This document shows positions 1 to 64,000 of a stretch of DNA of 64,000 nt, piece by piece; the stretch's first letter is position 1, and each line of letters starts with the position of its first letter. The notes beneath the pieces were generated by a model, which did not search any database, had not been told where the DNA came from, and worked only from the letters and a program-made list of their open reading frames with translations. Both the position numbers and the translations under genes were made by a program. The stretch comes from Streptomyces sp. L2 (GTDB lineage: Bacteria; Actinomycetota; Actinomycetes; Streptomycetales; Streptomycetaceae): NCBI RefSeq assembly GCF_004124325.1, contig NZ_QBDT01000001.1:2914001-2978000 (forward strand). Direction: 5' to 3'.

Positions 1-714
1 CTCCTCGCGCAGCACCTGGAGCATGCGCCGCAGCTCCTCCAGGGCCTCGCCGCTGGTGTCCGCGATGGTGCCGAGCGCGCCGCGCGCCTTGCCGGGGTCG
101 GAGTCGAAGACGAACCGGGCGAGGCCCGACTGCACGGAGATCACCGACATGTGGTGGGCGACCACGTCGTGCAGTTCGCGCGCGATCCGGCCGCGTTCCT
201 CGGCGACCGCCCGGCGGGCCCGTTCGGCCTGCTCGGCGCGGAGCCTGCGGGTGAGTTCGGCGGAGCGGCGGGCCAGCTGGCCGAACCACACCAGCACCGA
301 GGTGTAGAGCAGCGCCTGCCCCACGACGGACGCCATGGACGGACTGTCGCTGACCACACCGGCGTACACCCAGACACCCGCCATGCAGGCCGCGCAGACG
401 AGGGCGGTGCGCGGTGGGCGGACCGAGGCGACGGTGTAGAGGGCGAGCATGGAGCCGAAGGTGGACACCACCGGCCAGTAGCCGAGGCTGACGTAGACGA
501 CGGCGGCCGCCTCGACGGCGCCGAAGACGGCGAGCGGCCACCGGCCACGCAGGGCGACCGGGAGGTGCGCGAGAGCGACCAGGACGTAGGCGCGGGCGTC
601 GAGTTCCGGCCAGCCCTGGGACCGTGACTCCCGGCTCAGGAGTACGGCGACCACCGCCATGGCGACCGCGATCAGCGTGTCGACGGCGAGCGGGCGGGGG
701 GTCCTCAGTCGCAT
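1..714 (-). CDS. two-component sensor histidine kinase, N-terminal part (cut by window edge)
   Basis: The first 238 codons are visible and the C-terminal ATPase domain lies outside the window. The N-terminal half contains several hydrophobic membrane segments. It is followed by the dimerisation/phosphoacceptor helix with the motif ERGRIARELHDVVAHHMSV, in which the His of ELHD is the phosphorylated residue of NarL/DesK-type (HisKA_3) kinases. Such kinases pair with a LuxR-type response regulator, which would lie to the left of the window. The ATG at 714 has no clear ribosome-binding site. A TACCCT hexamer six bases upstream suggests a leaderless transcript, which is common in this genus. The family call is firm; the stimulus is unknown. 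Confidence 0.9.
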   Translation of the reverse strand, partial: MRLRTPRPLAVDTLIAVAMAVVAVLLSRESRSQGWPELDARAYVLVALAHLPVALRGRWPLAVFGAVEAAAVVYVSLGYWPVVSTFGSMLALYTVASVRPPRTALVCAACMAGVWVYAGVVSDSPSMASVVGQALLYTSVLVWFGQLARRSAELTRRLRAEQAERARRAVAEERGRIARELHDVVAHHMSVISVQSGLARFVFDSDPGKARGALGTIADTSGEALEELRRMLQVLREE

Positions 715-877
715 CGCCGCAGGGTAACGCCGGAACCGGAGTGACGGAGTCAACCCTGCGCGGTACCGCGGAAGTTGCAGGGCGCGACGGGCAACCACCC
801 GTGGCGGTAGGGCGGTTCCGCCCGGGGTGGGACGCGCGGGCGGGCGTACGGCCGTACCGTCGTCGGCGCCGGGGGGT

Positions 878-924
878 ACGGCCGGTGGCCCGCGCCCCCG
901 GGGGAGACGCGGGCCACCGGCCGT
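878..924 (-). terminator. strong hairpin, terminator of the folD/DUF3017 unit
   Basis: Two perfect 17-base arms (878-894 and 908-924) enclose a 13-base loop, 58 bases past the DUF3017 stop. There is no clear T tract, as is usual for streptomycete terminators. The rest of 715-981 shows no gene. Confidence 0.7.
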
Positions 925-981
925 TCGGTTGCACCACTCGCCGAGCTGCTTGCCGGCGGCTGTCTGGCGGATGTCTGGCGG

Positions 982-1593
982 CTACTTGGTGAGTGTGAAG
1001 TGGAGGGTGTCCTTCAGCACAGGGACCTCCAGCAGCGGTTTGGGCTGGGCCATCAGCGCGAGCAGGACGATGGCCAGGCCGAGGATGCCGTAGGTGACGA
1101 TGTCCGTGAAGCGCGAGCGGACGGCGAGCATGCCGACGCGGGGCAGGACCCAGCGCATCACCGCACCGGCCAGCAGGGCGGCGCCGATCAGCACCATGCC
1201 GTAGCGGAACACGCCGAGCGCGGTCAGCAGCAGGCCGAGCGCGACGGTGGACAGCACGAGGAGGATCGGCCACTGCCGGGCCGGCGCGGGGGCGTCGCCG
1301 GGGGCCGCCCGGCCGCCGCCCTCGGGCCGCGCGGTGTCCCGCGTGCTGTGTCTTCCGGGGGGTGCCCCCCCAGACCCCCCGCGCGGGAAACGGCGGGTGG
1401 TGCGACGCGGGCGCCCCTGCGCGTCGGGGGCGCTGACGGCGTCGCGGGCGGTGGGCGGCTCGGCACCGGTCTCGGCGGAGGCGGAAACCTGGGAGTGGTC
1501 GCCGTCGACCGCACCGTCGACCGCACCACCGGCCGGCACCGTGCCGTGAGCCCCGCCGGGCCGTCCAGCCTCGGCCGGCTTATCGCTGGGCAC
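982..1593 (-). CDS. DUF3017 family membrane protein
   Basis: This is a 203-residue protein. Residues 1 to about 105 are a disordered, charged and Gly/Pro-rich cytoplasmic part. They are followed by three hydrophobic helices ([20 protein letters not shown], a second beginning [16 protein letters not shown], and [16 protein letters not shown]) and a short tail. This matches the actinobacterial DUF3017 family, which typically sits directly after folD as it does here. The start overlaps the folD stop by 14 bases, so the two genes are probably translated together. The function is unknown. The disordered part contains a stretch made of a dispersed GC-rich repeat (see the feature at 1355). Confidence 0.85.
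1355..1381. repeat. dispersed streptomycete GC-palindrome inside the DUF3017 gene
   Basis: A run GGGGGGTGCCCCCCCAGACC followed by further Cs is the core of a palindromic repeat usually found between Streptomyces genes; a related copy lies at 21489. Here it is read in frame within the disordered linker. Confidence 0.5.
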
Positions 1594-2437
1594 CGCGTTC
1601 CGCCGCCTCGACGACGTTGACCAGCAGCTGCGCCCGGGTCATCGGGCCCACGCCGCCGGGGTTCGGGGAGATCCAGCCGGCCACCTCGGTCACGTCCGGG
1701 TGGACGTCGCCGACGATCTTCCCCTCGGCGTTGCGGGAGACGCCGACGTCGAGGATGGCGGCGCCCGGCTTCACGTCCTCCGCGCGGATCAGGTGCGGGG
1801 AGCCGGCGGCGGCGATGATGATGTCGGCCCGCTTGAGGTGGGCGGACAGGTCGCGGGTGCCGGTGTGGCACTGGGTCACGGTGGCGTTCTCGCTGCGCCG
1901 GGTGAGCAGCAGCGGCATGGGCCGGCCGATGGTGACACCGCGTCCGACGACCACGACCTCGGCGCCCTTGATCTCCACGCCGTGGGCGCGCAGCAGGCTG
2001 AGGATGCCGTTGGGGGTGCAGGGCAGCGGGGCGGGCTCGTTCAGCACCAGTCGCCCGAGGTTCATGGGGTGGAGGCCGTCCGCGTCCTTGTCCGGGTCCA
2101 TCAGCTCCAGGACGCGGTTCTCGTCGATGCCCTTGGGGAGGGGCAACTGGACGATGTACCCGGTGCAGGCCGGGTCCTCGTTCAGCTCGCGGACGACGGC
2201 CTCGATCTCGTCCTGGGTCGCCGTGGCCGGCAGCTCCCGCTGGATCGAGGCGATGCCGACCTGCGCGCAGTCGCGGTGCTTGCCGGCGACGTACTTCTGG
2301 CTGCCGGGGTCGTCCCCGACGAGGATCGTGCCGAGGCCGGGCGTGACGCCCTTCTCCTTCAGCGCCGCCACGCGGGCGGTCAGATCGGACTTGATCGCGG
2401 CTGCGGTGGCCTTGCCATCGAGAATCTGGGCGGTCAT
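1580..2437 (-). CDS. folD: methylenetetrahydrofolate dehydrogenase / cyclohydrolase
   Basis: FolD interconverts 5,10-methylene-THF, 5,10-methenyl-THF and 10-formyl-THF with NADP. It supplies the 10-formyl-THF used by the PurN and PurH enzymes encoded nearby. The 285-residue length is normal. Visible hallmarks are the active-site segment [18 protein letters not shown] (Tyr and Lys of the YxxxK motif), the QLPLPKGID signature, and the Rossmann segment [13 protein letters not shown]. The ATG at 2437 follows GGGAG at a good distance; an in-frame upstream ATG at 2497 adds an unconserved tail and was rejected. It overlaps the downstream DUF3017 gene. Confidence 0.96.
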
Positions 2438-2724
2438 GACCCCATACTCCCGGATGACCGCCCCCCGATTCCAATCCGGGGGCCCACCGTCCGGCACCTG
2501 GAATCCACCGGACCCCCTCGCCAGGCCGCCCCGGATGTCCGGTCATGATCGATGATGTTGCACTTGCACAACACATGCCGAATGCGACTGGACAAGAACT
2601 TGCCTCTCCAACGACGATGAACGGCGCAGTCTCGCGGTTCGGGTGGGGGGCAAACCGCTCAATTCCTGACGTTCCTCCGTGCCTTCCGCGTCCGTCCCCG
2701 CAGGTACAACGGAGGAAACACGCC
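2438..2724. promoter_or_regulatory. divergent folD / RDD intergenic region
   Basis: No gene is seen here. It holds the folD Shine-Dalgarno sequence (GGGAG), a tandem TTGCACTTGCAC near 2555 that may be a -35-like element, and the GGAGG (2711) of the RDD gene. Promoters are not otherwise resolvable by eye. Confidence 0.35.
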
Positions 2725-3288
2725 ATGAGTTTCGGCGACCCGAACAATCCTTACGGTCAGCCGCAGGGCCAGCAGCCCGGTTACGGCTACCCCCAGCAGC
2801 CCGGCTACCAGCAGGCCCCCCAGGGCGTCCCGCAGCAGGGCTACGGCTACCCGCAGCAGCCCGACTACCGCGGTTACCCGCAGCAGGGCTACGGCATGGA
2901 GCCGTCGTACGCCAACTGGGGCCAGCGCTTCCTGGGCACCCTGGTCGACGGCCTGATCTTCCTGGTGCCGTACATCCTGATCTTCGTGGGCAAGGACGTC
3001 GTGGCGCTGTCGCTGGTCGGCTTCCTCGCCCTGCTCGGCATCGCGATCTGGCAGCTGATCCAGGAGGGCCGCACCGGCCAGACGGTCGGCAAGAAGGCTC
3101 TCGGCATCCGCCTGATCAAGGAGGACACCGGCCAGCCGATCGGCGTCGGCATGGCCTTCGTCCGCCGCGTCGCCCACTTCATCGACAGCGTGGCCTGCTA
3201 CATCGGGTGGCTCTGGCCGGCCTGGGACGCCAAGCGCCAGACGTTCGCCGACAAGGTCTGCGGCACGATCGTGATCCGCACCCAGTAA
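2725..3288 (+). CDS. RDD family membrane protein with Gln/Tyr/Pro-rich N-terminus
   Basis: This is a 187-residue protein. The first 60 residues are a low-complexity cytoplasmic tail of repeated GYGYPQQPGYQ-like units, common in streptomycete envelope proteins. An RDD domain follows: YANWGQRFLGTLVDGLIFLV, a second hydrophobic helix, the TVGKKALGIRLI segment, and a third membrane helix ending TFADKVCGTIVI. RDD proteins are small integral membrane proteins, some linked to ion or proton antiport; no substrate can be assigned. GGAGG 9 bases before the ATG fixes the start. A strong terminator follows. Confidence 0.9.
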   Translation: MSFGDPNNPYGQPQGQQPGYGYPQQPGYQQAPQGVPQQGYGYPQQPDYRGYPQQGYGMEPSYANWGQRFLGTLVDGLIFLVPYILIFVGKDVVALSLVGFLALLGIAIWQLIQEGRTGQTVGKKALGIRLIKEDTGQPIGVGMAFVRRVAHFIDSVACYIGWLWPAWDAKRQTFADKVCGTIVIRTQ

Positions 3289-3312
3289 CCCGCGACCCGC
3301 TCACCCGAACAC

Positions 3313-3349
3313 CGAGGGCGCGCCCCCCTTCCCGGGAGGCGCGCCCTCG
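3313..3349 (+). terminator. terminator of the RDD gene
   Basis: The perfect arms CGAGGGCGCGCC and GGCGCGCCCTCG (12 bp) surround a 13-base loop, 24 bases after the RDD stop codon. Confidence 0.75.
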
Positions 3350-3484
3350 CGGCGTCCGGAGAACGGCTCAGCCGGGGACCGGCCATTCGGAAGCGGCCCG
3401 GGACCGACTGGCGGCGCACGGCGTCACCTTGCCGTCGCCCGGGACGGGAACCGCACTGCGGCGACTGCCCGGACGCCGGCGGAG

Positions 3485-3721
3485 GTGTTGCGGCGCATCG
3501 TGGGCGGGGGCGTGCGGCTGGAGTTGTCCGGTCCCGATCCTTGCGCATGGCTCGTACGGCGAAGCCCCGGTCCGGATGAGGCGTCCGGCCGGGGCCTGCT
3601 GGTGGTCGGGGCCGTGGCCCGGCGGTGGGGTGTGGAGCGCCGGGGCGGTGGCGAGACCGTGTGGTGCGAGGTGGGCGCCGGGGCGCCCCGCCTCAGTGGA
3701 AGAAGTGGCGGGTGCCCGTGA
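3485..3721 (+). pseudogene. remnant of an RsbW-like ATP-binding regulator
   Basis: An open frame of 78 codons carries GRGLLVVGAVARRWGVE followed by ETVWCEV. This is the C-terminal signature (G2 box and final strand) of the many small HATPase_c_2 anti-sigma-type kinases of Streptomyces. The upstream part, in the same frame from about 3419, keeps fragments such as RRHLA but lacks the N-box helices that bind Mg-ATP. The only starts in frame are a GTG at 3485 and a TTG next to it, neither with a convincing ribosome-binding site. The frame runs 29 bases into the 3' end of the convergent purH. It is most likely a gene that lost its centre, although a short expressed peptide cannot be excluded. Confidence 0.5.
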
Positions 3722-5264
3722 AGTACATCGTGACGCCGGCCTTCTGGGCCGCCTCGACGACGAGTTCGTCGCGGATGGAGCCGCCCGGCTGGACGATGGC
3801 CTTCACGCCGGCGGCGATGAGGATCTCGGGGCCGTCGGGGAAGGGGAAGAACGCGTCGGAGGCGGCGTAGGCGCCACGGGCGCGCTCCTCGCCGGCGCGT
3901 TCGACGGCCAGCTTGCAGGAGTCGACGCGGTTGACCTGGCCCATGCCGACGCCGACCGAGGCGCCGTCCTTGGCGAGCAGGATCGCGTTGGACTTGACCG
4001 CGCGGCACGCCTTCCAGGCGAACGCCAGCTCGGCCAGCTCCTCGGCGGAGAGCGCCTCGCCGGTGGCCAGCGTCCAGTTGGCGGGGTCGTCGCCCTCGGC
4101 CTGGAGGCGGTCGGCCTCCTGGAGGAGGACGCCGCCGTCGATCGCCTTGACCTCGACCGGGTTGGCCGGGCCGTTCGCGGCCTTCAGGACGCGGATGTTC
4201 TTCTTCTTGGTGAGGGCCTCCAGCGCCCCCTCCTCGTAGTCCGGCGCCACGATGACCTCGGTGAAGATCTCCGCGACCTGCTCGGCCATCTCCTTGCTGA
4301 CCGGCCGGTTCACGGCGATGACACCGCCGTACGCGGAGACCGGGTCGCAGGCGTGCGCCTTGCGGTGCACCTCGGCGACGTCCGAACCGACCGCGATGCC
4401 GCACGGGTTGGCGTGCTTGATGATCGCGACGCAGGGCTCGTCGTGGTCGTACGCGGCACGGCGGGCGGCGTCCGTGTCCGTGTAGTTGTTGTACGACATC
4501 TCCTTGCCGTGGAGCTGCTCGGCCTGGGCCAGGCCGGCGCCCTCGGCGTCGACGTACAGCGCGGCAGGCTGGTGCGGGTTCTCTCCGTAGCGCAGGGTGT
4601 GGGCGCGCTGCCAGGTCGAGCCGAGGAAGTCGGGGAACCGCGAGTCGTCGGCGGGCGCGTAGGAGGACGCGAACCAGCTCGCCACGGCCACGTCGTACGA
4701 CGCCGTGTGCTGGAAGGCCTCGGCGGCCAGCCGCTTGCGGGTGGTCAGGTCGAAGCCCCCGGCCTGGACGGCGGCGAGGACGTCGGCGTAGCGCGCGGGG
4801 CTGGTGACGACCGCGACGGAGGGGTGGTTCTTGGCGGCCGCGCGGACCATCGACGGGCCGCCGATGTCGATCTGCTCCACGCACTCGTCCTCCGAGGCGC
4901 CGGAGGCGACGGTCTCGCGGAACGGGTAGAGGTTGACGACGACCAGGTCGAACGGCTCGACACCCAGCTCGGCGAGCTGGCGCCGGTGGTCCTCCAGGCG
5001 CAGGTCGGCGAGGATGCCCGCGTGGACCTTGGGGTGCAGGGTCTTGACCCGGCCGTCCAGGCACTCGGGGAAGCCGGTCAGCTCCTCGACCTTGGTGACG
5101 GGGACGCCGGCGGCGGCGATCCGGCCGGCCGTCGACCCGGTGGAGACCAGCTCGACACCGGCCTCGTGCAGGCCGCGCGCGAGGTCTTCCAGCCCGGTCT
5201 TGTCGTAGACGCTGACGAGCGCCCGGCGAATGGGGCGCTTCGTGCTCTCGGCGGTGGCGGTCAC
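3693..5264 (-). CDS. purH: bifunctional AICAR formyltransferase / IMP cyclohydrolase
   Basis: This enzyme carries out the last two steps of de novo IMP synthesis. It formylates AICAR with 10-formyl-THF and then closes the ring. The 523-residue length is standard. The N-terminal MGS-like IMP cyclohydrolase domain begins [20 protein letters not shown] and includes [20 protein letters not shown]. The C-terminal transformylase domain has the KHANPCG motif and ends with [11 protein letters not shown]. The GTG start overlaps the purN stop in a GTGA tetranucleotide, so the genes are translationally coupled; GAAAGG inside purN is the ribosome-binding site. The 3' end overlaps a convergent regulator remnant. 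Confidence 0.97.
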
Positions 5265-5899
5265 TGGATAACTACCTTTCGTCCCTCAATGCGATAGCCG
5301 TTGCGGGCGAGCCGCCCCACGACCTCGACGAGCAGCCTTCGCTCGACTTCCTTGATGCGCTCGTGCAGCGCGCTCTCGTCGTCCTCGTCCCGGATCTCGA
5401 CCACGCCCTGGGCGATGATCGGGCCGGTGTCGACGCCGTCGTCGACGAAGTGGACGGTGCAGCCGGTAACCCTGGCGCCGTAGGCGAGCGCGTCGCGGAC
5501 GCCGTGGGCCCCGGGAAAACTGGGCAGCAGGGCAGGGTGGGTGTTCACGAACCGGCCGCCGAAGCGGGCCAGGAACTCCTTGCCGACGATCTTCATGAAA
5601 CCCGCGGAGACCACGAGGTCGGGCTCGTGGGCGGCCACCGCCCCGGCGAGGGCCGCGTCCCACTCCTCCCGGGTGGCGTGGTCCTTCACCCGGCACACGA
5701 ACGTCGGCAGACCGGCCCGCTCGGCGCGGGCGAGCCCCTCGATGCCGGTGCGGTCGGCCCCTACGGCGACGATCTCGGCGCCGTACGCCTCCGTGCCGGT
5801 GCGCTTGATCTCGTCCAGGAGCGCCTGCAGGTTGGTGCCGGATCCGGAGACCAGCACGACGAGGCGCTTGACCGCTGGGCCAGCGGGGGTGGCGGCCAC
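5261..5899 (-). CDS. purN: phosphoribosylglycinamide formyltransferase
   Basis: PurN converts GAR to FGAR using 10-formyl-THF in purine synthesis. The 212 residues carry the N-terminal [16 protein letters not shown] phosphate-binding loop and the catalytic region [20 protein letters not shown] (Asn-His of the active site), followed by [17 protein letters not shown] with the conserved Asp. The GTG at 5899 was chosen because GAAAGG precedes it; the frame stays open for over 100 codons upstream but that stretch has no homologous character. It heads a purN-purH operon. Confidence 0.96.
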
Positions 5900-6257
5900 A
5901 GTGGGGCCCTTTCTCGGAGAAGCGGTGTGAAGCGATGAAGCGATGTGAAGCGGTGTGTTCAGGCTGCTGGTTTTGTACAGTCGTACGAATGCTTCGCGCC
6001 CCGGTATACGGGGAAGTCTACGAAGCGGCCGACCGCCAGCAACGATACCGGCACTCCGGACGGCCCCCACGGGACGGGTGCGTGGCCGGAAGGTAGCGTT
6101 CGGGAGGAACCGAGACGTGCGACCGCGTGCGGCCTCGGGAACGCGTGCGGAGTGCGGTGCGTTTCCTGAGTGGAAGCCGATGTGGAAGCCGATGTGGAAG
6201 CCCGTGCGGACGCTCGTGTCGGACGGCCGCACTCACCTAGGGGAAGACGCTCTTTTG
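5900..6257. other. divergent purN / membrane-protein intergenic region
   Basis: There is no gene in these 358 bases. They contain the purN leader, with a short repeat at 5919-5956, and a small stem around CCCCGGTATACGGGG near 6000. Near 6170-6205 lies a run of three 12-base units reading GTGGAAGCCGAT-like. I cannot place promoters confidently. Confidence 0.5.
5919..5956. repeat. short repeat in the purN leader
   Basis: GAAGCGGTGT occurs at both ends (5919-5928 and 5947-5956) around two GAAGCGATG units. The block lies 20-57 bases upstream of the purN start, presumably in the untranslated leader. No function is evident. Confidence 0.5.
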
Positions 6258-7163
6258 ATGCCGGACCGCAGCCTGCGACTGCTCACGTTCCCGACGCGCT
6301 CGGACCTCGGCGGCGAGCGGGGAGGGGAGCGTGGCGCCGTGCTGCTGCGGGAGCGGCCGTCCTCCCCGCCGCCCGAGGCGCCCCCGGGCGGGCAGGGTCG
6401 GCAGGACGGACAGGACCGGCCCGGTGGCGCCGGCGCCTCCGGCGGCGGGGAGCAGGACCACAACCCGTTCGCGCCGCCGCCCGAGGGGACTCCGGACCGC
6501 CCGTGGCAGCCGCGGCGGCCCAAGGGTGCCGGGGGCTCTGGTGGCTCTGGTGGCTCTGGTGGCTCTGGTGGCTCTGGTGGCTCAGGGGATGCCGACGGCT
6601 CGCGCGGTGATTCGCCGTGGGGCAGTCAGTGGAGCGACCGGCAGCCCGGCCGCTCCCCCGGCGGCTTCGGCGAGCGGCCCGGCGTCGGCCCCGGTGGGCC
6701 CGGCGGACCGAACGGCTCCCCTGGCCCCGGCGGCGCCGGCGGTTCCGGCATGCGCTGGGATCCGACGGACCCGGCCCAGCGCCGCGCGCGGTACGCCCTG
6801 CTGTCCGGCATGTGGGCCGTCTTCTTCGCCCTGTTCACCTGGCCGTACGTGGCGCTGCTGCTGGGTGCGCTGGCCCTGTACTGGTCGATCAGCTCGCTGC
6901 GCGCCAAGCCGCGCGGCGGCCAGGACCCCGACAGCCCCGCGCCCGCGCAGCCGCAAGGCCGGCCCCAGACCACGGCGGCGGTCGGCGGCCTGGTCACCGC
7001 GTCGCTGGCGCTGGCGCTGGTGGCGGCGAGCTTCACGGTCCAGTTGGTGTACCGGGACTACTACACGTGCGTGGACGATGCGCTGACGCATGAGGCGAAG
7101 CAGACGTGCCAGCAGTTGCTGCCGCATGAGCTGCGGGGGGTGCTGGGGGCGGCCAACGAGTAG
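6258..7163 (+). CDS. membrane protein with long Gly/Pro-rich disordered N-terminus
   Basis: This is a 301-residue protein. About the first 170 residues are disordered and rich in Gly, Pro and Ser, including a GGS run encoded by a 9-bp tandem repeat (6531-6584). Two hydrophobic segments then form a pair of helices (YALLSGMWAVFFALFTWPYV with an adjoining LLLGALALYWSI). A third helix, VTASLALALVAASFTVQLVY, precedes a short Cys-containing tail (YTCVDDALTHEAKQTC). I recognise no named family. It stands alone, divergent from purN, with AGGGGAAG before the ATG and a terminator after the stop. Confidence 0.8.
   Translation: MPDRSLRLLTFPTRSDLGGERGGERGAVLLRERPSSPPPEAPPGGQGRQDGQDRPGGAGASGGGEQDHNPFAPPPEGTPDRPWQPRRPKGAGGSGGSGGSGGSGGSGGSGDADGSRGDSPWGSQWSDRQPGRSPGGFGERPGVGPGGPGGPNGSPGPGGAGGSGMRWDPTDPAQRRARYALLSGMWAVFFALFTWPYVALLLGALALYWSISSLRAKPRGGQDPDSPAPAQPQGRPQTTAAVGGLVTASLALALVAASFTVQLVYRDYYTCVDDALTHEAKQTCQQLLPHELRGVLGAANE
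6531..6584 (+). repeat. 9-bp in-frame tandem repeat (six units)
   Basis: There are six consecutive units of GGTGGCTCT, with the first and last varied. They encode Gly-Gly/Gly-Ser triplets in the disordered linker of the surrounding membrane protein. Confidence 0.9.
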
Positions 7164-7180
7164 GTCCAGTGGACGGCGTT

Positions 7181-7215
7181 GGGTGGGCACCCGGCGTTGG
7201 TCGCTGTGCCCACCC
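7181..7215 (+). terminator. terminator between convergent genes
   Basis: The perfect arms GGGTGGGCAC and GTGCCCACCC (10 bp) flank a 15-base loop, 18 bases after the stop at 7163. It could serve the convergent gene as well. Confidence 0.65.
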
Positions 7216-7271
7216 TCCCCCATCGCCCTGCGGAACGCCTGCCCACAGCGTGGGAGGGCACGTCGTGCGGC

Positions 7272-9008
7272 TCAGGGCGTGGGGTCTTCTGGGTCCTTCG
7301 AGGCTTCTCTTAGGGCTGCCCAGCGGGATTCTCGGGAGAGGTCGTCGTGCCAGGGGAGGGTGGTCTCGGGGTCTGCCGGGAGGAAGTCGTACAGCTCGTC
7401 CTCGGAGCGTGGGCCACTCGTCGGGCCGGGTTCGCTTGTAGCCGCCTTCGCAGGTGAGGCGGGCGCCGGGTGGTTCGGCTGGTCGGGCTTGCCCTTAGCC
7501 TCCTCCTTGCCCTTGTCCTTCGCCTTGCGCGTCCATGGCTTCCACCATCGACTGGCCGGTGTCGGCTCCGGCAGCCCTGGCTGCGGCTTCGGCTCCGGCT
7601 TCTCGTCGGCCTTCTTTCCCGTGTCCGGCGTGCCGGCCGCCTGGAGCGGGATCGCGCGGGCCGCCTTGCGCCGGCCCCGCAGTCGCCAGGCCCGGACGCA
7701 CACCGCGACGGGCAGCGCGAAGACCACCGTCCACACGAACGCCGCCCCGCCGGTCTGCCACCACACCGGGCCGAAGTGCGCCAGTGCCGCCACTCCCAGG
7801 GCCCCGGCCGCCGCGCCGGCGAGTACGGCGAGGAGCAGGGCGAGGACCGCCGCCGCCAGTACGACGACTCCCGCCGTCCGGCCCACCGACCAGCGCACCA
7901 CGGGCGCCACCGGGACCACGGGCTTCCGCTGCTCGGGTCCTTCACCCCGCTTGTCGCGCCGCTGGCGCCGTACCGCCGCCCGTGCCACGAACCAGCCCAC
8001 CGTCGCCCCGGCCGCCACCGGGACCGCACCGGCGGCCCAGTTGAGCGGGGTGCCGGGGCCCGGGTCCGGGACCGCCGCCAGGAGGGGGAAGGGGGGCAGC
8101 AGCGGCGCGGGGTCGGAGGCGAAGGCGTTGACGGCGTGGCCGGCGCCGAGGGTGAAGCCGGGGCCGAGGGCGTAGGAGGCCGACCACAGGGCCGCGTTCG
8201 GGATCAGCGCGATGCCGACGAGCAGCACGGCGAACCGGCCGCTCCAGCCCTCCGTCAGCTGCAGGAAGGATGTTCGCGCCGTGTCCCCGTGCCACACCAG
8301 GGAGACCGCGAGGAGCAGCGCTCCGCCGCCGAGGAGCACGGCCGTACCGGCACCGGCGGCGCGTATGGCCGTACCCAGCCGGGCGCGTGCGTCCGTTCCG
8401 CTCAGCCGCCGTAGCCGCGCCGGGACCGCACGGACCAGGGGGTCGCGCGGACGGCCGTAGCCCGACCAGACGCCGGCTGCGGCCGAGCAGGCCGTGACGA
8501 GCGGCAGGCACAGGACCACGGTGGTCCATTCGGGGCGGAGTTCACCGCCGGAGCAGTAGAGCGCGGCGGCGGTGCCGACGGCGAGGTAGCCGAGGACGAC
8601 GCCCGTCCAGGCCGTACGGGCCCGCACCGGCGGGGGGCCGTCGGGGTCGGCGGAGGCGTCGGTCGCGTCCCGGGCCGCCCGGTACAGCAGCCAGACGGGG
8701 AGGGCGAGCAGCAGCAGGGGCGTCACGTGGACCGGCATGGGCGCGCCGGACAGCGTCTCGGTGCGGACCAGTCCGGCGCCGTGCGCCAACAGCCACAGCG
8801 CGGCGGCGATGTGCAGGGCGCCGGCCGGTCCGCTGTCGGGGTACGGCGAGCTGATCCACAGGCCCAGCACGAGTACGGCGAGGGCGCCGAGCCCGAGGCC
8901 GGCGGCCAGGGCGCCGCTCAGGAGGCTCGCGCCGAGGCCGGGTGAGCGGTCGCGCAGCCGGGTGAGCAGGGGCGACGACGACGGTCGGCGGGCGGTCATC
9001 TGGGTCAC
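7272..9008 (-). CDS. DUF6350-like polytopic membrane protein
   Basis: The protein is about 578 residues. The N-terminal 430 residues contain roughly ten hydrophobic helices (for example [20 protein letters not shown] and [20 protein letters not shown]). The cytoplasmic tail is Lys/Pro/Glu-rich and ends with a conserved-looking acidic block [20 protein letters not shown]. This fits the actinobacterial DUF6350 membrane family, whose role is unknown. The start is GTG 9008 (preceded by GGGAG) or ATG 8999; I prefer the GTG because of spacing. It is divergent from a sigma-like gene. Confidence 0.8.
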
Positions 9009-9112
9009 GCGGCCATGCTCCCAACGACACGCGCTTTCCCGTCGTAACAGGCGAACCCCGGAAGTGTCGCTCAATATACGTTTATGTTCTTTTTCGTACA
9101 GAGGGGTGAACT

Positions 9113-10003
9113 GTGACGCAGGTACCGGAGACAGTCGCCTCGGCCGTCCGCCCGCCCGTCGGCCCGTCAGTCGGCCCGGGGAAGCAAGTGCCGCCGTCGC
9201 CGTCCTCCCTGACGCCCGCTCAGGCATTCGACGCGCTCTACGCCTTCTGCGCGCCCGCCCTCGTACGCCAGACCTATCTGCTCTGCGGGCGCCGCGAGCT
9301 GGCCCGGGAGGCCGTGGAGCGGGCGTTCCAACTCGCGTGGCAGCGCTGGCCGGAGGTGGCCCGGGACCGGGATCCGGCGGGGTGGGTGCGGGCGGCGGCG
9401 TACGACTGCGCGCTCTCCCCGTGGCACCGGTTCCGGCCGCGCTACCGGCATCCGGAGCCGCCGCCGGCCGACGCGGGCCACCGGGCGCTGCTGAGCGTCC
9501 TGCTGACGCTGCCTCCGTCGTACCGGCGCACGCTCGTCCTCTACGACGGTGTCGGGCTCGACCTGCCCGAGACGGCGGCGGAGACGGAGGCGAGCACTCC
9601 GGCGGCGGCGCGGCGGCTCACCCATGCGCGTGAGGCGCTGGCCGCGCGGCTGCCGGAACTGGCCGATCCGTCGGCACTGCACGCGCGGTTGCTGGAACTG
9701 GCGTCCACGGAGCGGTTGCAGGCGGCGAAGCCGCCGGTGGTACGGACCGGTGGGGAGCGGCGCAGCATCTTCTGGACGCGGGCCGCCATCGCGTTCACCG
9801 TCGCGATCATCGGGGCGACGGCGCTGACGCTGCGGACGGCGCCGACGCACTACTCGGCGCCGATCGGGCCGGCCCAGGCGGTGCAGGGCGTGCCGCCGCC
9901 GGCCGCGCTCGGCCCCCTCTCGCGAGAGGAACAGACCCTCCGCGACAAACTCCGCTCCGCGGAGGCGAGTGGCCCGGAAAGGTTGTCGCCGGGGGCCTGG
10001 TGA
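9113..10003 (+). CDS. sigma-70-like protein with C-terminal membrane anchor
   Basis: This is a 296-residue protein. Residues 35-100 resemble ECF sigma region 2 ([21 protein letters not shown] and the following [18 protein letters not shown]). A region-4-like segment follows ([20 protein letters not shown] with [12 protein letters not shown]). A single transmembrane helix ([19 protein letters not shown]) and an extracytoplasmic tail close the protein. The anchor and degenerate recognition helix suggest a membrane-tethered, possibly inactive, sigma-like regulator. GAGGGG precedes the GTG. An unusually AT-rich block (9072-9098) upstream probably holds promoters for both divergent genes. Confidence 0.75.
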
Positions 10004-10059
10004 CGCCCTGTCCGGCGCCCCGCCGTGGGGCTGGGGGTCCGACCCCGGCTGCGGACCGT

Positions 10060-10200
10060 CGTGGCTTGTCGCGCAGTTCCCCGCGCCCTTACGGGGCACG
10101 TCCTCACGTAGCTGCGGGCAGCGAGCGGCAGACGGCCGCGCGCCGAGCCCACCCACGTAGCTGCGGGCATGCGTGCCGCTTGGGGCGGCACGGGTGGGCG
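10060..10200. repeat. dispersed Streptomyces intergenic repeat mosaic
   Basis: The block holds GTGGCTTGTCGCGCAGTTCC with its CGCGCCCTTACGGGGC continuation, then two copies of CACGTAGCTGCGGGCA (about 35 bases apart), then a GGGCGGCACGGGTGGGCGCG tail. All are familiar as dispersed intergenic elements of Streptomyces genomes. There is no coding potential. Confidence 0.6.
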
Positions 10201-10236
10201 CGGCGGCACCCCGCAAGCGCTGGTGAGTGGAACGGC

Positions 10237-10271
10237 GGTAGGCCCGTCCCCGGGTGGGGGGCGGGCCTACC
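10237..10271 (-). terminator. terminator of sucC-sucD
   Basis: The perfect arms GGTAGGCCCG and CGGGCCTACC (10 bp) flank a G/C-rich loop, 21 bases past the sucD stop codon. Confidence 0.75.
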
Positions 10272-10291
10272 GGTGATGCAGTGAGCCTCGC

Positions 10292-11176
10292 TCAGCCGGC
10301 CAGGATCTCGCGGGCGAGCTTGGCCGTCTCGGTCGGGGTCTTGCCGACCTTGACGCCCGCGGCCTCCAGGGCCTCCTTCTTGGCCTGGGCCGTACCGGAG
10401 GAACCGGAGACGATGGCGCCGGCGTGGCCCATCGTCTTGCCCTCGGGCGCGGTGAAGCCCGCGACGTAGCCGACGACCGGCTTGGTCACGTTCTTCGCGA
10501 TGAAGTCCGCGGCCCGCTCCTCGGCGTCGCCACCGATCTCACCGATCATCACGATCAGGTCGGTGTCGGCGTCGGCCTCGAATGCGGCGAGCGCGTCGAT
10601 GTGCGTCGTACCGATGATCGGGTCGCCACCGATGCCGACGGCCGTCGAGAAGCCGATGTCACGCAGCTCGTACATCATCTGGTACGTCAGCGTGCCGGAC
10701 TTCGAGACCAGGCCGATGCGGCCCGGCTTGGTGATGTCGCCCGGGATGATGCCGACGTTCGACTGGCCCGGCGTGATGATCCCGGGGCAGTTCGGGCCGA
10801 TGATCCGGGTCTTGTTGCCCTTCTTGCCGGCGTACGCCCAGAACGACGCCGAGTCGTGCACGGCGATGCCCTCGGTGATCACGACGGCCAGCGGGATCTC
10901 GGCGTCGATGGCCTCGACGACCGCGTCCTTGGTGAACTTCTCCGGCACGAAGATGACGGAGACGTTCGCGCCGGTCTTCTCGATGGCCTCCTTGACGGTG
11001 CCGAAGACCGGTACCTCGGTGCCGTCGAAGTCCACGGTCTGACCCGCCTTGCGCGGGTTCACGCCGCCCACGACGTTGGTGCCGTCACCCAGCATGAGCT
11101 TGGTGTGCTTCATGCCGGTGGCGCCGGTCATGCCCTGGACGATGACCTTGCTGTCCTTGTTGAGCCAGATAGCCAT
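10292..11176 (-). CDS. sucD: succinyl-CoA ligase, alpha subunit
   Basis: This is the TCA-cycle enzyme subunit that binds CoA and carries the phosphohistidine. The 294 residues include the CoA-binding Rossmann segment ([20 protein letters not shown]), [17 protein letters not shown], and the phosphohistidine loop [18 protein letters not shown] precedes the ATG. It follows sucC after 27 bases, in the same operon, and is closed by a hairpin terminator. Confidence 0.97.
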
Positions 11177-11203
11177 GGTGTGTTCTGTCCTCGTCCTGAG
11201 TGC

Positions 11204-12385
11204 TTACTTGGCGGCGTGGGCCAGCTCGGCGGCCTTGTCGGCCGCGCCGTCCATGGTGTCGACGCGCTGCACCAGCGGGTGGTTGGCGTCGGTGAGGATC
11301 TTCCGGCCCAGCTCGGCGTTGTTGCCGTCGAGGCGGACGACGAGCGGCTTGGTGACGTTCTCGCCGCGGTCCTCCAGGAGCTTCAGGGCCTGCACGATGC
11401 CGTTGGCGACCTCGTCGCAGGCGGTGATGCCACCGAAGACGTTGACGAACACGGACTTGACGTCCGGGTCGCCGAGGATGATCTCCAGGCCGTTCGCCAT
11501 GACCTGGGCGGAGGCGCCACCGCCGATGTCCAGGAAGTTGGCGGGCTTGACGCCGCCGTGGTTCTCACCGGCGTACGCGACGACGTCCAGGGTCGACATG
11601 ACCAGGCCCGCGCCGTTGCCGATGATGCCGACCTGGCCGTCGAGCTTGACGTAGTTGAGGTTCTTCTCCTTGGCGGCGGCCTCGAGCGGGTTGGCCGCGG
11701 CCTTGTCGTGGAGCTCCTCGAAGTCCGGGTGGCGGAATTCGGCGTTGTCGTCCAGCGACACCTTGCCGTCGAGGGCGAGGACGTCACCGGAGGCGACCTT
11801 GGCCAGCGGGTTGACCTCGACCAGGAGGGCGTCCTCCTTGATGAAGGTGTCCCACAGCTTGACCAGGACGTTCACGACCTTGTCGGCGACCTCGGCCGGG
11901 AACTTCGCCGCCTCGACGATCTCGCGCGCCTTCTGAGGCGTCACACCGTCGATCGCGTCGATCGGGGTCTTGGCGACGGCCTCCGGACGGGTGGCCGCCA
12001 CCTCCTCGATCTCCATGCCGCCCTCGACGGACGCGATGGAGAGGAAGGTGCGGTTGGCACGGTCGAGGAGGAAGGAGACGTAGTACTCCTCCAGGATCTC
12101 CGGAGCGGTCTCGGCGATCATCACCTTGTGGACCGTGTGGCCCTTGATGTCCATGCCGAGGATGTCCGTCGCGCGGGCGACGGCCTCGTCCGGGGTGGCG
12201 GCGAGCTTCACGCCACCGGCCTTGCCGCGCCCGCCGACCTTCACCTGGGCCTTGACGACGGACTTGCCACCGAGGCGCTCGGTGGCTGCGCGGGCCGCCT
12301 CAGGCGTGTCGATGACTTCACCGGCCAGCACCGGTACATCGTGCTTGGCGAAGAGGTCCCTCGCCTGGTACTCGAACAGGTCCAC
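11204..12385 (-). CDS. sucC: succinyl-CoA ligase, beta subunit
   Basis: This is the nucleotide-binding partner of SucD. The 393 residues form an ATP-grasp domain followed by a CoA-ligase flavodoxin-like domain. It begins [20 protein letters not shown] and has [16 protein letters not shown] in the ATP-grasp and [20 protein letters not shown] in the C-terminal domain. The start is GTG. It heads the sucC-sucD operon. A possible Crp operator lies about 185 bases upstream. Confidence 0.97.
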
Positions 12386-12568
12386 GCGCTTCCGTCCCTA
12401 TCAGTGATCTCGCGGTTCGTTGGATGCGTGGGCGTGCCGCGAAGGGCAACGTGACGACCGCTGTGTGTCACAAGGGAGGCGCACACGGTGTCCGAGCGCG
12501 CGGCATGTCCGTCTCGCAGGTTATCGCCGCTCGCGGGGGCTCCCTAAATCGAGGGTCACACCTGAGCG

Positions 12569-12582
12569 GTGATACCTGTCAC
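12569..12582. promoter_or_regulatory. possible Crp operator upstream of sucC
   Basis: GTGATACCTGTCAC fits the GTG-N6-GNCAC consensus reported for S. coelicolor Crp exactly. It lies 184 bases upstream of the sucC start. The assignment rests on the match alone. Confidence 0.35.
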
Positions 12583-12653
12583 ATGATGCCCGAATTCGGG
12601 GTGCCAGGTGGCACCGCGTGCCGGGGTATGGGCGGGCTGCGGCCGGTGTGCGA

Positions 12654-12687
12654 GGCCTCACCGGGCTGGGGTTGACCCGGTGAGGCC
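12654..12687. terminator. strong intergenic hairpin
   Basis: The perfect arms GGCCTCACCGGG and CCCGGTGAGGCC (12 bp) have a 10-base loop. It may stop read-through from the leftward VWA operon before the sucC promoter. Confidence 0.55.
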
Positions 12688-13005
12688 CTGAGCGGCCCCT
12701 GCGAGGGGCCTGGGCGGTTGATCCCCACCCCAATGGGGACCACCCGCCCGTGCCGCGGGTCACAGCCGGACCGGCCGACGGCGTTCGGCCGTCCGGGTCC
12801 GTCCACCCCGCGGAGCCGGTCGCGGCCGGCGGCCTTGCGCGCAGGGCGGGGGCAGGGGCGGGCAGAGCGGACAGGGGCAGGACCGACCGCGGGTCACCGC
12901 CGGCGCGCCGACCGAGGGAGAGCAGGATCCTCGCACGGCCCGCCCGCGGTAGCGCAAGCCCCGTGTTACCGATGGGTAGTCATGTCCCTTTTGCAGCCCC
13001 TTTCC

Positions 13006-13077
13006 GGCGCCATTTCGTGGTCCGGCGCCATTTCGTGGTCCGGCGGCATTTCGTGGTCCGGCGGCATTTCGTGGTCC
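13006..13077. repeat. 18-bp tandem repeat, four units
   Basis: Four head-to-tail units of GGCGCCATTTCGTGGTCC occur; the last two read GGCGGC at the start. The array ends 28 bases downstream of the VWA stop codon, within the probable 3' untranslated region of that operon. Confidence 0.9.
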
Positions 13078-13105
13078 GACGGCTCGCGACGTGCCCGGTC
13101 CGGTG

Positions 13106-14317
13106 TCACGCCGGGTCCGGTATCGGCAGCGGCCGCTTCTCGATCGCCGCCGCCATCACCTCCGGGAACAGGTCCGGCGTGCAGGCGAAGGCCGGCGCCC
13201 CGAGAGCGGCGAGCGCGGCCGCGTGCTCCCGGTCGTACGCGGGCGCGCCCTCGTCCGAGAGCGCGAGCAGCGCCACGAACTGCACCCCGGACGCCTTCAT
13301 GGCCGCGACCCGCTTGAGCATCTCGTCGCGTATGCCGCCCTCGTACAGGTCGCTGATCAGCACGACCACCGTCTCGGCGGGCCGGCTGATGTGCGCCTGG
13401 CAGTAGGCGAGGGCCCGGTTGATGTCGGTGCCGCCGCCGAGCTGGGTGCCGAACAGGACGTCGACCGGGTCGTCCAGCTGGTCGGTGAGGTCCACGACCG
13501 CCGTGTCGAAGACGATCAGCCGCGTGTCGATCGACCGCATGGAGGCGAGCACCGCCCCGAACACGGACGCGTAGACCACGGACGCCGCCATCGACCCCGA
13601 CTGGTCGATGCAGAGGACGACCTCCTTCTTCACCGACTGCGCCGCCCGCCCGTACCCGATGAGCCGTTCCGGCACGATCGTGCGGTACTCGGGCAGGTAG
13701 TGCTTGAGGTTGGCCGCGATCGTGCGGTTCCAGTCGATGTCGTGGTGGCGCGGCCGGCTGACCCGCGCGCTGCGGTCGAGAGCACCGCTGAGGGTGGCCC
13801 GGGTACGGGTGGCGAGCCGCTTCTCCAGGTCTTCGACCACCTTGCGGACGACGGCCCGCGCCGTCTCCTTGGTCGTCTCCGGCATCGCCTTGTTCAGCGA
13901 CAGCAACGTGCCCACCAGGTGGACGTCGGCCTCCACCGCCTCCAGCATCTCCGGCTCCAGCAGGAGGGAGGCGAGCCCCAGCCGCTCGATCGCGTCCCGC
14001 TGCATGACCTGGACGACGGAGGAGGGGAAGTAGGTGCGGATGTCGCCGAGCCAGCGGGCCACGGAGGGCGCCGACGCGCCGAGTCCCGCCGACCGGTCGC
14101 GCCCCGGCTGCGATCGGTCACCGCCCTTGCCGTAGAGCGCGGCGAGCGTGGCGTCCATCGCGGCGTCCCGCCCGGACAGCGCGCATCCGGTGCCGTCGGC
14201 CTGGTCCCCGCCGAGCACGAGCCGCCAGCGCCTGAGCCGCTCCCGCGCGGGATCGGTTGCCGGGGTGGGAGCGATTCCGGCTGTTGCCTCGGTTCCCACG
14301 GCTGCGTCGATCGTCAT
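13106..14317 (-). CDS. VWA-domain protein of the MoxR/VWA locus (YehP-like)
   Basis: This is a 403-residue protein. Residues 1-230 are a helical region (RERLRRWRLVLGG, then SVARWLGDIRTYFPSSVVQV) of the kind found in CoxE/YehP-type proteins. A von Willebrand A domain follows, with the metal-site motif DQSGSM at about 238-243, a second metal loop GGGTDIN, and a third conserved Asp in VLISDLYEGG. VWA proteins of this class act with MoxR AAA+ ATPases to insert metals or remodel client proteins. The ATG overlaps the preceding small gene in ATGA. It is the last gene of the leftward arm. Confidence 0.9.
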   Translation of the reverse strand: MTIDAAVGTEATAGIAPTPATDPARERLRRWRLVLGGDQADGTGCALSGRDAAMDATLAALYGKGGDRSQPGRDRSAGLGASAPSVARWLGDIRTYFPSSVVQVMQRDAIERLGLASLLLEPEMLEAVEADVHLVGTLLSLNKAMPETTKETARAVVRKVVEDLEKRLATRTRATLSGALDRSARVSRPRHHDIDWNRTIAANLKHYLPEYRTIVPERLIGYGRAAQSVKKEVVLCIDQSGSMAASVVYASVFGAVLASMRSIDTRLIVFDTAVVDLTDQLDDPVDVLFGTQLGGGTDINRALAYCQAHISRPAETVVVLISDLYEGGIRDEMLKRVAAMKASGVQFVALLALSDEGAPAYDREHAAALAALGAPAFACTPDLFPEVMAAAIEKRPLPIPDPA

Positions 14318-14478
14318 CCGCGTGCCTCCTCGTACGGCAGCTCGCGCCGCTCCCGGCGCTCCCAGAGGGGGATCACCGGAATGGTTGTTTGGTGGCCTTC
14401 CGTCCAGAGCCCCTGCACCGGCCCGGCGTCCCTGTCCCGGGCCCTCTCCCTCTGGTCCCGCAGCGTGTCCGTTGTCAT
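14314..14478 (-). CDS. 54-residue protein between DUF5682 and VWA genes
   Basis: This short gene is locked on both sides by 4-base ATGA overlaps: its ATG overlaps the DUF5682 stop, and its TGA overlaps the VWA start. This argues strongly that it is translated. The N-terminal half is charged (RDQRERARDRDAG), followed by GLWTEGHQTTIPVIPLWERR and ending ELPYEEARG. There is no membrane segment. I know no family for it. It may be an adaptor between the ATPase and its VWA partner, which is inference from position only. Confidence 0.75.
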   Translation of the reverse strand: MTTDTLRDQRERARDRDAGPVQGLWTEGHQTTIPVIPLWERRERRELPYEEARG

Positions 14479-16889
14479 GGCGTCACTCCCACCAGTTCCT
14501 GGCACGCGTCCTCGTCCGCGTCGTCGAGCCCCAGCAGCAGCCCCAGGACGGGCAGTACGGCGTCGGCGCGACCGGCGTCCGGGTCGGAGGCGAAGCCGGG
14601 GGGCTGGGAGCCGGTCGCCGCCCGGTCCGGCCGCTCCCCCGGACCGCGCCGGACCCGTTCGCCGAGTGTTCTGCGCACGCCCGGCTCGTACGCCGAAAAT
14701 GTGCGCCTGAGCAGCGGCAGTACGTCCGTGAACGCCTCCACCGGCACGCCCGTCAGCCAGGTGTCGACCAGGCCCAGCAGCCGCTCGTCGTGGACGAGGA
14801 GCATGCCGCCCCCGCCGCCGACGAAGCCCTCGATCCAGGCGGCCCCGTCGGCCGGCGGTGTCCCCCGGGACAGGACCAGGCCCATCAGCCGGGCGGCCTC
14901 GTCGGGCCCGAGTTCGCCCTCGTCCAGCAGCAGGCGCACGGCCCGGCCCCGGAGCACCCCGGGCACGGTGTCCCTCAGCGACAGGTTGCGCAGCACCGCA
15001 CGCCAGCGACCACGCAGGCCGGGCGGCCCGAAGGAGCCGCCGGAATGGTCGGAGCCGTCGGAGCCGTCGGAGTCGGCAGAGCGGTCGGCGTCGGTCCGGT
15101 GGTCTCCGTGGGGGCCGGTCTCCGGCAGGAGCCCCACCGCCGTGTGAACCGCGTCCACATGGCCCCGCATCTCCTCCGCCGCATCCGCGTCCAGCGTGGC
15201 GCAGGCCGGCGGGAGGCCGACGAAGACGCGCTCGGCGAGGCCCGCCGCGAGGTCGGCGAGGGCGTGGGTGTCGGTGCCGCGTACGTCGCCGTACCGCAGG
15301 GAGCGGACCAGGGCGGGCAGGGCCTGGGCGAGCCGGCCGACGTCCGCGTCCAGTGCCGCCCGGTCCGCGAGCGCCTGGAGGACCACGGGCAGCGCGTCCG
15401 GCAGCCCGGCGAGCAGGCAGTGTTCGGCGAGCGCGGTGACCTCGGCGAGGGTCTTCGCCGCCGTCGCGTCCGCCTCGGCCCGTGCGGTGGCCGCGGCGAG
15501 CACGGTCGTCCCCCACACCCCCGCCTCGGCGACCCGCACCGACAGCTCGGGCTCCCAGCGCAGCCGCCAGGTCTCCCGGAAGGTGCCCGTACTCCCCCGC
15601 GACTCGGCCGGCTCCCCCCAGCGGACGCCGAGCAGCCGCAGCCGGTGCAGGAGTCCGCTCCGGGCGGCGTCGGTGTCCTTGCGCAGGTCGAGTTCCAGCT
15701 CCCGCTCCAGCGCCTCCGGCTTGAGTCGCAGCCGGCGCTGCTCCCGGACCAGGTCGCGCTGCAGCGGCACCGCCGGCGAGGCCTCCGGGACCTCGCCCAG
15801 CACGTCCCCGACCACGAGCCGGTCGTGCACCAGCGCCAGCGGCACGTCCGAGCCGTCGCACATCACCGCACGCACGGCATCCGTGGTCTCCCCCAGGCCC
15901 GGCAGCGGGCGTCCGCGCATCGCGGCCAGGGTCTCGGCGAGCCGTACCGCCTCGATGACGTGCGCCGAGGACACGATGCGCCCCTCCTCGCGCAACAGGC
16001 CCGCCACCTTCGTCAGCCACCGCTCGACGGGCCGGTCCGACGACCGGAACAGATGCCCGTACCAGCCGGGTGACTCGATCCCGGCGCCGTACCCGCTCGT
16101 GCGGGCCAGCCTGCGGTGCGTCCACGGCACCCACGTCAGGTCCGCCTTGACCTTGGGCAGGCCCTTCAGCAGGGCGCGGTCGGCGGCGACGGTGGTCTTC
16201 TGCCGCAGGGCCGGCACGTGCCAGGCACCGCAGACCACGGCCACCGCGTCCCCGCACTCCCGCCGGGCCGCGCGCACTTGGAGCCGCATCTGCGCCTCAC
16301 GCACCAGGTCCCGCGACCGCCCCCCGACGCCGTATCGCTCCCGCAGCGCGGCCATGGCCTCCGCCAGGGCGTCGAACGGCGCGAACGGGTCCCCCTTCCC
16401 GGCCCCCCGGTGCTCGACGGCGTCCTCCCACCACCGCTCGGGGTCGTCGTACCCGGCGGTCTCGGCCAGCACGGCGAGGGGGTCGATCCGGACCTGGTCC
16501 TCGGCCCCCTCCGGCGGCTCCTCGCCCGGCCCCTCCCAGGCCAGGGTGTGCGTGGCCGGGAGGTCGATGAAGCGGGCCGGGACCCGGTGTTCCAGGGCCC
16601 AGCGGATCGCCACCCACTCGGGGCTGAACTCGGCGAACGGCCAGAAGGCCGAGCGGCCGGGCTCGTCCACCGCGTGGGCGAGCAGCGCCACCGGGGGCCG
16701 CATGGCGGGGTCGGCCGCCAGCGGGACGAGCGCGTCGGCCTCGGGCGGCCCCTCGATCAGGACGACGCCGGGCCGGGCGGCGTCCAGGGCAGCCCGCACC
16801 GCGCGGGCCGAGCCGGGCCCGTGGTGCCGTACGCCGAGGAGCAGTGGCCCCGCGTCGAACGCCCCGGGCCGGACGGAGTCGTCGGTCAT
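14475..16889 (-). CDS. DUF5682 family protein (YehM-like) of the MoxR/VWA locus
   Basis: This is an 804-residue protein of unknown function that accompanies MoxR, VWA and SWIM genes in many bacteria (E. coli YehM is the likely counterpart). The N-terminal 230 residues show LLGVRHHGPGS near residues 17-27, VVLIEGPPEAD near 42-52, and VVCGAWHVPAL near 218-228. This pattern recalls TraB/ChaN-type putative hydrolases (paired His and Glu). The rest is alpha-helical, with a low-complexity acidic stretch of DGSD repeats before RWRAVLRNLSL and a GGGGGML glycine loop. The ATG overlaps the MoxR stop (ATGA). Confidence 0.88.
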   Translation of the reverse strand: MTDDSVRPGAFDAGPLLLGVRHHGPGSARAVRAALDAARPGVVLIEGPPEADALVPLAADPAMRPPVALLAHAVDEPGRSAFWPFAEFSPEWVAIRWALEHRVPARFIDLPATHTLAWEGPGEEPPEGAEDQVRIDPLAVLAETAGYDDPERWWEDAVEHRGAGKGDPFAPFDALAEAMAALRERYGVGGRSRDLVREAQMRLQVRAARRECGDAVAVVCGAWHVPALRQKTTVAADRALLKGLPKVKADLTWVPWTHRRLARTSGYGAGIESPGWYGHLFRSSDRPVERWLTKVAGLLREEGRIVSSAHVIEAVRLAETLAAMRGRPLPGLGETTDAVRAVMCDGSDVPLALVHDRLVVGDVLGEVPEASPAVPLQRDLVREQRRLRLKPEALERELELDLRKDTDAARSGLLHRLRLLGVRWGEPAESRGSTGTFRETWRLRWEPELSVRVAEAGVWGTTVLAAATARAEADATAAKTLAEVTALAEHCLLAGLPDALPVVLQALADRAALDADVGRLAQALPALVRSLRYGDVRGTDTHALADLAAGLAERVFVGLPPACATLDADAAEEMRGHVDAVHTAVGLLPETGPHGDHRTDADRSADSDGSDGSDHSGGSFGPPGLRGRWRAVLRNLSLRDTVPGVLRGRAVRLLLDEGELGPDEAARLMGLVLSRGTPPADGAAWIEGFVGGGGGMLLVHDERLLGLVDTWLTGVPVEAFTDVLPLLRRTFSAYEPGVRRTLGERVRRGPGERPDRAATGSQPPGFASDPDAGRADAVLPVLGLLLGLDDADEDACQELVGVTP

Positions 16890-18130
16890 ACGCTCACCTC
16901 CCGGCAGGCGCGGTAGAAGTCCTTCCAGCCGTCGCGCTCGCGGACCACCGTCTCCAGGTACTCCTGCCAGATCACCCGGTCGGCCGCCGGGTCGCGGACG
17001 ACGGCGCCGAGGATGCCGGCGGCGACGTCCCCCGGGCGCAGCACGCCGTCGCCGAAGTGGGCGGCCAGGGCCAGGCCGTTGGTGACGACGGAGATCGCCT
17101 CCGCGGTGGAGAGCGTGCCGCTGGGCGACTTCAGCTTCGTACGTCCGTCGGCGGTGACGCCGTCGCGCAGTTCGCGGAAGACGGTCACCACGCGCTGGAT
17201 CTCCTCGATGCCGTCGGGTGCGGCGGGCAGGTCGAGGGAGCGGCCGATCTGGTCGACACGCCGGGTGACGATGTCGACCTCGGCGTCGGCGCTCTCCGGC
17301 AGGGGCAGCACGACGGTGTTGAAGCGGCGGCGCAGGGCGCTGGAGAGGTCGTTGACGCCGCGGTCGCGGTCGTTGGCGGTGGCGATGAGGTTGAAGCCGC
17401 GGACCGCCTGCACCTCCTGGCCCAGTTCCGGTATCGGCAGGGTCTTCTCGGACAGGATCGTGATCAGCGTGTCCTGGACGTCGGCCGGGATGCGGGTCAG
17501 TTCCTCGACGCGGGCGGTCATGCCCTCGGCCATGGCGCGCATGACGGGGCTGGGCACGAGGGCGTCGCGGCTGGGTCCGTGGGCGAGGAGCCGCGCGTAG
17601 TTCCAGCCGTAGCGGATCGCCTCTTCCGGCGTTCCGGCGGTGCCCTGGACGAGCAGCGTGGAGTCGCCGCTGACGGCCGCCGCCAGGTGTTCCGACACCC
17701 ACGTCTTGGCGGTGCCGGGAACGCCGAGCAGGAGCAGGGCGCGGTCGGTGGCGAGCGTGGTCACCGCGACCTCGACGATGCGGCGCGGGCCCACGTACTT
17801 CGGTGTGATCACCGTGCCGTCCGCGAGGGTGCCGCCGAGCAGGTAGGTCGCCACCGCCCAGGGCGACAGCTTCCAGCGGGCCGGCCGCGGGCGGTCGTCC
17901 TGGGCGGCCAGCGCGGCGAGTTCGGCGGCGAAGGCGTGCTCGGCGTGCGGCCGCAGCGTGGCCCCGTCCGGCGCACGGGACGCCGGCGCCACGGAGTTCG
18001 GGTCCCCGGACACGGAGTTCGGGTCGACCGACGCGAGGTCGACGGACTCGGAGTCGGCGAACTCGGAGTCGACGGACCCGGAGTCGACGGACTTCGGGTC
18101 TACGGACGTCGGTTCCACGGACACAGTCAT
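16886..18130 (-). CDS. MoxR-family AAA+ ATPase (YehL-like)
   Basis: This is a 414-residue protein. The N-terminal 50 residues are a repetitive SVD/DPNSV-rich disordered segment. The AAA+ core has Walker A GVPGTAKT at about 136-143, the MoxR-type segment VEELTRIPADVQDTLITILS carrying the acidic Walker B residues, sensor 1 NLIATANDRDRG, and the arginine-finger region ALRRRFN. MoxR ATPases act as chaperones with VWA partners, one of which ends this operon. GGAGGGGGC precedes the ATG. It heads a four-gene operon with ATGA overlaps throughout. A 12-bp inverted repeat separates it from the divergent SWIM gene. Confidence 0.94.
   Translation of the reverse strand: MTVSVEPTSVDPKSVDSGSVDSEFADSESVDLASVDPNSVSGDPNSVAPASRAPDGATLRPHAEHAFAAELAALAAQDDRPRPARWKLSPWAVATYLLGGTLADGTVITPKYVGPRRIVEVAVTTLATDRALLLLGVPGTAKTWVSEHLAAAVSGDSTLLVQGTAGTPEEAIRYGWNYARLLAHGPSRDALVPSPVMRAMAEGMTARVEELTRIPADVQDTLITILSEKTLPIPELGQEVQAVRGFNLIATANDRDRGVNDLSSALRRRFNTVVLPLPESADAEVDIVTRRVDQIGRSLDLPAAPDGIEEIQRVVTVFRELRDGVTADGRTKLKSPSGTLSTAEAISVVTNGLALAAHFGDGVLRPGDVAAGILGAVVRDPAADRVIWQEYLETVVRERDGWKDFYRACREVSV
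18000..18125 (-). repeat. degenerate tandem repeat encoding the MoxR N-terminus
   Basis: Imperfect units around GTCGACGGACTCGGAGT repeat every 15-18 bases and encode SVD/DSE/DPNSV peptides. The core ATPase has nothing similar, so this is a fast-evolving extension. Confidence 0.65.
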
Positions 18131-18186
18131 GGCTGAGGCCCCCTCCAGCTCGGCCGGTTCGGATCTGGTGTCCACCGTGCACCACG

Positions 18187-18242
18187 CCACTGACAATCGC
18201 TCTGACCTGCACAAACGTGCGCACCGGGGTGATTGTCAGTGG
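18187..18242. promoter_or_regulatory. perfect 12-bp inverted repeat in the divergent MoxR/SWIM region
   Basis: CCACTGACAATC (18187-18198) and GATTGTCAGTGG (18231-18242) are exact inverse copies 32 bases apart. Each contains the TTGTCAGTG damage-promoter element pointing toward its own gene. On the left strand the spacing-matched -10 is CACGGT, a poor one. This suggests both arms answer to the same activator with unequal strength. Confidence 0.75.
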
Positions 18243-18255
18243 TGGGATCTACCGT
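18233..18255 (+). promoter_or_regulatory. RecA-NDp type (LexA-independent DNA-damage) promoter of the SWIM operon
   Basis: TTGTCAGTG (18233-18241), exactly 8 bases, then TACCGT (18250-18255) match the tTGTCRgtg-N8-TAnnnT motif of mycobacterial damage promoters. The similar motif of streptomycete recA promoters also fits. In mycobacteria the activator is PafBC. The -10 ends 7 bases before the ATG, so the transcript is probably leaderless. Confidence 0.75.
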
Positions 18256-18262
18256 CGTTGGC

Positions 18263-19615
18263 ATGACTGAGCACGGGGTGCGCTGGACCACGGAGCAGGT
18301 GCTGGCACTGGCGCCTGACGCTGCGTCACGCAAGGCGGGGAGCAAGCTGGGCGCCGCCGGGCCGTGGTCCGGGGCGGGCGGCAGCGGCGAGGGCACGGTG
18401 TGGGGGCTGTGCAAGGGCAGCGGCAGCAGGCCGTACCAGACGGTGGTGGACCTCGCGGACGCCGCGGGGCCCGCGTACAAGTGCAGTTGCCCGAGCCGGA
18501 AGTTCCCGTGCAAGCACGCGCTCGGGCTGCTGCTGTTGTGGGCGGGCGGCGCCGACGCGGTGCCGGTGGCGGAGCAGGCGCCGGACTGGGCCGAGCAGTG
18601 GCTGACGGGCAGACGCGAGCGCGCACAGGCCAAACAGGATGGAAACGGGGGAAGTTCCCTGGCCGCTGACCCCGAGGCGGCGCGCCGCCGGGCGGAGCGG
18701 CGGGCCGAACGGGTCACGGCGGGGGCGACCGAGCTGGAGCAGCGCCTGGCCGACCTGCTGCGCGGCGGCCTGGCCGCGGCGGAACAGGCCGGATACGGGC
18801 TGTGGGAGGAGACGGCGGCTCGCATGGTCGACGCACAGGCGCCCGGACTCGCCTCGCGAGTGCGGGACTTGGGCTCCATACCCGGCTCCGGGCCGGGCTG
18901 GCCGGTGCGGCTGCTGGAGGAGTGCGCGCTGCTGCACCTCCTCGACCAGGGCTGGCTGCGCCGCGACCGGCTCCCGGCCGGCCTCGCGGCCACGGTCCGG
19001 TCCCGCGTCGGCGTGCCGGCCCAGGCCGACGGTCCGCCGGTGAGCGACCGCTGGCTGGTCCTCGCCCAGTACGACACGGCCGACCCGAAACTGACGACGC
19101 GCCGGATCTGGCTGTACGGCGCCGAGTCCGGCCACACCCGGCTGCTCCTCTCCTACGGCGCGGCCGGCCGGGCACCCGAACTGTCCCTGCCGGTAGGCTT
19201 GGCCCTGGACGCCGAGCTGTCCGTGTTCCCCGGCACCGGCCAGTCCCGGGCGGCCCTGGGCGAGCGGTTCGCCGCGCCCGCGCCGGCTGCCGTACGCCCA
19301 CCGGGGCTGAGCCCGGCCGAGGCGGCGGCCCGCTACGGCGAGGCGCTGGGCGAGGATCCGTGGCTGGAGTCGGTGCCGGTCACCCTGGCCTCGGTCATAC
19401 CGACCCCGGACGGCGACACCTGGCAACTCGCCGACCCCGCCACCGAGTCGGCGCTCCCGCTCACCCCGGCCGCCCGCAGCCGCCCCGGTCTGTGGCGCCT
19501 GGTCGCCCTGTCCGGCGGTGGCCCGGTCACGGTCTTCGGAGAGTGCGGCCACCACGGCTTCACCCCGCTGACGGCCTGGCCCGAGGGCCCCGGCGAACCG
19601 GTGACGCTGTGCTGA
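18263..19615 (+). CDS. SWIM zinc-finger protein (YehQ-like) of the MoxR/VWA locus
   Basis: This is a 450-residue protein. A SWIM finger (CxCxnCxH) sits at C74, C76, C83 and H85 within YKCSCPSRKFPCKHALGLLL. SWIM domains bind DNA or proteins and are common in recombination-linked factors. The rest is helical, with a C-terminal beta-rich portion (WLVLAQYDTADPKLTTRRIW, then YGAESGHTRLLLSYG). The ATG at 18263 is immediately downstream of a damage-type promoter and likely leaderless. It is divergent from the MoxR gene and followed by the DUF5691 gene after 130 bases. Confidence 0.9.
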   Translation: MTEHGVRWTTEQVLALAPDAASRKAGSKLGAAGPWSGAGGSGEGTVWGLCKGSGSRPYQTVVDLADAAGPAYKCSCPSRKFPCKHALGLLLLWAGGADAVPVAEQAPDWAEQWLTGRRERAQAKQDGNGGSSLAADPEAARRRAERRAERVTAGATELEQRLADLLRGGLAAAEQAGYGLWEETAARMVDAQAPGLASRVRDLGSIPGSGPGWPVRLLEECALLHLLDQGWLRRDRLPAGLAATVRSRVGVPAQADGPPVSDRWLVLAQYDTADPKLTTRRIWLYGAESGHTRLLLSYGAAGRAPELSLPVGLALDAELSVFPGTGQSRAALGERFAAPAPAAVRPPGLSPAEAAARYGEALGEDPWLESVPVTLASVIPTPDGDTWQLADPATESALPLTPAARSRPGLWRLVALSGGGPVTVFGECGHHGFTPLTAWPEGPGEPVTLC

Positions 19616-19745
19616 GGGCGCGCTCTCACCGGGGCTCCGTGGCGTTGTCCCCGGGGCCGAAGACCACACCCTGTTCGGTTCACCTCCGCCGAGCCACATC
19701 CGCCAACCCACATCCGCTGGACCACATCCGACAGAAGGGAACCTC

Positions 19746-21449
19746 ATGGGCGGCACCTCGGCAGCCGTACGGAACCCGGCGCTCGTGACACCGACGGGCG
19801 CCCCGGACCAGCGCACGTCACCGGATGGCGCACACGCACCGGCGGCGCCCCGGCCGGCCGCTTTCGCCTCCACCGCCTGGGAAGACCTCGTCACCACCGC
19901 GCTCCTCGGCACCGACCGGCGCCCGCCTGGGCGGACCGGGGCCGGACGAGCGGCGCCCGTGGCACTGCTGGACGCCGCCGCCGTGGCGACCGTACGGCGG
20001 CGGGCCGGGCTGCGGGCCGGTCGGGCCGCGCGCCGGCCGGAACCCGCGCCCGCGGACCCGCGCCCGGCACTGCCCGGCGCGGCCGCTCGACGGCTGGCGC
20101 TGCTGCTCGCCGACCGGGCTGGGGGTGCGGGCGGCGGCCGCCGGGGCAGTTCGCCGGACCTCATGGAGCTGTTGCCGCAGTGGCTCGCGGCAGCGAACGC
20201 ACGCGGCTACGCGGCGCCTCCGCAGACGCTGCCCGCACTGCTCGACGCCGCACGCGGGCGCACCGACCTGCGCCCGGCGGCGCTGGCGTTCGCGGGCCCG
20301 CGGGCGTTGTGGCTGGCCCATCTGAACCCGGACTGGCGGTTCGCGCTGCGGGCCGCGCCGGGCGGCGCCTCGGCCCTGCCCGATCCCGAGGACGGTGAGG
20401 GGCTGCGACGCCTGTGGGATGAGGGGCTGTTCGCCGAGCGGGTCACGCTGCTTACCGCACTGCGGTCCCGTACACCCTCCGCGGCCCGGGAGTTGCTGAC
20501 GTCGACCTGGCCGACGGAGCGGGCGGAGGACCGGCTGATGTTCCTCGACTCGCTGCGCACGGGGCTGGCCGCCGAGGACGAGCCGTTCCTGGAACAGGCC
20601 CTCAGCGACCGCAGCCGCAACGTCCGGGCGACCGCGGCCGAACTGCTGTCCGCCCTGCCGGACTCGGCGCTCGCCGCACGGATGGCGGTGCGGGCCGCTG
20701 TGTGTGTCGCCGTCGACCGCACCGGCGAGCGGCCCGGACTCGTCGTGGAGGCACCGCACGAGTGCGACCCGGGCATGGAGCGGGACGGCATCGCGGCCAA
20801 GCCCCCCACAGGACGCGGGGAACGGTCCTGGTGGCTGGGCCAGCTGGTCGAGGCGGCCCCGCTCACCGCCTGGCCGGACCGGCTCGGCGGCCGTACACCG
20901 GAGCAGATCGTGGCTTTGCCGGTCGCCGACGGCTGGCAGGGCGAGCTGCACGCGGCCTGGTGCCGGGCGGCGGTACGGCAGCGGGACGCGCGGTGGTCCC
21001 GGGCGCTGCTCGGGTCGCCGTCGGCTCCGGAGGCGGGTGGACCGGGCGCGGTGTCCCTGGCGGAGCGGGCCAAGTTGCTCGCCACGCTGGACTCCGCCGA
21101 ACGGGCCGAGTGGGTGGCGGGGTTCATCGCGACGCACGGCCTGTCGGAGGCGTTCCAGCTGCTCGGGATGTGCGCGGTGCCGTGGGCTCCGCCCCTGGGC
21201 CGGGCGGTCGTGGACGCCCTCGACATCGCCCGGGACGCGGGCAGCTACCCGTGGAGCTTCAGCGGGGTGATGGGTCTGGCCGAGCGCTGCCTGGACACGG
21301 CGGAGGCGTCACGGCTGGACGCGCTGCTGGCGATACCCGACGAACGGGAGGACGCGTCGCCGGGGGCGGGCGGGTACTGGGCGGAGGCGTTCCAGCGGCT
21401 CGTCAGCACGTTGCGCTTGCGCGCGGCTATGGCCGAGGAGCTTTCGTAG
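19746..21449 (+). CDS. DUF5691 family protein, HEAT-like, of the MoxR/VWA locus
   Basis: This is a 567-residue, mostly helical protein that regularly follows SWIM-protein genes in actinobacteria. It opens with a disordered Ala/Pro stretch (1-40), then FASTAWEDLVTTALLGTDRR. A HEAT-like repeat is visible in FLEQALSDRSRNVRATAAEL. No catalytic motif is evident. It is presumably a scaffold of the MoxR/VWA assembly (inference). GAAGGGA precedes the ATG. The 130-base gap before it contains three close CCACATCCG units. Confidence 0.82.
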   Translation: MGGTSAAVRNPALVTPTGAPDQRTSPDGAHAPAAPRPAAFASTAWEDLVTTALLGTDRRPPGRTGAGRAAPVALLDAAAVATVRRRAGLRAGRAARRPEPAPADPRPALPGAAARRLALLLADRAGGAGGGRRGSSPDLMELLPQWLAAANARGYAAPPQTLPALLDAARGRTDLRPAALAFAGPRALWLAHLNPDWRFALRAAPGGASALPDPEDGEGLRRLWDEGLFAERVTLLTALRSRTPSAARELLTSTWPTERAEDRLMFLDSLRTGLAAEDEPFLEQALSDRSRNVRATAAELLSALPDSALAARMAVRAAVCVAVDRTGERPGLVVEAPHECDPGMERDGIAAKPPTGRGERSWWLGQLVEAAPLTAWPDRLGGRTPEQIVALPVADGWQGELHAAWCRAAVRQRDARWSRALLGSPSAPEAGGPGAVSLAERAKLLATLDSAERAEWVAGFIATHGLSEAFQLLGMCAVPWAPPLGRAVVDALDIARDAGSYPWSFSGVMGLAERCLDTAEASRLDALLAIPDEREDASPGAGGYWAEAFQRLVSTLRLRAAMAEELS

Positions 21450-21488
21450 CGGGGCCGCGCTGGAAACTGCGCTGGCTGTGGTGGCCGG

Positions 21489-21557
21489 ACCTGGGGGCTG
21501 CCGCCCCCAGACCCCCGCTTCGGCCTGCGGCCTCGTCCTCAAACGCCGGACGAGCTG
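21489..21557. repeat. dispersed Streptomyces palindromic repeat, also a likely terminator
   Basis: CTGGGGGCTGCCGCCCCCAG (21491-21510), then ACCCCCGCTTCGGCCTGCGG and CGTCCTCAAACGCCGGACGA, form the commonest intergenic repeat of Streptomyces. Its two hairpins lie between convergent genes and could terminate both. Confidence 0.65.
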
Positions 21558-21593
21558 GACGGTGTGCGGACGGGCTGTTCAACAAGGGCCGTA

Positions 21594-22010
21594 CTACGCC
21601 CCCGCCGGCTGCCGCACGTTGCTCCGGACCCACTCCACGATGGACGCGGTCGTGGCGCCCGGGGTGAAGATCTCGGCGACGCCCTTCTCCTTCAGGGGCG
21701 GGATGTCCTCCTCCGGGATGATCCCGCCGCCGAAGACGAGGATGTCCGCGGCGTCGCGCTCCTTGAGCAGCTCTATGACGGCGGCGAACAGCGTGTTGTG
21801 GGCGCCGGAGAGGATGGACAGGCCGATGGCGTCGGCGTCCTCCTGGATGGCGGTGCCGACGATCTGTTCCGGCGTCTGGTGGAGCCCGGTGTAGATGACC
21901 TCCATGCCGGCGTCGCGCAGCGCCCGCGCGATGACCTTGGCCCCGCGATCGTGACCGTCGAGCCCCGGCTTGGCGACCACCACGCGGATCGGACCGGCTG
22001 CCACACCCAT
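21594..22010 (-). CDS. icmB: cobalamin-binding small subunit of isobutyryl-CoA mutase
   Basis: This is a 138-residue stand-alone B12-binding domain. It has DGHDRG (the DxHxxG motif, His20 as lower axial cobalt ligand), [12 protein letters not shown], and the GGGIIPEED loop. Together with a separate large subunit (IcmA, not in this window) it converts isobutyryl-CoA to butyryl-CoA, linking valine catabolism and fatty-acid or polyketide precursors. The size and stand-alone location fit streptomycete IcmB; a general methylmalonyl-CoA mutase C-terminal-domain homologue is the alternative. GAGG before ATG 22010 decides the start over ATG 22022. An 11-bp direct repeat GACTACAGAAG lies just upstream (22028-22049). 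Confidence 0.85.
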
Positions 22011-22244
22011 CACTGCCTCCATGAAGCGACTACAGAAGGACTACAGAAGCGACTGCTTCCGCCCGTATCGACAAGTACCGCATATTCCGGGCGGCCCGTC
22101 ACCGTCGCGAAGTGAACGAACGTTATCTCCAGCATCCCGCAACCGGCAGTTTTACGGTGCGGACCGAGGGGGAAATCACATGGTGGGACATGAGGGCACA
22201 CGGGGGACGGAGCCGTCCTCCCGTGCGCCGACAGGAGGTCGGCC

Positions 22245-23096
22245 ATGAGGGTCACCGGTGCATTGCCGCTTTTCCTCCCGCTCTACCACCGCCTGTGGCC
22301 CGGCAGACTCGCCGGTCTGTCGGTGGCCCTTCTGAAGGCCACCGCCCTGGAGGCGGCGATCCTGGCCGGTCACATGCTGCTGTACCCCACCGGTCTGCTG
22401 CAGGAGAGCCGGGCCCGCGCACTCCCGGCGCGGGAGGGTACCGCCCGGCTGCCCGTCGAGTCCCGTCCGCCGGTCGTCCTGCTGCACGGCTTCATCGACA
22501 ACCGCTCGGTCTTCGTCCTGCTGCGCCGCAGCCTCGCCCAGCAGGGCAGACAGCGCGTCGAGTCCCTCAACTACTCTCCGCTCACCTGTGACGTCCGCAC
22601 CGCGGCCGAACTGCTCGGACGGCACATCGAGGAGATCTGCGAGCGCACCGGAAGCGACCGCGTCGACATCGTCGGCCACAGCCTGGGCGGCCTGATCGCC
22701 CGCTATTACGTGCAGTGCCTCGGCGGCGACCTGCGGGTGCGCACCCTCGTCACCCTCGGTACGCCGCACTCGGGCACCCGTGCGGTGCCGCTGGCCAACG
22801 CTCACCCGATCGTGCGGCAGATGCGCCCCGACTCGGCGGTCATCGAGGAGCTGACCAGGCCCGCGCCCGGTTGCCGTACCCGTTTCGTCGGCTTCTGGAG
22901 CGATCTGGACTCGGTGATGGACCCGCTGGACACGGCCTGCGTCGACCACCCCGACCTGATCGCGCAGAACGTCCGGGTGACCGGGATCGGCCACCTCGCC
23001 CTGCCCGTGCACCCCGCCGTCGCGGCCGGGATACGGGACGCCCTCGCCACCCCCCACCCCGCGGACCGGGTCACCGGCGGTCTGACGGTCGCCTGA
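22245..23096 (+). CDS. secreted or membrane-associated alpha/beta-hydrolase (triacylglycerol lipase type)
   Basis: This is a 283-residue protein. An N-terminal hydrophobic stretch (LSVALLKATALEAAILAGHM) is followed by the lipase oxyanion loop VVLLHGFIDNRS, the nucleophile elbow GHSLGG, and VTLGTPHSGT. A late TGIGHLALP supplies the catalytic His. This is the pattern of streptomycete esterase/lipase EstA-type proteins. AGGAGG gives a clear start. It is divergent from icmB and probably monocistronic; a weak hairpin follows at 23195-23210. Confidence 0.88.
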   Translation: MRVTGALPLFLPLYHRLWPGRLAGLSVALLKATALEAAILAGHMLLYPTGLLQESRARALPAREGTARLPVESRPPVVLLHGFIDNRSVFVLLRRSLAQQGRQRVESLNYSPLTCDVRTAAELLGRHIEEICERTGSDRVDIVGHSLGGLIARYYVQCLGGDLRVRTLVTLGTPHSGTRAVPLANAHPIVRQMRPDSAVIEELTRPAPGCRTRFVGFWSDLDSVMDPLDTACVDHPDLIAQNVRVTGIGHLALPVHPAVAAGIRDALATPHPADRVTGGLTVA

Positions 23097-23238
23097 CGCC
23101 ACTCACAGGCGCGACGCACAGGTGACGCACAGTCACTGCACATCGAACGGCATTCGAACGCAAAGCCAAACTCGCGTCGGGCGTCCCCCGAAAGACGGGC
23201 GAATGCCCGTTTCCGGCCAACGCGAAACCAGCCGAAGA

Positions 23239-23268
23239 TTGTCGCGCCCGTGTACTGCCGGGTACAGT
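23239..23268 (+). promoter_or_regulatory. sigma-70-type promoter of the M23 peptidase gene
   Basis: TTGTCG (-35, 23239-23244), an 18-base spacer and TACAGT (-10, 23263-23268) lie about 50 bases before the GTG start. Confidence 0.5.
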
Positions 23269-23316
23269 CGCCGCACTGCTCTGGCAGCCCCTGTTGTCGA
23301 GGCGAAAGAGAAGTTG

Positions 23317-24852
23317 GTGAACGACCGTCACCCGTCGGGGAGCGCAACCGCCCCGGCCCCGGCTTCCGACGTCTCCGCCGCGCACTACGCGCCCTACGGC
23401 GGGCAGGAAGCCCAGTACGGCGACTTCACCACGTACGGCGACTACGCCGCCACCGGTTTTCCCGCCCCGGCCACGTCCGCCACGGCCTTCGACAACGACC
23501 CCCTCTTCGGCAGCCTCCCGGGCACCGGACACGCCACCGCCGCCTACGACACCGGCCAGTGGCAGACGGACGGCGTCGGCCACGGCTTCGCCCACGACCC
23601 GTACGCCGCCCAGCAGCACGCCCAGCACACCGGCTACGGCTCCGGTGCCTACGACACCACCGCCTGGACCGTCCCCGCGCAGGCCACCGGCAACGACGTC
23701 AGCGGCCAGTGGGACGCGAGCGCCTGGCTCCAGCCGGAGCCGGCCGCGAACGCCGACGCCACCCAGCAGTGGGCGTGGGGCACCCAGGCGTTCGACACGG
23801 GTGCGTACGACGCCACCCAGTGGAACTCCGCCGGCTCCGTGGCCACGGAGTCCGCACCGCAGTCCGGAGAACCGTTCGACGAACCGTTCGACCAGCAGGC
23901 CACCGCGACGTTCGGGCACGTGGCGTACGAAGAGGCCGGCGCCGAGCACGCGTACGCCGAGTACGGAGCGACGCCGGACGGGTTCGGTGAACGTGACGGT
24001 GACGGCGGCGAGTTGGCCGCCACCGGTGAGCTGCCCGCCGTACCGGACCTGTTGGACGACCGGGAAGAGGCCGTCCCCGTCCCCTCTCCCCGCGCGGGCG
24101 GTTCCCGCAGCACCGGCCGGTCCCGTCGCCGTACGCCCCCCAAGCGGTCCGCGCTGCTGACCATCGCGGTGCCGTCGGCGTGCGTCATGGGTGTCGCCGG
24201 GATCGCGGCCGCCTCGGTCGGCAATCTCACCGACGACGGCGCGGACACCACCGCCTCCGCCTCGGACGCGCACGCGGTGAAGCCGTCCGTCGCCAACAAC
24301 AAGCTGGACACGCAGCTGCGCAGCCTCTCCGCCGGCGCCGACGACTTCGCCGACCGGGCCAGCCGGACGCAGGAGCGGATCGACCTCAAGACCCAGCAGG
24401 CGGAGGAGAAGAAGAAGGCGGCGGCGGAGGCCGCGCTCAAGGAGCGGCTGCGTCCCAAGTTCGTCCTCCCCGTCACGCAGAAGGGGCTCAGCGCCTACTT
24501 CGGCCAGGCCGGCGTCAACTGGATGTCCGTGCACACGGGCATCGACTTCCCGGTGTCGTACGGCACCACGGTGATGGCCGCGACCGACGGCGTCGTGTCC
24601 ACGAAGTGGAACAGCGCCTACGGCAACATGATGATGGTGACGGCGAAGGACGGCACCCAGACCTGGTACTGCCACCTCTCCCACTACCGGGTCGCCCCCG
24701 GCACGACGGTCAAGGCCGGCGAGCCGATCGCCTACTCCGGCAACTCGGGCAACTCCACCGGCCCGCACCTCCACTTCGAGGTGCGCCCGGGCGGCGGCGC
24801 GGCCATCGACCCGCTGCCGTGGCTCCGCAGCCACGGCCTGGACCCGACGTAG
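23317..24852 (+). CDS. M23 family metallopeptidase (peptidoglycan hydrolase)
   Basis: The protein is about 511 residues. The N-terminal 250 residues are Tyr/Gln/Ala-rich and disordered, followed by a basic stretch ([12 protein letters not shown]) and one membrane helix (LTIAVPSACVMGVAGIAAAS). Next are a short coiled coil (QTQEKKK-like, from residue about 330) and a C-terminal LytM/M23 domain. Zinc ligands are visible as HTGIDF and HLHFEV, with WYCHLSHYRVAPG between. This is a type II membrane protein with its hydrolase outside, cutting peptide cross-links. The start is GTG 23317. The upstream frame is open but noncoding in character. Confidence 0.88.
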   Translation: MNDRHPSGSATAPAPASDVSAAHYAPYGGQEAQYGDFTTYGDYAATGFPAPATSATAFDNDPLFGSLPGTGHATAAYDTGQWQTDGVGHGFAHDPYAAQQHAQHTGYGSGAYDTTAWTVPAQATGNDVSGQWDASAWLQPEPAANADATQQWAWGTQAFDTGAYDATQWNSAGSVATESAPQSGEPFDEPFDQQATATFGHVAYEEAGAEHAYAEYGATPDGFGERDGDGGELAATGELPAVPDLLDDREEAVPVPSPRAGGSRSTGRSRRRTPPKRSALLTIAVPSACVMGVAGIAAASVGNLTDDGADTTASASDAHAVKPSVANNKLDTQLRSLSAGADDFADRASRTQERIDLKTQQAEEKKKAAAEAALKERLRPKFVLPVTQKGLSAYFGQAGVNWMSVHTGIDFPVSYGTTVMAATDGVVSTKWNSAYGNMMMVTAKDGTQTWYCHLSHYRVAPGTTVKAGEPIAYSGNSGNSTGPHLHFEVRPGGGAAIDPLPWLRSHGLDPT

Positions 24853-24895
24853 CGCTGACCGCTGGCTGAGCCCGCGTCTACAACTGCCCCGCCGG

Positions 24896-27403
24896 CTACA
24901 GCTTCTCCACCGGTGCGTACCGCAGCAGCAGCCGCTTCGGCTTGTCGTCGCCGAAGTCGATCGTCGCCTCCGCGTTCCCGCCGGTGCCCTTGACGGCGAC
25001 GACCGTACCGAGGCCGAACTGGTCGTGCGTCACCCGGTCACCGACGGCCAGGGCGACCACCGGCTTCTCGGCGGTGCGCCGCGTCGCGAAGCCGGACGCG
25101 CCCGAGGCCGAGGACCGCGAGCGGGTCGAGGACAGCGAGGCCGCGATCCCGGACGCGGGCCCGGAGGACGCCGGCGCCGTAGCTCCCGTCCGCTTCCACT
25201 CCACGTGGGTGGCCGGGATCTCCTCCAGGAAACGGGACGGCGGGTTGTACGACGGCTGCCCCCAGGCGCTGCGCATCGCGGACCGCGTCAGGTACAGCCG
25301 CTCCCGCGCGCGCGTGATGCCGACGTACGCCAGGCGCCGCTCCTCCTCCAGCTCCTTGGCCTGGCCGAGGGCGCGCATGTGCGGGAAGACGCCGTCCTCC
25401 ATGCCGGTCAGGAACACCACCGGGAACTCCAGGCCCTTGGCGGTGTGCAGGGTCATCAGCGTGATGACACCGTCGCCGTCCTCCTCGTCGGGGATCTGGT
25501 CGGAGTCGGCGACCAGGGCGACCTGCTCCAGGAAGTCGGAGAGGGTGCCCTGCTCGCCCTCGGCACGCTCCTGCTCGAACTCCAGGGCGACTGCGGCGAG
25601 TTCCTGGAGGTTCTCGATGCGGGTCTCGTCCTGGGGGTCGGTGGAGTTCTGCAACTCGGCCAGGTAGCCGGTGCGTTCCAGTATGGCTTCCAGGACGGTC
25701 GCCGGTCCGGCACCGGACTCGACGATCGTGCGCAGGTCTTCCATCAGGGTGTTGAACCGCTTGACCGCGTTGGCGGACCGCGCGGCCATGCCGTACGCAT
25801 CGTCGACCCGCTTGAGCGCCTGCGGGAAGCTGATCTTCTCGCGCTGGGCGAGGGCGTCGATCATCGCCTCGGCGCGGTCGCCGATGCCCCGCTTGGGCAC
25901 GTTCAGGATGCGGCGCAGCGGCACCGAGTCCTCGGGGTTGGCGAGGACCCGCAGGTAGGCCAGGACGTCCCGGACCTCCTTGCGCTCGTAGAAGCGGACG
26001 CCGCCGACGACCTTGTAGGGCAGGCCGACGCGGATGAAGATCTCCTCGAAGACACGGGACTGGGCGTTGGTGCGGTAGAAGACGGCGACGTCTCCCGCGC
26101 GCGCGTCGCCCGCGTCGGTGAGGCGGTCTATCTCCTCGGCGACGAACTGCGCCTCGTCGTGCTCGGTGTCGGCGACGTAGCCGGTGATCCGCGCGCCCGT
26201 GCCCGCGTTGGTCCACAGGTTCTTCGGGCGGCGGGACTCGTTGCGCTCGATGACCGCGTTGGCGGCGGACAGGATGGTCTGCGTGGAGCGGTAGTTCTGC
26301 TCCAGGAGGATCGTCGTCGCGTCCGGGTAGTCCTCCTCGAACTGGAGGATGTTGCGGATGGTCGCGCCGCGGAAGGCGTAGATCGACTGGTCGGCGTCGC
26401 CCACCACGCAGAGTTCGGCGGGCGGGAGGTCGTCCGGTCCGGGCGGTACGTCCTCGTCGTGCGCGCCGGTGCCGACCAGTTCCCGCACGAGCGCGTACTG
26501 CGCGTGGTTCGTGTCCTGGTACTCGTCCACCAGGACGTGCCGGAAGCGGCGGCGGTAGTGCTCGGCGACGTCCGGGAAGGCGCGCAGCAGGTTGACCGTG
26601 GTCATGATGAGGTCGTCGAAGTCGAGCGCGTTGGCCTCGCGCAGCCGCGACTGGTACAGGGCGTACGCCTGCGCGAGGGTCTTCTCGAAACCTCCCCCAG
26701 ACTCCGTCTGGGAGGTGCCCCCAGTCGCCTGGGCCGCGAAGTCCTCCTCGTCGATCAGCTCGTTCTTCAGATTGCTGATCTTGGCGCTGAAGGACTTGGG
26801 CGGGAAGCGCTTGGGGTCGAGGTCCAGGTCACGGCAGACCAGGGCCATCAGGCGCTTGCTGTCGGCGGCGTCGTAGATCGAGAACGAGGAGGTGAAGCCG
26901 AGCTTCTTCGACTCCCGGCGCAGGATGCGCACGCACGCGCTGTGGAAGGTCATCACCCACATCGCGTTCGCGCGCGGGCCCACGAGGTGCTCGACGCGCT
27001 CCTTCATCTCGCCGGCGGCCTTGTTGGTGAAGGTGATCGCGAGGATCTGGCCCGGGTGCACGTGCCGCTCGGCGAGCAGGTGCGCGATGCGGTGGGTGAG
27101 CACACGGGTCTTGCCGGAGCCGGCGCCGGCGACGATGAGCAGGGGCGAGCCGGCGTGCACGACCGCGGCGCGCTGGTTGTCGTTCAGCCCCTCCAGCAGC
27201 GCGGCGGTGTCGATGGCGGGGCGCGGGGCGCCGTCGCGGTAGTACGCGTCCCGGTCCGGGGGTACGTCGAACTTCCCGCTGAACAGATCGCCCGGAAGCG
27301 GCTCCGGAGCGTGATCGTCCTCGGGCGGTGGCGGGGGTTCCTCCTCGTGCCCACGGGGGGGCTGGAGGGCCGCCAGGAAGCTGTCGTCAAAGAGGCTGCT
27401 CAT
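24896..27403 (-). CDS. pcrA: ATP-dependent DNA helicase of the UvrD/PcrA family
   Basis: This is an 835-residue SF1A helicase acting in excision repair and replication restart. It has the Q-motif LNDNQRAAVVHAGSPLLIVA, Walker A AGAGSGKT (92-99), Walker B VDEYQDTNHAQY, motif III GDADQSIYAFRGA, and the late motifs TLHTAKGLEF and VGITRARERLYLT. The C-terminus has the actinobacterial GDRVTHDQFGLGTVVAV domain. It has a damage-type promoter of its own. Around residues 226-238 a 34-base dispersed palindromic repeat is inserted in frame (GGTSQTESGGGF). Confidence 0.96.
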   Translation of the reverse strand: MSSLFDDSFLAALQPPRGHEEEPPPPPEDDHAPEPLPGDLFSGKFDVPPDRDAYYRDGAPRPAIDTAALLEGLNDNQRAAVVHAGSPLLIVAGAGSGKTRVLTHRIAHLLAERHVHPGQILAITFTNKAAGEMKERVEHLVGPRANAMWVMTFHSACVRILRRESKKLGFTSSFSIYDAADSKRLMALVCRDLDLDPKRFPPKSFSAKISNLKNELIDEEDFAAQATGGTSQTESGGGFEKTLAQAYALYQSRLREANALDFDDLIMTTVNLLRAFPDVAEHYRRRFRHVLVDEYQDTNHAQYALVRELVGTGAHDEDVPPGPDDLPPAELCVVGDADQSIYAFRGATIRNILQFEEDYPDATTILLEQNYRSTQTILSAANAVIERNESRRPKNLWTNAGTGARITGYVADTEHDEAQFVAEEIDRLTDAGDARAGDVAVFYRTNAQSRVFEEIFIRVGLPYKVVGGVRFYERKEVRDVLAYLRVLANPEDSVPLRRILNVPKRGIGDRAEAMIDALAQREKISFPQALKRVDDAYGMAARSANAVKRFNTLMEDLRTIVESGAGPATVLEAILERTGYLAELQNSTDPQDETRIENLQELAAVALEFEQERAEGEQGTLSDFLEQVALVADSDQIPDEEDGDGVITLMTLHTAKGLEFPVVFLTGMEDGVFPHMRALGQAKELEEERRLAYVGITRARERLYLTRSAMRSAWGQPSYNPPSRFLEEIPATHVEWKRTGATAPASSGPASGIAASLSSTRSRSSASGASGFATRRTAEKPVVALAVGDRVTHDQFGLGTVVAVKGTGGNAEATIDFGDDKPKRLLLRYAPVEKL
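26691..26724. repeat. dispersed palindromic repeat inserted in frame in pcrA
   Basis: CCTCCCCCAGACTCCGTCTG followed by GGAGGTGCCCCCAG is a genus-typical dispersed palindrome. It contributes the Gly/Ser/Thr-rich peptide at about residues 226-238 of the helicase. Confidence 0.65.
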
Positions 27404-27412
27404 CGCTCTCCG

Positions 27413-27435
27413 AGTCTAGGGCGCCCCACTGACAA
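27413..27435 (-). promoter_or_regulatory. RecA-NDp type DNA-damage promoter of pcrA
   Basis: On the minus strand, TTGTCAGTG (27435-27427), 8 bases, then TAGACT (27418-27413) match the damage-promoter motif perfectly. The -10 ends 9 bases from the ATG, so the transcript is leaderless or nearly so. Confidence 0.8.
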
Positions 27436-27613
27436 CCGGTCGCCGACCCGGGAACATGGCCGGATTCCCGAAGAGTTGATCTACCCGCCTCGCGGGCCGT
27501 TCATTCCCTCACGCTGCGAACGTGCCTGCTGGACGGTGTGTGACCGCCGCGCGGGGCAAGCGCGTTCATCCTCAGAGGTAACGAAAATGTATCGGACATA
27601 TCACGCATCGACC

Positions 27614-27643
27614 TTCACAGAAGTCACACGAGTTGGCTAGGTT
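27614..27643 (+). promoter_or_regulatory. promoter ahead of the c-di-AMP riboswitch
   Basis: TTCACA (27614-27619), an 18-base spacer and TAGGTT (27638-27643) place the transcript start near 27650, at the 5' edge of the riboswitch. Confidence 0.5.
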
Positions 27644-27649
27644 GCGTTC

Positions 27650-27843
27650 GGGCCGCACGACCCCTTCCGGTGAACCTCGCCGGGCCGGGCGGCCCCCGCC
27701 GAGTCCGGCAGCCCCCGTACAGCGGGGCCCGGAGCCGGGGACCCACCGATCCTGGGGTGAATCGCCCTGTCCCGTCCGGGCCAGGGCCGTAGGGCAGCCT
27801 TCCGAACCATCCGCCCGAACCCGACAGCTAACCCGGTAGGCGG
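27650..27843 (+). ncRNA. c-di-AMP (ydaO/yuaA) riboswitch
   Basis: The leader of the NlpC/P60 gene carries the conserved blocks of this class in order: GGGGACCCACCGATCC, TGGGGTGAATCGCC, CCGTAGGGCAGCC, TCCGAACC, and CGACAGCTAACCCGGTAGGCGG split as CGACAGCTAACC plus CGGTAGGCGG. It ends just before GGAAGGAG. Such switches turn off wall-hydrolase genes in Streptomyces when c-di-AMP is high. Confidence 0.85.
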
Positions 27844-27866
27844 CACATTGGAAGGAGTCGCCACCC

Positions 27867-29189
27867 TTGGCGTCGCACCGCAAGCCGCGCCCCGCGGGGG
27901 CGCGCGGAGCAGGTCTCCGCACCCCCGCACTCGCCACCGCCGCGCTCACCTCCGTGGCCGTGCTGTCCCAGACGGCCGACGCCGCGCCCGCCGCCTCCGA
28001 CGACGGCAGGCCGAGCCGGGAGGAGATCGAGAAGAAGGTCGACGACCTGTACCGGCACGCCGAGTCGGCGACCGAGAAGTACGCGGAGAGGCAAGCGGAG
28101 AAATACGCCGAGAAGTACGCGGGGACGTACGACGCGCCGAAGTACAACGCGGCCAGGGAACGTGACGGCCGGCAGCGCAGCAGCCTCGACGCACTGCGCG
28201 AGGAGGTGGCCCGGCGCTCGGGCCGCCTCAACAAGCCCCGCGCGGACCAGGTTTCGCCCGCCGACGACTCCGCGCCCGTCCGGAGGCGGCTGGACGCCAC
28301 CCCCGCGGTCGACTCGCCGGCCACGTCGCAGAACGACCTCCAGACCGCCAAGTCCGCCGTCCAGCACAAACTCGCCACCGCGCGCGGGATGCTGTCCCGG
28401 CTGACCGAACAGGGGACGGCGCGGCCGGCGGCAGCCGAACGGCACGGCTGGCAACAGACCTGGCACAACCCCGGCCCGGCGCCGACCCTGCAGCCCGACA
28501 CCACGACACCGAGCGCAGGGTTGCCCGGGAACGTCGAGCCGGCAGGGTTGCCCGGGGTGGTCGAGGCCGGCGGGTTGACCGGATCGGTGCAGTCGGCCGG
28601 CCTTCCCGAGGCAATGGGGTCGGCCGGACTGCCGGGGCCGTTCGAGTCGGCCGCCTTGCCCGGGATGGTGGCGTCGGCCCTGCCGGGTTCGGTCGAGCCG
28701 GCCGGGCTGCCCGATGGAACGGGGTCGGCCGGGCTGCACGGTGTGCTGGAGTCGGGCGGGTTGCCCGGGGTGGTCGAGGCCGGCGGCGCTCTTGGGGCGG
28801 GGGGATGGGCCGGGCCGGGCGGGTCGCGGGTCACCAAGGCCGAGAAGGCGCTCGCCTTCGCCCGCGCGCAGATCGGCAAGCCGTGCGTGTGGGGTGCCTC
28901 GGGACCGGGCTCGTACGACTGCTCCGGCCTCACCCAGGCCGCCTGGAAGGCCGCCGGAGTCGCGCTGCCCCGCGCCACCCGGGACCAGGTCCACGCGGGC
29001 AGGAGGGTCGCCCTGGCCGACGCCCGCCCCGGTGACCTGGTCTTCTTCCACGGCGATGCCGGACACGTGGGCCTCTGGCTGGGCGACGGCATGATGATCC
29101 ACGCCCCCAAGCCCGGCACGTACGTCCGCGAGGAGTCGGTCCACTACGGCGGCGAATCCATGATCCACAGCGTGGTACGACCGGCCTGA
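27867..29189 (+). CDS. secreted NlpC/P60 peptidoglycan endopeptidase with 9-residue repeat linker
   Basis: This is a 440-residue protein. It has an export signal (basic N-terminus, ATAALTSVAVLSQTADA), a coiled-coil region (SREEIEKKVDDLYRHAESAT), a linker of about ten 9-residue repeats of the form AGLPGxVEx (residues about 213-315), then the NlpC/P60 domain. The catalytic Cys lies in YDCSGLTQAAWKAAGV, the His in GHVGLWLG, and the third residue in MMIHAP. It probably cleaves stem peptides during growth or spore development. The start is TTG with GGAAGGAG upstream, after a c-di-AMP riboswitch. Confidence 0.92.
   Translation: MASHRKPRPAGARGAGLRTPALATAALTSVAVLSQTADAAPAASDDGRPSREEIEKKVDDLYRHAESATEKYAERQAEKYAEKYAGTYDAPKYNAARERDGRQRSSLDALREEVARRSGRLNKPRADQVSPADDSAPVRRRLDATPAVDSPATSQNDLQTAKSAVQHKLATARGMLSRLTEQGTARPAAAERHGWQQTWHNPGPAPTLQPDTTTPSAGLPGNVEPAGLPGVVEAGGLTGSVQSAGLPEAMGSAGLPGPFESAALPGMVASALPGSVEPAGLPDGTGSAGLHGVLESGGLPGVVEAGGALGAGGWAGPGGSRVTKAEKALAFARAQIGKPCVWGASGPGSYDCSGLTQAAWKAAGVALPRATRDQVHAGRRVALADARPGDLVFFHGDAGHVGLWLGDGMMIHAPKPGTYVREESVHYGGESMIHSVVRPA
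28510..28800 (+). repeat. 27-bp class minisatellite in the NlpC/P60 gene
   Basis: About ten degenerate units of roughly 27 bases (GGGTTGCCCGGGGTGGTCGA-like) encode AGLPG-centred nonapeptides. One unit is shortened (ALPGSVEP), showing unit-length change. Confidence 0.8.
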
Positions 29190-29303
29190 CGGACGCGGCT
29201 ACGGCGCCGTACCGCGGCTTCTCCCGGCCGCGCCGGACTTTTCCGGCCGCCACGCGCGCGTGCCCCGCGCCCACGGCTCGCGCCGCTCCCTAGCATCGGG
29301 CGC

Positions 29304-30272
29304 ATGCCCCCTCTCTCCGCCCTGCTCGTCTGGTGGGCGTCGCGGCCGCCCGCCGCCGGGGCCGCCGTGATGGCGACCGGCATCCTGTCGATGGCGCTGC
29401 ACCTGACGGGCCGCGAGACGCTGTCGCTCGTCGTGCTCGCCATGGCCTGCGTCGGCTGGGTGGCCCTGGCCGCCGACTTCGTCCTACGGCTGCTCCGGGA
29501 GCGCCGGCGCTGGGTGGCCGAGGCGGAGACGCCGGGCGCGCTGACGGCCGTGGCGGCGACGACGGTGCTGGGGTCCCGGTTCGCGGCGCTCGGCTGGCCG
29601 GACCTCTCCAACGCGCTGCTGGCCCTGGCTGCGCTGCTCTGGCCCGTGCTGCTCGTGCTCGTCGTACGGCACTGGGGGCGGCGCATGCCGGGCGCGGTGT
29701 TCCTGTGCTGCGTGGCCACCGAGGGGCTCGCCGTCCTGTCCGCCACGATGGCGGCGGCGGAGACGGCGGCGTGGCTCGCGCGCGTGGGCCTGGTGTTCTT
29801 CTGGCTGGGCCTGGCCCTCTACGCGCTGGCCCTGACCCACTTCGACCCCCGGCAGCTGGCCCAGGGCGCCGGGGACCACTGGATCTCGGCCGGCGCGCTC
29901 GCCATCTCGGCGCTGGCCGGGGCGAAGCTGCTGCTCGCCGACAGCGCGCGCCTGTACCTGTGGAACAACGACGACCGGGATGTCCTGCGGACCGTGACGG
30001 TCGTGCTGCTCGCCATCGTCCTGGCCGCGTGGCTCGTGCTGATCGTCACCGAGGTGGTGTGGCCTCGGTTCCACTACGACGTGCGGCGGTGGTCGACGGT
30101 GTTCCCGCTGGGGATGACGGCGGCCGCGACGCTGTCGGCCTCGTCCGCCGTCGGCATCCCGTGGCTGAAAGATCTGGGCCGGGCGCTGGTGTGGGTGGCG
30201 GCGGCGGCCTGGCTCGTGGTGGCCCTCGGCGCGGTACTCGCGGCCCGCGCCGAGTTCAGGAAGAGCAGCTGA
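29304..30272 (+). CDS. TDT/SLAC1-family transporter (tellurite-resistance/C4-dicarboxylate type)
   Basis: This is a 322-residue protein with about ten hydrophobic helices, beginning PPAAGAAVMATGILSMALHL. The early GAAVMATGI motif and the late VFPLGMTAAATLS motif are the two half-signatures of the TehA/Mae1/SLAC1 fold, a trimeric anion or dicarboxylate channel. The substrate is not predictable. It stands 114 bases after the NlpC/P60 gene on the same strand with no strong ribosome-binding site. Confidence 0.85.
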   Translation: MPPLSALLVWWASRPPAAGAAVMATGILSMALHLTGRETLSLVVLAMACVGWVALAADFVLRLLRERRRWVAEAETPGALTAVAATTVLGSRFAALGWPDLSNALLALAALLWPVLLVLVVRHWGRRMPGAVFLCCVATEGLAVLSATMAAAETAAWLARVGLVFFWLGLALYALALTHFDPRQLAQGAGDHWISAGALAISALAGAKLLLADSARLYLWNNDDRDVLRTVTVVLLAIVLAAWLVLIVTEVVWPRFHYDVRRWSTVFPLGMTAAATLSASSAVGIPWLKDLGRALVWVAAAAWLVVALGAVLAARAEFRKSS

Positions 30273-30318
30273 GGACGCCGGGAGCGGAGCGCTCAGGGGG
30301 CTCCGGGCCTCCCCTGGG

Positions 30319-30392
30319 GGTCACGGCCTCGGGTCACGGCCTCCGGGTCACAGCCTCGGGTCACGGCCTCCGGGTTGCGGCCTCCTGGTCAC
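30319..30392. repeat. 13/14-bp tandem repeat between convergent genes
   Basis: Five alternating units of GGTCACGGCCTCG / GGTCACGGCCTCCG, plus a partial sixth, run into the stop codon of the leftward gene at 30389. Confidence 0.85.
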
Positions 30393-30742
30393 GACCACAG
30401 CACCGCGATGAAGATGTTCGCCATGGTCAGCCCGCCGACCAGGGCGAACAGGCCCTTGTCGATCCGCTCCTCGTCGCGCTTCGCGTAGACCAGTCCGAGG
30501 ATCACGATCAGCACGGCCAGCTTCACGCCCATCTTGACGGCGTTGACGTGGTGGTCGTCGGCCTGGTTGAGGCCGATCAGGGCTACGCCGGTGACCAGCA
30601 TGGTCAGCGCGCCGTGCAGCATCCCGGGGACGAACCGGGCGGTGCCCTGGCCCATCGCCTTCATCTGGGTGAGGAAGCCGCCGAGGAGCGCGGCGATGCC
30701 GATGATGTGCAGGCCGACGAAGAGATGGATGAGTACGTCCAT
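30389..30742 (-). CDS. small four-helix membrane protein
   Basis: This is a 117-residue protein of four hydrophobic helices: IHLFVGLHIIGIAALLGGFL, MLHGALTMLVTGVALIGL, MGVKLAVLIVILGLVYA and LFALVGGLTMANIFIAVL. The short loops carry charges. The family is common in actinobacteria but has no known role; His residues in the first helix and loop (IHLF, LHII, DDHH) are suggestive of metal or haem handling, unproven. It stands alone, leftward, and its stop lies in a tandem repeat. Confidence 0.8.
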   Translation of the reverse strand: MDVLIHLFVGLHIIGIAALLGGFLTQMKAMGQGTARFVPGMLHGALTMLVTGVALIGLNQADDHHVNAVKMGVKLAVLIVILGLVYAKRDEERIDKGLFALVGGLTMANIFIAVLWS

Positions 30743-30844
30743 GAGCCCGGAGCCTAATCAGTGGGCTTCGGACCACTTGTCACCGGACCCATAGCACCGC
30801 AGGGCTCCCGCTCGCCCCAGGTCGGTCGCTTCGGTCAGCACGCC

Positions 30845-30892
30845 GCGTGAAGGGAAGCACTCCCGTCACGCCATGCGGTCACATGCGGTCAC
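30845..30892. promoter_or_regulatory. inverted repeat and direct repeat upstream of the second NlpC/P60 gene
   Basis: GCGTGAAGGGA and TCCCGTCACGC (11-base arms, one mismatch) are followed at once by two copies of ATGCGGTCAC (30873-30892). This could be an operator; the partner is unknown. Confidence 0.4.
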
Positions 30893-30926
30893 CCGGCGGT
30901 CCAGGACAGCCAGTTCCGTACACGCG

Positions 30927-30956
30927 TTACCAAGCCGTCACCATTCGGCCTAGCGT
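30927..30956 (+). promoter_or_regulatory. promoter of the second NlpC/P60 gene
   Basis: TTACCA (30927-30932), an 18-base spacer and TAGCGT (30951-30956) lie about 60 bases before the start. Confidence 0.45.
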
Positions 30957-31016
30957 CCTGCTCCAGATGACCGGGCCTCGGTCGTCCCAGCCGTACGGAA
31001 GGACGTGACGGTCCAG

Positions 31017-32081
31017 GTGGCAGCGCACCGCAAGCCCCGACAGCGCTCGCTCAGCGGCACGACGGTCCGGACGGCCGCCACGATAGCCCTGGCGGGCGCG
31101 GCCACCGCGACGGCGTTCGACGGGACCGGGCAGGCCGCGCCGCAGCTGACACCGGCGCAGGTGAAGGCCAAGGTGGACAAGCTGTACCGGGAGGCGGAGA
31201 CCGCCACCGAGAAGTACGACGGGGCCAAGGAGCAGGCCGACAAGGCTCAGCGGCGGCTGAGCTCGCTGCAGGACGAGGCTGCCCGCCGCCGGCTGAAGCT
31301 GAACTCGGCGCGGGACGCGCTGGGTCTGGTCGCGGCCGCCCAGTACCGCGACGGCGGCATCGACCCCGCCTGGCAGCTCGCTCTGTCGAGCGATCCGGAC
31401 CGGTACCTGGACAACGCCTCGTTCGCGGAACGCGCCGGCCATCGGCAGGCCGGGCAGGTGGCCCGGGTGCGCCGTCAGCTGCGGGAGATCGAGCAGTTGC
31501 GGGGCGCCGCCCGCATCGAACTGACCTCGCTCCGGTCGCGGCAGGCCGAGCTGAAGCGGCAGAAGAAGACCATCAACGGCAAGCTGGACGAGGCCCGGCG
31601 GCTGCTGGCGCGGCTCAGTCCGCAGCAGCGGGCGCAGGTCACCGGCGCCGGCGCGGGGACCGACCGCGCCTCCCGGTCCGCCGCGGACGCCCGCACCGCC
31701 CTGGAGGGGGCCGGTTCCGCCACCGCCCCGAACTCCCGTGCCGCGGCGGCCGTCGCCTACGCCTACAGCAAGCTCGGCAGCCCCTATGTGTGGGGCGCGA
31801 CCGGCCCCGACGCCTTCGACTGCTCGGGGCTGGCCCAGGCCGCCTACCGCTCGGCCGGTGTCTCCCTCCCCCGCACCACCTACGCCCAGATCAACGCGGG
31901 CCGCCGCGTCTCCCGCTCCGAACTCCAGCCGGGGGACCTGGTGTTCTTCTACTCCGGCATCAGCCACGTCGGGATCTACGTCGGCAACGGCCAGATGATC
32001 CACGCGCCGAACCCCTCGGCCCCGGTCCGGCTGGCCCCGATCGATTTGATGCCGTTCGCGGGGGCGACCCGGGTGGCGTGA
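31017..32081 (+). CDS. secreted NlpC/P60 peptidoglycan endopeptidase with coiled coil
   Basis: The protein is about 354 residues. It has a signal peptide (RTAATIALAGAATATAFDGT), a long coiled coil (from LTPAQVKAKVDKLYREAETA to about residue 205), and an NlpC/P60 domain with Cys in FDCSGLAQ, His in SHVGIYVG and IHAPN. It is the paralogue of the protein at 27867 but has an ordinary linker and no visible riboswitch. I start it at GTG 31017 because VAAHRKPRQ aligns with the N-terminus of the paralogue (MASHRKPRP). The GTG at 31005 sits only one base from the ribosome-binding site GGAAGGA. Confidence 0.9.
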   Translation: MAAHRKPRQRSLSGTTVRTAATIALAGAATATAFDGTGQAAPQLTPAQVKAKVDKLYREAETATEKYDGAKEQADKAQRRLSSLQDEAARRRLKLNSARDALGLVAAAQYRDGGIDPAWQLALSSDPDRYLDNASFAERAGHRQAGQVARVRRQLREIEQLRGAARIELTSLRSRQAELKRQKKTINGKLDEARRLLARLSPQQRAQVTGAGAGTDRASRSAADARTALEGAGSATAPNSRAAAAVAYAYSKLGSPYVWGATGPDAFDCSGLAQAAYRSAGVSLPRTTYAQINAGRRVSRSELQPGDLVFFYSGISHVGIYVGNGQMIHAPNPSAPVRLAPIDLMPFAGATRVA

Positions 32082-32122
32082 GGGGTCGCCCGTGAGGGTC
32101 GCGACCGCGCGTGCCGCCGGGT

Positions 32123-32872
32123 TCAGACCAGGCGGCGTGCCGTCGCCCAGCGGGTCAGCTCGTGCCGGTTGGACAGCTGGAGCTTGCGGAGCACCGCCGA
32201 CACATGGGACTCGACCGTCTTCACCGAGATGAACAGCTGCTTGGCGATCTCCTTGTACGCGTAGCCGCGGGCGATCAGGCGCAGCACCTCCCGTTCCCGC
32301 TGGGTGAGCCGGTCGAGGTCCTCGTCGACGGGCGGGGCGTCGGTCGAGGCGAAGGCGTCGAGGACGAACCCGGCGAGGCGCGGGGAGAAGACGGCGTCGC
32401 CCTCCTGGACCCGGAAGACCGAGTCGACCAGGTCGGTGCCGGTGATGGTCTTGGTGACGTAGCCGCGGGCGCCGCCGCGGATCACGCCGATCACGTCCTC
32501 GGCGGCGTCCGAGACGGACAGCGCCAGGAAGCGGACGGGCCGCTCGGCGTCCGCCATCAGCGGGGCACAGCGGCGCAGGACCTCCACCCCGCCGCCGCCG
32601 GGCAGGTGCACGTCGAGGAGGACCACCTCGGGCCGGGTGGCGGTGATGACCGTGACCGCCTGGTCGACGTCGGCGGCCTCGCCGACGACCTCGACACCGG
32701 TCCGGTCGGTCTGGCCGATCTCGGCCTGGACGCCGGTGCGGAACATACGGTGGTCGTCGACGAGCACCACACGCACCCGGCGCCCGCCCTCGCCCTCGCC
32801 CACGGGCAGGCCGGACCCGGCCGCCTCCGCGGCCCCCGCCGCCGTGCCGCTCGCCTCGGTCGCGTCGCTCAT
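32123..32872 (-). CDS. LuxR-family (NarL-type) response regulator
   Basis: This is a 249-residue protein. The receiver domain (VRVVLVDDHRMFRTGVQAEI, phospho-Asp in EVVLLDVHLPGG, Thr/Ser and Lys in FLALSVSD and YVTKTITG) is followed by a GerE-type helix-turn-helix (LTQREREVLRLIARGYAYKE and FISVKTVESHVSAVLRKLQL). The N-terminal 30 residues are a variable Ala/Gly tail. The ATG overlaps the kinase stop in ATGA, so the pair is co-translated. Confidence 0.94.
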   Translation of the reverse strand: MSDATEASGTAAGAAEAAGSGLPVGEGEGGRRVRVVLVDDHRMFRTGVQAEIGQTDRTGVEVVGEAADVDQAVTVITATRPEVVLLDVHLPGGGGVEVLRRCAPLMADAERPVRFLALSVSDAAEDVIGVIRGGARGYVTKTITGTDLVDSVFRVQEGDAVFSPRLAGFVLDAFASTDAPPVDEDLDRLTQREREVLRLIARGYAYKEIAKQLFISVKTVESHVSAVLRKLQLSNRHELTRWATARRLV

Positions 32873-34176
32873 GACGTCTTCTCCGCCCTCTCCATCTCCA
32901 GCTCGACCTCCGTGCCACCGCCCGGCACTGCCCGCAGCCGGGCCGTGCCGCCGTTGCGTTCCATACGGCCGATGATCGATTCTCTGACGCCCATGCGGTC
33001 GGCGGGTATCGAATCCAGGTCGAACCCGGGGCCGCGGTCGCGGACGGACACGAAGACCGTCCTTCCCTCGACCTCGGCGTAGACCTGTACGGCGCCGCCC
33101 TCGCCACCGTACTTGGCGGCGTTGACCATCGCCTCGCGCGCGGCCTGCATCTGCGCCGCGGTCCGCTCGTCGAGGGGGCAGTCGCCGACCACGACGACCT
33201 CGATGGGCGCCCCGTGCTTGTCCTCGACCTCGGCGGCGTTGCGGCGCACCGCCTCGGCGACCGTGTCCGGCTCGTCGGCCTCGTCCTTGCCCGTGCCCTC
33301 GGGCTTGTACAGCCAGGTGCGCAGGTCGCGCTCCTGGGCGCGGGCGAGGCGCCGGACCTCTCCGGCGTTGTCGGCGTTGCGCTGGATCAGGGTGAGGGTG
33401 TGCAGCACGGAGTCGTGCACGTGCGCGGCGACCTCGGCCCGCTCCTGGGCGCGGATGCGCATCAGACGCTCCTCGGACAGGTCCTGCGTCATCCGCACCA
33501 GGTAGGGGCCGGCGAGCAGCGTGATGCCGACCAGGACGGCGAGCGCGGCCTGGAGGACCGCGCCGAGGTGGGCGGCCGAGCCCTGCATGACGAAGATGGC
33601 GGAGACGCCGGCCGTGACCAGCAGGACGCCGCCGCCGGCCCGCAGGAGGCTCAGGGTGCGGCGCCGGCGGCCGGCTTCGACCCAGCGCGCCCGCCGGGCG
33701 TTGTCCGCCTGGCGCCAGACGAGGGCGACACCGGCCGCGACCAGCACGGCGGGGACGAGGTACGCCTTGGCAGCGCTGCCCAGGTTGACACTGCTGACGA
33801 AGACCATGGACACGATGACCATGAGCAGCAGGGCGGCCAGCTGTCCCTTGTCCGGCTTGCGGGCCACGAGCCTGCGGCGGCCGTCCGGCGCGGTCTCGGT
33901 GCCGACGAGCGAGGGCGGCTTGTGGTCGCCGACGCCTCCGACACCGAGCGGGACGAAGAACCAGAACGCGGCGTAGAGCAGCGCGCCGAGTCCGTTGGCC
34001 ATGAACAGGCCGACGAACACGAGCCGGACCCAGACGACGGGCAGCCCGAGATGCCCGGCGAGGCCCCGCGCCACTCCGCCCAGCCAGCGACCGTCGCTGC
34101 TGCGGTAGAGCTTGCGCGGCGGCCGCGGGTCGTCGAGGGGTGTCGCTGCGGCTTCCGGCATGCCATCGATGTTCAC
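32869..34176 (-). CDS. PspC-domain sensor histidine kinase
   Basis: This is a 435-residue kinase. An N-terminal PspC domain (KLYRSSDGRWLGGVARGLAG and its membrane helix) is followed by four further membrane helices. The phosphoacceptor helix HVHDSVLHTLTLIQ and a C-terminal HATPase (REAMVNAAKYGG N-box, DRGPGFDLDSIP G1 box) complete it. The kinase would sense envelope stress and pass phosphate to the regulator encoded downstream. A separate PspC protein is encoded divergently. The GTG at 34176 has no obvious ribosome-binding site; ATG 34161 is the alternative. Confidence 0.92.
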   Translation of the reverse strand: MNIDGMPEAAATPLDDPRPPRKLYRSSDGRWLGGVARGLAGHLGLPVVWVRLVFVGLFMANGLGALLYAAFWFFVPLGVGGVGDHKPPSLVGTETAPDGRRRLVARKPDKGQLAALLLMVIVSMVFVSSVNLGSAAKAYLVPAVLVAAGVALVWRQADNARRARWVEAGRRRRTLSLLRAGGGVLLVTAGVSAIFVMQGSAAHLGAVLQAALAVLVGITLLAGPYLVRMTQDLSEERLMRIRAQERAEVAAHVHDSVLHTLTLIQRNADNAGEVRRLARAQERDLRTWLYKPEGTGKDEADEPDTVAEAVRRNAAEVEDKHGAPIEVVVVGDCPLDERTAAQMQAAREAMVNAAKYGGEGGAVQVYAEVEGRTVFVSVRDRGPGFDLDSIPADRMGVRESIIGRMERNGGTARLRAVPGGGTEVELEMERAEKTS

Positions 34177-34197
34177 ATGGCCGCCGGATCCGAGGCA

Positions 34198-34297
34198 TCA
34201 GGGTCGACCCCCGAGACTCCCCTGATCTTCGATTCGACGGCGGTGATCGAACATCTCCCTCGGCCGTCTCAGGGCCGATTTCAGGGTTCGCCCAGGG
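34198..34297. promoter_or_regulatory. cluster of TCAGGG motifs in the divergent PspC/kinase region
   Basis: TCAGGG occurs at 34198, inverted (CCCTGA) at 34220, direct at 34269 and 34281, and as CCAGGG at 34292. The last three are spaced 11-12 bases apart, about one helical turn. This would suit tandem binding of the LuxR-type regulator encoded next door. Confidence 0.45.
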
Positions 34298-34342
34298 TCG
34301 TCCCGGCTCCCGTCACGGCTGCCGGGCCGTCACCATGGACGC

Positions 34343-36046
34343 ATGACGGATCACGAGCACGCCGCGACGGGTCCGGGACCCGGCACCGGCCCGCGCCCGG
34401 CCCCGGGCTCCGGACCGACGGATGCCGCGCCCGCCGCGACGGACAGGACGGGAGCGCCAGGCGCCTACGCGGAGAAGCGGAACAACCGAGCGGGCGCGAA
34501 GAAGGGGACGGGCGCGGGCAAGGAGACGGGCACAGACAGAGGAACGGGCACGAGCAGGGGAACGGGCGCCGGCAAGGCGACCGGTGATCCGGGCGACGGA
34601 ACGGGCGGAATAGGAACAGGCGGAACCGGCGGCATCGGCGGAACCGGCCGTCCGGGGCGCGGCGCCGGAGAAACCGGCGCTCCCGCCGACCCCGGTGGTC
34701 CGGGCGGCCCGGGCGGCCCCGGCGGTCCGGGCGGCCCCGGCGGTTCCGAGCCGGACGCCTCCGGCTCCCCTCAGCCCTTCCTGCGTGACCACCGGCACCG
34801 GGTGATCGCGGGCGTGTGCGCGGGGCTGGGGCGGCGGACCGACCTGGATCCGGTGATCTTCCGCATCACCCTGGCCGTGCTGGCCGCGACCGGCGGGATC
34901 GGCCTCATCTTCTACGGGTTCGCCTGGCTCCTCGTGCCGTACGAGGGCGAGGAGGAGAACGAGGTCCGCAAGCTCCTGACGGGCCGGGTCGACGGCCAGG
35001 CGCTGGCCGCCGTGCTGTTCGCACTGGTCGGCTGCGGGGTGCTGCTGACCATGATCAAGAACGGCGGGGTGCTCGCCTTCGCCGTGGTGCTGTCCGTGCT
35101 GCTCGCCGGCGCCGGGTACTGGTCGCAGCGGCGCGGTGCGCCCGACCCGGACCCGGTGGCCGCGCAGGCCGCGGCCGACGCTCCGCCGGAGGCCCAGGCG
35201 CCGCCGGTGGTCACCAGCTATCCGTCCTGGTGGCGGGACCCGATCGTCAAGGACGGCACCCATGTCGGCGGCACCGGCTATCTGTGGGGTCCCGGTGACG
35301 CCCGCGACCGGGAGGTGGCGCCGGTGATCGACGCGGCTCTCGCCACCCCGTGGACGCACTCCGGCACCCTGGGCGCCACGCGGCCGGAGCCGCCGAGACC
35401 GCGGGCCCCGCGCGGTCCGCGCTGGATCGGGGGCTGGGTGTTCCTGCTCGCCCTGCTGGCCCTCGGCCTGGGAACCGGGCTGACCTGGGACACGCGTCCG
35501 CTCGGCACGAGCCTGCAGATCGGGCTGGCCTGCGCGCTCGGGGTCTTCGGGCTGGGCATCACCGCCAGCTCGTTCCTGGGGCGTACGGGCGCGGGGTCGG
35601 TGTTCCTCGCGGTACTGACGGCGGCGCTGCTGGCCGGGGCGTCGGCGCTGCCCAAGGACATCACGACGCACTGGAGACACACGGTGTGGCGGCCGGCCGC
35701 CACGGCGGACCTGCACCGCACGTACGACCAGGGCACCGGCGTCGGCACCCTCGACCTCAGCCGGATGCACCTGGCCAAGGGACAGAGCGCGGGAACGGAC
35801 GCCCATGTGGGCGCGGGGCGGCTGAGAGTGATCGTCCCGGCGGACGCGACCGTGCGGATGAGCATCGACGTGGGAGTGGGCGACATCCAGTTGCCCGGGG
35901 AAGGGAAGGGCGACGTGGACGTGCAGCCTGGCAGGCACAAGGACGTGACCCTGTCGCCGGTCAAGGGCGGCAAGGACACCGGAACTCTGCGGCTCGACCT
36001 CCGGGTCGGGGTCGGACAGGTGGAGGTCAGCCGTGCTGCGTCATGA
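34343..36046 (+). CDS. PspC-domain membrane protein with Gly-rich N-terminus
   Basis: This is a 567-residue protein. Residues 1-140 are Gly/Thr/Pro low complexity, made of short degenerate DNA repeats. A PspC domain follows (LRDHRHRVIAGVCAGLGRRT with IGLIFYGFAWLLVPYEG). Several more membrane helices lead to a C-terminal extracytoplasmic beta-rich domain (VGAGRLRVIVPADATVRMSI and VGVGDIQLPG) resembling LiaF-type C-terminal domains. It could be a LiaF-like negative partner of the divergent PspC kinase. No ribosome-binding site is seen at the ATG. Confidence 0.85.
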   Translation: MTDHEHAATGPGPGTGPRPAPGSGPTDAAPAATDRTGAPGAYAEKRNNRAGAKKGTGAGKETGTDRGTGTSRGTGAGKATGDPGDGTGGIGTGGTGGIGGTGRPGRGAGETGAPADPGGPGGPGGPGGPGGPGGSEPDASGSPQPFLRDHRHRVIAGVCAGLGRRTDLDPVIFRITLAVLAATGGIGLIFYGFAWLLVPYEGEEENEVRKLLTGRVDGQALAAVLFALVGCGVLLTMIKNGGVLAFAVVLSVLLAGAGYWSQRRGAPDPDPVAAQAAADAPPEAQAPPVVTSYPSWWRDPIVKDGTHVGGTGYLWGPGDARDREVAPVIDAALATPWTHSGTLGATRPEPPRPRAPRGPRWIGGWVFLLALLALGLGTGLTWDTRPLGTSLQIGLACALGVFGLGITASSFLGRTGAGSVFLAVLTAALLAGASALPKDITTHWRHTVWRPAATADLHRTYDQGTGVGTLDLSRMHLAKGQSAGTDAHVGAGRLRVIVPADATVRMSIDVGVGDIQLPGEGKGDVDVQPGRHKDVTLSPVKGGKDTGTLRLDLRVGVGQVEVSRAAS

Positions 36047-36251
36047 GTTCCAGCCCGGGAAGCTGGTCGCCGGGCTCTTCCTCACCGCCACCGGAGCGCT
36101 GTTCGCCGGGGACGCGGCCGGCCGGTGGGAGACCCCGTGGTTCGCGGTCGTCCCGTTGATCGTGGGCGGCCTGGTGCTGGCCGGCGTCACCGCCGCCCTG
36201 ACCCGGGGCATACGCCGGCGGCGTGGCACCGCCGGCGCCGCTCCCCGCTAG
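36033..36251 (+). CDS. small two-helix membrane protein
   Basis: This is a 72-residue protein starting at a GTG that overlaps the end of the PspC gene by 14 bases; GGTGGAGG lies just upstream within that gene. Two helices (LVAGLFLTATGALFAGDAAG and AVVPLIVGGLVLAGVTAALT) are separated by a Trp-containing loop, with a basic tail RGIRRRRG. It is likely co-expressed with the PspC protein. There is no named family I can assign. Confidence 0.78.
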   Translation: MLRHEFQPGKLVAGLFLTATGALFAGDAAGRWETPWFAVVPLIVGGLVLAGVTAALTRGIRRRRGTAGAAPR

Positions 36252-36266
36252 GGCCTCACCGGCCGG

Positions 36267-36797
36267 TCACCGGTAGCCGGCCGCCCGTTGCCGGCGTCGG
36301 GCCCGCCAGGCCGCGTCCACGGAGAGGTAGGGGGCACCGGCGAGGACGAGGGGCAGCCAGGCCATCAGGTAGGCGAGGTCGTTGCCGTAGTAGTAGGGCG
36401 TGGAGGCCCAGCTCACGGTCAGCCACAGGCTGAGCGAGATCAGCGCGCCGCCGAGGGCGGCCAGCCGGCCGAGGACACCGAGCAGGGTGCCGATGCCGAC
36501 GGCCAGTTCCCCGAGGGCGATGGCGTACCCGAAGCCGACCGGGCTCTTCAGGGCCAGATCGACCAGGGCCGGGATGGCGGCGGAGCCGCGCACCGAGTTC
36601 ATCGTGTCACCGATGGAGCCGGCTCCTCCGGCCTTCAGGAACGAGCTGTCGGTGAGTTTGTCCAGGCCGGCGTAGATGAAGGTGACGCCGAGGAAGATGC
36701 GGAGCGGAAGGAGGGCGTAATGACCAGCGGTGTCCCGCCAGGTGCGGCCGCCACTCAGATGGGAGGTGTGCGTGTCGGTCCGAATGCCATGAGTCAT
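36267..36797 (-). CDS. DoxX-family membrane protein
   Basis: This is a 176-residue protein with four membrane helices. The DoxX signature is near the start (LLPLRIFLGVTFIYAGLDKL), then IALGELAVGIGTLLGVLGRL and ALGGALISLSLWLTVSWA. DoxX proteins belong to quinone or redox-linked membrane complexes; the exact role is unknown. ATG 36797 (GAGAGG upstream) is preferred over an earlier frame extension. It converges on the small gene ending at 36251. Confidence 0.87.
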   Translation of the reverse strand: MTHGIRTDTHTSHLSGGRTWRDTAGHYALLPLRIFLGVTFIYAGLDKLTDSSFLKAGGAGSIGDTMNSVRGSAAIPALVDLALKSPVGFGYAIALGELAVGIGTLLGVLGRLAALGGALISLSLWLTVSWASTPYYYGNDLAYLMAWLPLVLAGAPYLSVDAAWRARRRQRAAGYR

Positions 36798-37001
36798 CGC
36801 TACTGGCCGCCTCTCGCCCGCTGTCTGGAGACCGTCACCCGACGATACGTACGACACCCGTTCCCGGTTCAATCCCGTCGCTGCTGTTTTTCCGGGTTTC
36901 GTCCGCTGTTCTCCCTCTTCGCACCGTTCTCCCTGTTCTCCCTCTGCTCCCCCTTCTCACGGCTCTCCTGGTCCTCACGGCTCACGCCGCTCTCGCCGCC
37001 C

Positions 37002-38288
37002 TCACTCCGTGATCTGGACGATGCAGCGGTTGGTGGCCACGCCGGCCGCGGTCACCACCTGGATCTCCACGGAGCCGGGCTCCACCTCGGCGGGCACGGG
37101 GACGGTCAGCACCGTGTCCGTGGGGTTGCTGAAGCCGCCGGTGACGGGGACCAGCGGGACGTGGACGTCGACCGGGCCGATGCGGACGACCATCCGGGCC
37201 AGCCGGTCGGCGCTCCGCGCCCCGGGCGGGACGAAGCCGGTGCCGCGGATCTCGATGTCGTCGCCGGTGCGGATCGGCCCGTCCAGGTCCCCGGGCTCGC
37301 GGCTGCGGACCACGGAGAAGATCACGGCACGGCTGCCCTCGGCGTACTTGCCGGCCAGGTAGGTCGCGGCCGAGACGAGCACCAGCACCGCCAGGCCCCA
37401 GGGCAGGTCGGGCAGCCGGTCCGGGCGGCGGGCCAGCCGTACGGCGGTGAACAGCAGCGCGGCGGCGTGCAGGGCGACGTACTGGAGGTCGGCGAAGGCA
37501 CCCCGGCCGGCGTCGTCCGTCAACAGGTCGGCGGCGTACGGCCGGTGGGCCGGGACCTTCTGCAGCCGCTGGGTGAGGACGCGCAGTCCGACGACCCGGC
37601 GGACCAGCACGGCGACGCCGCAGACCACGGCGAGGACGGTCACCAGGCCCGCCCCGCGCGCGAGGCCGAGCCCGGCGAGCAGCGCGTCGCGTTCGGCGGG
37701 GTCGGAGGCGACGGCCAGCCGGGCCGCCAGCAGCAGGACCGTGTAACCGGCGAACAGCGCCCAGCACGCGGCGACCGTACGGGAGGTGGACATCCGGTTG
37801 TCCTCGCCGATCACCGGCGCCAGTGCCCCGCCACGGGCCCGGTGGAACCAGGACGCGGCGGTCAGGGCGGCGCCGGTGACGAGGGCGGCGAGCAGCGCGG
37901 CGGTGCGCGCGTGGCTCCAGCCCGCGCCGATCGCGGTGAGGGCCTCGCTGATCAGCAGGACGACGACGGCACCCCAGACCGCGCAGGCCGTGCGCGGCCA
38001 CAGCCGGGCGAGCCACGCCTCGCCCTCGGTCCGGCCGCGCTCCGCGACCGCGTCCGCCCGCTGGGTCAGTTCCTCCGAGACCCACTGCCGGGACGCGGAG
38101 GCCGAGTGCGCGACGGCCGCCGGCAGGCCCTGTCCGGCCGCGAACTCGTCGCGCCGGCGCAGGAACGCGGCGACGGCCCGCCGATGCCCCTCCCGGGCCC
38201 CGTGCGGACAGTCCCCGCAGGTGCAGCCGCCCTTGTGGGTCCGCTCGGCACCTGTCGCCGCATCCTGTCTCGCCTCCTGCACCGCCAC
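37002..38288 (-). CDS. membrane protein with N-terminal Cys cluster and C-terminal Ig-like domain
   Basis: This is a 428-residue protein. Near the N-terminus lies a Cys/His cluster, HKGGCTCGDCPHG (residues about 18-30), which could bind a metal. A helical region and about six to seven membrane helices follow. The C-terminal 100 residues are beta-rich (DDIEIRGTGFVPPGARSADR, and TDTVLTVPVPAEVEPGSVEI) and resemble an IPT/TIG Ig-like fold. I do not recognise a functional family. The region 36870-37001 before its stop is pyrimidine-rich and empty. Confidence 0.75.
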   Translation of the reverse strand: MAVQEARQDAATGAERTHKGGCTCGDCPHGAREGHRRAVAAFLRRRDEFAAGQGLPAAVAHSASASRQWVSEELTQRADAVAERGRTEGEAWLARLWPRTACAVWGAVVVLLISEALTAIGAGWSHARTAALLAALVTGAALTAASWFHRARGGALAPVIGEDNRMSTSRTVAACWALFAGYTVLLLAARLAVASDPAERDALLAGLGLARGAGLVTVLAVVCGVAVLVRRVVGLRVLTQRLQKVPAHRPYAADLLTDDAGRGAFADLQYVALHAAALLFTAVRLARRPDRLPDLPWGLAVLVLVSAATYLAGKYAEGSRAVIFSVVRSREPGDLDGPIRTGDDIEIRGTGFVPPGARSADRLARMVVRIGPVDVHVPLVPVTGGFSNPTDTVLTVPVPAEVEPGSVEIQVVTAAGVATNRCIVQITE

Positions 38289-38478
38289 GCCCGACGCCCG
38301 CCTTCCCCTCGACCCGAGTCACGGCGGGCGACCCGTTCGGCGGGCCGCCTCAGCGCCGTGCAACTCCCCTGTGACGAGAGCGCATTGTGCCCTACACCGG
38401 GGTGCCCGGAACGGCCGGTCCGGGTCAGGGCGGGTGAAGGCCGGGCCGGCGTGTTGACCCGGCTGGGAGAATTCCCGT

Positions 38479-39402
38479 ATGGCCGAGATCATCCAGCGGG
38501 ACGGGACCTGGGCCTTCGACGGCAGCACGATCCGGATCGCTCCAGGACTCCACCGCTCCGTCCCGCTGTTGCGGCAGACGTACGGGGAGATCGCCGTGCC
38601 CCTGGAAGCGGTGTCGGCCGTCTGCTTCGAACCGGAGCGCAAACGCGGCCGGCTGCGGATGCGGCTGCGCGAGGGCGCCGACCCGCTGTTGCAGGCGACG
38701 GGCGGCCGGTTGCCGGAGGCCGCCGACCCCTACCGGCTGACGGTGGACGCGGACCGCTCCGGGGTCGCGGAGTACGTCGCGGAGGAGATCCGGCACGCGC
38801 TGTTCCTCGACCAGGTGCCCAAGGAGCCCACGGCGGGCTATCTGTTGCCGGGCCCGCCGGTGCCGGTCTCGGTGCGGTCCTCCGACGGCACGGTCTCCTT
38901 CGACGGCACCCAGGTGCGCATCGACTGGGCGGACACCTCCGACCGGGTCAAACGCGCGACCGGCCCGCGGATCATCGGCCTCGGCGACCTGGTGCAGGTC
39001 GAGTGGCTGCCCAACTCCGGCTACGAGGACGGGTTCCTGCGGTTCGTGACCCGCGAGACGATGTTCTCGAAGCTGCCGCCCGAGCGGGACCCCTTCACCC
39101 TGGACCTGTGGGGCAGCGTCCGGCGCGATCTGCTGACGGCCCTGGTGGCGGCGGCCGTCACCCACCGGCTGCCGCACCCCTCCACCCGTACCGGCGAGGC
39201 GTACGCCGTCCCGGACCGCCCCCAGACCCCCGTGCCCGGGCCGTGCGGGCAGGCTGGGCTGTGCGGGCCGGCAGGGCCGTGCGCGGACCATGACGTGCTG
39301 CTGCGCCGGCTGCGGGAGCTGGGCGAGCTGCGCCGGGACGGAGTGCTCACGGACGACGAGTTCGCGCTGGCCAAGGCGGCCGTGCTCAAGGGGTTCGGCT
39401 GA
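38479..39402 (+). CDS. DUF4429 / SHOCT domain protein
   Basis: This is a 307-residue protein. Two DUF4429 domains appear in tandem: MAEIIQRDGTWAFDGSTIRI at the start and VRSSDGTVSFDGTQVRIDWA from about residue 136. A Cys/Pro-rich linker leads to a C-terminal SHOCT helix pair (LLRRLRELGELRRDGVLTDD followed by EFALAKAAVL). DUF4429 is a PH-like domain of unknown binding; SHOCT is often involved in oligomerisation. It is probably cytoplasmic and stands alone. Confidence 0.88.
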   Translation: MAEIIQRDGTWAFDGSTIRIAPGLHRSVPLLRQTYGEIAVPLEAVSAVCFEPERKRGRLRMRLREGADPLLQATGGRLPEAADPYRLTVDADRSGVAEYVAEEIRHALFLDQVPKEPTAGYLLPGPPVPVSVRSSDGTVSFDGTQVRIDWADTSDRVKRATGPRIIGLGDLVQVEWLPNSGYEDGFLRFVTRETMFSKLPPERDPFTLDLWGSVRRDLLTALVAAAVTHRLPHPSTRTGEAYAVPDRPQTPVPGPCGQAGLCGPAGPCADHDVLLRRLRELGELRRDGVLTDDEFALAKAAVLKGFG

Positions 39403-39422
39403 AGGCCTGATGGCCGGACGGG

Positions 39423-40217
39423 TCAGCTGAGCAGGTCGGGTTCGCCGCGGCTGATGTCCTGCCAGAGCGGCTGGTAGTTGATCCAGGCCACCAGGTCGCC
39501 GCCGAGCTGCTCCCGGGTGGCGACGGCCTGCCGGTGGTCGATGAGGACCGGGCGGCCGGCGGCCCTGGCCAGCAACTGCACCTGGCAGGACCGTTCCAGG
39601 GACAGGAACCACCAGGCGGCCGCGTCCACCGAGTCCCCGACGGTCAGCAGCCCGTGGTTGCGCAGCACGAGCGCCTTGCGGGAGCCGAGCGCGCCCGCGA
39701 TGCGACGGCCCTCGCCGGCGTCGACGGTGACGCCGCTGTAGGCGTCGTACAGCGCGAGGTCCTCGTAGAAGGCGCAGCTCTCCTGGGTGATGGGGTCGAT
39801 CAACTCGCCGAGGGCGGCCAGGGCGCGGCCGTGCACGGAGTGGCAGTGGGCGACGGCGACGACGTCGGGGCGGGCGGCGTGGACCTGGGCGTGCACGGTG
39901 AACGCGGCCTGGTTGACGTGGTAGCGGCCCTCGACGACCTGTCCGTCCTGGTTGGCGAGGACGAGATCGCCGACGGTGACGTGCCGGAACGGCATGCCGA
40001 ACGGGTTGACCCAGAAGCAGTCGGTGAATTCGGGGTCCCGGGCGGTGATGTGCCCGGACACGCCGTCCTCGAAGCCGGCCCGGCCGAAGATCCGCAGGGC
40101 GCCTGCGAGGCGTTCCTTGCGGTGGCGGCGTTCGTCGTCGACCGAGTCGTGCATCGGCGGCATGGCGAACTGCAGCTGGTCGGTGGGCAGCGGCAGCGGT
40201 GGGGTCGGCCCGTGCAT
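39423..40217 (-). CDS. class II aldolase/adducin family protein
   Basis: This is a 264-residue protein. It has the zinc ligands of the fold in VAVAHCHSVHGRALAALG (two His) and a third His in VLRNHGLLTVGD, with GRAGFEDGVSGHITARDPE at the front. These enzymes cleave or rearrange phosphorylated or free sugars, but this subgroup often lacks a known substrate. GGAGG before ATG 40217 decides the start over the internal MPPMHDS. It is separated from guaA by a terminator. Confidence 0.88.
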   Translation of the reverse strand: MHGPTPPLPLPTDQLQFAMPPMHDSVDDERRHRKERLAGALRIFGRAGFEDGVSGHITARDPEFTDCFWVNPFGMPFRHVTVGDLVLANQDGQVVEGRYHVNQAAFTVHAQVHAARPDVVAVAHCHSVHGRALAALGELIDPITQESCAFYEDLALYDAYSGVTVDAGEGRRIAGALGSRKALVLRNHGLLTVGDSVDAAAWWFLSLERSCQVQLLARAAGRPVLIDHRQAVATREQLGGDLVAWINYQPLWQDISRGEPDLLS

Positions 40218-40299
40218 CGGTCCTCCAGCACTGGGTTTGCTGTACGGTCCGGAAGTTACCGTCGGTCAGCCCAAATGGGCAGGGCTGTGGTGTGAAGAA

Positions 40300-40331
40300 A
40301 GAGGTGGAACCGCCGTAGCCGTTCCACCTCT
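40300..40331 (-). terminator. terminator of guaA
   Basis: The perfect arms AGAGGTGGAAC and GTTCCACCTCT (11 bp) flank a 10-base loop, 62 bases past the guaA stop. A following TTCTTCACACC on that strand is mildly T-rich. Confidence 0.75.
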
Positions 40332-40392
40332 GTGCACCCGTTCTCGTCGCCGAGGGGGCGCGCGCCTCAGGCGGGCCGGGCCCGCCCGAGGG

Positions 40393-41970
40393 TCACTCCC
40401 ACTCGATGGTGCCCGGGGGCTTGGAGGTCACGTCGAGGACGACGCGGTTGACGTCCCGGACCTCGTTGGTGATGCGGGTGGAGATCTTCGCCAGCACCTC
40501 GTGCGGCAGCCGGGACCAGTCGGCGGTCATGGCGTCCTCGGAGGAGACCGGGCGCAGGACGATGGGGTGGCCGTAGGTGCGGCCGTCGCCCTGGACGCCG
40601 ACCGAGCGGACGTCGGCGAGGAGGACCACCGGGCACTGCCAGATGTCCCGGTCCAGGCCGGCCGCGGTCAGTTCCTCGCGGGCGATGGCGTCGGCCTCGC
40701 GGAGGAGGTCCAGGCGCTCCTTGGTGACCTCGCCGACGATGCGGATGCCGAGGCCGGGGCCCGGGAAGGGCTGGCGCTGGACGATCTCCTCGGGCAGGCC
40801 CAGCTCCTGGCCGACCATGCGGACCTCGTCCTTGAACAGCTTGCGCAGCGGCTCGATGAGCTGGAACTCGAGGTCCTCGGGGAGGCCGCCCACGTTGTGG
40901 TGGGACTTGATGTTGGCGGTGCCGGTGCCGCCGCCGGACTCGACGACGTCCGGGTACAGGGTGCCCTGGACGAGGAACTCGACGGCCGGGCCGGCGTCGG
41001 CGATGATCTCGGCCTGCGCCTGCTCGAAAACGCGGATGAACTCGCGGCCGATGATCTTCCGCTTCTCCTCGGGGTCGGAGACCCCCTTGAGGGCGGTGAG
41101 GAAGCGCTCCTCGGCGTCGACGACCTTCAGCTGGACACCGGTCGCGGCGACGAAGTCCTTCTCGACCTGCTCGGTCTCGCCCTTGCGCATCAGGCCGTGG
41201 TCGACGTACACGCAGGTCAGCTGGGAGCCGATGGCCTTCTGGACGAGGGCGGCGGCGACGGCGGAGTCCACGCCGCCGGACAGGCCGCAGATGGCGCGCT
41301 TGTCGCCGACCTGCTCGCGGATCGCGGCGACCTGCTCGTCGATGACGTTGCCGGTCGTCCAGTCCGGCTTGAGGCCGGCACCGCGGTACAGGAAGTGCTC
41401 CAGGACCTGCTGGCCGTGCGTGGAGTGCATGACCTCCGGGTGGTGCTGGACGCCGTACAGCTTCTTCTCGTCGTTTTCGAAGGCGGCGACCGGGACGACG
41501 TCGGTGGAGGCGGTGACGGAGAAGCCCTCGGGGGCGGCGGAGCAGGCGTCGCCGTGCGACATCCACACGGCCTGCTCGGCGGGGGTGCCCTCGAAGAGGG
41601 TGGAGGAGGTCCGGGAGACGTGCAGGTCGGTGCGGCCGTACTCGCGGGCGCCGGTGTTGTCCACCGTGCCGCCCAGGGTCTGTGCCATCAGCTGGAAGCC
41701 GTAGCACATGCCGAAGACGGGGACGCCGGCCTCGAAGAGGGCGCGGTCCAGGCGGGGGGCGCCTTCCTCGTAGACCGAGGAGGGGCCTCCGGAGAGGATG
41801 ATCGCCGCGGGGTTCTTGGCGAGCATCTCGGCGACCGGCATGGTGCTCGGCACGATCTCGCTGTAGACCCGCGCCTCGCGGACGCGACGGGCGATGAGCT
41901 GGGCGTACTGCGCGCCGAAGTCGACGACCAGGACGGTGTCGGGAGTGGCGGCAGCGGGGGTCGATGACAC
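40393..41970 (-). CDS. guaA: glutamine-hydrolysing GMP synthase
   Basis: GuaA converts XMP to GMP. The 525 residues contain a class I glutaminase domain ([20 protein letters not shown], catalytic Cys in [10 protein letters not shown], His in VWMSHGD and [11 protein letters not shown]) and an ATP-pyrophosphatase domain with [14 protein letters not shown]. The dimerisation domain ends [18 protein letters not shown]. The GTG at 41970 fits. A TAGAAT -10 element lies at 42021-42016. It is divergent from the chorismate mutase attenuator. Confidence 0.97.
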
Positions 41971-42015
41971 GGGGTGCCTGGCCTTCCGGCGGTCTGGGCG
42001 GGGTCTGTGTCTCCG

Positions 42016-42021
42016 ATTCTA
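42016..42021 (-). promoter_or_regulatory. -10 element of guaA
   Basis: TAGAAT on the minus strand, 46 bases upstream of the GTG. No good -35 is seen, as is common here. Confidence 0.4.
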
Positions 42022-42060
42022 ACGGGCCGGGCGGGCCGCCCATGCTGCGGCGTCGTGGCA

Positions 42061-42066
42061 TACTGT
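42061..42066 (+). promoter_or_regulatory. -10 element of the aromatic leader peptide
   Basis: TACTGT ends 5 bases before the leader ATG at 42072, so the leader transcript probably begins at or beside the ATG. The -35 is not resolved. Confidence 0.45.
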
Positions 42067-42071
42067 GCGCC

Positions 42072-42143
42072 ATGCTCACGCACTCGACCTTCCTCTTTAC
42101 CTATGGCAACCGGCTCGCCGGCTGCCATGGTCGAGCTGCTTGA
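42072..42143 (+). CDS. aromatic leader peptide (23 residues) of the chorismate mutase attenuator
   Basis: The frame reads MLTHSTFLFTYGN and ends GRAA before TGA at 42141. Codons 7-11 are TTC-CTC-TTT-ACC-TAT, that is Phe-Leu-Phe-Thr-Tyr, the residues whose charged tRNAs would report phenylalanine and tyrosine supply. A hairpin overlapping its second half (GGCAACCGGC with GCCGGCTGCC, 42105-42126) and a 13-bp terminator stem downstream complete an attenuator layout. It appears leaderless. Expression is unproven. Confidence 0.6.
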   Translation: MLTHSTFLFTYGNRLAGCHGRAA

Positions 42144-42147
42144 GCGA

Positions 42148-42203
42148 ACGCCAAGCGACTTCCCAGGCGCCCCGGGCCGACAAGGTCCGGGGCGCCTGGC
42201 GTT
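42148..42203 (+). terminator. attenuator terminator hairpin upstream of chorismate mutase
   Basis: CCAGGCGCCCCGG (42163-42175) pairs perfectly with CCGGGGCGCCTGG (42187-42199), loop 11. Outer AACGCC (42148) and GGCGTT (42198) can extend it. GTTT follows. It lies 20 bases after the leader stop and 57 before the gene. Confidence 0.7.
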
Positions 42204-42259
42204 TCCGGGCTCTGTCGCTTCGGGGCAGCCGTCAGCCGTACTCACCAGGAGGCCCCGAC

Positions 42260-42553
42260 ATGACCACGACCACGGAAGACATCACCGAAGGCAGCACGGA
42301 GGACATCAGGGCCGGCGCGTCCATCGCGGACGCCCGCGCGCGGATCGACGCGCTCGACGACCGGATCATCGGCCTGATCCAGGAACGGATGGCCGTCTCG
42401 GCCGTCATCCAGGAGACCCGTATCGCCTCCGGTGGCCGGCGGGTGAGCCTGTCGCGGGAGATGGAGGTGCTCGGCCACTTCCGGGACGCCCTGGGCAAGC
42501 CGGGTACGGCGCTGGCGATGACCCTGCTGGAGCTGTGCCGGGGTCGTATCTGA
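42260..42553 (+). CDS. chorismate mutase (AroQ type)
   Basis: This is a 97-residue stand-alone AroQ chorismate mutase making prephenate for Phe and Tyr. The three-helix signature is ARARIDALDDRIIGLIQERM (Arg and Asp of the first helix), then VSAVIQETRIASGGRRVSLS and REMEVLGHFRDALG, ending TLLELCRGRI. AGGAGG seven bases before ATG 42260 sets the start. The leader peptide and terminator upstream suggest transcription attenuation by aromatic amino acids. A 9-bp hairpin (42677-42700) lies downstream. Confidence 0.92.
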   Translation: MTTTTEDITEGSTEDIRAGASIADARARIDALDDRIIGLIQERMAVSAVIQETRIASGGRRVSLSREMEVLGHFRDALGKPGTALAMTLLELCRGRI

Positions 42554-42676
42554 GTTCGGGACCGCTCTCACCCGTACGGCGCCGTGACCGGCCGGCGCAC
42601 CCCTTCGTTGAGCCAGGTGTCCGTGCCAGCCAGGGGCGGGCCCGACAGAACCACGCGTGGCTCGCTGGGGCGATGA

Positions 42677-42700
42677 GGCGTACGGGTCGTGCCGTACGCC
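42677..42700 (+). terminator. hairpin after chorismate mutase
   Basis: GGCGTACGG and CCGTACGCC (9 bp) flank a 6-base loop, 124 bases after the stop. Confidence 0.45.
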
Positions 42701-42995
42701 GTGGGACCTCGCTCCAGGACGTGACCGGACGGCAGGGGACAGCAGCCCGGTCATCCAAGAGAACGGCCGGCTCCGGGGACGCCCGGGGCCGGCCGGCGGA
42801 ACCGTTCAGCACCGATGCGCAGCAGCTCCCCGAGTCCCCGCGCAGACGGATCGAGCCCCTCCACGACGCCCACCGTACGACGCCCACGAACCCCGCACGA
42901 CCCCGGCACGACCACCCACGACCATCCACGCGGCGCACCTCCCCCCGGCGCCGCTCCCCGGGCACCGGCGCACCCCGACGCCGGTGCTGACGAAA

Positions 42996-43032
42996 GAAGG
43001 GCCCCGCGGCCGGCACTGCCGCGGGGCCCTTC
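42996..43032. terminator. strong hairpin in the gene-free interval
   Basis: GAAGGGCCCCGCGGC and GCCGCGGGGCCCTTC form a perfect 15-bp stem with a 7-base loop. It is bidirectional in look. Confidence 0.65.
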
Positions 43033-43149
43033 GTCGTGCGCAGGCGAGGCGTATGTGACGCGGGACACACGAAGAGGTGTCGGAGGCCGTGCAACCTTCC
43101 TGTGTTCTCGCTGATCAAACCTGCTACCGGATCACAAAAACGGTAAGAC

Positions 43150-43187
43150 CGAGGGACCTGCGTTCGGAGGGGGACGCAGGTCCCTCG
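43150..43187 (-). terminator. terminator of the GMC oxidoreductase unit
   Basis: CGAGGGACCTGCGT and ACGCAGGTCCCTCG (14 bp) flank a 10-base loop; on the minus strand a T-rich tail (TTACCGTTTTTG) follows. It lies 81 bases past the stop at 43268. Confidence 0.75.
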
Positions 43188-43267
43188 TCGTGGCCCTTCA
43201 CGCGCCGACGGCCGGCCTCCCGCACCCGTGGCCCCATGCCCATTCCGGCCCCTACGCCCCCGCCGGT

Positions 43268-45085
43268 CTACTCCTTGGGCGGCACCGTCGGCATCCCCAG
43301 GAAGGGCAGGCGCAGCGCGCCGAACGCCTCCGCCGGGACCGCCGGCCGCAGCGGCTCGACCGGCTTCAGCCGCTCGTACGCCGCCCCCGGCGCCGGACGC
43401 GGGTCCTCCTCGCCCTTGTTCGGCCAGTACGACATCGCCCGCTCGGCCTGCGCCGTGATCGTCAGCGACGGGTTGACGCCCAGGTTCGCCGACACCGCCG
43501 CACCGTCCACCACCGAGATGCCGGGGTGGCCGTACAGCCGGTGGTACGGGTCGATCACGCCGGTCTCGGCACAGTCGCCGATGGGGCAGCCGCCGAGGAA
43601 GTGCGCGGTCAGCGGGGTGCCCATCAGCTCGCCGACGTTGCTGCCGGCGAAGCCGTTGATCTCGTCGGCGAGGACCGTGGCGGCCTCGGAGGCGGCCTTG
43701 ATCTGCTTGGGGTTGGGGGCGCCGTGCCCCTGCCGCGCGGTGAGCAGGCCCTTGCCGACGCCGCCGGGCTTCAGGTAGGTCGTCAGCGAGTTGTCCAGCG
43801 ACTGCATCACCAGGCCGATGATCGTCCGCTCCGACCAGCGCCGGTTGGACAGCGAGCGGGCGACCAGCATCGGGTGCCGGGCCGCGTTCGCCAGCCAGCC
43901 GAGCACCCGTGAGGAGCCCTCGGCGTACGGCACCTGGAGGATCGACAGGCCGCCCATCGAGTTGGAGCCCTTGCCGTACCGGACCGGCTCGATGTGGGTG
44001 TTCTCATCGGGGTGGACGGAGGAGGTGATGGCGACGCCGCGCGTGAAGTCGGCCCTCGGCGCGCCGGTCGCCTTGCGGTAGCGGCGGTTGTCGGTCTGCG
44101 CGCCGACCAGGGCCTCGGAGTTCGTGCGGGTCAGGTCGCCGAGCCGGGCGGAGACGTACGGCAGCTGGCCGCCCGCCTTCATCCGGTGCAGCAGGGTCTG
44201 CGTGCCGTAGGTGCCGGCCGCGATGACGACCTTGCGGGCGGTGAGGATGCGGTCCTTGCCCTTCTTCTTCTGGTCCGTGGGCAGGGTCGCGACCGCGAAG
44301 CCGCCGCGGGAGTCGTCGGTGACCGACACGACGGTCGTCATGGGGTGGACCACCGCGCCCGCCTTCTCGGCGAGGTAGAGGTAGTTCTCGTTGAGGGTGT
44401 TCTTCGCGCCGTGCCGGCAGCCCGTCATGCACTCCCCGCACTCGGTGCACGCCTTGCGGGACGGCCCGGCGCCGCCGAAGTACGGGTCGTTCACCTCGCC
44501 GCCCGGCCTGGCCTTCGCCTTGCCGTCGGCGTCCTTGCCGTCGCCGAAGAACACGCCGACGGGTGCCATGTGGAAGGTGTCGCCGACGCCCATCCGCTGC
44601 GCCGCGGCCTTCAGGTGCACGTCGGAGGGGGTCATGGTGGGGTTGAGCCGGACGCCGAGCATGCGCTGGGCCTGGTCGTAGTACGGCTTCAGCTCCTCCT
44701 GCCAGTCGGTGATGCCCCGCCACTGGGGGTCGTCGAAGAAGGCCTTCGGCGGGACGTAGAGGGTGTTGGCGTAGTTGAGCGAGCCGCCGCCGACGCCCGC
44801 GCCGGCCAGCACCATGACGTTGCCGAGCAGGTGGATGCGCTGGATGCCGAACATGCCGAGCCTGGGGGCCCACAGGTAGTTCTTCAGGTCCCAGGAGTTC
44901 TTGGGCAGGGTGTCGCGGGTGTAGCGGCGGCCGGCCTCCAGGACGCCCACCCTGTAGCCCTTCTCGGTCAGGCGCAGGGCGGACACGGAGCCGCCGAATC
45001 CCGATCCGACCACGATGACGTCATAGTCGTACCCATCGTCGTACGCGTCCTCGTCCCGGGTCTGGACGGACTTCTCCTGCGACAC
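43268..45085 (-). CDS. GMC-family FAD oxidoreductase (cholesterol-oxidase-like)
   Basis: This is a 605-residue flavoenzyme. The FAD site is VIVVGSGFGGSVSALRLTEK near residues 23-42, then LAGAGVGGGSLNYANTLYVP. A Cys-rich stretch CTECGECMTGCRHGAKNTL is typical of the ChoD-like branch, and the C-terminal HFLGGCPIGD and GHPGISVVDGAAV segments complete the fold. It oxidises an alcohol or sterol-type substrate, not predictable further. GAGGAG precedes the GTG. It follows the dehydrogenase gene after 54 bases on the same strand, so the two may form an operon. Confidence 0.9.
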   Translation of the reverse strand: MSQEKSVQTRDEDAYDDGYDYDVIVVGSGFGGSVSALRLTEKGYRVGVLEAGRRYTRDTLPKNSWDLKNYLWAPRLGMFGIQRIHLLGNVMVLAGAGVGGGSLNYANTLYVPPKAFFDDPQWRGITDWQEELKPYYDQAQRMLGVRLNPTMTPSDVHLKAAAQRMGVGDTFHMAPVGVFFGDGKDADGKAKARPGGEVNDPYFGGAGPSRKACTECGECMTGCRHGAKNTLNENYLYLAEKAGAVVHPMTTVVSVTDDSRGGFAVATLPTDQKKKGKDRILTARKVVIAAGTYGTQTLLHRMKAGGQLPYVSARLGDLTRTNSEALVGAQTDNRRYRKATGAPRADFTRGVAITSSVHPDENTHIEPVRYGKGSNSMGGLSILQVPYAEGSSRVLGWLANAARHPMLVARSLSNRRWSERTIIGLVMQSLDNSLTTYLKPGGVGKGLLTARQGHGAPNPKQIKAASEAATVLADEINGFAGSNVGELMGTPLTAHFLGGCPIGDCAETGVIDPYHRLYGHPGISVVDGAAVSANLGVNPSLTITAQAERAMSYWPNKGEEDPRPAPGAAYERLKPVEPLRPAVPAEAFGALRLPFLGMPTVPPKE

Positions 45086-45139
45086 GTGCTCTCCTCGTCG
45101 GGACGGGGGCCGGCCACCGGACGGTGACCCGGTTGGTGG

Positions 45140-46759
45140 CTAGCGGAACCGGAGTGCCTTCATGGCCCTCAGGCTCGTGCTCATGAAGCGGGCGTACCCC
45201 TCGTCCGACATGCCCAGGGAGGGCGCCATCGGCAGCAGGCGCTGGTGGGCGATGGTCTGGGCCTCGGTGTACTTGAGGATGCCCTCGGAGCCGTGGCGGC
45301 GGCCGAGGCCGGAGTCCTTCATGCCGCCCATCGGGGACTGGACGCTGCCGTAGGCCGGTGCGTAGCCCTCGTTGACGTTGACGGTGCCGGTGCGCAGGCG
45401 GGAGGCGACGTCGCGGGCGCGGCGGGCGCTGCTCGTCCACACGGACGCGTTCAGTCCGTACGGCGTGGCGTTGGCGCGCTCGACGGCCTCGTCGTCGCTG
45501 CCGAATCGGTAGACGGAGACGACCGGTCCGAAGGTCTCCTCCTCGCAGACGGCCATGGAGTCCTCGACGCCGTCGAGGACCGTGGGCTCGAAGAAGTAGG
45601 GGCCGATGTCGGGCCGGGCGGTGCCGCCGGCGAGCACCTTGGCGCCCTTGGCGACGGCCTCCTCGACGTGCCGTTCGACGGTCTTCAGCTGCCGTTCCCC
45701 GACGAGCGAGCCCATGTCGGCGCCGTAGGCGAGGGAGTTGCCGAGCCGCATGGCCCGGGTGCGGGCGGCGAAGCGCTCCAGGAAGGCGTCGGCGACCGAC
45801 TCGTGGACGTACAGCCGCTCGATGGAGATGCACAGTTGGCCGGCGGAGGAGAAGCAGGCCCGGACCGCGCCCGCGGCGGCCTTCTCGATGTCGGCGTCGT
45901 CGAGGACCAGCATGGCGTTCTTGCCGCCGAGTTCGAGGGAGACGCCGACCAGGCGGGAGGCGGCGCCGACGGCGACCTCGCGGCCGGTGCGGGTGGAGCC
46001 GGTGAAGGAGACGTAGTCGGCGTGCCGGACCAGTTCGGGGCCGACGACCGGGCCCTCGCCGAGGACGACCTGGAAGACGTCGGCCGGCAGGCCCGCCTCG
46101 ACGAGCAGGTCGCGGGCCCACAGGGCGGTGAGGCAGGTCTCGGTGTCCGGCTTCATCACGACGGCGTTGCCGGAGACGAAGGCGGGCAGCGCGTCGCCGA
46201 CGGACAGTTCGAGCGGGTAGTTCCAGGGGGCGATCTGGCCGACGACACCGCGCGGATGGCGCAGTTCGGTGACCTTGGTGAGGGTCGGGATCGCGCCGGT
46301 GTGCCGCTTGGGCCGCAGGTAGGCGGCGGCGCGGCGGCCGTAGTGCCGGGCGGCGACGGCGACGGCCTGCACCTCCTCGTGCGCGTGCAGGCGGGCCTTG
46401 CCGGTCTCCAGCTGCACGAGGTCGAGCACCTCGGCCTGCCGCTCCAGCAGCAGGTCGTGGAAGCGGAGGAGGACGGCGGCCCGCTGCCGTACCGGCGTCT
46501 TCGCCCACACGGACTGGGCGGCGCGCGCGGCCTCGAAGGCCCGCTGGACGTCCTCGGGGGTGGACTCGGGCAGGTCGGCCAGTTTCTCGCCGGTGAACGG
46601 CGTGTGACTGGCGGTACGGCCGGAGCCGACGACGCCCTTGGTGAGCTGCGCCACCAGCTCGGGCGTGACCACGTCGGCGGCGGTACGGGCGCCTTCCGGC
46701 GCGGGCGCGAGGGGGTTGCTGCCGGTGCCCGTCTTCTCCGGGGCCTGCGAGTCCGTCAT
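45140..46759 (-). CDS. gabD2: succinic semialdehyde dehydrogenase (NADP type)
   Basis: This is a 539-residue aldehyde dehydrogenase. The substrate and cofactor motifs are PWNYPLELSVGDALPAFVSG, VSFTGSTRTGREVAVGAASR, catalytic Glu in LELGGKNAML and catalytic Cys in SSAGQLCISIERLY. The long N-terminal tail and sequence features fit the actinobacterial GabD2/SSADH group, which feeds succinate to the TCA cycle. Twin palindromes upstream (46834-46869) look like an operator. Confidence 0.88.
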   Translation of the reverse strand: MTDSQAPEKTGTGSNPLAPAPEGARTAADVVTPELVAQLTKGVVGSGRTASHTPFTGEKLADLPESTPEDVQRAFEAARAAQSVWAKTPVRQRAAVLLRFHDLLLERQAEVLDLVQLETGKARLHAHEEVQAVAVAARHYGRRAAAYLRPKRHTGAIPTLTKVTELRHPRGVVGQIAPWNYPLELSVGDALPAFVSGNAVVMKPDTETCLTALWARDLLVEAGLPADVFQVVLGEGPVVGPELVRHADYVSFTGSTRTGREVAVGAASRLVGVSLELGGKNAMLVLDDADIEKAAAGAVRACFSSAGQLCISIERLYVHESVADAFLERFAARTRAMRLGNSLAYGADMGSLVGERQLKTVERHVEEAVAKGAKVLAGGTARPDIGPYFFEPTVLDGVEDSMAVCEEETFGPVVSVYRFGSDDEAVERANATPYGLNASVWTSSARRARDVASRLRTGTVNVNEGYAPAYGSVQSPMGGMKDSGLGRRHGSEGILKYTEAQTIAHQRLLPMAPSLGMSDEGYARFMSTSLRAMKALRFR

Positions 46760-47204
46760 GAGGCGCAGGGTATGCCGCGACGGCCCGTTTGTGTACCCGT
46801 CGGTAACAGGGATTCACCGACTGCACACACAACGCCAGTGATCACTGGCAGCGAATGCGCTGATCAGCGGGTTGTCGAGGGACGATCACTCGCTCCGGGT
46901 TTTCTCGCGGAGAGCGGGTGGGGAGCGGAGAAGGCGGTACGAGGTTCCGGTCCGTCGTGCTCTGATATGCGGTGCGGGTGTGGAACCGGGGCCCCGGTAC
47001 TATGCACCCCATACCAGAGGCGCTCCCGTCCGCGGCCTGTACTACCCGACCGACTTGACGGCGCGGTTCGGACGGGGTCATTGCCGAGGCGTCCACGCAC
47101 ACATGTGCTCGCACTGTCGTCACGCGAAGCGTGCGGTACACGAGTGACTCGGCTAACGTGCGCTGGCTTGGAGTTCACAGGCACGTTGAAGAAGGGCGTT
47201 GCTC
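46760..47204. other. 445-base divergent intergenic region
   Basis: No gene is seen. It contains the two TGATCA-centred palindromes close to the dehydrogenase gene. Toward the rightward gene a TTGACG (47054) and a TAACGT (47152) are possible promoter parts, not resolved. Confidence 0.5.
46834..46869. promoter_or_regulatory. twin TGATCA palindromes upstream of the semialdehyde dehydrogenase gene
   Basis: GCCAGTGATCACTGGC (46834-46849, perfect 16-bp palindrome) and CGCTGATCAGCG (46858-46869, perfect 12-bp) have centres 22 bases apart, two helical turns. They lie 75-110 bases before the start, a layout typical of a dimeric repressor pair. Confidence 0.6.
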
Positions 47205-49970
47205 ATGGCGCAGTCTCTCGCCGATCTCGCGTCGGCCAGGGTACGGGGGATCCTGCGGTTCTTTCCCGAAAGCTCGCAGGACGAGCGCGAGGAGTTGCGT
47301 GCCGCGGCGAGGGAGCTGCTCGACACCCATGGCGAGGGGGCGCTCACTGACCTCCCTCCGCTCGAGCGCGTCATATGGCATCTCGCCGCCGAGGGGCGTG
47401 CTGAGGATCTTGTCGAGGTGGTCCGGTACCAGCGCAGGAACCCGAACGCCTTCGTCGTGGCAGGCGCCCGGCACCCCCGGCTGACACTGCCGGGACTGCC
47501 TCGCCTGACGCTGCCTGAACGGATAGCCGCGCTCACCCCTCCCGACCTGCCGGTGACGGCGCAGCTCACCTCGGTCGGCTGGCGCGGCGACGATCTGGTG
47601 TGGGAAGGCTACGCGTTTGTCGCGAACCTGCCGCGTCCCTCGGGCCGCATCGTCGGCCGGTTCGCGGTACTGGAGGACGGCGAGACCGGCCGGCGCGTCA
47701 AGCTCCGCATGCGACGCACGCGCAGCGAGCAAGCCACCGTCGCCTCCGGGCAGGCCCTGCACTGCTACGACCGCACGGGTTTCGAAGTCGTCGTCTCCGC
47801 CCGTCGACTGCGCGAGCTCGCCGAGCAAGGTGCCGGCCAGTGGTTCCTGTACATCGGGATCCCGGGACCGGGCGGGCCCTACGGCGCGCGGGTGCGCCAG
47901 CGGGACGCGGGCAGCGCCGGTCACAACCAGGTGCGCCATCTCGCGGACGGTTCACGTCTCGTGATCGGCTTCACCCAGAACGCCGTGAGCATCACGGTGC
48001 AGGAGCCCTCTGTCGAGGTAGAGTCCTGCACCGTCGCGGACGGCGAGCTGCGCCTGGTCACGAGGGCACGGAGCGGCGCCAAGGCCCCCACGGCCGTGAG
48101 CATCGGCGAAGGCGAAGCCAGACTCGACAGCCCACTCACTCCCCTGTCCGGTTCCCCTGACGCGTTCCGGCGCTACGAGTCGGTCTTCGATCTCGCCCAG
48201 GTGACCGCCGACGACCTGCCGGGAACCAGGACCCGGCAGCTCAAGGTGGCCTTGAGGGGAGCCGACGGCCGGGGCCAGGCGGCTCTGCTCGCCGAGGGCT
48301 TCACGACCAGCAGGCACGTGATTTCCTCCGGTCGCGAGCTGGCCGTCCACCGCGACGGGCCCGGCAAGCTCCAGCTCGCAACGCGCGCCGTCCGACCCGT
48401 GGTGGATGCGATGACCGTGACGGAGTCGGGGGAGCTTGTACTCGAGGGGACGTATCCCGGAGAGGAAGCGGCCGGGAAGAAGGTCATCCTGCGCCACGGG
48501 GTCCGCTTCGAGGAGAAGGAGCTGCCGGTCGAGCTCGTCGACGGGCGATTCACGGTCCGAGTCGACCCCGAGGCGGCCCCGCAGGCGAACGGCCCCGAGC
48601 TACCCCTGTGCCCCGGCCGCTGGTACCTGTTCTTCCGCGACGCGGACGCCTGGGACAAGTCCGCGGACGTACCGGTCACCTTGCGTCCGGAGCAGGTGCA
48701 GGAACTACCCCTGACCTTCAGCAGCCCGCAGCGCACTTTCACCGTCGACCGCCGCTACTTCGACCGCCTCTTCATCGAGCCGGAACGACTGCTCGGCCCC
48801 GATGAGCACGGCGCCTACCGGCAGCGCATGCTGCGCGAGATCTACTTCAACGAGCAGCGCAAGCTCCCCCTGCGCGACGCCGTGGTCTACATGAGCCTCG
48901 AGGGCAGGCAGTTCTCGGACTCCCCGCGGGCGGTCTACGAGGAGCTGGTACGCCGGGGGGTCGAGGTCGAGCACGTCTGGACCCAGGACGGGGGCCTGCC
49001 CGAGATGCCGGCGGGAGCGCATGCGGTGAGCATGGGCAGCCGCGAGTGGTACGAGGCACTGGCGCGCAGCCGCTACGTCGTCGTCAACACGATGATCGGC
49101 GACTGGTTCCTCACCCGCCCCGGGCAGCGGGTCGTGCAGACCTGGCACGGCACGCCGCTGAAGAAGATCGGCAAGGACCTCCTCGGTACGGCGCAGTCGA
49201 GTCCCGCCTACATCGCCGGACTGCCGCACAGCTACCGGCAGTTCGACTTCGTGGTGTCGCCGAACGCGTACACCACGGAGATCATGCGCAGGGCGTACAG
49301 CATCGAAGGCGACATGCTCGAAAGCGGCTATCCGCGCAACGACGCCTTCCACGCCGCTGACCGTGACGCACGGGCCGCGCGGGTCAGGGAGCAACTCGGC
49401 CTGCCCGAGGGCAAGAAGGTGGTGCTCTACGCCCCGACCTGGCGGGAGGACCAGCGGCACGCGAGCAAGCTGTACAAACTCGATCTGCGCATCGACCTGG
49501 CCGCGGCCCAGGCCGAACTCGGTCACGACCATGTGCTGCTCGTCCGCAAGCACCCGAGGGTCCACGACAACGTACCGGGCGCCGGCCAGGGCTTCGTGTG
49601 GGACGTCACCCGCTACCCCGACATCGCCGACCTTTACCTCGTGACCGATGTCCTGGTCACCGACTATTCCTCGGCGCTCTTCGACTTCGCGCACTCGGGC
49701 AAGCCGATGCTGTTCTTCACCTATGACCTGGAGCACTACCGGGACTCACTGCGCGGCTTGTACTTCGACTTCACCACCCGAGCACCCGGTCCACTGCTGG
49801 AGACCTCCGAGGACCTGGTCAAGGCGCTGCGCGACGTCAATGCCGTCGAAGCGGAGTACCGGGAGAAGTACGCCCAGTTCGTGCGGGACTTCTGCGAGCC
49901 CGGGGACGGCCTCGCGACAGCGCGAGTCGTAGACCGCATGCTCGCCGACGGACCGCACGCCACACCGTGA
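47205..49970 (+). CDS. CDP-glycerol glycerophosphotransferase family protein
   Basis: This is a 921-residue protein. Residues 1-75 are helical; about 95-520 form several beta-rich repeats of unknown role (VTAQLTSVGWRGDDLVWEGY; the segment from VISSGRELAVHRDG). The C-terminal 390 residues are a TagF-like GT-B transferase: VVQTWHGTPLKKIGKDLLGT, DFVVSPNAYTTEIMRRAY, KVVLYAPTWREDQRHASKLY and VTDYSSALFDFAHSGKPMLF are the CDP-glycerol and acceptor motifs. It would polymerise or add polyol phosphates to wall teichoic acid-type polymers. ATG 47205 is preferred to TTG 47199. A strong terminator follows. Confidence 0.9.
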   Translation: MAQSLADLASARVRGILRFFPESSQDEREELRAAARELLDTHGEGALTDLPPLERVIWHLAAEGRAEDLVEVVRYQRRNPNAFVVAGARHPRLTLPGLPRLTLPERIAALTPPDLPVTAQLTSVGWRGDDLVWEGYAFVANLPRPSGRIVGRFAVLEDGETGRRVKLRMRRTRSEQATVASGQALHCYDRTGFEVVVSARRLRELAEQGAGQWFLYIGIPGPGGPYGARVRQRDAGSAGHNQVRHLADGSRLVIGFTQNAVSITVQEPSVEVESCTVADGELRLVTRARSGAKAPTAVSIGEGEARLDSPLTPLSGSPDAFRRYESVFDLAQVTADDLPGTRTRQLKVALRGADGRGQAALLAEGFTTSRHVISSGRELAVHRDGPGKLQLATRAVRPVVDAMTVTESGELVLEGTYPGEEAAGKKVILRHGVRFEEKELPVELVDGRFTVRVDPEAAPQANGPELPLCPGRWYLFFRDADAWDKSADVPVTLRPEQVQELPLTFSSPQRTFTVDRRYFDRLFIEPERLLGPDEHGAYRQRMLREIYFNEQRKLPLRDAVVYMSLEGRQFSDSPRAVYEELVRRGVEVEHVWTQDGGLPEMPAGAHAVSMGSREWYEALARSRYVVVNTMIGDWFLTRPGQRVVQTWHGTPLKKIGKDLLGTAQSSPAYIAGLPHSYRQFDFVVSPNAYTTEIMRRAYSIEGDMLESGYPRNDAFHAADRDARAARVREQLGLPEGKKVVLYAPTWREDQRHASKLYKLDLRIDLAAAQAELGHDHVLLVRKHPRVHDNVPGAGQGFVWDVTRYPDIADLYLVTDVLVTDYSSALFDFAHSGKPMLFFTYDLEHYRDSLRGLYFDFTTRAPGPLLETSEDLVKALRDVNAVEAEYREKYAQFVRDFCEPGDGLATARVVDRMLADGPHATP

Positions 49971-49986
49971 CCGACGGCTGACCTCG

Positions 49987-50020
49987 CCGCGCAGGGCCGG
50001 ATGACACCGGCTCTGCGCGG
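49987..50020 (+). terminator. terminator of the glycerophosphotransferase gene
   Basis: CCGCGCAG and CTGCGCGG, then a G-T pair, then GCCGG and CCGGC make a 14-bp stem with a 6-base loop, followed by GTTTG. It lies 17 bases after the stop. Confidence 0.75.
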
Positions 50021-50187
50021 GTTTGACGTGCGGCGCGAGGGCAGGAGACGTTCGTTGAACGGGACGCTGGATCTTGGCGGACGCGTCTCGGCTCAGTGAA
50101 GCTGTGTGTTCGCCATGTCGCTGAACTGGGGTTGCACAGACCGCCCGAAAAGCCACCATTATGAAATGAGTGGGTCGACCAGACTTC

Positions 50188-50800
50188 CCTCTGGGTGGTC
50201 TTGCAGGTCGAGGCGTATTGCTGGTCGAGACCGTCCGCAGGGCCAGCTTGGCCACGGCGATATCAACGGCGCTGACGCACGCGGAGGAAGGCTCGGGCGG
50301 CACACGATCCGGGCAAGATCCTGCTAAACCTGGCCCTGGCTGTCGCACTGGATGGAGACCGAGCTGACCCCAGTCTGATGGAGTCCCTGAAGCAGTCTTT
50401 ATGGTCCCGACGTCGGTCGTCGGCTGCGTGACGAGCGACCCTGGAATTCTACGGAGTGCCGCCGATCGTGGACTCCGCAGCCACGCGATAGCGCGGGTGA
50501 ACCGGTCGCAGAGACTGGCGGCAAAATCCGACGACCCCTGGGGCGCTGAACTCGCCGGCGGCGTTCTGAACGGCTACCAGTTACCCCGAGGACTTGCGGC
50601 TCATCACCAGGAAGAAACGGCCGCACCCCGAAACCAGTTGCGGCTCCGCTCGCCACCAACACCATGGCGGGCCGATCGCCGAGCTTGAGCTACCCCACCG
50701 GTTACGGACCGGGCCGAGAACCGCATCCACCGCCCGGACCACTTCGACTTGCCGGCTTGGATTCCGATACTCGCTTTGACTGGAAAAGCCAGGGTCTGAG
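50188..50800 (+). pseudogene. decayed IS1380-family transposase
   Basis: Pieces of one transposase appear in order but in different frames: RGVLLVETVRRASLATAIST (about 50203), HDPGKILLNLALAVALDGD (50303), RLITRKKRPHP (about 50597), ATNTM then, after a shift, GGPIAELELPHRLR (about 50665), and IPILALTGKARV (about 50765). These match the HDPGK, RKERPHP, ELRHR and LALTG blocks of IS1380 transposases. The region between 50420 and 50580 is mostly lost, including part of the DDE core. Terminal inverted repeats are not recognised. Confidence 0.75.
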
Positions 50801-50842
50801 AGCACCGTCGACTACAACTAAAAATTGCTCTGACAGCTGAAG

Positions 50843-50870
50843 CGGCCCGCCATCATTCAATGGCGAGCCG
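50843..50870 (-). terminator. hairpin after the immunity gene
   Basis: CGGC-cc-GCCAT and ATGGC-ga-GCCG form a stem with a 2x2 internal loop, 56 bases past the stop. A T-rich stretch (CAATTTTTAG) lies further on in the same strand. Confidence 0.45.
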
Positions 50871-50925
50871 TTCCGAAAGACTAGAGATAAGCCGCCCTCA
50901 TGCCACGCCAACGGGCTAGAGGAGC

Positions 50926-51420
50926 TCACTTCCACCAGTTCAAGGGCGTGACACCGTCCTTCTCGTCATAGACATTCCCGTAATACCATTCGACACCAGA
51001 GTGGTCTTCTGTCACTGAATTCAAAACTCTTTCCAATTCCGTGAATCCACCTGCTGCGGAGATAGTGAAGATCCAGAGGCCGGACTTGTGACCATCTAGC
51101 CACCCACCAAGCGTCTCAATTTTCGAGAGCAGGGAATCAGCAGCCGCCTGAGAGCCGTAGAACTGGATGGAAACGTTCCCACCACGAGAAAGGATCTCGA
51201 ACGTACCCGAGCCTTCATCCACTCTCAGGCGGTCCCCTGCCGCGACACCCAGTACGAGCCCTGGCGTAGCAAGCACTCTGAACTCGTTGCATCCGTCAGG
51301 AGCATCACCCAGAACACTCTCGAAGACCGGCTCTCCGGAAGTCTTCTTCCCTGCCAGTAGGCGGACGGTCCGCCGATTCCTTGATTCCACTAGGAGGACA
51401 CTCCTAATCACTTCTCCCAT
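50926..51420 (-). CDS. DUF4265-like protein, presumed immunity protein of the RHS toxin
   Basis: This is a 164-residue soluble protein. The middle part (FRVLATPGLVLGVAAGDRLR, then GTFEILSRGGNVSIQFYG) matches DUF4265 proteins, and the C-terminal part (TELERVLNSVTEDHSGVEWY) is a second alpha/beta unit. Its ATG lies 17 bases inside the end of the RHS gene, in another frame. An immunity gene downstream of the toxin tip is the classical arrangement. Its codons (AGA, AAT, TCT, ATT) are far less GC-biased than in neighbouring core genes. The function is inferred from position. A longer in-frame start at 51507 is unlikely because it lies deep in the toxin. Confidence 0.72.
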   Translation of the reverse strand: MGEVIRSVLLVESRNRRTVRLLAGKKTSGEPVFESVLGDAPDGCNEFRVLATPGLVLGVAAGDRLRVDEGSGTFEILSRGGNVSIQFYGSQAAADSLLSKIETLGGWLDGHKSGLWIFTISAAGGFTELERVLNSVTEDHSGVEWYYGNVYDEKDGVTPLNWWK

Positions 51421-54400
51421 ACGGTGCGCCGCAGCTTCCTCGCTCGGCACATGACCTACCCGGTTTGGCACCACCGCGATTGTTTGCACTGAGGTTACAA
51501 GCGGCACCTTCTAGGCAGACGTTGTCGTCCGCAAGATTTCCACCGCGCGACGTCGGAACATTCTTGTGCCCGAGATGCATATTGCCTGGATTGCTTGTAC
51601 GCATCCCGCACCTCCAGCATTGATAATCTCCGTCTGCTGCATCTAGTAGCTCTTGCCTCTTGTCGGCCTGCCCGACTCGGGTCCCCCCGCCGGGCGTGCT
51701 GTTTGCTATTTGTGCAGCAGAAGAGGTCTCACCGTCTTTGAGTACGAAGAGCGGCAGTTGGCACGCATCACCGTTGGCATTATGAACGAGGACTGACGTA
51801 GGCCCCGCCAGCACATAGTACGTGTGCAGCTCACTGATCGTGAGGTTGTGCACCGTCGCTGTCAGGACCGTCCAGCGGGTGACCGCGGTGATCTGGACCC
51901 GTGTGCCGGCGCTCGTGCGCAGCCACTCGCCGGACTTGAGGTCCGTAGCGCGGAGCCAGGCGTGGAGTGCCGGGACCCAGAACGGGTGGCCGTCGGTCGC
52001 GGTGACCGACGCCGTCTTGGATCCCTTCTTGCCGTCGGTGTCGACGGTGACCTTGACCAGGTGCTTGAGGCCGGTGCCCTTGATCTCGGCAGTGACGGTC
52101 TCGGTCTTGGTTTTCCCGGTCTCGGGGTCGGTGGCCAGGACCTTGTCGCCGATCCTGATGTCCGCGATCTTCTTTTTGGACCCGTCGGCCATCAGCACCA
52201 GAGTTTCTGGTGTGAAGCTGTTGGCCTCCTTGCATCCCTTGGCCGCCTCTTCCAGAGCCTTCGCTTCCTTGCGGCTCTTGCGCCAGTCCTTGAAGGCGCC
52301 TATCAGGTCCTTGCCGAGGTTCACGATGCGCTTGGCCAGGGCTGCTGCCTTGTCCCAGCGGAAGAGGTACTTCTTGGCCAGTTTGGCAAGCGGGCCGCCA
52401 CCGAGGAACGAGGACGCGACGTTGATGGCCGTGTTGCCGCATGCCCCCAGGGCGCCTGTGGTGAAGCAGTCCAGGGCGTCCGTGATGCCGAGTTCGTCGG
52501 CGACGATCTTGCCGAGTTCCTTGGCGACCGCGATCGCCTTCTCCTTGGCGCTGTACTCGTCGAACTTGGCGGCGTCGGCCTGGGCCTGCGCCGGCGTGTA
52601 CGTCGTGCTGCCGCCTGAACCGCTGTCGTCGAAGCCGGCCGTGTTGTCAACCCACTCGCCCCGGTGCTTCGACTTCCCAGGCCCGCACTGGTACCAGCCG
52701 CCGTGGCAGTTCGCCGCCCGCAGACCCGACGCGTCGTTGTACGTCACGGGGCTGTTGTTGGCGTAGGCGTAGCCGTTGATCTGCTGCGGGTCGGTGTAGT
52801 CGACGATCGGGTCGGCCGAGATGAAGCGGCCCGTGTCCGCGTCGTACTCGCGTGCGCCGAGGGTGATCAGGCCGGTGGACGCCTCGATGGTGCCGCCGAC
52901 GAAACCCTTGTCGTTGACCCAGCCGGAACCGGAGGACGAGGACTCGTCCCGCGCGTTGCCGAACGGGTCGGAGCGGCGGCGGGTGGTCGCGCCCGTCTTG
53001 GCGTCGACGGCCAGATCGGCCGTGCCCTGGTGGTCCGAGGCGAGGAAGTGAACGCCGTCCGCCTCCCGCATCGCCACCGTGGTGTCGCCGAAGCTGTAGT
53101 AGCGCGTCGCCGTCACCTTGGACGTGGACTTGTCCAGGTCCAGTTCCATGCCCGGCAGGTAGAACGTCTTCCCGGTCGGGGTGTCCCGGAGGATCCGGGT
53201 GCCCGCGGCGTCGTACTGGTACGTCGTCACCGAGTCGTCGGCGTTGGTGACCGTGGTCAGCTCACCCTGCTTGTCCCAGGCCAGCGACTGGGTGTCGCCG
53301 TCCAGGACGCGCTTGATGGTGTTGCCGGTGGCGTCGTAGCCGTAGGTGTCCTGGGAGGTGACCTCCGGGGTGGTGGCCGTGGCGTCCGTCTTCTGGACGA
53401 TCGACGACACGGTGTGCGGACCGGAGTCCTGGCCGTTTGGTCCCGAGCCCTTGCCGTACGCGTACGTGCGGCTGGAGGTCGGGGTGCCGTTCAATCCGTG
53501 CCGGACCTCGCTGGTGCGGTTGCCTATCGAGTCGTAGCCGTAGTCCGTCCAGTAAGGCGTGACGCCCCCCACCGTGGACGGCGAGGCGCCCGACGCGCAG
53601 GACGTGTCCGTGCTGCCCGTGCCCTTCGCGTCGTTGGACGCCACGGAGGACGTCCAGGACGAGGACATGCGTCCGAGACCGTCGTACGCGAAGCACTGCA
53701 CGTCACTCGTGCCACCGGTCGGGGTGTCGCCGATGGAGAGGATGTCACCGGCGTCGTCGTAGGTGTAGTTCGCGTCGTAGGCGACGCTCGACGCGCCCTC
53801 GACATCCACCCGCGAGTTGGTCAGCCGGTCGGTGCCCGCCTCGAACGAGTTCGTGATCCACGTCTTCGGAGCCCCCGAGATACCGGTGGACAGCTCCAGC
53901 TGCTCCAAGTTCGAGGTGGGCGAGTAGGACGCGTCGGTGACGTAGCTCCCGCCTGCGAGCGAGGTGTTCACGCCGGTCAGGCGCTGCAGGCCGTCATAGA
54001 CGTACGAGAGTGCCTCGGCGGGCAGGTCGCCCGCGGCCGGAAGTCCCTCGCCCTGGACCGTGCCGTCCCGGTTGTACTGGTTGGTGTACTGGTAGGTGCC
54101 GCCCAGCTGTGGTTCGGCCGTCGTGGACAGGTAGTACTTGGTCGAGATCGGCTTGTAGTCGTTGTTCGGGTCGAGGACCGGGTAGGTCGTCGACGAGTAG
54201 ACCGCGCCGTTCTTGTACGTGTAGACGCCGTACAGCTCGCCCTTGTCGACCGTGTCGTACTTGGTCACGGACAGCTTGGTGCCGGTGTTCGCCTCGCCCT
54301 GCCAGGTGGAGACGGCACGGCCCAGCTCGTCGTAGACCGTGGACGTCTTGTCCCCGTTGACCGTGGCCGAGGTCTGCCGGTCCATGGCGTCGTACGTGTA

Positions 54401-57400
54401 GGACGACGAGCCGGTGTCGGGATCGGTTGCTGTCTTCTTGCGGCCCAGCTGGTCATAGGTGTATGTCCAGTTGTTGCCCTTGTCGTCGGTGACCTTCGTG
54501 AGCCGGCCGGCGGCGTCGTAACGGTAGGACGTGGTGACGGCGGCGCCGTCGGCGGGGTACTGGATCTGCGCCGTCGTCTGCCCGCGGGCATCCGTCACGG
54601 CCGTGGTCTTGACCCCTCCCTTCGGTGGAGTCGTCGTGACGCGGTCGCCGCCGTATGCGTAGGTCGTCCGGAACTTCTCCGTTCCCTGGACCTCGGTGAT
54701 GGCCGCCGTGGTGCGGCCCGCGCCGTCGTACTGGGTGACGGTCTGCGCGTCCAGGTCGGCGTTGAGTGGCTTGAACAGCGTCGAGGAAGGGGCACCGGAG
54801 GTGTAGTAGGTGTCGTTGACCTTCACCACTCGGCCGGAACCGTCGTACAGGGTGTCCGCGACCATACGGCCGCCGCCCGGTCCGTCCGTCTGCTGCTGGC
54901 GTGGCCGCAGGAAGCCGTCGTACAGGGCCCATTCGCTGCCGTACGTGCTGCCGTCGGCCTGGATCTTCTGGGTGTGCACGGCGGTGGGGCCGGCGTCCGA
55001 GCGGATCAGGTACTCGTACTTGAGGGACGGGCTGATGCCGGACGCCTTGGGGCGGTCCGGCAACCAGACCGAGACCAGGCGGCCGAGGGCATCGTAGGCG
55101 AGGTCGGTGCGCCTGCCGTTCTCATCGGTCTTCGCGGTGGGCAGACCCCACTGCGGAGCGTACTCCGTCGTGGTCGTCCAGCCGTCGACATTGGTGACGG
55201 TCGACTTGGTCGCCAGGCCGTAGGTGTCGGTGTACGCCGTCGAGGAGGTGTACTTGGTCGAGGACGAGGCGGTGTCCGCGTCCTTCATGACCAGCGGCCG
55301 GCCGTAGTCGTCGTACGTGCTCACGGCGGTCGTCTGGTAAGTGGCCGTCGTGCCGTCGTGTGCCGACAGCCGCTTGGTCATGGTGACATCGCCCTTGGTG
55401 GGGGCGGTGGCCAGCGTCGTTGAACCGTCGTAGTAGGTCAGGACGTCGGAAATGACGTCCTTGGCGCGATCGGGAGTGGTGGCGCAGTCGACGCCGACCG
55501 TTTCCACACGCGAGACCAGGGAGTAGATGTGCGCGCTCGCGCTGTCCGCGTACTCGGTGCGGGTGCACTGGTTGTCGGCGACGCCGACCTCACCGTAGTC
55601 GGCGGACTGTATCTCGCGGCCGGTCGCACTGTCGTACTTGGTCGCCGAGGAGACGTGTCGCCACCCACCCACCGCGAGCGCGGTGTACGTGTTGGTCGAA
55701 CCGGTGTCCACGTAGCGGGCCGTGTTCGTGCCCCAGTCATGGGTTTCGGTGGCGGTCACCGCGGTCCACGGCACGGTCACCGACTTCTCGGTGACGGCGG
55801 AGCCGTTGTAGGTGATCGTCTCCAGCTCCTGGCCGGCCTTCCAGTCGGTGTCCTCGTACGAGACGCCGTTGGAGTCGGTGACCGTGGCCGAGCGGGCGTG
55901 GCCGTCTTTGTCGACGTCGCCGTCGAGCCCGCGGAAGAAGACGTGCTCGGTCTTGGTGTTGGACGGGTCGTTGGTGCCGGCGGAGGTGACCACCTGCACC
56001 TTGCCGTAGCCGCGCCAGTCGCTCCAGGTGCGGTCCTCGGACTTGGTGATGCCGTCGGCGGGCGTCTTGCGCCAGCCGGCGTCGCCCAGGTACGTGTACG
56101 AGGTGACCTGGTCGGGGTTCTGGCCGGTCAGGTCGGTCTGGACGACCGAGCTGACCACGTACTTGTGGAACCAGTCCGTGATCGGGTCGGTGACTCCCGG
56201 CGGGCTCCACTTCACGGGGAAGCAGCGCTTGGTGGAGGAGTCCTCGGCCGGGACGTTGCTGGTCGTGCACTGGTTGTCGGCGTAGTTGACGCTGAGCGCG
56301 CCGCCCGACTCGTTCTTCACGCCGGAGAGGCGGAAGCGGTAGAACGGCTGGAGGTTGTCGCCGGTCTCGTCCACGCGGTTGGGCAGCTGGGTGCCGTACA
56401 GCTCGACGGACGGGACCGGGACGTCGGTGCCGGTCTTTCCGGCGTGGTCGATCTTGCTGAGCCACAGGGACTTGGAGCCGTCGCCGTTGTCGGTGAAGAC
56501 GTGGGTGAGGCTCCACTCGTCGACCGGCGAGTACGTCGCGTCACCGGTGCGGATCTGCGTGGTGACCTTGGTGAGCTTCTTGCGGGTCCAGAACGTCGGG
56601 GAGTTCTGGCCGGGGCACTTGGTGCCGCTCGCGCAGTTCTGGTCCCACGGGACGTCCGGCCAGTCGGCGGCGGTGTCGTCCTTGAGCGCGCCGGCGGAGC
56701 AGTCCGTCAGTGAACCGACGCAGCGTTCGGCGGTGCTGAAGAGTACCTGGGCGGCCGGCTTGGTCGAGTAAGCCTTGCCGTCGCGCTGACCGTAGTCGAT
56801 GCGCTTGAGGTAGCCGCCCCGGATGTAAGCCTTGCCGTTCTCGGTGGTCTTCAGGCCCTGGGTGTAGTAGTTCGTCTCCGTGCCGTAGAAGTACGACATG
56901 GCATCGCCGTGCGGGTCGACGACGTAGTCGAGGTTCCACCGCCAGGCCTGCGTGCAGTAGGCGTCGGCGAAAGTGGCCTTGTAGCAAGGCTCGCCCGAGT
57001 CGTCGCCGTAGACGGGAACGGTCCAGGTGGAGTTGGTCGCCTCGTTGCCGCTCGCGTATCCGGGCAGGTGGTTGAGCCCGAAGTAGTACTGGGTGCCGTC
57101 TGCAGTGGTGATCTTCCAGTACTCGCCGTTGTTGTCACCGTTGGTGGCGGCGGTCAGGTGCTCGACCTTGGCGTTGTCGTCGGAGCTGACCCGCCATTCG
57201 CCGGTCTTGTCGTCCTTGACGAGCCGACCGGAGGTGCCTCCTGTGAGGGAGAGAGTGGCGTTGTCGAAGGCCCAGCACTCGTCACCGTTGGCGTCGTCGT
57301 GGCCGTCGTCGGCGCACGGCTTGTAGCTGCGCTCGATGTATCCGGGGTCGTAGGAGAAGCCCTGGCCGACCCACGAGCCCTGGTTGTTGGTGGTCGCCGT

Positions 57401-58327
57401 CTGGCCGTCGATGGACTGCGAGTTGTAGCTCAGTCCGACGGTCGGCTGCAGGCCGCCGGGGACGGGCGGGACGGTCATGGGGTACGACCAGGTGAACGCG
57501 CCGGAGCTGGCGTCGACGCCCCACTGCGAGGAGGGCGCGAGGCTGGTCGCCGTGTAGTCACCGCCGTCACCGCTGCTGCCCGCGGTGGCCGCGACGACGG
57601 TGGCCGAGGAGTTGGTGGAGCCGGATTCCAGCAACTGGCTGGACGGACCGGAGGCGTCGCCGGCCGCCTGGACGGTCGCAGTGACCGTCTGTTTCTGGGC
57701 GTCGTTGCTGCTCTTCAGGTACGTCGGGGTGGAGCATGACTTCTTGCGCGGCGTGGTCAGGACACACGCCGGATATTGCGCGAGCCGGATGCGGGAGGCG
57801 TAGTCGCCGCCGTAAGCGCCGGCGAAGCTCGAGTAGTCCAGCGTGACGCGAGCGGCGCCCTTGCTGGTGGCCCCGTCGGTACGGGCGAGGGTGAACAGGA
57901 TGCCGTCCACGGCCGCCGCCCGGGCGGCGTCGCGCCCCAGCATGCTGACCCGTACGGAGTGGGCGCCCTTCCTCCCGCCGGCGGTCTTGGCCGACAGGGG
58001 CAGGCCGTTGGCTCTCGCCGCCTTGCCGGACAGTTGCACTTCGGCGCTGCCCGCCTTGGGCCAGTGCGCCTTGTGGGTCGTGCGGACCGCGGCCTTCTTG
58101 GCCTGATCGGTCTTCTTGAAGGCCTTGGCCGCGGCGTTGTGACCGCGGACCGGCTTGTCGAGGCTGGTCTGGGTCTTGGGCCTGGTCAGACCGTCGTGGG
58201 CGAGGGCCTCGGGGACATAGGAGGGAAGCAGCCCTATGGACAGGGTCAGTCCGAGGACCAGCGCGGTCCGCCTTCGGCCGTGTCGCCAGGCCGGTCTGAT
58301 GGACCGGAACCAGGGAGGCGAGGACAT
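51404..58327 (-). CDS. RHS-repeat polymorphic toxin with Hint and HNH nuclease tip
   Basis: This is a 2307-residue exported protein. It has a signal peptide (TALVLGLTLSIGLLPSYVPE, then ALA before residue 44), a beta-rich SpvB/TcdB-like N-terminal half, and many YD repeats (for example YDAAGRLTKVTDDKGNNWTY). The RHS core ends RFISADPIVDYTDPQQINGY. A pre-toxin helix region follows. A Hint autoprocessing domain starts at Cys2032 (CKEANSFTPETLVL) and ends His2182-Asn2183 (VLVHN). The toxin tip (2184-2307) is an HNH nuclease: C2237 and C2240, H2254 in LGHKNVPTSRGG, N2269, C2271 and C2277-N. GGAGA precedes the ATG. The immunity gene follows. Confidence 0.93.
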   Translation of the reverse strand: MSSPPWFRSIRPAWRHGRRRTALVLGLTLSIGLLPSYVPEALAHDGLTRPKTQTSLDKPVRGHNAAAKAFKKTDQAKKAAVRTTHKAHWPKAGSAEVQLSGKAARANGLPLSAKTAGGRKGAHSVRVSMLGRDAARAAAVDGILFTLARTDGATSKGAARVTLDYSSFAGAYGGDYASRIRLAQYPACVLTTPRKKSCSTPTYLKSSNDAQKQTVTATVQAAGDASGPSSQLLESGSTNSSATVVAATAGSSGDGGDYTATSLAPSSQWGVDASSGAFTWSYPMTVPPVPGGLQPTVGLSYNSQSIDGQTATTNNQGSWVGQGFSYDPGYIERSYKPCADDGHDDANGDECWAFDNATLSLTGGTSGRLVKDDKTGEWRVSSDDNAKVEHLTAATNGDNNGEYWKITTADGTQYYFGLNHLPGYASGNEATNSTWTVPVYGDDSGEPCYKATFADAYCTQAWRWNLDYVVDPHGDAMSYFYGTETNYYTQGLKTTENGKAYIRGGYLKRIDYGQRDGKAYSTKPAAQVLFSTAERCVGSLTDCSAGALKDDTAADWPDVPWDQNCASGTKCPGQNSPTFWTRKKLTKVTTQIRTGDATYSPVDEWSLTHVFTDNGDGSKSLWLSKIDHAGKTGTDVPVPSVELYGTQLPNRVDETGDNLQPFYRFRLSGVKNESGGALSVNYADNQCTTSNVPAEDSSTKRCFPVKWSPPGVTDPITDWFHKYVVSSVVQTDLTGQNPDQVTSYTYLGDAGWRKTPADGITKSEDRTWSDWRGYGKVQVVTSAGTNDPSNTKTEHVFFRGLDGDVDKDGHARSATVTDSNGVSYEDTDWKAGQELETITYNGSAVTEKSVTVPWTAVTATETHDWGTNTARYVDTGSTNTYTALAVGGWRHVSSATKYDSATGREIQSADYGEVGVADNQCTRTEYADSASAHIYSLVSRVETVGVDCATTPDRAKDVISDVLTYYDGSTTLATAPTKGDVTMTKRLSAHDGTTATYQTTAVSTYDDYGRPLVMKDADTASSSTKYTSSTAYTDTYGLATKSTVTNVDGWTTTTEYAPQWGLPTAKTDENGRRTDLAYDALGRLVSVWLPDRPKASGISPSLKYEYLIRSDAGPTAVHTQKIQADGSTYGSEWALYDGFLRPRQQQTDGPGGGRMVADTLYDGSGRVVKVNDTYYTSGAPSSTLFKPLNADLDAQTVTQYDGAGRTTAAITEVQGTEKFRTTYAYGGDRVTTTPPKGGVKTTAVTDARGQTTAQIQYPADGAAVTTSYRYDAAGRLTKVTDDKGNNWTYTYDQLGRKKTATDPDTGSSSYTYDAMDRQTSATVNGDKTSTVYDELGRAVSTWQGEANTGTKLSVTKYDTVDKGELYGVYTYKNGAVYSSTTYPVLDPNNDYKPISTKYYLSTTAEPQLGGTYQYTNQYNRDGTVQGEGLPAAGDLPAEALSYVYDGLQRLTGVNTSLAGGSYVTDASYSPTSNLEQLELSTGISGAPKTWITNSFEAGTDRLTNSRVDVEGASSVAYDANYTYDDAGDILSIGDTPTGGTSDVQCFAYDGLGRMSSSWTSSVASNDAKGTGSTDTSCASGASPSTVGGVTPYWTDYGYDSIGNRTSEVRHGLNGTPTSSRTYAYGKGSGPNGQDSGPHTVSSIVQKTDATATTPEVTSQDTYGYDATGNTIKRVLDGDTQSLAWDKQGELTTVTNADDSVTTYQYDAAGTRILRDTPTGKTFYLPGMELDLDKSTSKVTATRYYSFGDTTVAMREADGVHFLASDHQGTADLAVDAKTGATTRRRSDPFGNARDESSSSGSGWVNDKGFVGGTIEASTGLITLGAREYDADTGRFISADPIVDYTDPQQINGYAYANNSPVTYNDASGLRAANCHGGWYQCGPGKSKHRGEWVDNTAGFDDSGSGGSTTYTPAQAQADAAKFDEYSAKEKAIAVAKELGKIVADELGITDALDCFTTGALGACGNTAINVASSFLGGGPLAKLAKKYLFRWDKAAALAKRIVNLGKDLIGAFKDWRKSRKEAKALEEAAKGCKEANSFTPETLVLMADGSKKKIADIRIGDKVLATDPETGKTKTETVTAEIKGTGLKHLVKVTVDTDGKKGSKTASVTATDGHPFWVPALHAWLRATDLKSGEWLRTSAGTRVQITAVTRWTVLTATVHNLTISELHTYYVLAGPTSVLVHNANGDACQLPLFVLKDGETSSAAQIANSTPGGGTRVGQADKRQELLDAADGDYQCWRCGMRTSNPGNMHLGHKNVPTSRGGNLADDNVCLEGAACNLSANNRGGAKPGRSCAERGSCGAPYGRSD

Positions 58328-58422
58328 GAAGTCTCCATCGGATCAGGAGGGATGAAGGGAAGGGGTGCGCATGCCGAGATGGGCGGGCGACACCATGGCC
58401 GCCCGCCCACACGCGGGGACGG

Positions 58423-61400
58423 TCAGGCCGAGGATTCCTCGAGGCTGGCGCCGCCCGGCAGAACCGCGACGGTCGTCACCAGCGAGGCGTCCAGCGGCCC
58501 CTGATACATGCGCACCTCGTCGACGGCACCGGAGAAGTACTCGCCGGCCGTCTGTCCGGTCAGCTCACGGCCGACCTGGAGGCTCGTCGTGCTGAAGTCC
58601 CAGGTGTTGTCCCAGGACGCGTCGGCCACCGCGATGCCGTTGACATACAGCAGGACGTCGCCGAAGACCGCGTTGTAGACCAGCGCGAGGTGGTCACCGG
58701 AGGCCGTCGAGCTGGGTGCGTCTTCGTGGTCGAGCAGCGTGGTGGTCACCGGCGTCGCCGAGTCCGCGCTGGTCACCACGAGCTGCCAGTGGTCGCTGGA
58801 TGCCTGGTACCTGACCTTGATCGCGCTGCCGTTGGTGCCCGCCAGGGACAGTACTGTCTCGTCCCTCGCCGGGTTGGCCGACGCGAGCCGTGCACGGGCC
58901 GTGAGAGTGAAGCTGTCCTGTGTGGAGAGCGGTCCGGCGGTGCGAGTGGCGTATGCGTCCGTGCCGTTGAGGACCAGGTTCCCGTCACCCCACAGAGGTG
59001 CCTCCGGAGACTCGCAGTCGGGGTCGACCGCGGGGTCGCAGGAGTCGTCCGGCACGTAGATGGAGGCGCCGCCACCAAGGGTGAGCCCAGCCCCGCCGTT
59101 CGTCTCGGGCGAGACACCGGCCGTCGCCTGGTCCAGCTGCCAGTAGGCAAGCTGGTGCGGTTGAATGCCGCCGAGTTCCTGTCCCTCCGTCGGGGGGATG
59201 ACCCGGTCGTGGAGCTTGACGTCGGCAACGCTGCCCTTGAGCTGGTTGACGTAGCCCCCGAGGGAGATCTTCCGCCCGATCTGTAGAGGGCCTGTCGCGT
59301 TCCAGGTGGTCTTTCGGGCTTGGACGTCGTCGGCGACCAGTACGCCGTTGACATACAGCATCATCTTGCCGAGCTCGGCGTCGTACACGCCGATCAGGTG
59401 CGTCCAGCTGTTGGCGACGGCCTTCGCGCCCGAGACCTTCCAGGTGCCCAGCGTCTCCATGTCACTGACGGGGATGCGGAAGGTCCAGGAGGAGGTGTCC
59501 ACGTCGTAGCCGAGCTCGAAGCCGGGCTGTCCGGTGCCGTCCTGGCTGACGACGGTCATGTTCTCGGTGGGCAGCGCGGGCAGCATGACCCAGGCGCTCA
59601 CGGAGAAGGTCTTGCTCGTGTCGACCGCTGGCGCACCCGCGTCGAGGTAGGCGTTCTCGGTGCCGTCGAAGGAGGCCGCGGTGTCGGTCGAGCCGAGGGG
59701 GCCCGTGCCGCCGAAGGTCACTCCGGAGCCGGCGGTGGCGTCGGGTGTGCCGCTGCTGCCGGCGGCCTTCGTGGCGCCCTTGGCGTCGCCGAGGGTCCAG
59801 CCGGCCACGGGCGCGCGGCCGTCGCTGACCAGGAAGACGTAGGCCGTCGGAGTCTTCTGCGGGTTACCCGCGCCGTCCATGGCGGTGACGTGCAGGGTGT
59901 AGGAGCCCTCGCTCGGCGGCATCCACCGCACGGTGATCGGCCCGCCGGTGGCCGCGGGTGTCACCTTCTTCTTCGTGGTGTCGGCCTGCGGGCCGGTGAA
60001 GTAGTACGAGTACGCCGTCACGTCGGAGGACGGCGAGTCCATGGTGAAGGAGCCGTAGTCACCGACGCCCGTGTGCCAGGCGTCATCGGCTGGGTAGTGC
60101 GCAGACGTGATGACGGCGGACTTGGGCTTGGAGGCGTCGTAGATGAACTCGCAGCGGGTCTGGTCGCCGTCGGTGGACCAGGGGCCGTAGGCCTGCTGGT
60201 CGTAGCCCTGGACCTGCCAGGCGATGGTGACGTTCTGCGGGATGGAGAAGCCTGGTTGGCCGTCTCCGGTGATGTCGTCGCCCACGGTGTACGTGAACTT
60301 GGCCTGTCCGGTCTGGCCAGTGCCCGTGGTCGTCTTCTTGAGAGTGGTCGCGTAGTGGACGACCTCGGTGGTGCCGCTGGTCCACCAGATCTTGAAGCGC
60401 GCTTGGAGGCTTTCGCTGTTGGACCCGGTGTCGTTGTGGTCGTAGTCCTTGATGACCGCGGTCAGGGCGGGCGCCTGGGTCACGTAGTGGTCGGTGGCGT
60501 GCCCGGACTCGCATGTGTCACCCGGGGACATGCTCAGGTCGCTCTGGGCCGGCTCCAGCGGCGGCCTGTTGTACGTCACCTCGAGGTGCGCGTTGCCGCA
60601 GAACCGCTTCCAGTACGACGTGTCCGACTCACTGCCCGCCTTGAGGCGGAAGGTGGTGGTGCCCCAGCTGTCGTCGGCGGCCTTCTGAATGGTGCTGGTC
60701 ACGCCAAAGCGCACGTTTTGGTTCGTCGAGGTGCACGAACCTGCCGTAGCGGTAGGCGACTTCGTATCGATGGTCTGCTTGGACGAAGGCTGGTTCGACC
60801 AGGTGGTGGACGAGCTGATCGCGCTCGCGCCAGTGCTGTTGACCCGGGCCAGCTGCACCTCGCGGGCGCTGGAGCTGTAGGTGAAGGTCTGCGTCACGGC
60901 GAACTCGGCACTGATGATGTCCTTGCCCGCGAAGGCCGAGGTCGGGATCGCGAAGAACTGCCGTTTGACGTCGCTCGAGCTGGCGCAGCGGTACGACACG
61001 TCGGCGGGGCAACGGCCGACGCCCTCACTGTCGTCGAACTTCCAGAACGAGGTGCCCGAGTAGTACGAGGACACCATGGTCCAGGAGCTGCGGTTGGCGG
61101 TCTTGACCACGGGGTCGATGTAGACGGGGTAGACCGTGTCCTTGTCGTTGAGCAGCTCGCTGTCCGGTGTCAAGGTCATCGCCTTCGACGTGACGTCCAC
61201 GCCGACGTCGGCGACCTGGGCGCCGTCCGGAGGAGTCTGGGTGCTCGTGTCGCCACTGGCCGGCTGGTGGGCGGCGACATGGCTGGAGTCCCACATCACG
61301 GGTTGCGGCGCCTCGAAGACGGTGCCGCCGGACCCGGGGTCGGTTGCGGTGAGACCACCGTCACCGGTCTCCTTCAGATCTACCGAGGAGGTACCGAGCG

Positions 61401-62028
61401 GAAGCCGCAGCTTGTCCAGTTCGGGATTGGCAGCCGCCTCGGCGGTCTTCACGACCAGCACGTGCGAGAAGCCCTCGGCGCTCGCGGTGACCTTGAGGTC
61501 GACACCGGGCAGGACGCCCGCGTAGGTGGCGGTGGAGCCGTTGACCTTCGGCTTGGGCAGCTTCTCTGACCAGCCGAAGGAAAGGGCGCGCCCGTCCTTC
61601 TGGATCTCGGCGAACGTCGTGTCGCCGCCACCGGAGAACGACATGGAGGACAGCGCGGCCCGGGGAGCGTAGGAGCCGTTCTTCTGCCGGACCAGAGTGG
61701 TGTCGATGTCCGTCCACTTCCCGTCGATACGGGTGCGGACGGGCTGGACGTACTCGTCGGTGGTGAACGTGCCGTCGGGGTTGGCGTAGGTGGTGTTGCG
61801 TTCGTCGCGCAGGCTGAGGATCTCCACCCGGTGACCGGACTGGTGGGCCGCGTCCCGTGCCGCGTTCGCCGTCAGGGCTGGGGCGCTTTTGGCCGGGTGC
61901 GGGCTCTTGGCGGCCGCGGCCGAGGGGCGGCCCTCGGCGGGCGCGGCGCTGAGGCCGGTGGCCAGCAGCGCCGCGAGCGCGGTGACTGCGGCGACGCTAC
62001 GGCCTCTGCCGCTTCTGCGGGGTTTCAT
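58423..62028 (-). CDS. secreted LamG-domain protein of the RHS operon
   Basis: The protein is about 1201 residues. It has a signal peptide (RSVAAVTALAALLATGLSAA), an N-terminal beta-rich DNRLRE-type segment seen in RHS-associated proteins (SSYYSGTSFWKFDDSEGVGR), an Ig-like middle (HVTAMDGAGNPQKTPTAYVF), and two concanavalin/LamG folds. The first LamG fold spans about residues 800-970 (FSVSAWVMLPALPTENMTVV). The second spans about 1040-1200 (SFTLTARARLASANPARDET). It probably binds glycans or presents the RHS protein. ATG 62028 (AGAAGGA upstream) suits the signal peptide; ATG 62073, which overlaps the previous stop as ATGA, is the alternative. Confidence 0.88.
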   Translation of the reverse strand: MKPRRSGRGRSVAAVTALAALLATGLSAAPAEGRPSAAAAKSPHPAKSAPALTANAARDAAHQSGHRVEILSLRDERNTTYANPDGTFTTDEYVQPVRTRIDGKWTDIDTTLVRQKNGSYAPRAALSSMSFSGGGDTTFAEIQKDGRALSFGWSEKLPKPKVNGSTATYAGVLPGVDLKVTASAEGFSHVLVVKTAEAAANPELDKLRLPLGTSSVDLKETGDGGLTATDPGSGGTVFEAPQPVMWDSSHVAAHQPASGDTSTQTPPDGAQVADVGVDVTSKAMTLTPDSELLNDKDTVYPVYIDPVVKTANRSSWTMVSSYYSGTSFWKFDDSEGVGRCPADVSYRCASSSDVKRQFFAIPTSAFAGKDIISAEFAVTQTFTYSSSAREVQLARVNSTGASAISSSTTWSNQPSSKQTIDTKSPTATAGSCTSTNQNVRFGVTSTIQKAADDSWGTTTFRLKAGSESDTSYWKRFCGNAHLEVTYNRPPLEPAQSDLSMSPGDTCESGHATDHYVTQAPALTAVIKDYDHNDTGSNSESLQARFKIWWTSGTTEVVHYATTLKKTTTGTGQTGQAKFTYTVGDDITGDGQPGFSIPQNVTIAWQVQGYDQQAYGPWSTDGDQTRCEFIYDASKPKSAVITSAHYPADDAWHTGVGDYGSFTMDSPSSDVTAYSYYFTGPQADTTKKKVTPAATGGPITVRWMPPSEGSYTLHVTAMDGAGNPQKTPTAYVFLVSDGRAPVAGWTLGDAKGATKAAGSSGTPDATAGSGVTFGGTGPLGSTDTAASFDGTENAYLDAGAPAVDTSKTFSVSAWVMLPALPTENMTVVSQDGTGQPGFELGYDVDTSSWTFRIPVSDMETLGTWKVSGAKAVANSWTHLIGVYDAELGKMMLYVNGVLVADDVQARKTTWNATGPLQIGRKISLGGYVNQLKGSVADVKLHDRVIPPTEGQELGGIQPHQLAYWQLDQATAGVSPETNGGAGLTLGGGASIYVPDDSCDPAVDPDCESPEAPLWGDGNLVLNGTDAYATRTAGPLSTQDSFTLTARARLASANPARDETVLSLAGTNGSAIKVRYQASSDHWQLVVTSADSATPVTTTLLDHEDAPSSTASGDHLALVYNAVFGDVLLYVNGIAVADASWDNTWDFSTTSLQVGRELTGQTAGEYFSGAVDEVRMYQGPLDASLVTTVAVLPGGASLEESSA

Positions 62029-62069
62029 GGTGCGGTTTTTCCTTCTGCCCGAAGTCTGCTGACCGTCGC

Positions 62070-63623
62070 TCATCCCACCGTTCCGAACGCTTCGCCGACG
62101 TCGGGCAGCCCGCCCTGGCCGGGCAGGTAGGTCGTCGTGCCGGTGCTGGTCGTGCCGTCGGTGTCCGTCCACGGCAGGACGTACAGCACGCCCTTCGAGG
62201 AGTTGGCCTCCTTGCTGAAGGGCACGCCCACGTAAAGGTTCGTGGTGCCCGAGGCCAACGCCATACCGAGGTAGTCACGTGCCGTGGCCATGCCCGGGAG
62301 GCCCGAGCCGCGGGTGAGAAGCCTGTCGTTCGCGCCGATCGCGGAGTCCAGGGGGCGGAAGATCTGGATGGCTCCCGCGTCCATGACGGTGGCTGTGTCC
62401 TTGCCGGGGACCCCAACGGCGAGGCGGACGTTGGCGCTCGTGGTGACGACACTGGTGTCTGTGTTGGAGATGGTCACCCGCTGGCCCAGGAAGTCTCCGG
62501 CCACCGCGTCTCCTTCGACATCGTCGTCTGTGGCGTCTGCCGCCGACACCTTTGTGACCGTGCCGGCCGGCTGGACTCGCACCACCACGAAGGTGCCCGC
62601 GTCCGCCGTGGTTTTGACGTCCTCGCCCGGTGTACCGATGGCGAGGAGGGCGTCGGAGTTGTACGACTGGTCGCTCGGCCGGTAGTTCGTCATGGAGACC
62701 GACGTGCCGAAGCCGTCGCCGGCTTCCGGGGTCCCGACACTGATGCTGCTCTGGTCGATGGCCGCCAGAGGAGTGGGCCAGCCGTCGGAGACGGTCTGGC
62801 TGAAGATCGCGACATCCCCGGCGAACGCCTGGTCGCCGACCGCCTCGCCGGGCAGACCTACAGCGAAGTAACGGTCGGTTCCGTCCAGCGAGTAGCCGAA
62901 CCGGTCGTTCTCCTCGGTTGACCCGGGCACCCCGGGACTTTCCTCGCTCACCGATACGACTGTCGAGCCGTTCCTGTACTCGACACACCCGGCGTCCACC
63001 TTGTTGGAGCCGTTCACCGTGACGTCCTCACCGGGGACGCCGACGATCAGGTAGGGCTTACCGCTCGCGGTCATACCGGCCTTCAGCGCGTACCCGAACC
63101 AGTCGTACGCCTCGGTGAGGGTCACGGGGTCGAAGTCTGTCTGGGTGTACTCATCGATCTTCGATCCCGCGCCGATGCCGGTCGGTGTCCCGTGGAAGAT
63201 ATAGATCGCACCGGCGTCGACCAGTCGCTTGCCGTCCTTGGCGATGTCCTCGAAGGGAACACCGACCACCAGGTCCGTGCACCCGTCCCCGTCCGCGTCG
63301 TACGACGTGCGTGAGAATCCGAAGCTGTCACCGGCCTCGGGGATCGCGTCCATCCCGGGCAGAGCCTGGGAGATCTCCGAAACACCTTTGCCGCCGCCGA
63401 GGACGATCCGCACGAGCCCGGCCTTCTTGACGCCGTCCACCGTGGCGTCCGGGTCCGCTATGACGGTGTCGGTGATGCCGTCGCCGTTGAAGTCGCTGGA
63501 CGTTCCGCCCGTGCAGCCGACCGCGGTCGCCTGAGGCGCACCCAGCGTCACGACCCCTGTTGCCGTCAGGAGGACGCCGACCGCTGCGGCCAGCACCCCC
63601 GTTAGACGTGTACGCGTACGCAC
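62070..63623 (-). CDS. secreted FG-GAP repeat (integrin-alpha-like) protein
   Basis: This is a 517-residue protein. A signal peptide (TGVLAAAVGVLLTATGVVTL) is followed by about seven FG-GAP beta-propeller blades with calcium-loop motifs such as DFNGDGITDTVIADPDATVD and DADGDGCTDLVVGVPFEDIA. Later blades show LAIGTPGEDVK and LAVGVPGKDTATV. It is a probable surface adhesion or binding component. It heads the operon with the LamG and RHS genes. The start is GTG 63623 with a G-rich ribosome-binding site (GGGGTGGGG). Confidence 0.9.
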   Translation of the reverse strand: MRTRTRLTGVLAAAVGVLLTATGVVTLGAPQATAVGCTGGTSSDFNGDGITDTVIADPDATVDGVKKAGLVRIVLGGGKGVSEISQALPGMDAIPEAGDSFGFSRTSYDADGDGCTDLVVGVPFEDIAKDGKRLVDAGAIYIFHGTPTGIGAGSKIDEYTQTDFDPVTLTEAYDWFGYALKAGMTASGKPYLIVGVPGEDVTVNGSNKVDAGCVEYRNGSTVVSVSEESPGVPGSTEENDRFGYSLDGTDRYFAVGLPGEAVGDQAFAGDVAIFSQTVSDGWPTPLAAIDQSSISVGTPEAGDGFGTSVSMTNYRPSDQSYNSDALLAIGTPGEDVKTTADAGTFVVVRVQPAGTVTKVSAADATDDDVEGDAVAGDFLGQRVTISNTDTSVVTTSANVRLAVGVPGKDTATVMDAGAIQIFRPLDSAIGANDRLLTRGSGLPGMATARDYLGMALASGTTNLYVGVPFSKEANSSKGVLYVLPWTDTDGTTSTGTTTYLPGQGGLPDVGEAFGTVG

Positions 63624-63693
63624 ACCCCACCCCTAGTTGTTTTGCGAGTTCGCCAAAGTAAGGACGACCTGTGAATCATGTAAAAGATCACTA

Positions 63694-63719
63694 AATATGA
63701 GGCGCTTAAAGAGCGTCAA
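63694..63719 (-). promoter_or_regulatory. promoter of the FG-GAP/LamG/RHS operon
   Basis: On the minus strand TTGACG (63719-63714) is followed after 16 bases by TATTTAGT, in an AT-rich block unusual for this genome. It lies about 75-95 bases before the GTG. A near-palindrome GCCCATTGG / CCAATGGGGC lies further upstream (63765-63796). Nothing coding is seen in 63624-63918. Confidence 0.4.
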
Positions 63720-63918
63720 GGGGAGGCGGGAGCTGGCGCGGGCACGGCGGGCAGGAGCGACACCGCCCATTGGTACCGGGGGCACCCCAATGGGGCAGAC
63801 GGAAATTTACGCCTGCAAGACCGGCATACCGAGAGTCGTCAGGGGTGGATTCGTACCTGATCGCCCGGGTCTCAGCCGACCGGGCGCGACGACGGCCGGC
63901 TGAGGCCAGCGACCTGGG

Positions 63919-64000
63919 TCAAGGTTTCTTAATGTCCAGGGTCGCGATCGCCGTCTTCGCCACCTCGCGGCCGCGGGCCGTGAAGTCGCCCTGGCCCGGG
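63919..64000 (-). CDS. C-terminal end of an unidentified protein (cut by window edge)
   Basis: The last 26 codons before a TGA read PGQGDFTARGREVAKTAIAT and LDIKKP. The frame has normal GC-rich codon use. It is too little to assign a family. Confidence 0.5.
   Translation of the reverse strand, partial: PGQGDFTARGREVAKTAIATLDIKKP

Follow-up and report, generated by a model that had tools for sequence, protein, structure and literature searches.

In Escherichia coli, the target of the pheL-pheA attenuator is a fusion enzyme (bifunctional chorismate mutase-prephenate dehydratase), and the leader has a Shine-Dalgarno sequence. The accessible text on this system describes a leader peptide, control by charged tRNA-Phe and a target with chorismate mutase activity (PMC11802643). 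In Corynebacterium glutamicum, the aroR leader of aroF, a DAHP synthase gene, contains Phe-Tyr-Phe and is described as responding to Phe limitation (PMC4046766, PMC11802643, accessible parts), and TrpL1 of Streptomyces lividans is described as leaderless, with hairpins (PMC8079986, accessible part). As far as its accessible text goes, a survey from 2005 found no conserved RNA structures upstream of phenylalanine/tyrosine operons in Actinobacteria (PMC1262725), and eight attenuators found by RNA-seq in S. lividans form a list which, in its accessible part, is without the gene described here (PMC8079986).

We analyzed a stretch of 64,000 nucleotides from Streptomyces sp. L2 (the window), in which a gene for chorismate mutase (CM) follows a short open reading frame with Phe and Tyr codons. 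We propose, with a probability of about 0.88, that the region upstream of CM is a ribosome-mediated transcription attenuator that senses the charging of tRNA-Phe and tRNA-Tyr. The basis is the anatomy of the locus, its conservation and its compensatory changes, from which we infer translation of the leader, stalling, termination and the direction of the response. Common to this locus and pheL-pheA are a leader peptide, tRNA-Phe control (predicted here) and a chorismate mutase target, a likeness of layout; unlike pheL-pheA, the target here is a stand-alone CM, and the leader is probably leaderless and has Phe and Tyr codons. The likeness to aroR-aroF, compared by its description, lies in an actinobacterial leader and in DAHP-synthase leaders of the present kind in the families f17 and f28; the window gene itself encodes chorismate mutase rather than DAHP synthase, which related leaders precede elsewhere. 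Attenuators of this kind are known (trp, phe, Corynebacterium aroR). What is new, as far as the open-access literature shows, is the gene, the breadth and the presence of two targets; attenuation of this CM gene was not found in the accessible parts of that literature, which leaves most subscription papers outside, and transcriptome tables may list a premature transcript.

Anatomy of the locus

The features of the locus, in window coordinates, are these:

40393-41970, minus strand: divergent neighbour guaA (GMP synthase), outside the unit
42059-42064, plus strand: -10-like hexamer CATACT of the putative leader promoter, the better -10 match, ending 7 nt before the ATG
42061-42066, plus strand: hexamer TACTGT, present in the sequence
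42072-42143, plus strand: leader ORF of 23 codons, MLTHSTFLFTYGNRLAGCHGRAA, probably leaderless (ATG at 42072, TGA at 42141-42143)
42090-42104, plus strand: regulatory codons TTC-CTC-TTT-ACC-TAT (Phe-Leu-Phe-Thr-Tyr), with TTC at 42090, TTT at 42096 and TAT at 42102
42103-42128, plus strand: protector (1:2) hairpin AUGGCA-A-CCGG / CCGG-C-UGCCAU, -14.8 kcal/mol
42138-42142 with 42152-42156, plus strand: stop-codon hairpin GCUUG / CAAGC, nested in the antiterminator (stem counts and swapped controls)
42111-42179, plus strand: predicted antiterminator, 42111-42130 paired with 42163-42179 (folds, covariation, swap tests)
42163-42199, plus strand: terminator (3:4) stem of 16 pairs with the tail CGTTTCC, -39.5 kcal/mol (compensatory changes)
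42247-42252, plus strand: Shine-Dalgarno sequence AGGAGG of CM, present in the sequence
42260-42553, plus strand: stand-alone CM of 97 aa (Pfam CM_2, NCBIfam PRK07857)

All items named in the initial annotation (leader, codons, hairpins, AGGAGG and CM start) are present in the sequence. TACTGT, the hexamer it had named before the leader ATG, is there, but CATACT two bases upstream is the better -10 match. The terminator had been given as a perfect 13-bp stem 20 bases after the stop; the 13 perfect pairs hold, and together with one G-U and two G-C pairs they make a stem of 16 that begins 19 nt past the leader stop. The hairpin over the leader stop codon, the explicit antiterminator and the copies in other families go beyond that annotation. 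The RNA from the leader to the CM start had a fold energy 6.2 standard deviations below dinucleotide shuffles.

Curated models identify the product of the downstream gene as a stand-alone chorismate mutase (NCBIfam PRK07857, 116.6 bits, cut-off 73; Pfam CM_2), and solved relatives of the protein include M. tuberculosis Rv0948c. A covariance model from 81 close sequences (R1, our first model) gave a single full-length match (2.9e-45) in the 8.07-Mb window genome, its other matches being pieces. The last and loosest model, R3, gave extra weak full-length matches near 4.88 Mb, and the one inspected lies upstream of neither CM nor DAHP synthase. Elsewhere in the window, positions 27687-27858 on the plus strand match the c-di-AMP riboswitch (Rfam RF00379, 54.3 bits), and an NlpC/P60 protein is encoded downstream of it at 27954-29189. 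For S. coelicolor, the accessible text of PMC8079986 reports riboswitches of this class in front of hydrolase genes.

Conservation of the leader

Relatives of CM were fetched from one genome per species, and we used the best 80 of 346, nearly all of them from Streptomyces, so that conservation among them is partly recent descent. The leader was found at all 80 of these loci. Its presence in all of them shows that it is not a product of chance.

Codons were counted over 142 leaders (61 divergent, 81 close). At the second Phe codon, 135 leaders have TTT and 7 have TTC; Tyr is encoded by TAT in 136, and a few leaders have lost it (L174, L135, L184). At the first Phe codon, TTC occurs in 117 leaders and TTT in one, while Phe is absent from this position in the remaining 24. 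The position that separates the two Phe codons is unconstrained (Val, Leu, Trp, Ala and others), residues upstream of the aromatic core vary freely among the fetched leaders, and Gly comes next after Tyr in nearly all. In a few relatives (L016, L025, L029, L078) the frame is altered past the Tyr codon, as would be expected if the first part of the leader alone is read for regulation. The initial annotation had made its reading depend on conservation of the leader frame and the aromatic codons; the frame is kept up to the Tyr codon, and so are the codons. The locus has, then, the short ORF with codons of the end-product amino acids that characterizes attenuators.

The codons TTT and TAT are rare: in 30 long window ORFs they account for 6 of 365 codons for Phe and 22 of 406 for Tyr. 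These ORFs were chosen by length and a GC3 of at least 0.85, a sample biased towards G- or C-ending codons. The stem, too, requires the last T of TAT, whereas that of TTT lies outside it. These rare aromatic codons sit in RNA that is largely unpaired in the fold, yet they are kept.

The codon between Phe and Tyr (window 42099-42101) is ACC in 130 and AGC in 7 of the 142 leaders; it is kept in 137 though it is neither aromatic nor in the stem, and the attenuation model gives no reason for this Thr or Ser codon. Trp stands at the variable codon, mostly as FWFTYG, in 16 Streptomyces-type leaders (L120-L123, L127, L131, L132, L135, L136, L138, L141-L144, L146, L147). One leader from a record titled Microtetraspora glauca NRRL B-3735 (L019) is nearly identical to the Streptomyces ones, and the record may be misnamed.

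A -10-like hexamer (loose pattern NA[TC]ANT) lies 6-7 nt 5' of the start codon in 135 of the 142 leaders. Among the seven leaders without it, L050 is truncated by a contig end and six have different bases. This conserved hexamer supports the leaderless start of the leader mRNA that the initial annotation had suggested, and which we consider probable.

Compensatory changes in the predicted terminator and antiterminator

The statistics on stems given here, both shuffles and swaps of partners between sequences, ignore the relatedness of the sequences. In an alignment of 72 divergent sequences built without structure (A3), both sides changed at 9 of the 16 terminator pairs, which was reached by 1 of 500 shuffles, and 102 cells carried such changes against 35.5 in shuffles, with none of the 500 reaching 102. 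The swap test of terminator pairing gave a p of 0.0002. Among the 81 close rows, covariation of the protector and terminator together was not above shuffles. Hence the stem alignment proposed as a check in the initial annotation gave compensatory changes for the terminator in divergent members and none above shuffles among close ones, and the antiterminator, which it had not spelled out, co-varies too.

A terminator hairpin precedes the structural gene, though without a U-tract after the stem (the tail is only CGTTTCC) and without a match in a scan for consensus terminators, which found nothing at the stem. A trpL-like leader in the same genome ends in the same tail, which suggests that a poor U-tract is apparently no bar in Streptomyces. 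That leader (L186, G000:C1:5895294-5895326, minus strand), MFAHTTRNWWWTAPSAAH, is like S. lividans TrpL1. It shares the terminator tail GGCGTTTCCGGG with the CM leader and has a similar predicted antiterminator, which encloses a hairpin just past the stop. The trpE (trpL) attenuator of Streptomyces differs in its Trp codons, seen in the window genome in MFAHTTRNWWWTAPSAAH, and in its target. Common descent with the trpE leader was considered and rejected, the likenesses in sequence being only short.

The protector hairpin overlaps the sensing codons, with the Tyr codon in its 5' arm. It is nearly invariant, with a register slip, and therefore shows little covariation; its swap test was weak (p 0.017).

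For the antiterminator, both-side changes in the 81 close rows affected 5 pairs and 13 cells, each value reached by none of 500 shuffles, and pair types were not in excess (458 of 500 shuffles). Own partners beat swapped ones in the swap test (p 0.0002), whereas the controls gave p values of 0.93 and 0.12, the first of them for the pairing of segments 1-2 with segment 4, which had no swap signal. Counted position by position, bases 92-94 of segment 3 have a partner in segment 2 in 77-79 of 81 rows, but a segment 4 partner in just 48-55. Conservation, by this count, covers the outer bases of segment 3 and not the segment 4 bases opposite them; some segment 4 variants could still pair with segment 3 through bulges.

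We also folded the RNA made up to the terminator loop with a ribosome placed at a chosen codon, in 148 rows from 142 loci (six loci twice). The first free base was assumed to lie 16 nt from the start of the P-site codon, as in E. coli toeprints. A ribosome at either the second Phe codon or the Tyr codon was predicted to let segment 2 and its loop form one long hairpin with segment 3, which was not so at the stop codon. Rows with an upstream pairing of segment 3 of at least 0.5 numbered 148 of 148 for the second Phe stall, 147 for the Tyr stall and none for the stop codon, where segment 3 was mostly free in all 148; the stall at the first Phe codon (145 of 148) was about as good as that at the second. 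Taken alone, this mask test is unspecific, as pairing with segment 3 reaches a mean of 0.51-0.55 for shuffled segments too. Segment 3 is partly paired upstream when no ribosome is placed on the RNA (mean 0.38-0.50). Folds for the second Phe stall were on average 7.7 kcal/mol better than dinucleotide shuffles, of which a fraction of 0.048 were as good, and in 87 of 148 rows none of 30 shuffles was as good. The stability of Tyr-stall folds was discarded as evidence, the fraction of mononucleotide shuffles as good being 0.479 in the 81 close and 0.178 in the 67 divergent rows. The predicted antiterminator thus excludes the terminator and would be freed by a stall at the sensing codons, with folding that stands out for the Phe stall but not the Tyr one.

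A predicted hairpin at the leader stop codon

A further stem extends up to the G of the leader stop codon or stops just short of it. It has at least 5 pairs in 54 of 88 distinct rows (53 exactly at the G), against 29.9 rows in swapped controls (p 0.0005); this threshold was set because swapped controls average 4.09 pairs, and the count omits row L175, missed by the search pattern. With at least 4 pairs, the stem is found in 67 rows against 49.3 in swapped controls, and 21 rows are without any. The variants include UGCUUG/CAAGCG, UGUCUG/CAGACA, GCCUG/CAGGC, GCAUG/CAUGC, UGUGUG/CACACG and UGCUUA/UAAGCG. The hairpin lies inside the antiterminator loop and is incompatible with a ribosome at the stop. 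We infer that it aids closure of the antiterminator and makes the switch sensitive to completed translation.

Co-occurrence with chorismate mutase within the family

At E<=1, R1 matched 360 of 394 family genomes, terminator-only matches included. We searched again 60 genomes with weaker matches, selected by hand from these results, and CM lies 42-312 bases downstream of the element in 58 of the 60 divergent loci; four leaders were checked by eye. The two loci without CM (L176, L178) were taken as chance matches. Among 24 genomes selected from the R1 results for an absent or weak element, 18 have no CM match at E<=1e-5; of the six with one, one match is at a contig end and five carry the leader when inspected (L182 is the same as locus L177). 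The genera g14 (10 genomes) and g7 (5 genomes), all sampled for an absent or weak element, gave no match to this CM at E<=1e-5, and another or very different chorismate mutase may serve there.

Copies in other families and DAHP synthase as a probable second target

We next asked how far the element extends beyond the family. A model from the divergent rows (R2), run on 296 genomes of the class, gave matches at E<=1e-3 in 111, many of them through the terminator alone. Of 23 inspected matches outside the family, 16 have DAHP synthase downstream, 4 have CM and 3 have neither; ten of the downstream proteins were checked with NCBIfam. R3, made from both kinds of leader (CM and DAHP synthase) and run on 394 genomes, matched 104 at E<=1e-5; 36 further inspected places comprised 25 before DAHP synthase, 4 before CM and 7 before neither, one of the latter in the window genome. 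All seven misses have E-values above 5e-10, as do five true R3 matches. These class-level figures cover the inspected matches, the stronger of those listed.

Examples of CM leaders outside the family are VSDRRSYFYYGTGSPAAVGRA (f37), MTRSAYFYGTGFFYEKSPAAVDAV (f31) and VTSAATRFFYGYRPPVAVAAV (f35), and further ones are VLTYAKFFYGNRTPAPVVV (f46) and VLATVSFFYGHRDPVSVTAG (f48), where f37 and the like, as well as f17 and f28, are family labels of the search tool. DAHP-synthase leaders read MQRNFWRFYGYRP...ALR or MRTAFWFWYGDGP...LR in f17 and VRNRFFSYGDAPEAARAGRLAAAA in f28. Across families it is mainly the stems, the start and the aromatic codons that persist. We parsed the loop and terminator arm at 43 of 59 loci outside the family, 33 of them distinct: GGCCC occurs with GGGCC in 16 and GGACCC with GGGUC in 8, no crossed combination was seen, and the remaining 9 lack both loop types (swap p 0.0002).

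DAHP synthase opens the pathway and supplies all three aromatic amino acids; chorismate mutase, another early enzyme, leads to Phe and Tyr alone. Upstream of the Tyr-Gly core, 38 of 41 DAHP-synthase leaders have Trp codons, against 16 of 150 CM leaders (0 of 8 outside the family and 16 of 142 within it, the latter counted at the variable codon only), in a comparison that ignores relatedness. No CM match was obtained in 15 genomes with a DAHP-synthase leader, in a search run without a positive control that is no evidence by itself. According to the accessible text of PMC4281200, chorismate mutase and DAHP synthase form a complex in M. tuberculosis.

The initial annotation had placed the system at streptomycete chorismate mutase; as an exclusive scope this does not stand, since copies occur in other families before CM or DAHP synthase. 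On balance we favor a single homologous actinobacterial RNA family, in six families with CM as target and in two with DAHP synthase. One attenuator scaffold would stand before either gate enzyme, its codons re-tuned to each gene's end products (Phe and Tyr for CM; Phe, Trp and Tyr for DAHP synthase), and the stop-codon hairpin would be a built-in sensor of completed translation.

Proposed mechanism and alternative explanations

In the proposed mechanism, transcription would begin at the leader AUG or right beside it, and a ribosome would start on the leaderless message. With ample Phe and Tyr it would reach the stop codon, open the stop-codon hairpin and cover segment 2, which would leave segment 3 free for segment 4; their pairing would end transcription near 42200-42206. 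A shortage of Phe (read at codon 9, TTT) or of Tyr (read at codon 11, TAT) would stall the ribosome on segment 1. Segment 3 would then be taken up by the freed loop and segment 2, the stop-codon hairpin would close the loop, and RNA polymerase would continue past the antiterminator into the CM gene. With the second Phe codon in the A site the loop would stay free for segment 3, while a Tyr stall would cover part of it. Phe-stall folds stand out from shuffles and Tyr-stall folds of the close rows do not, so these models lead us to expect a stronger action of Phe limitation. A stronger action of Phe limitation, as expected for the CM leader, is described for C. glutamicum aroR in the accessible text of PMC11802643. 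The Phe/Tyr attenuation first read from the window is supported by the comparison with relatives, through codon conservation, compensatory changes and the antiterminator swap tests.

We considered whether the leader might instead act through its peptide, with FxF[TS]YG arresting translation in the exit tunnel, or serving as a drug or metabolite sensor, and not as a meter of Phe/Tyr charging. The conserved Thr/Ser codon (ACC in 130, AGC in 7 of 142) and the Gly that nearly always follows Tyr would suit such an arrest peptide. However, residues upstream of the core vary freely, the core differs by family (FTYG, FFYG, FYYG, FWRFYG, FWFWYG) yet stays aromatic, its Trp content tracks the downstream gene, and Tyr-Gly is also fixed by the RNA stem, all of which makes nascent-chain arrest improbable in our view. 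Another reading is an RNA that binds a metabolite or a protein and contains the short ORF by accident. In its favor, much of the RNA is nearly invariant within Streptomyces, but across families chiefly the stems, start and aromatic codons persist, and the stretch in which the rare aromatic codons are retained is for the most part unpaired in the fold. Rfam gave only sub-threshold matches at the locus and no family at its gathering score; the best E-value, for sbcD (23.3 bits against a gathering score of 40), was rejected, and the T-box family had no match there. We regard a riboswitch or protein-binding RNA as very unlikely.

About equally small is the chance that the terminated leader RNA works mainly in trans as a small RNA. 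A short stable transcript would be expected from the locus, and Streptomyces transcriptome papers, in their accessible parts, report many small or premature RNAs, but the element and CM travel together (58 of 60 divergent loci, with CM 42-312 bases downstream), and 18 of the 24 genomes chosen for no or a weak element are also without a CM match. Finally, the frame of CM is open across the leader in the window, from a GTG at 42065, so that the region could be read as an N-terminal extension of the protein. A good Shine-Dalgarno sequence stands before 42260, and as a conserved feature the extension is refuted, since just 24 of 81 loci keep the frame open across the leader; we give this reading almost no credence. 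Attenuation by stalling at Phe and Tyr codons remains our preferred explanation.

Overall, if this reading is true, attenuation at chorismate mutase governs Phe/Tyr supply in many streptomycetes. Chorismate mutase is the branch point to Phe- and Tyr-derived natural-product precursors, and removal of the terminator would then be a simple way to raise flux. The exchange of target genes with matching codon content would amount to a natural experiment on attenuator tuning.
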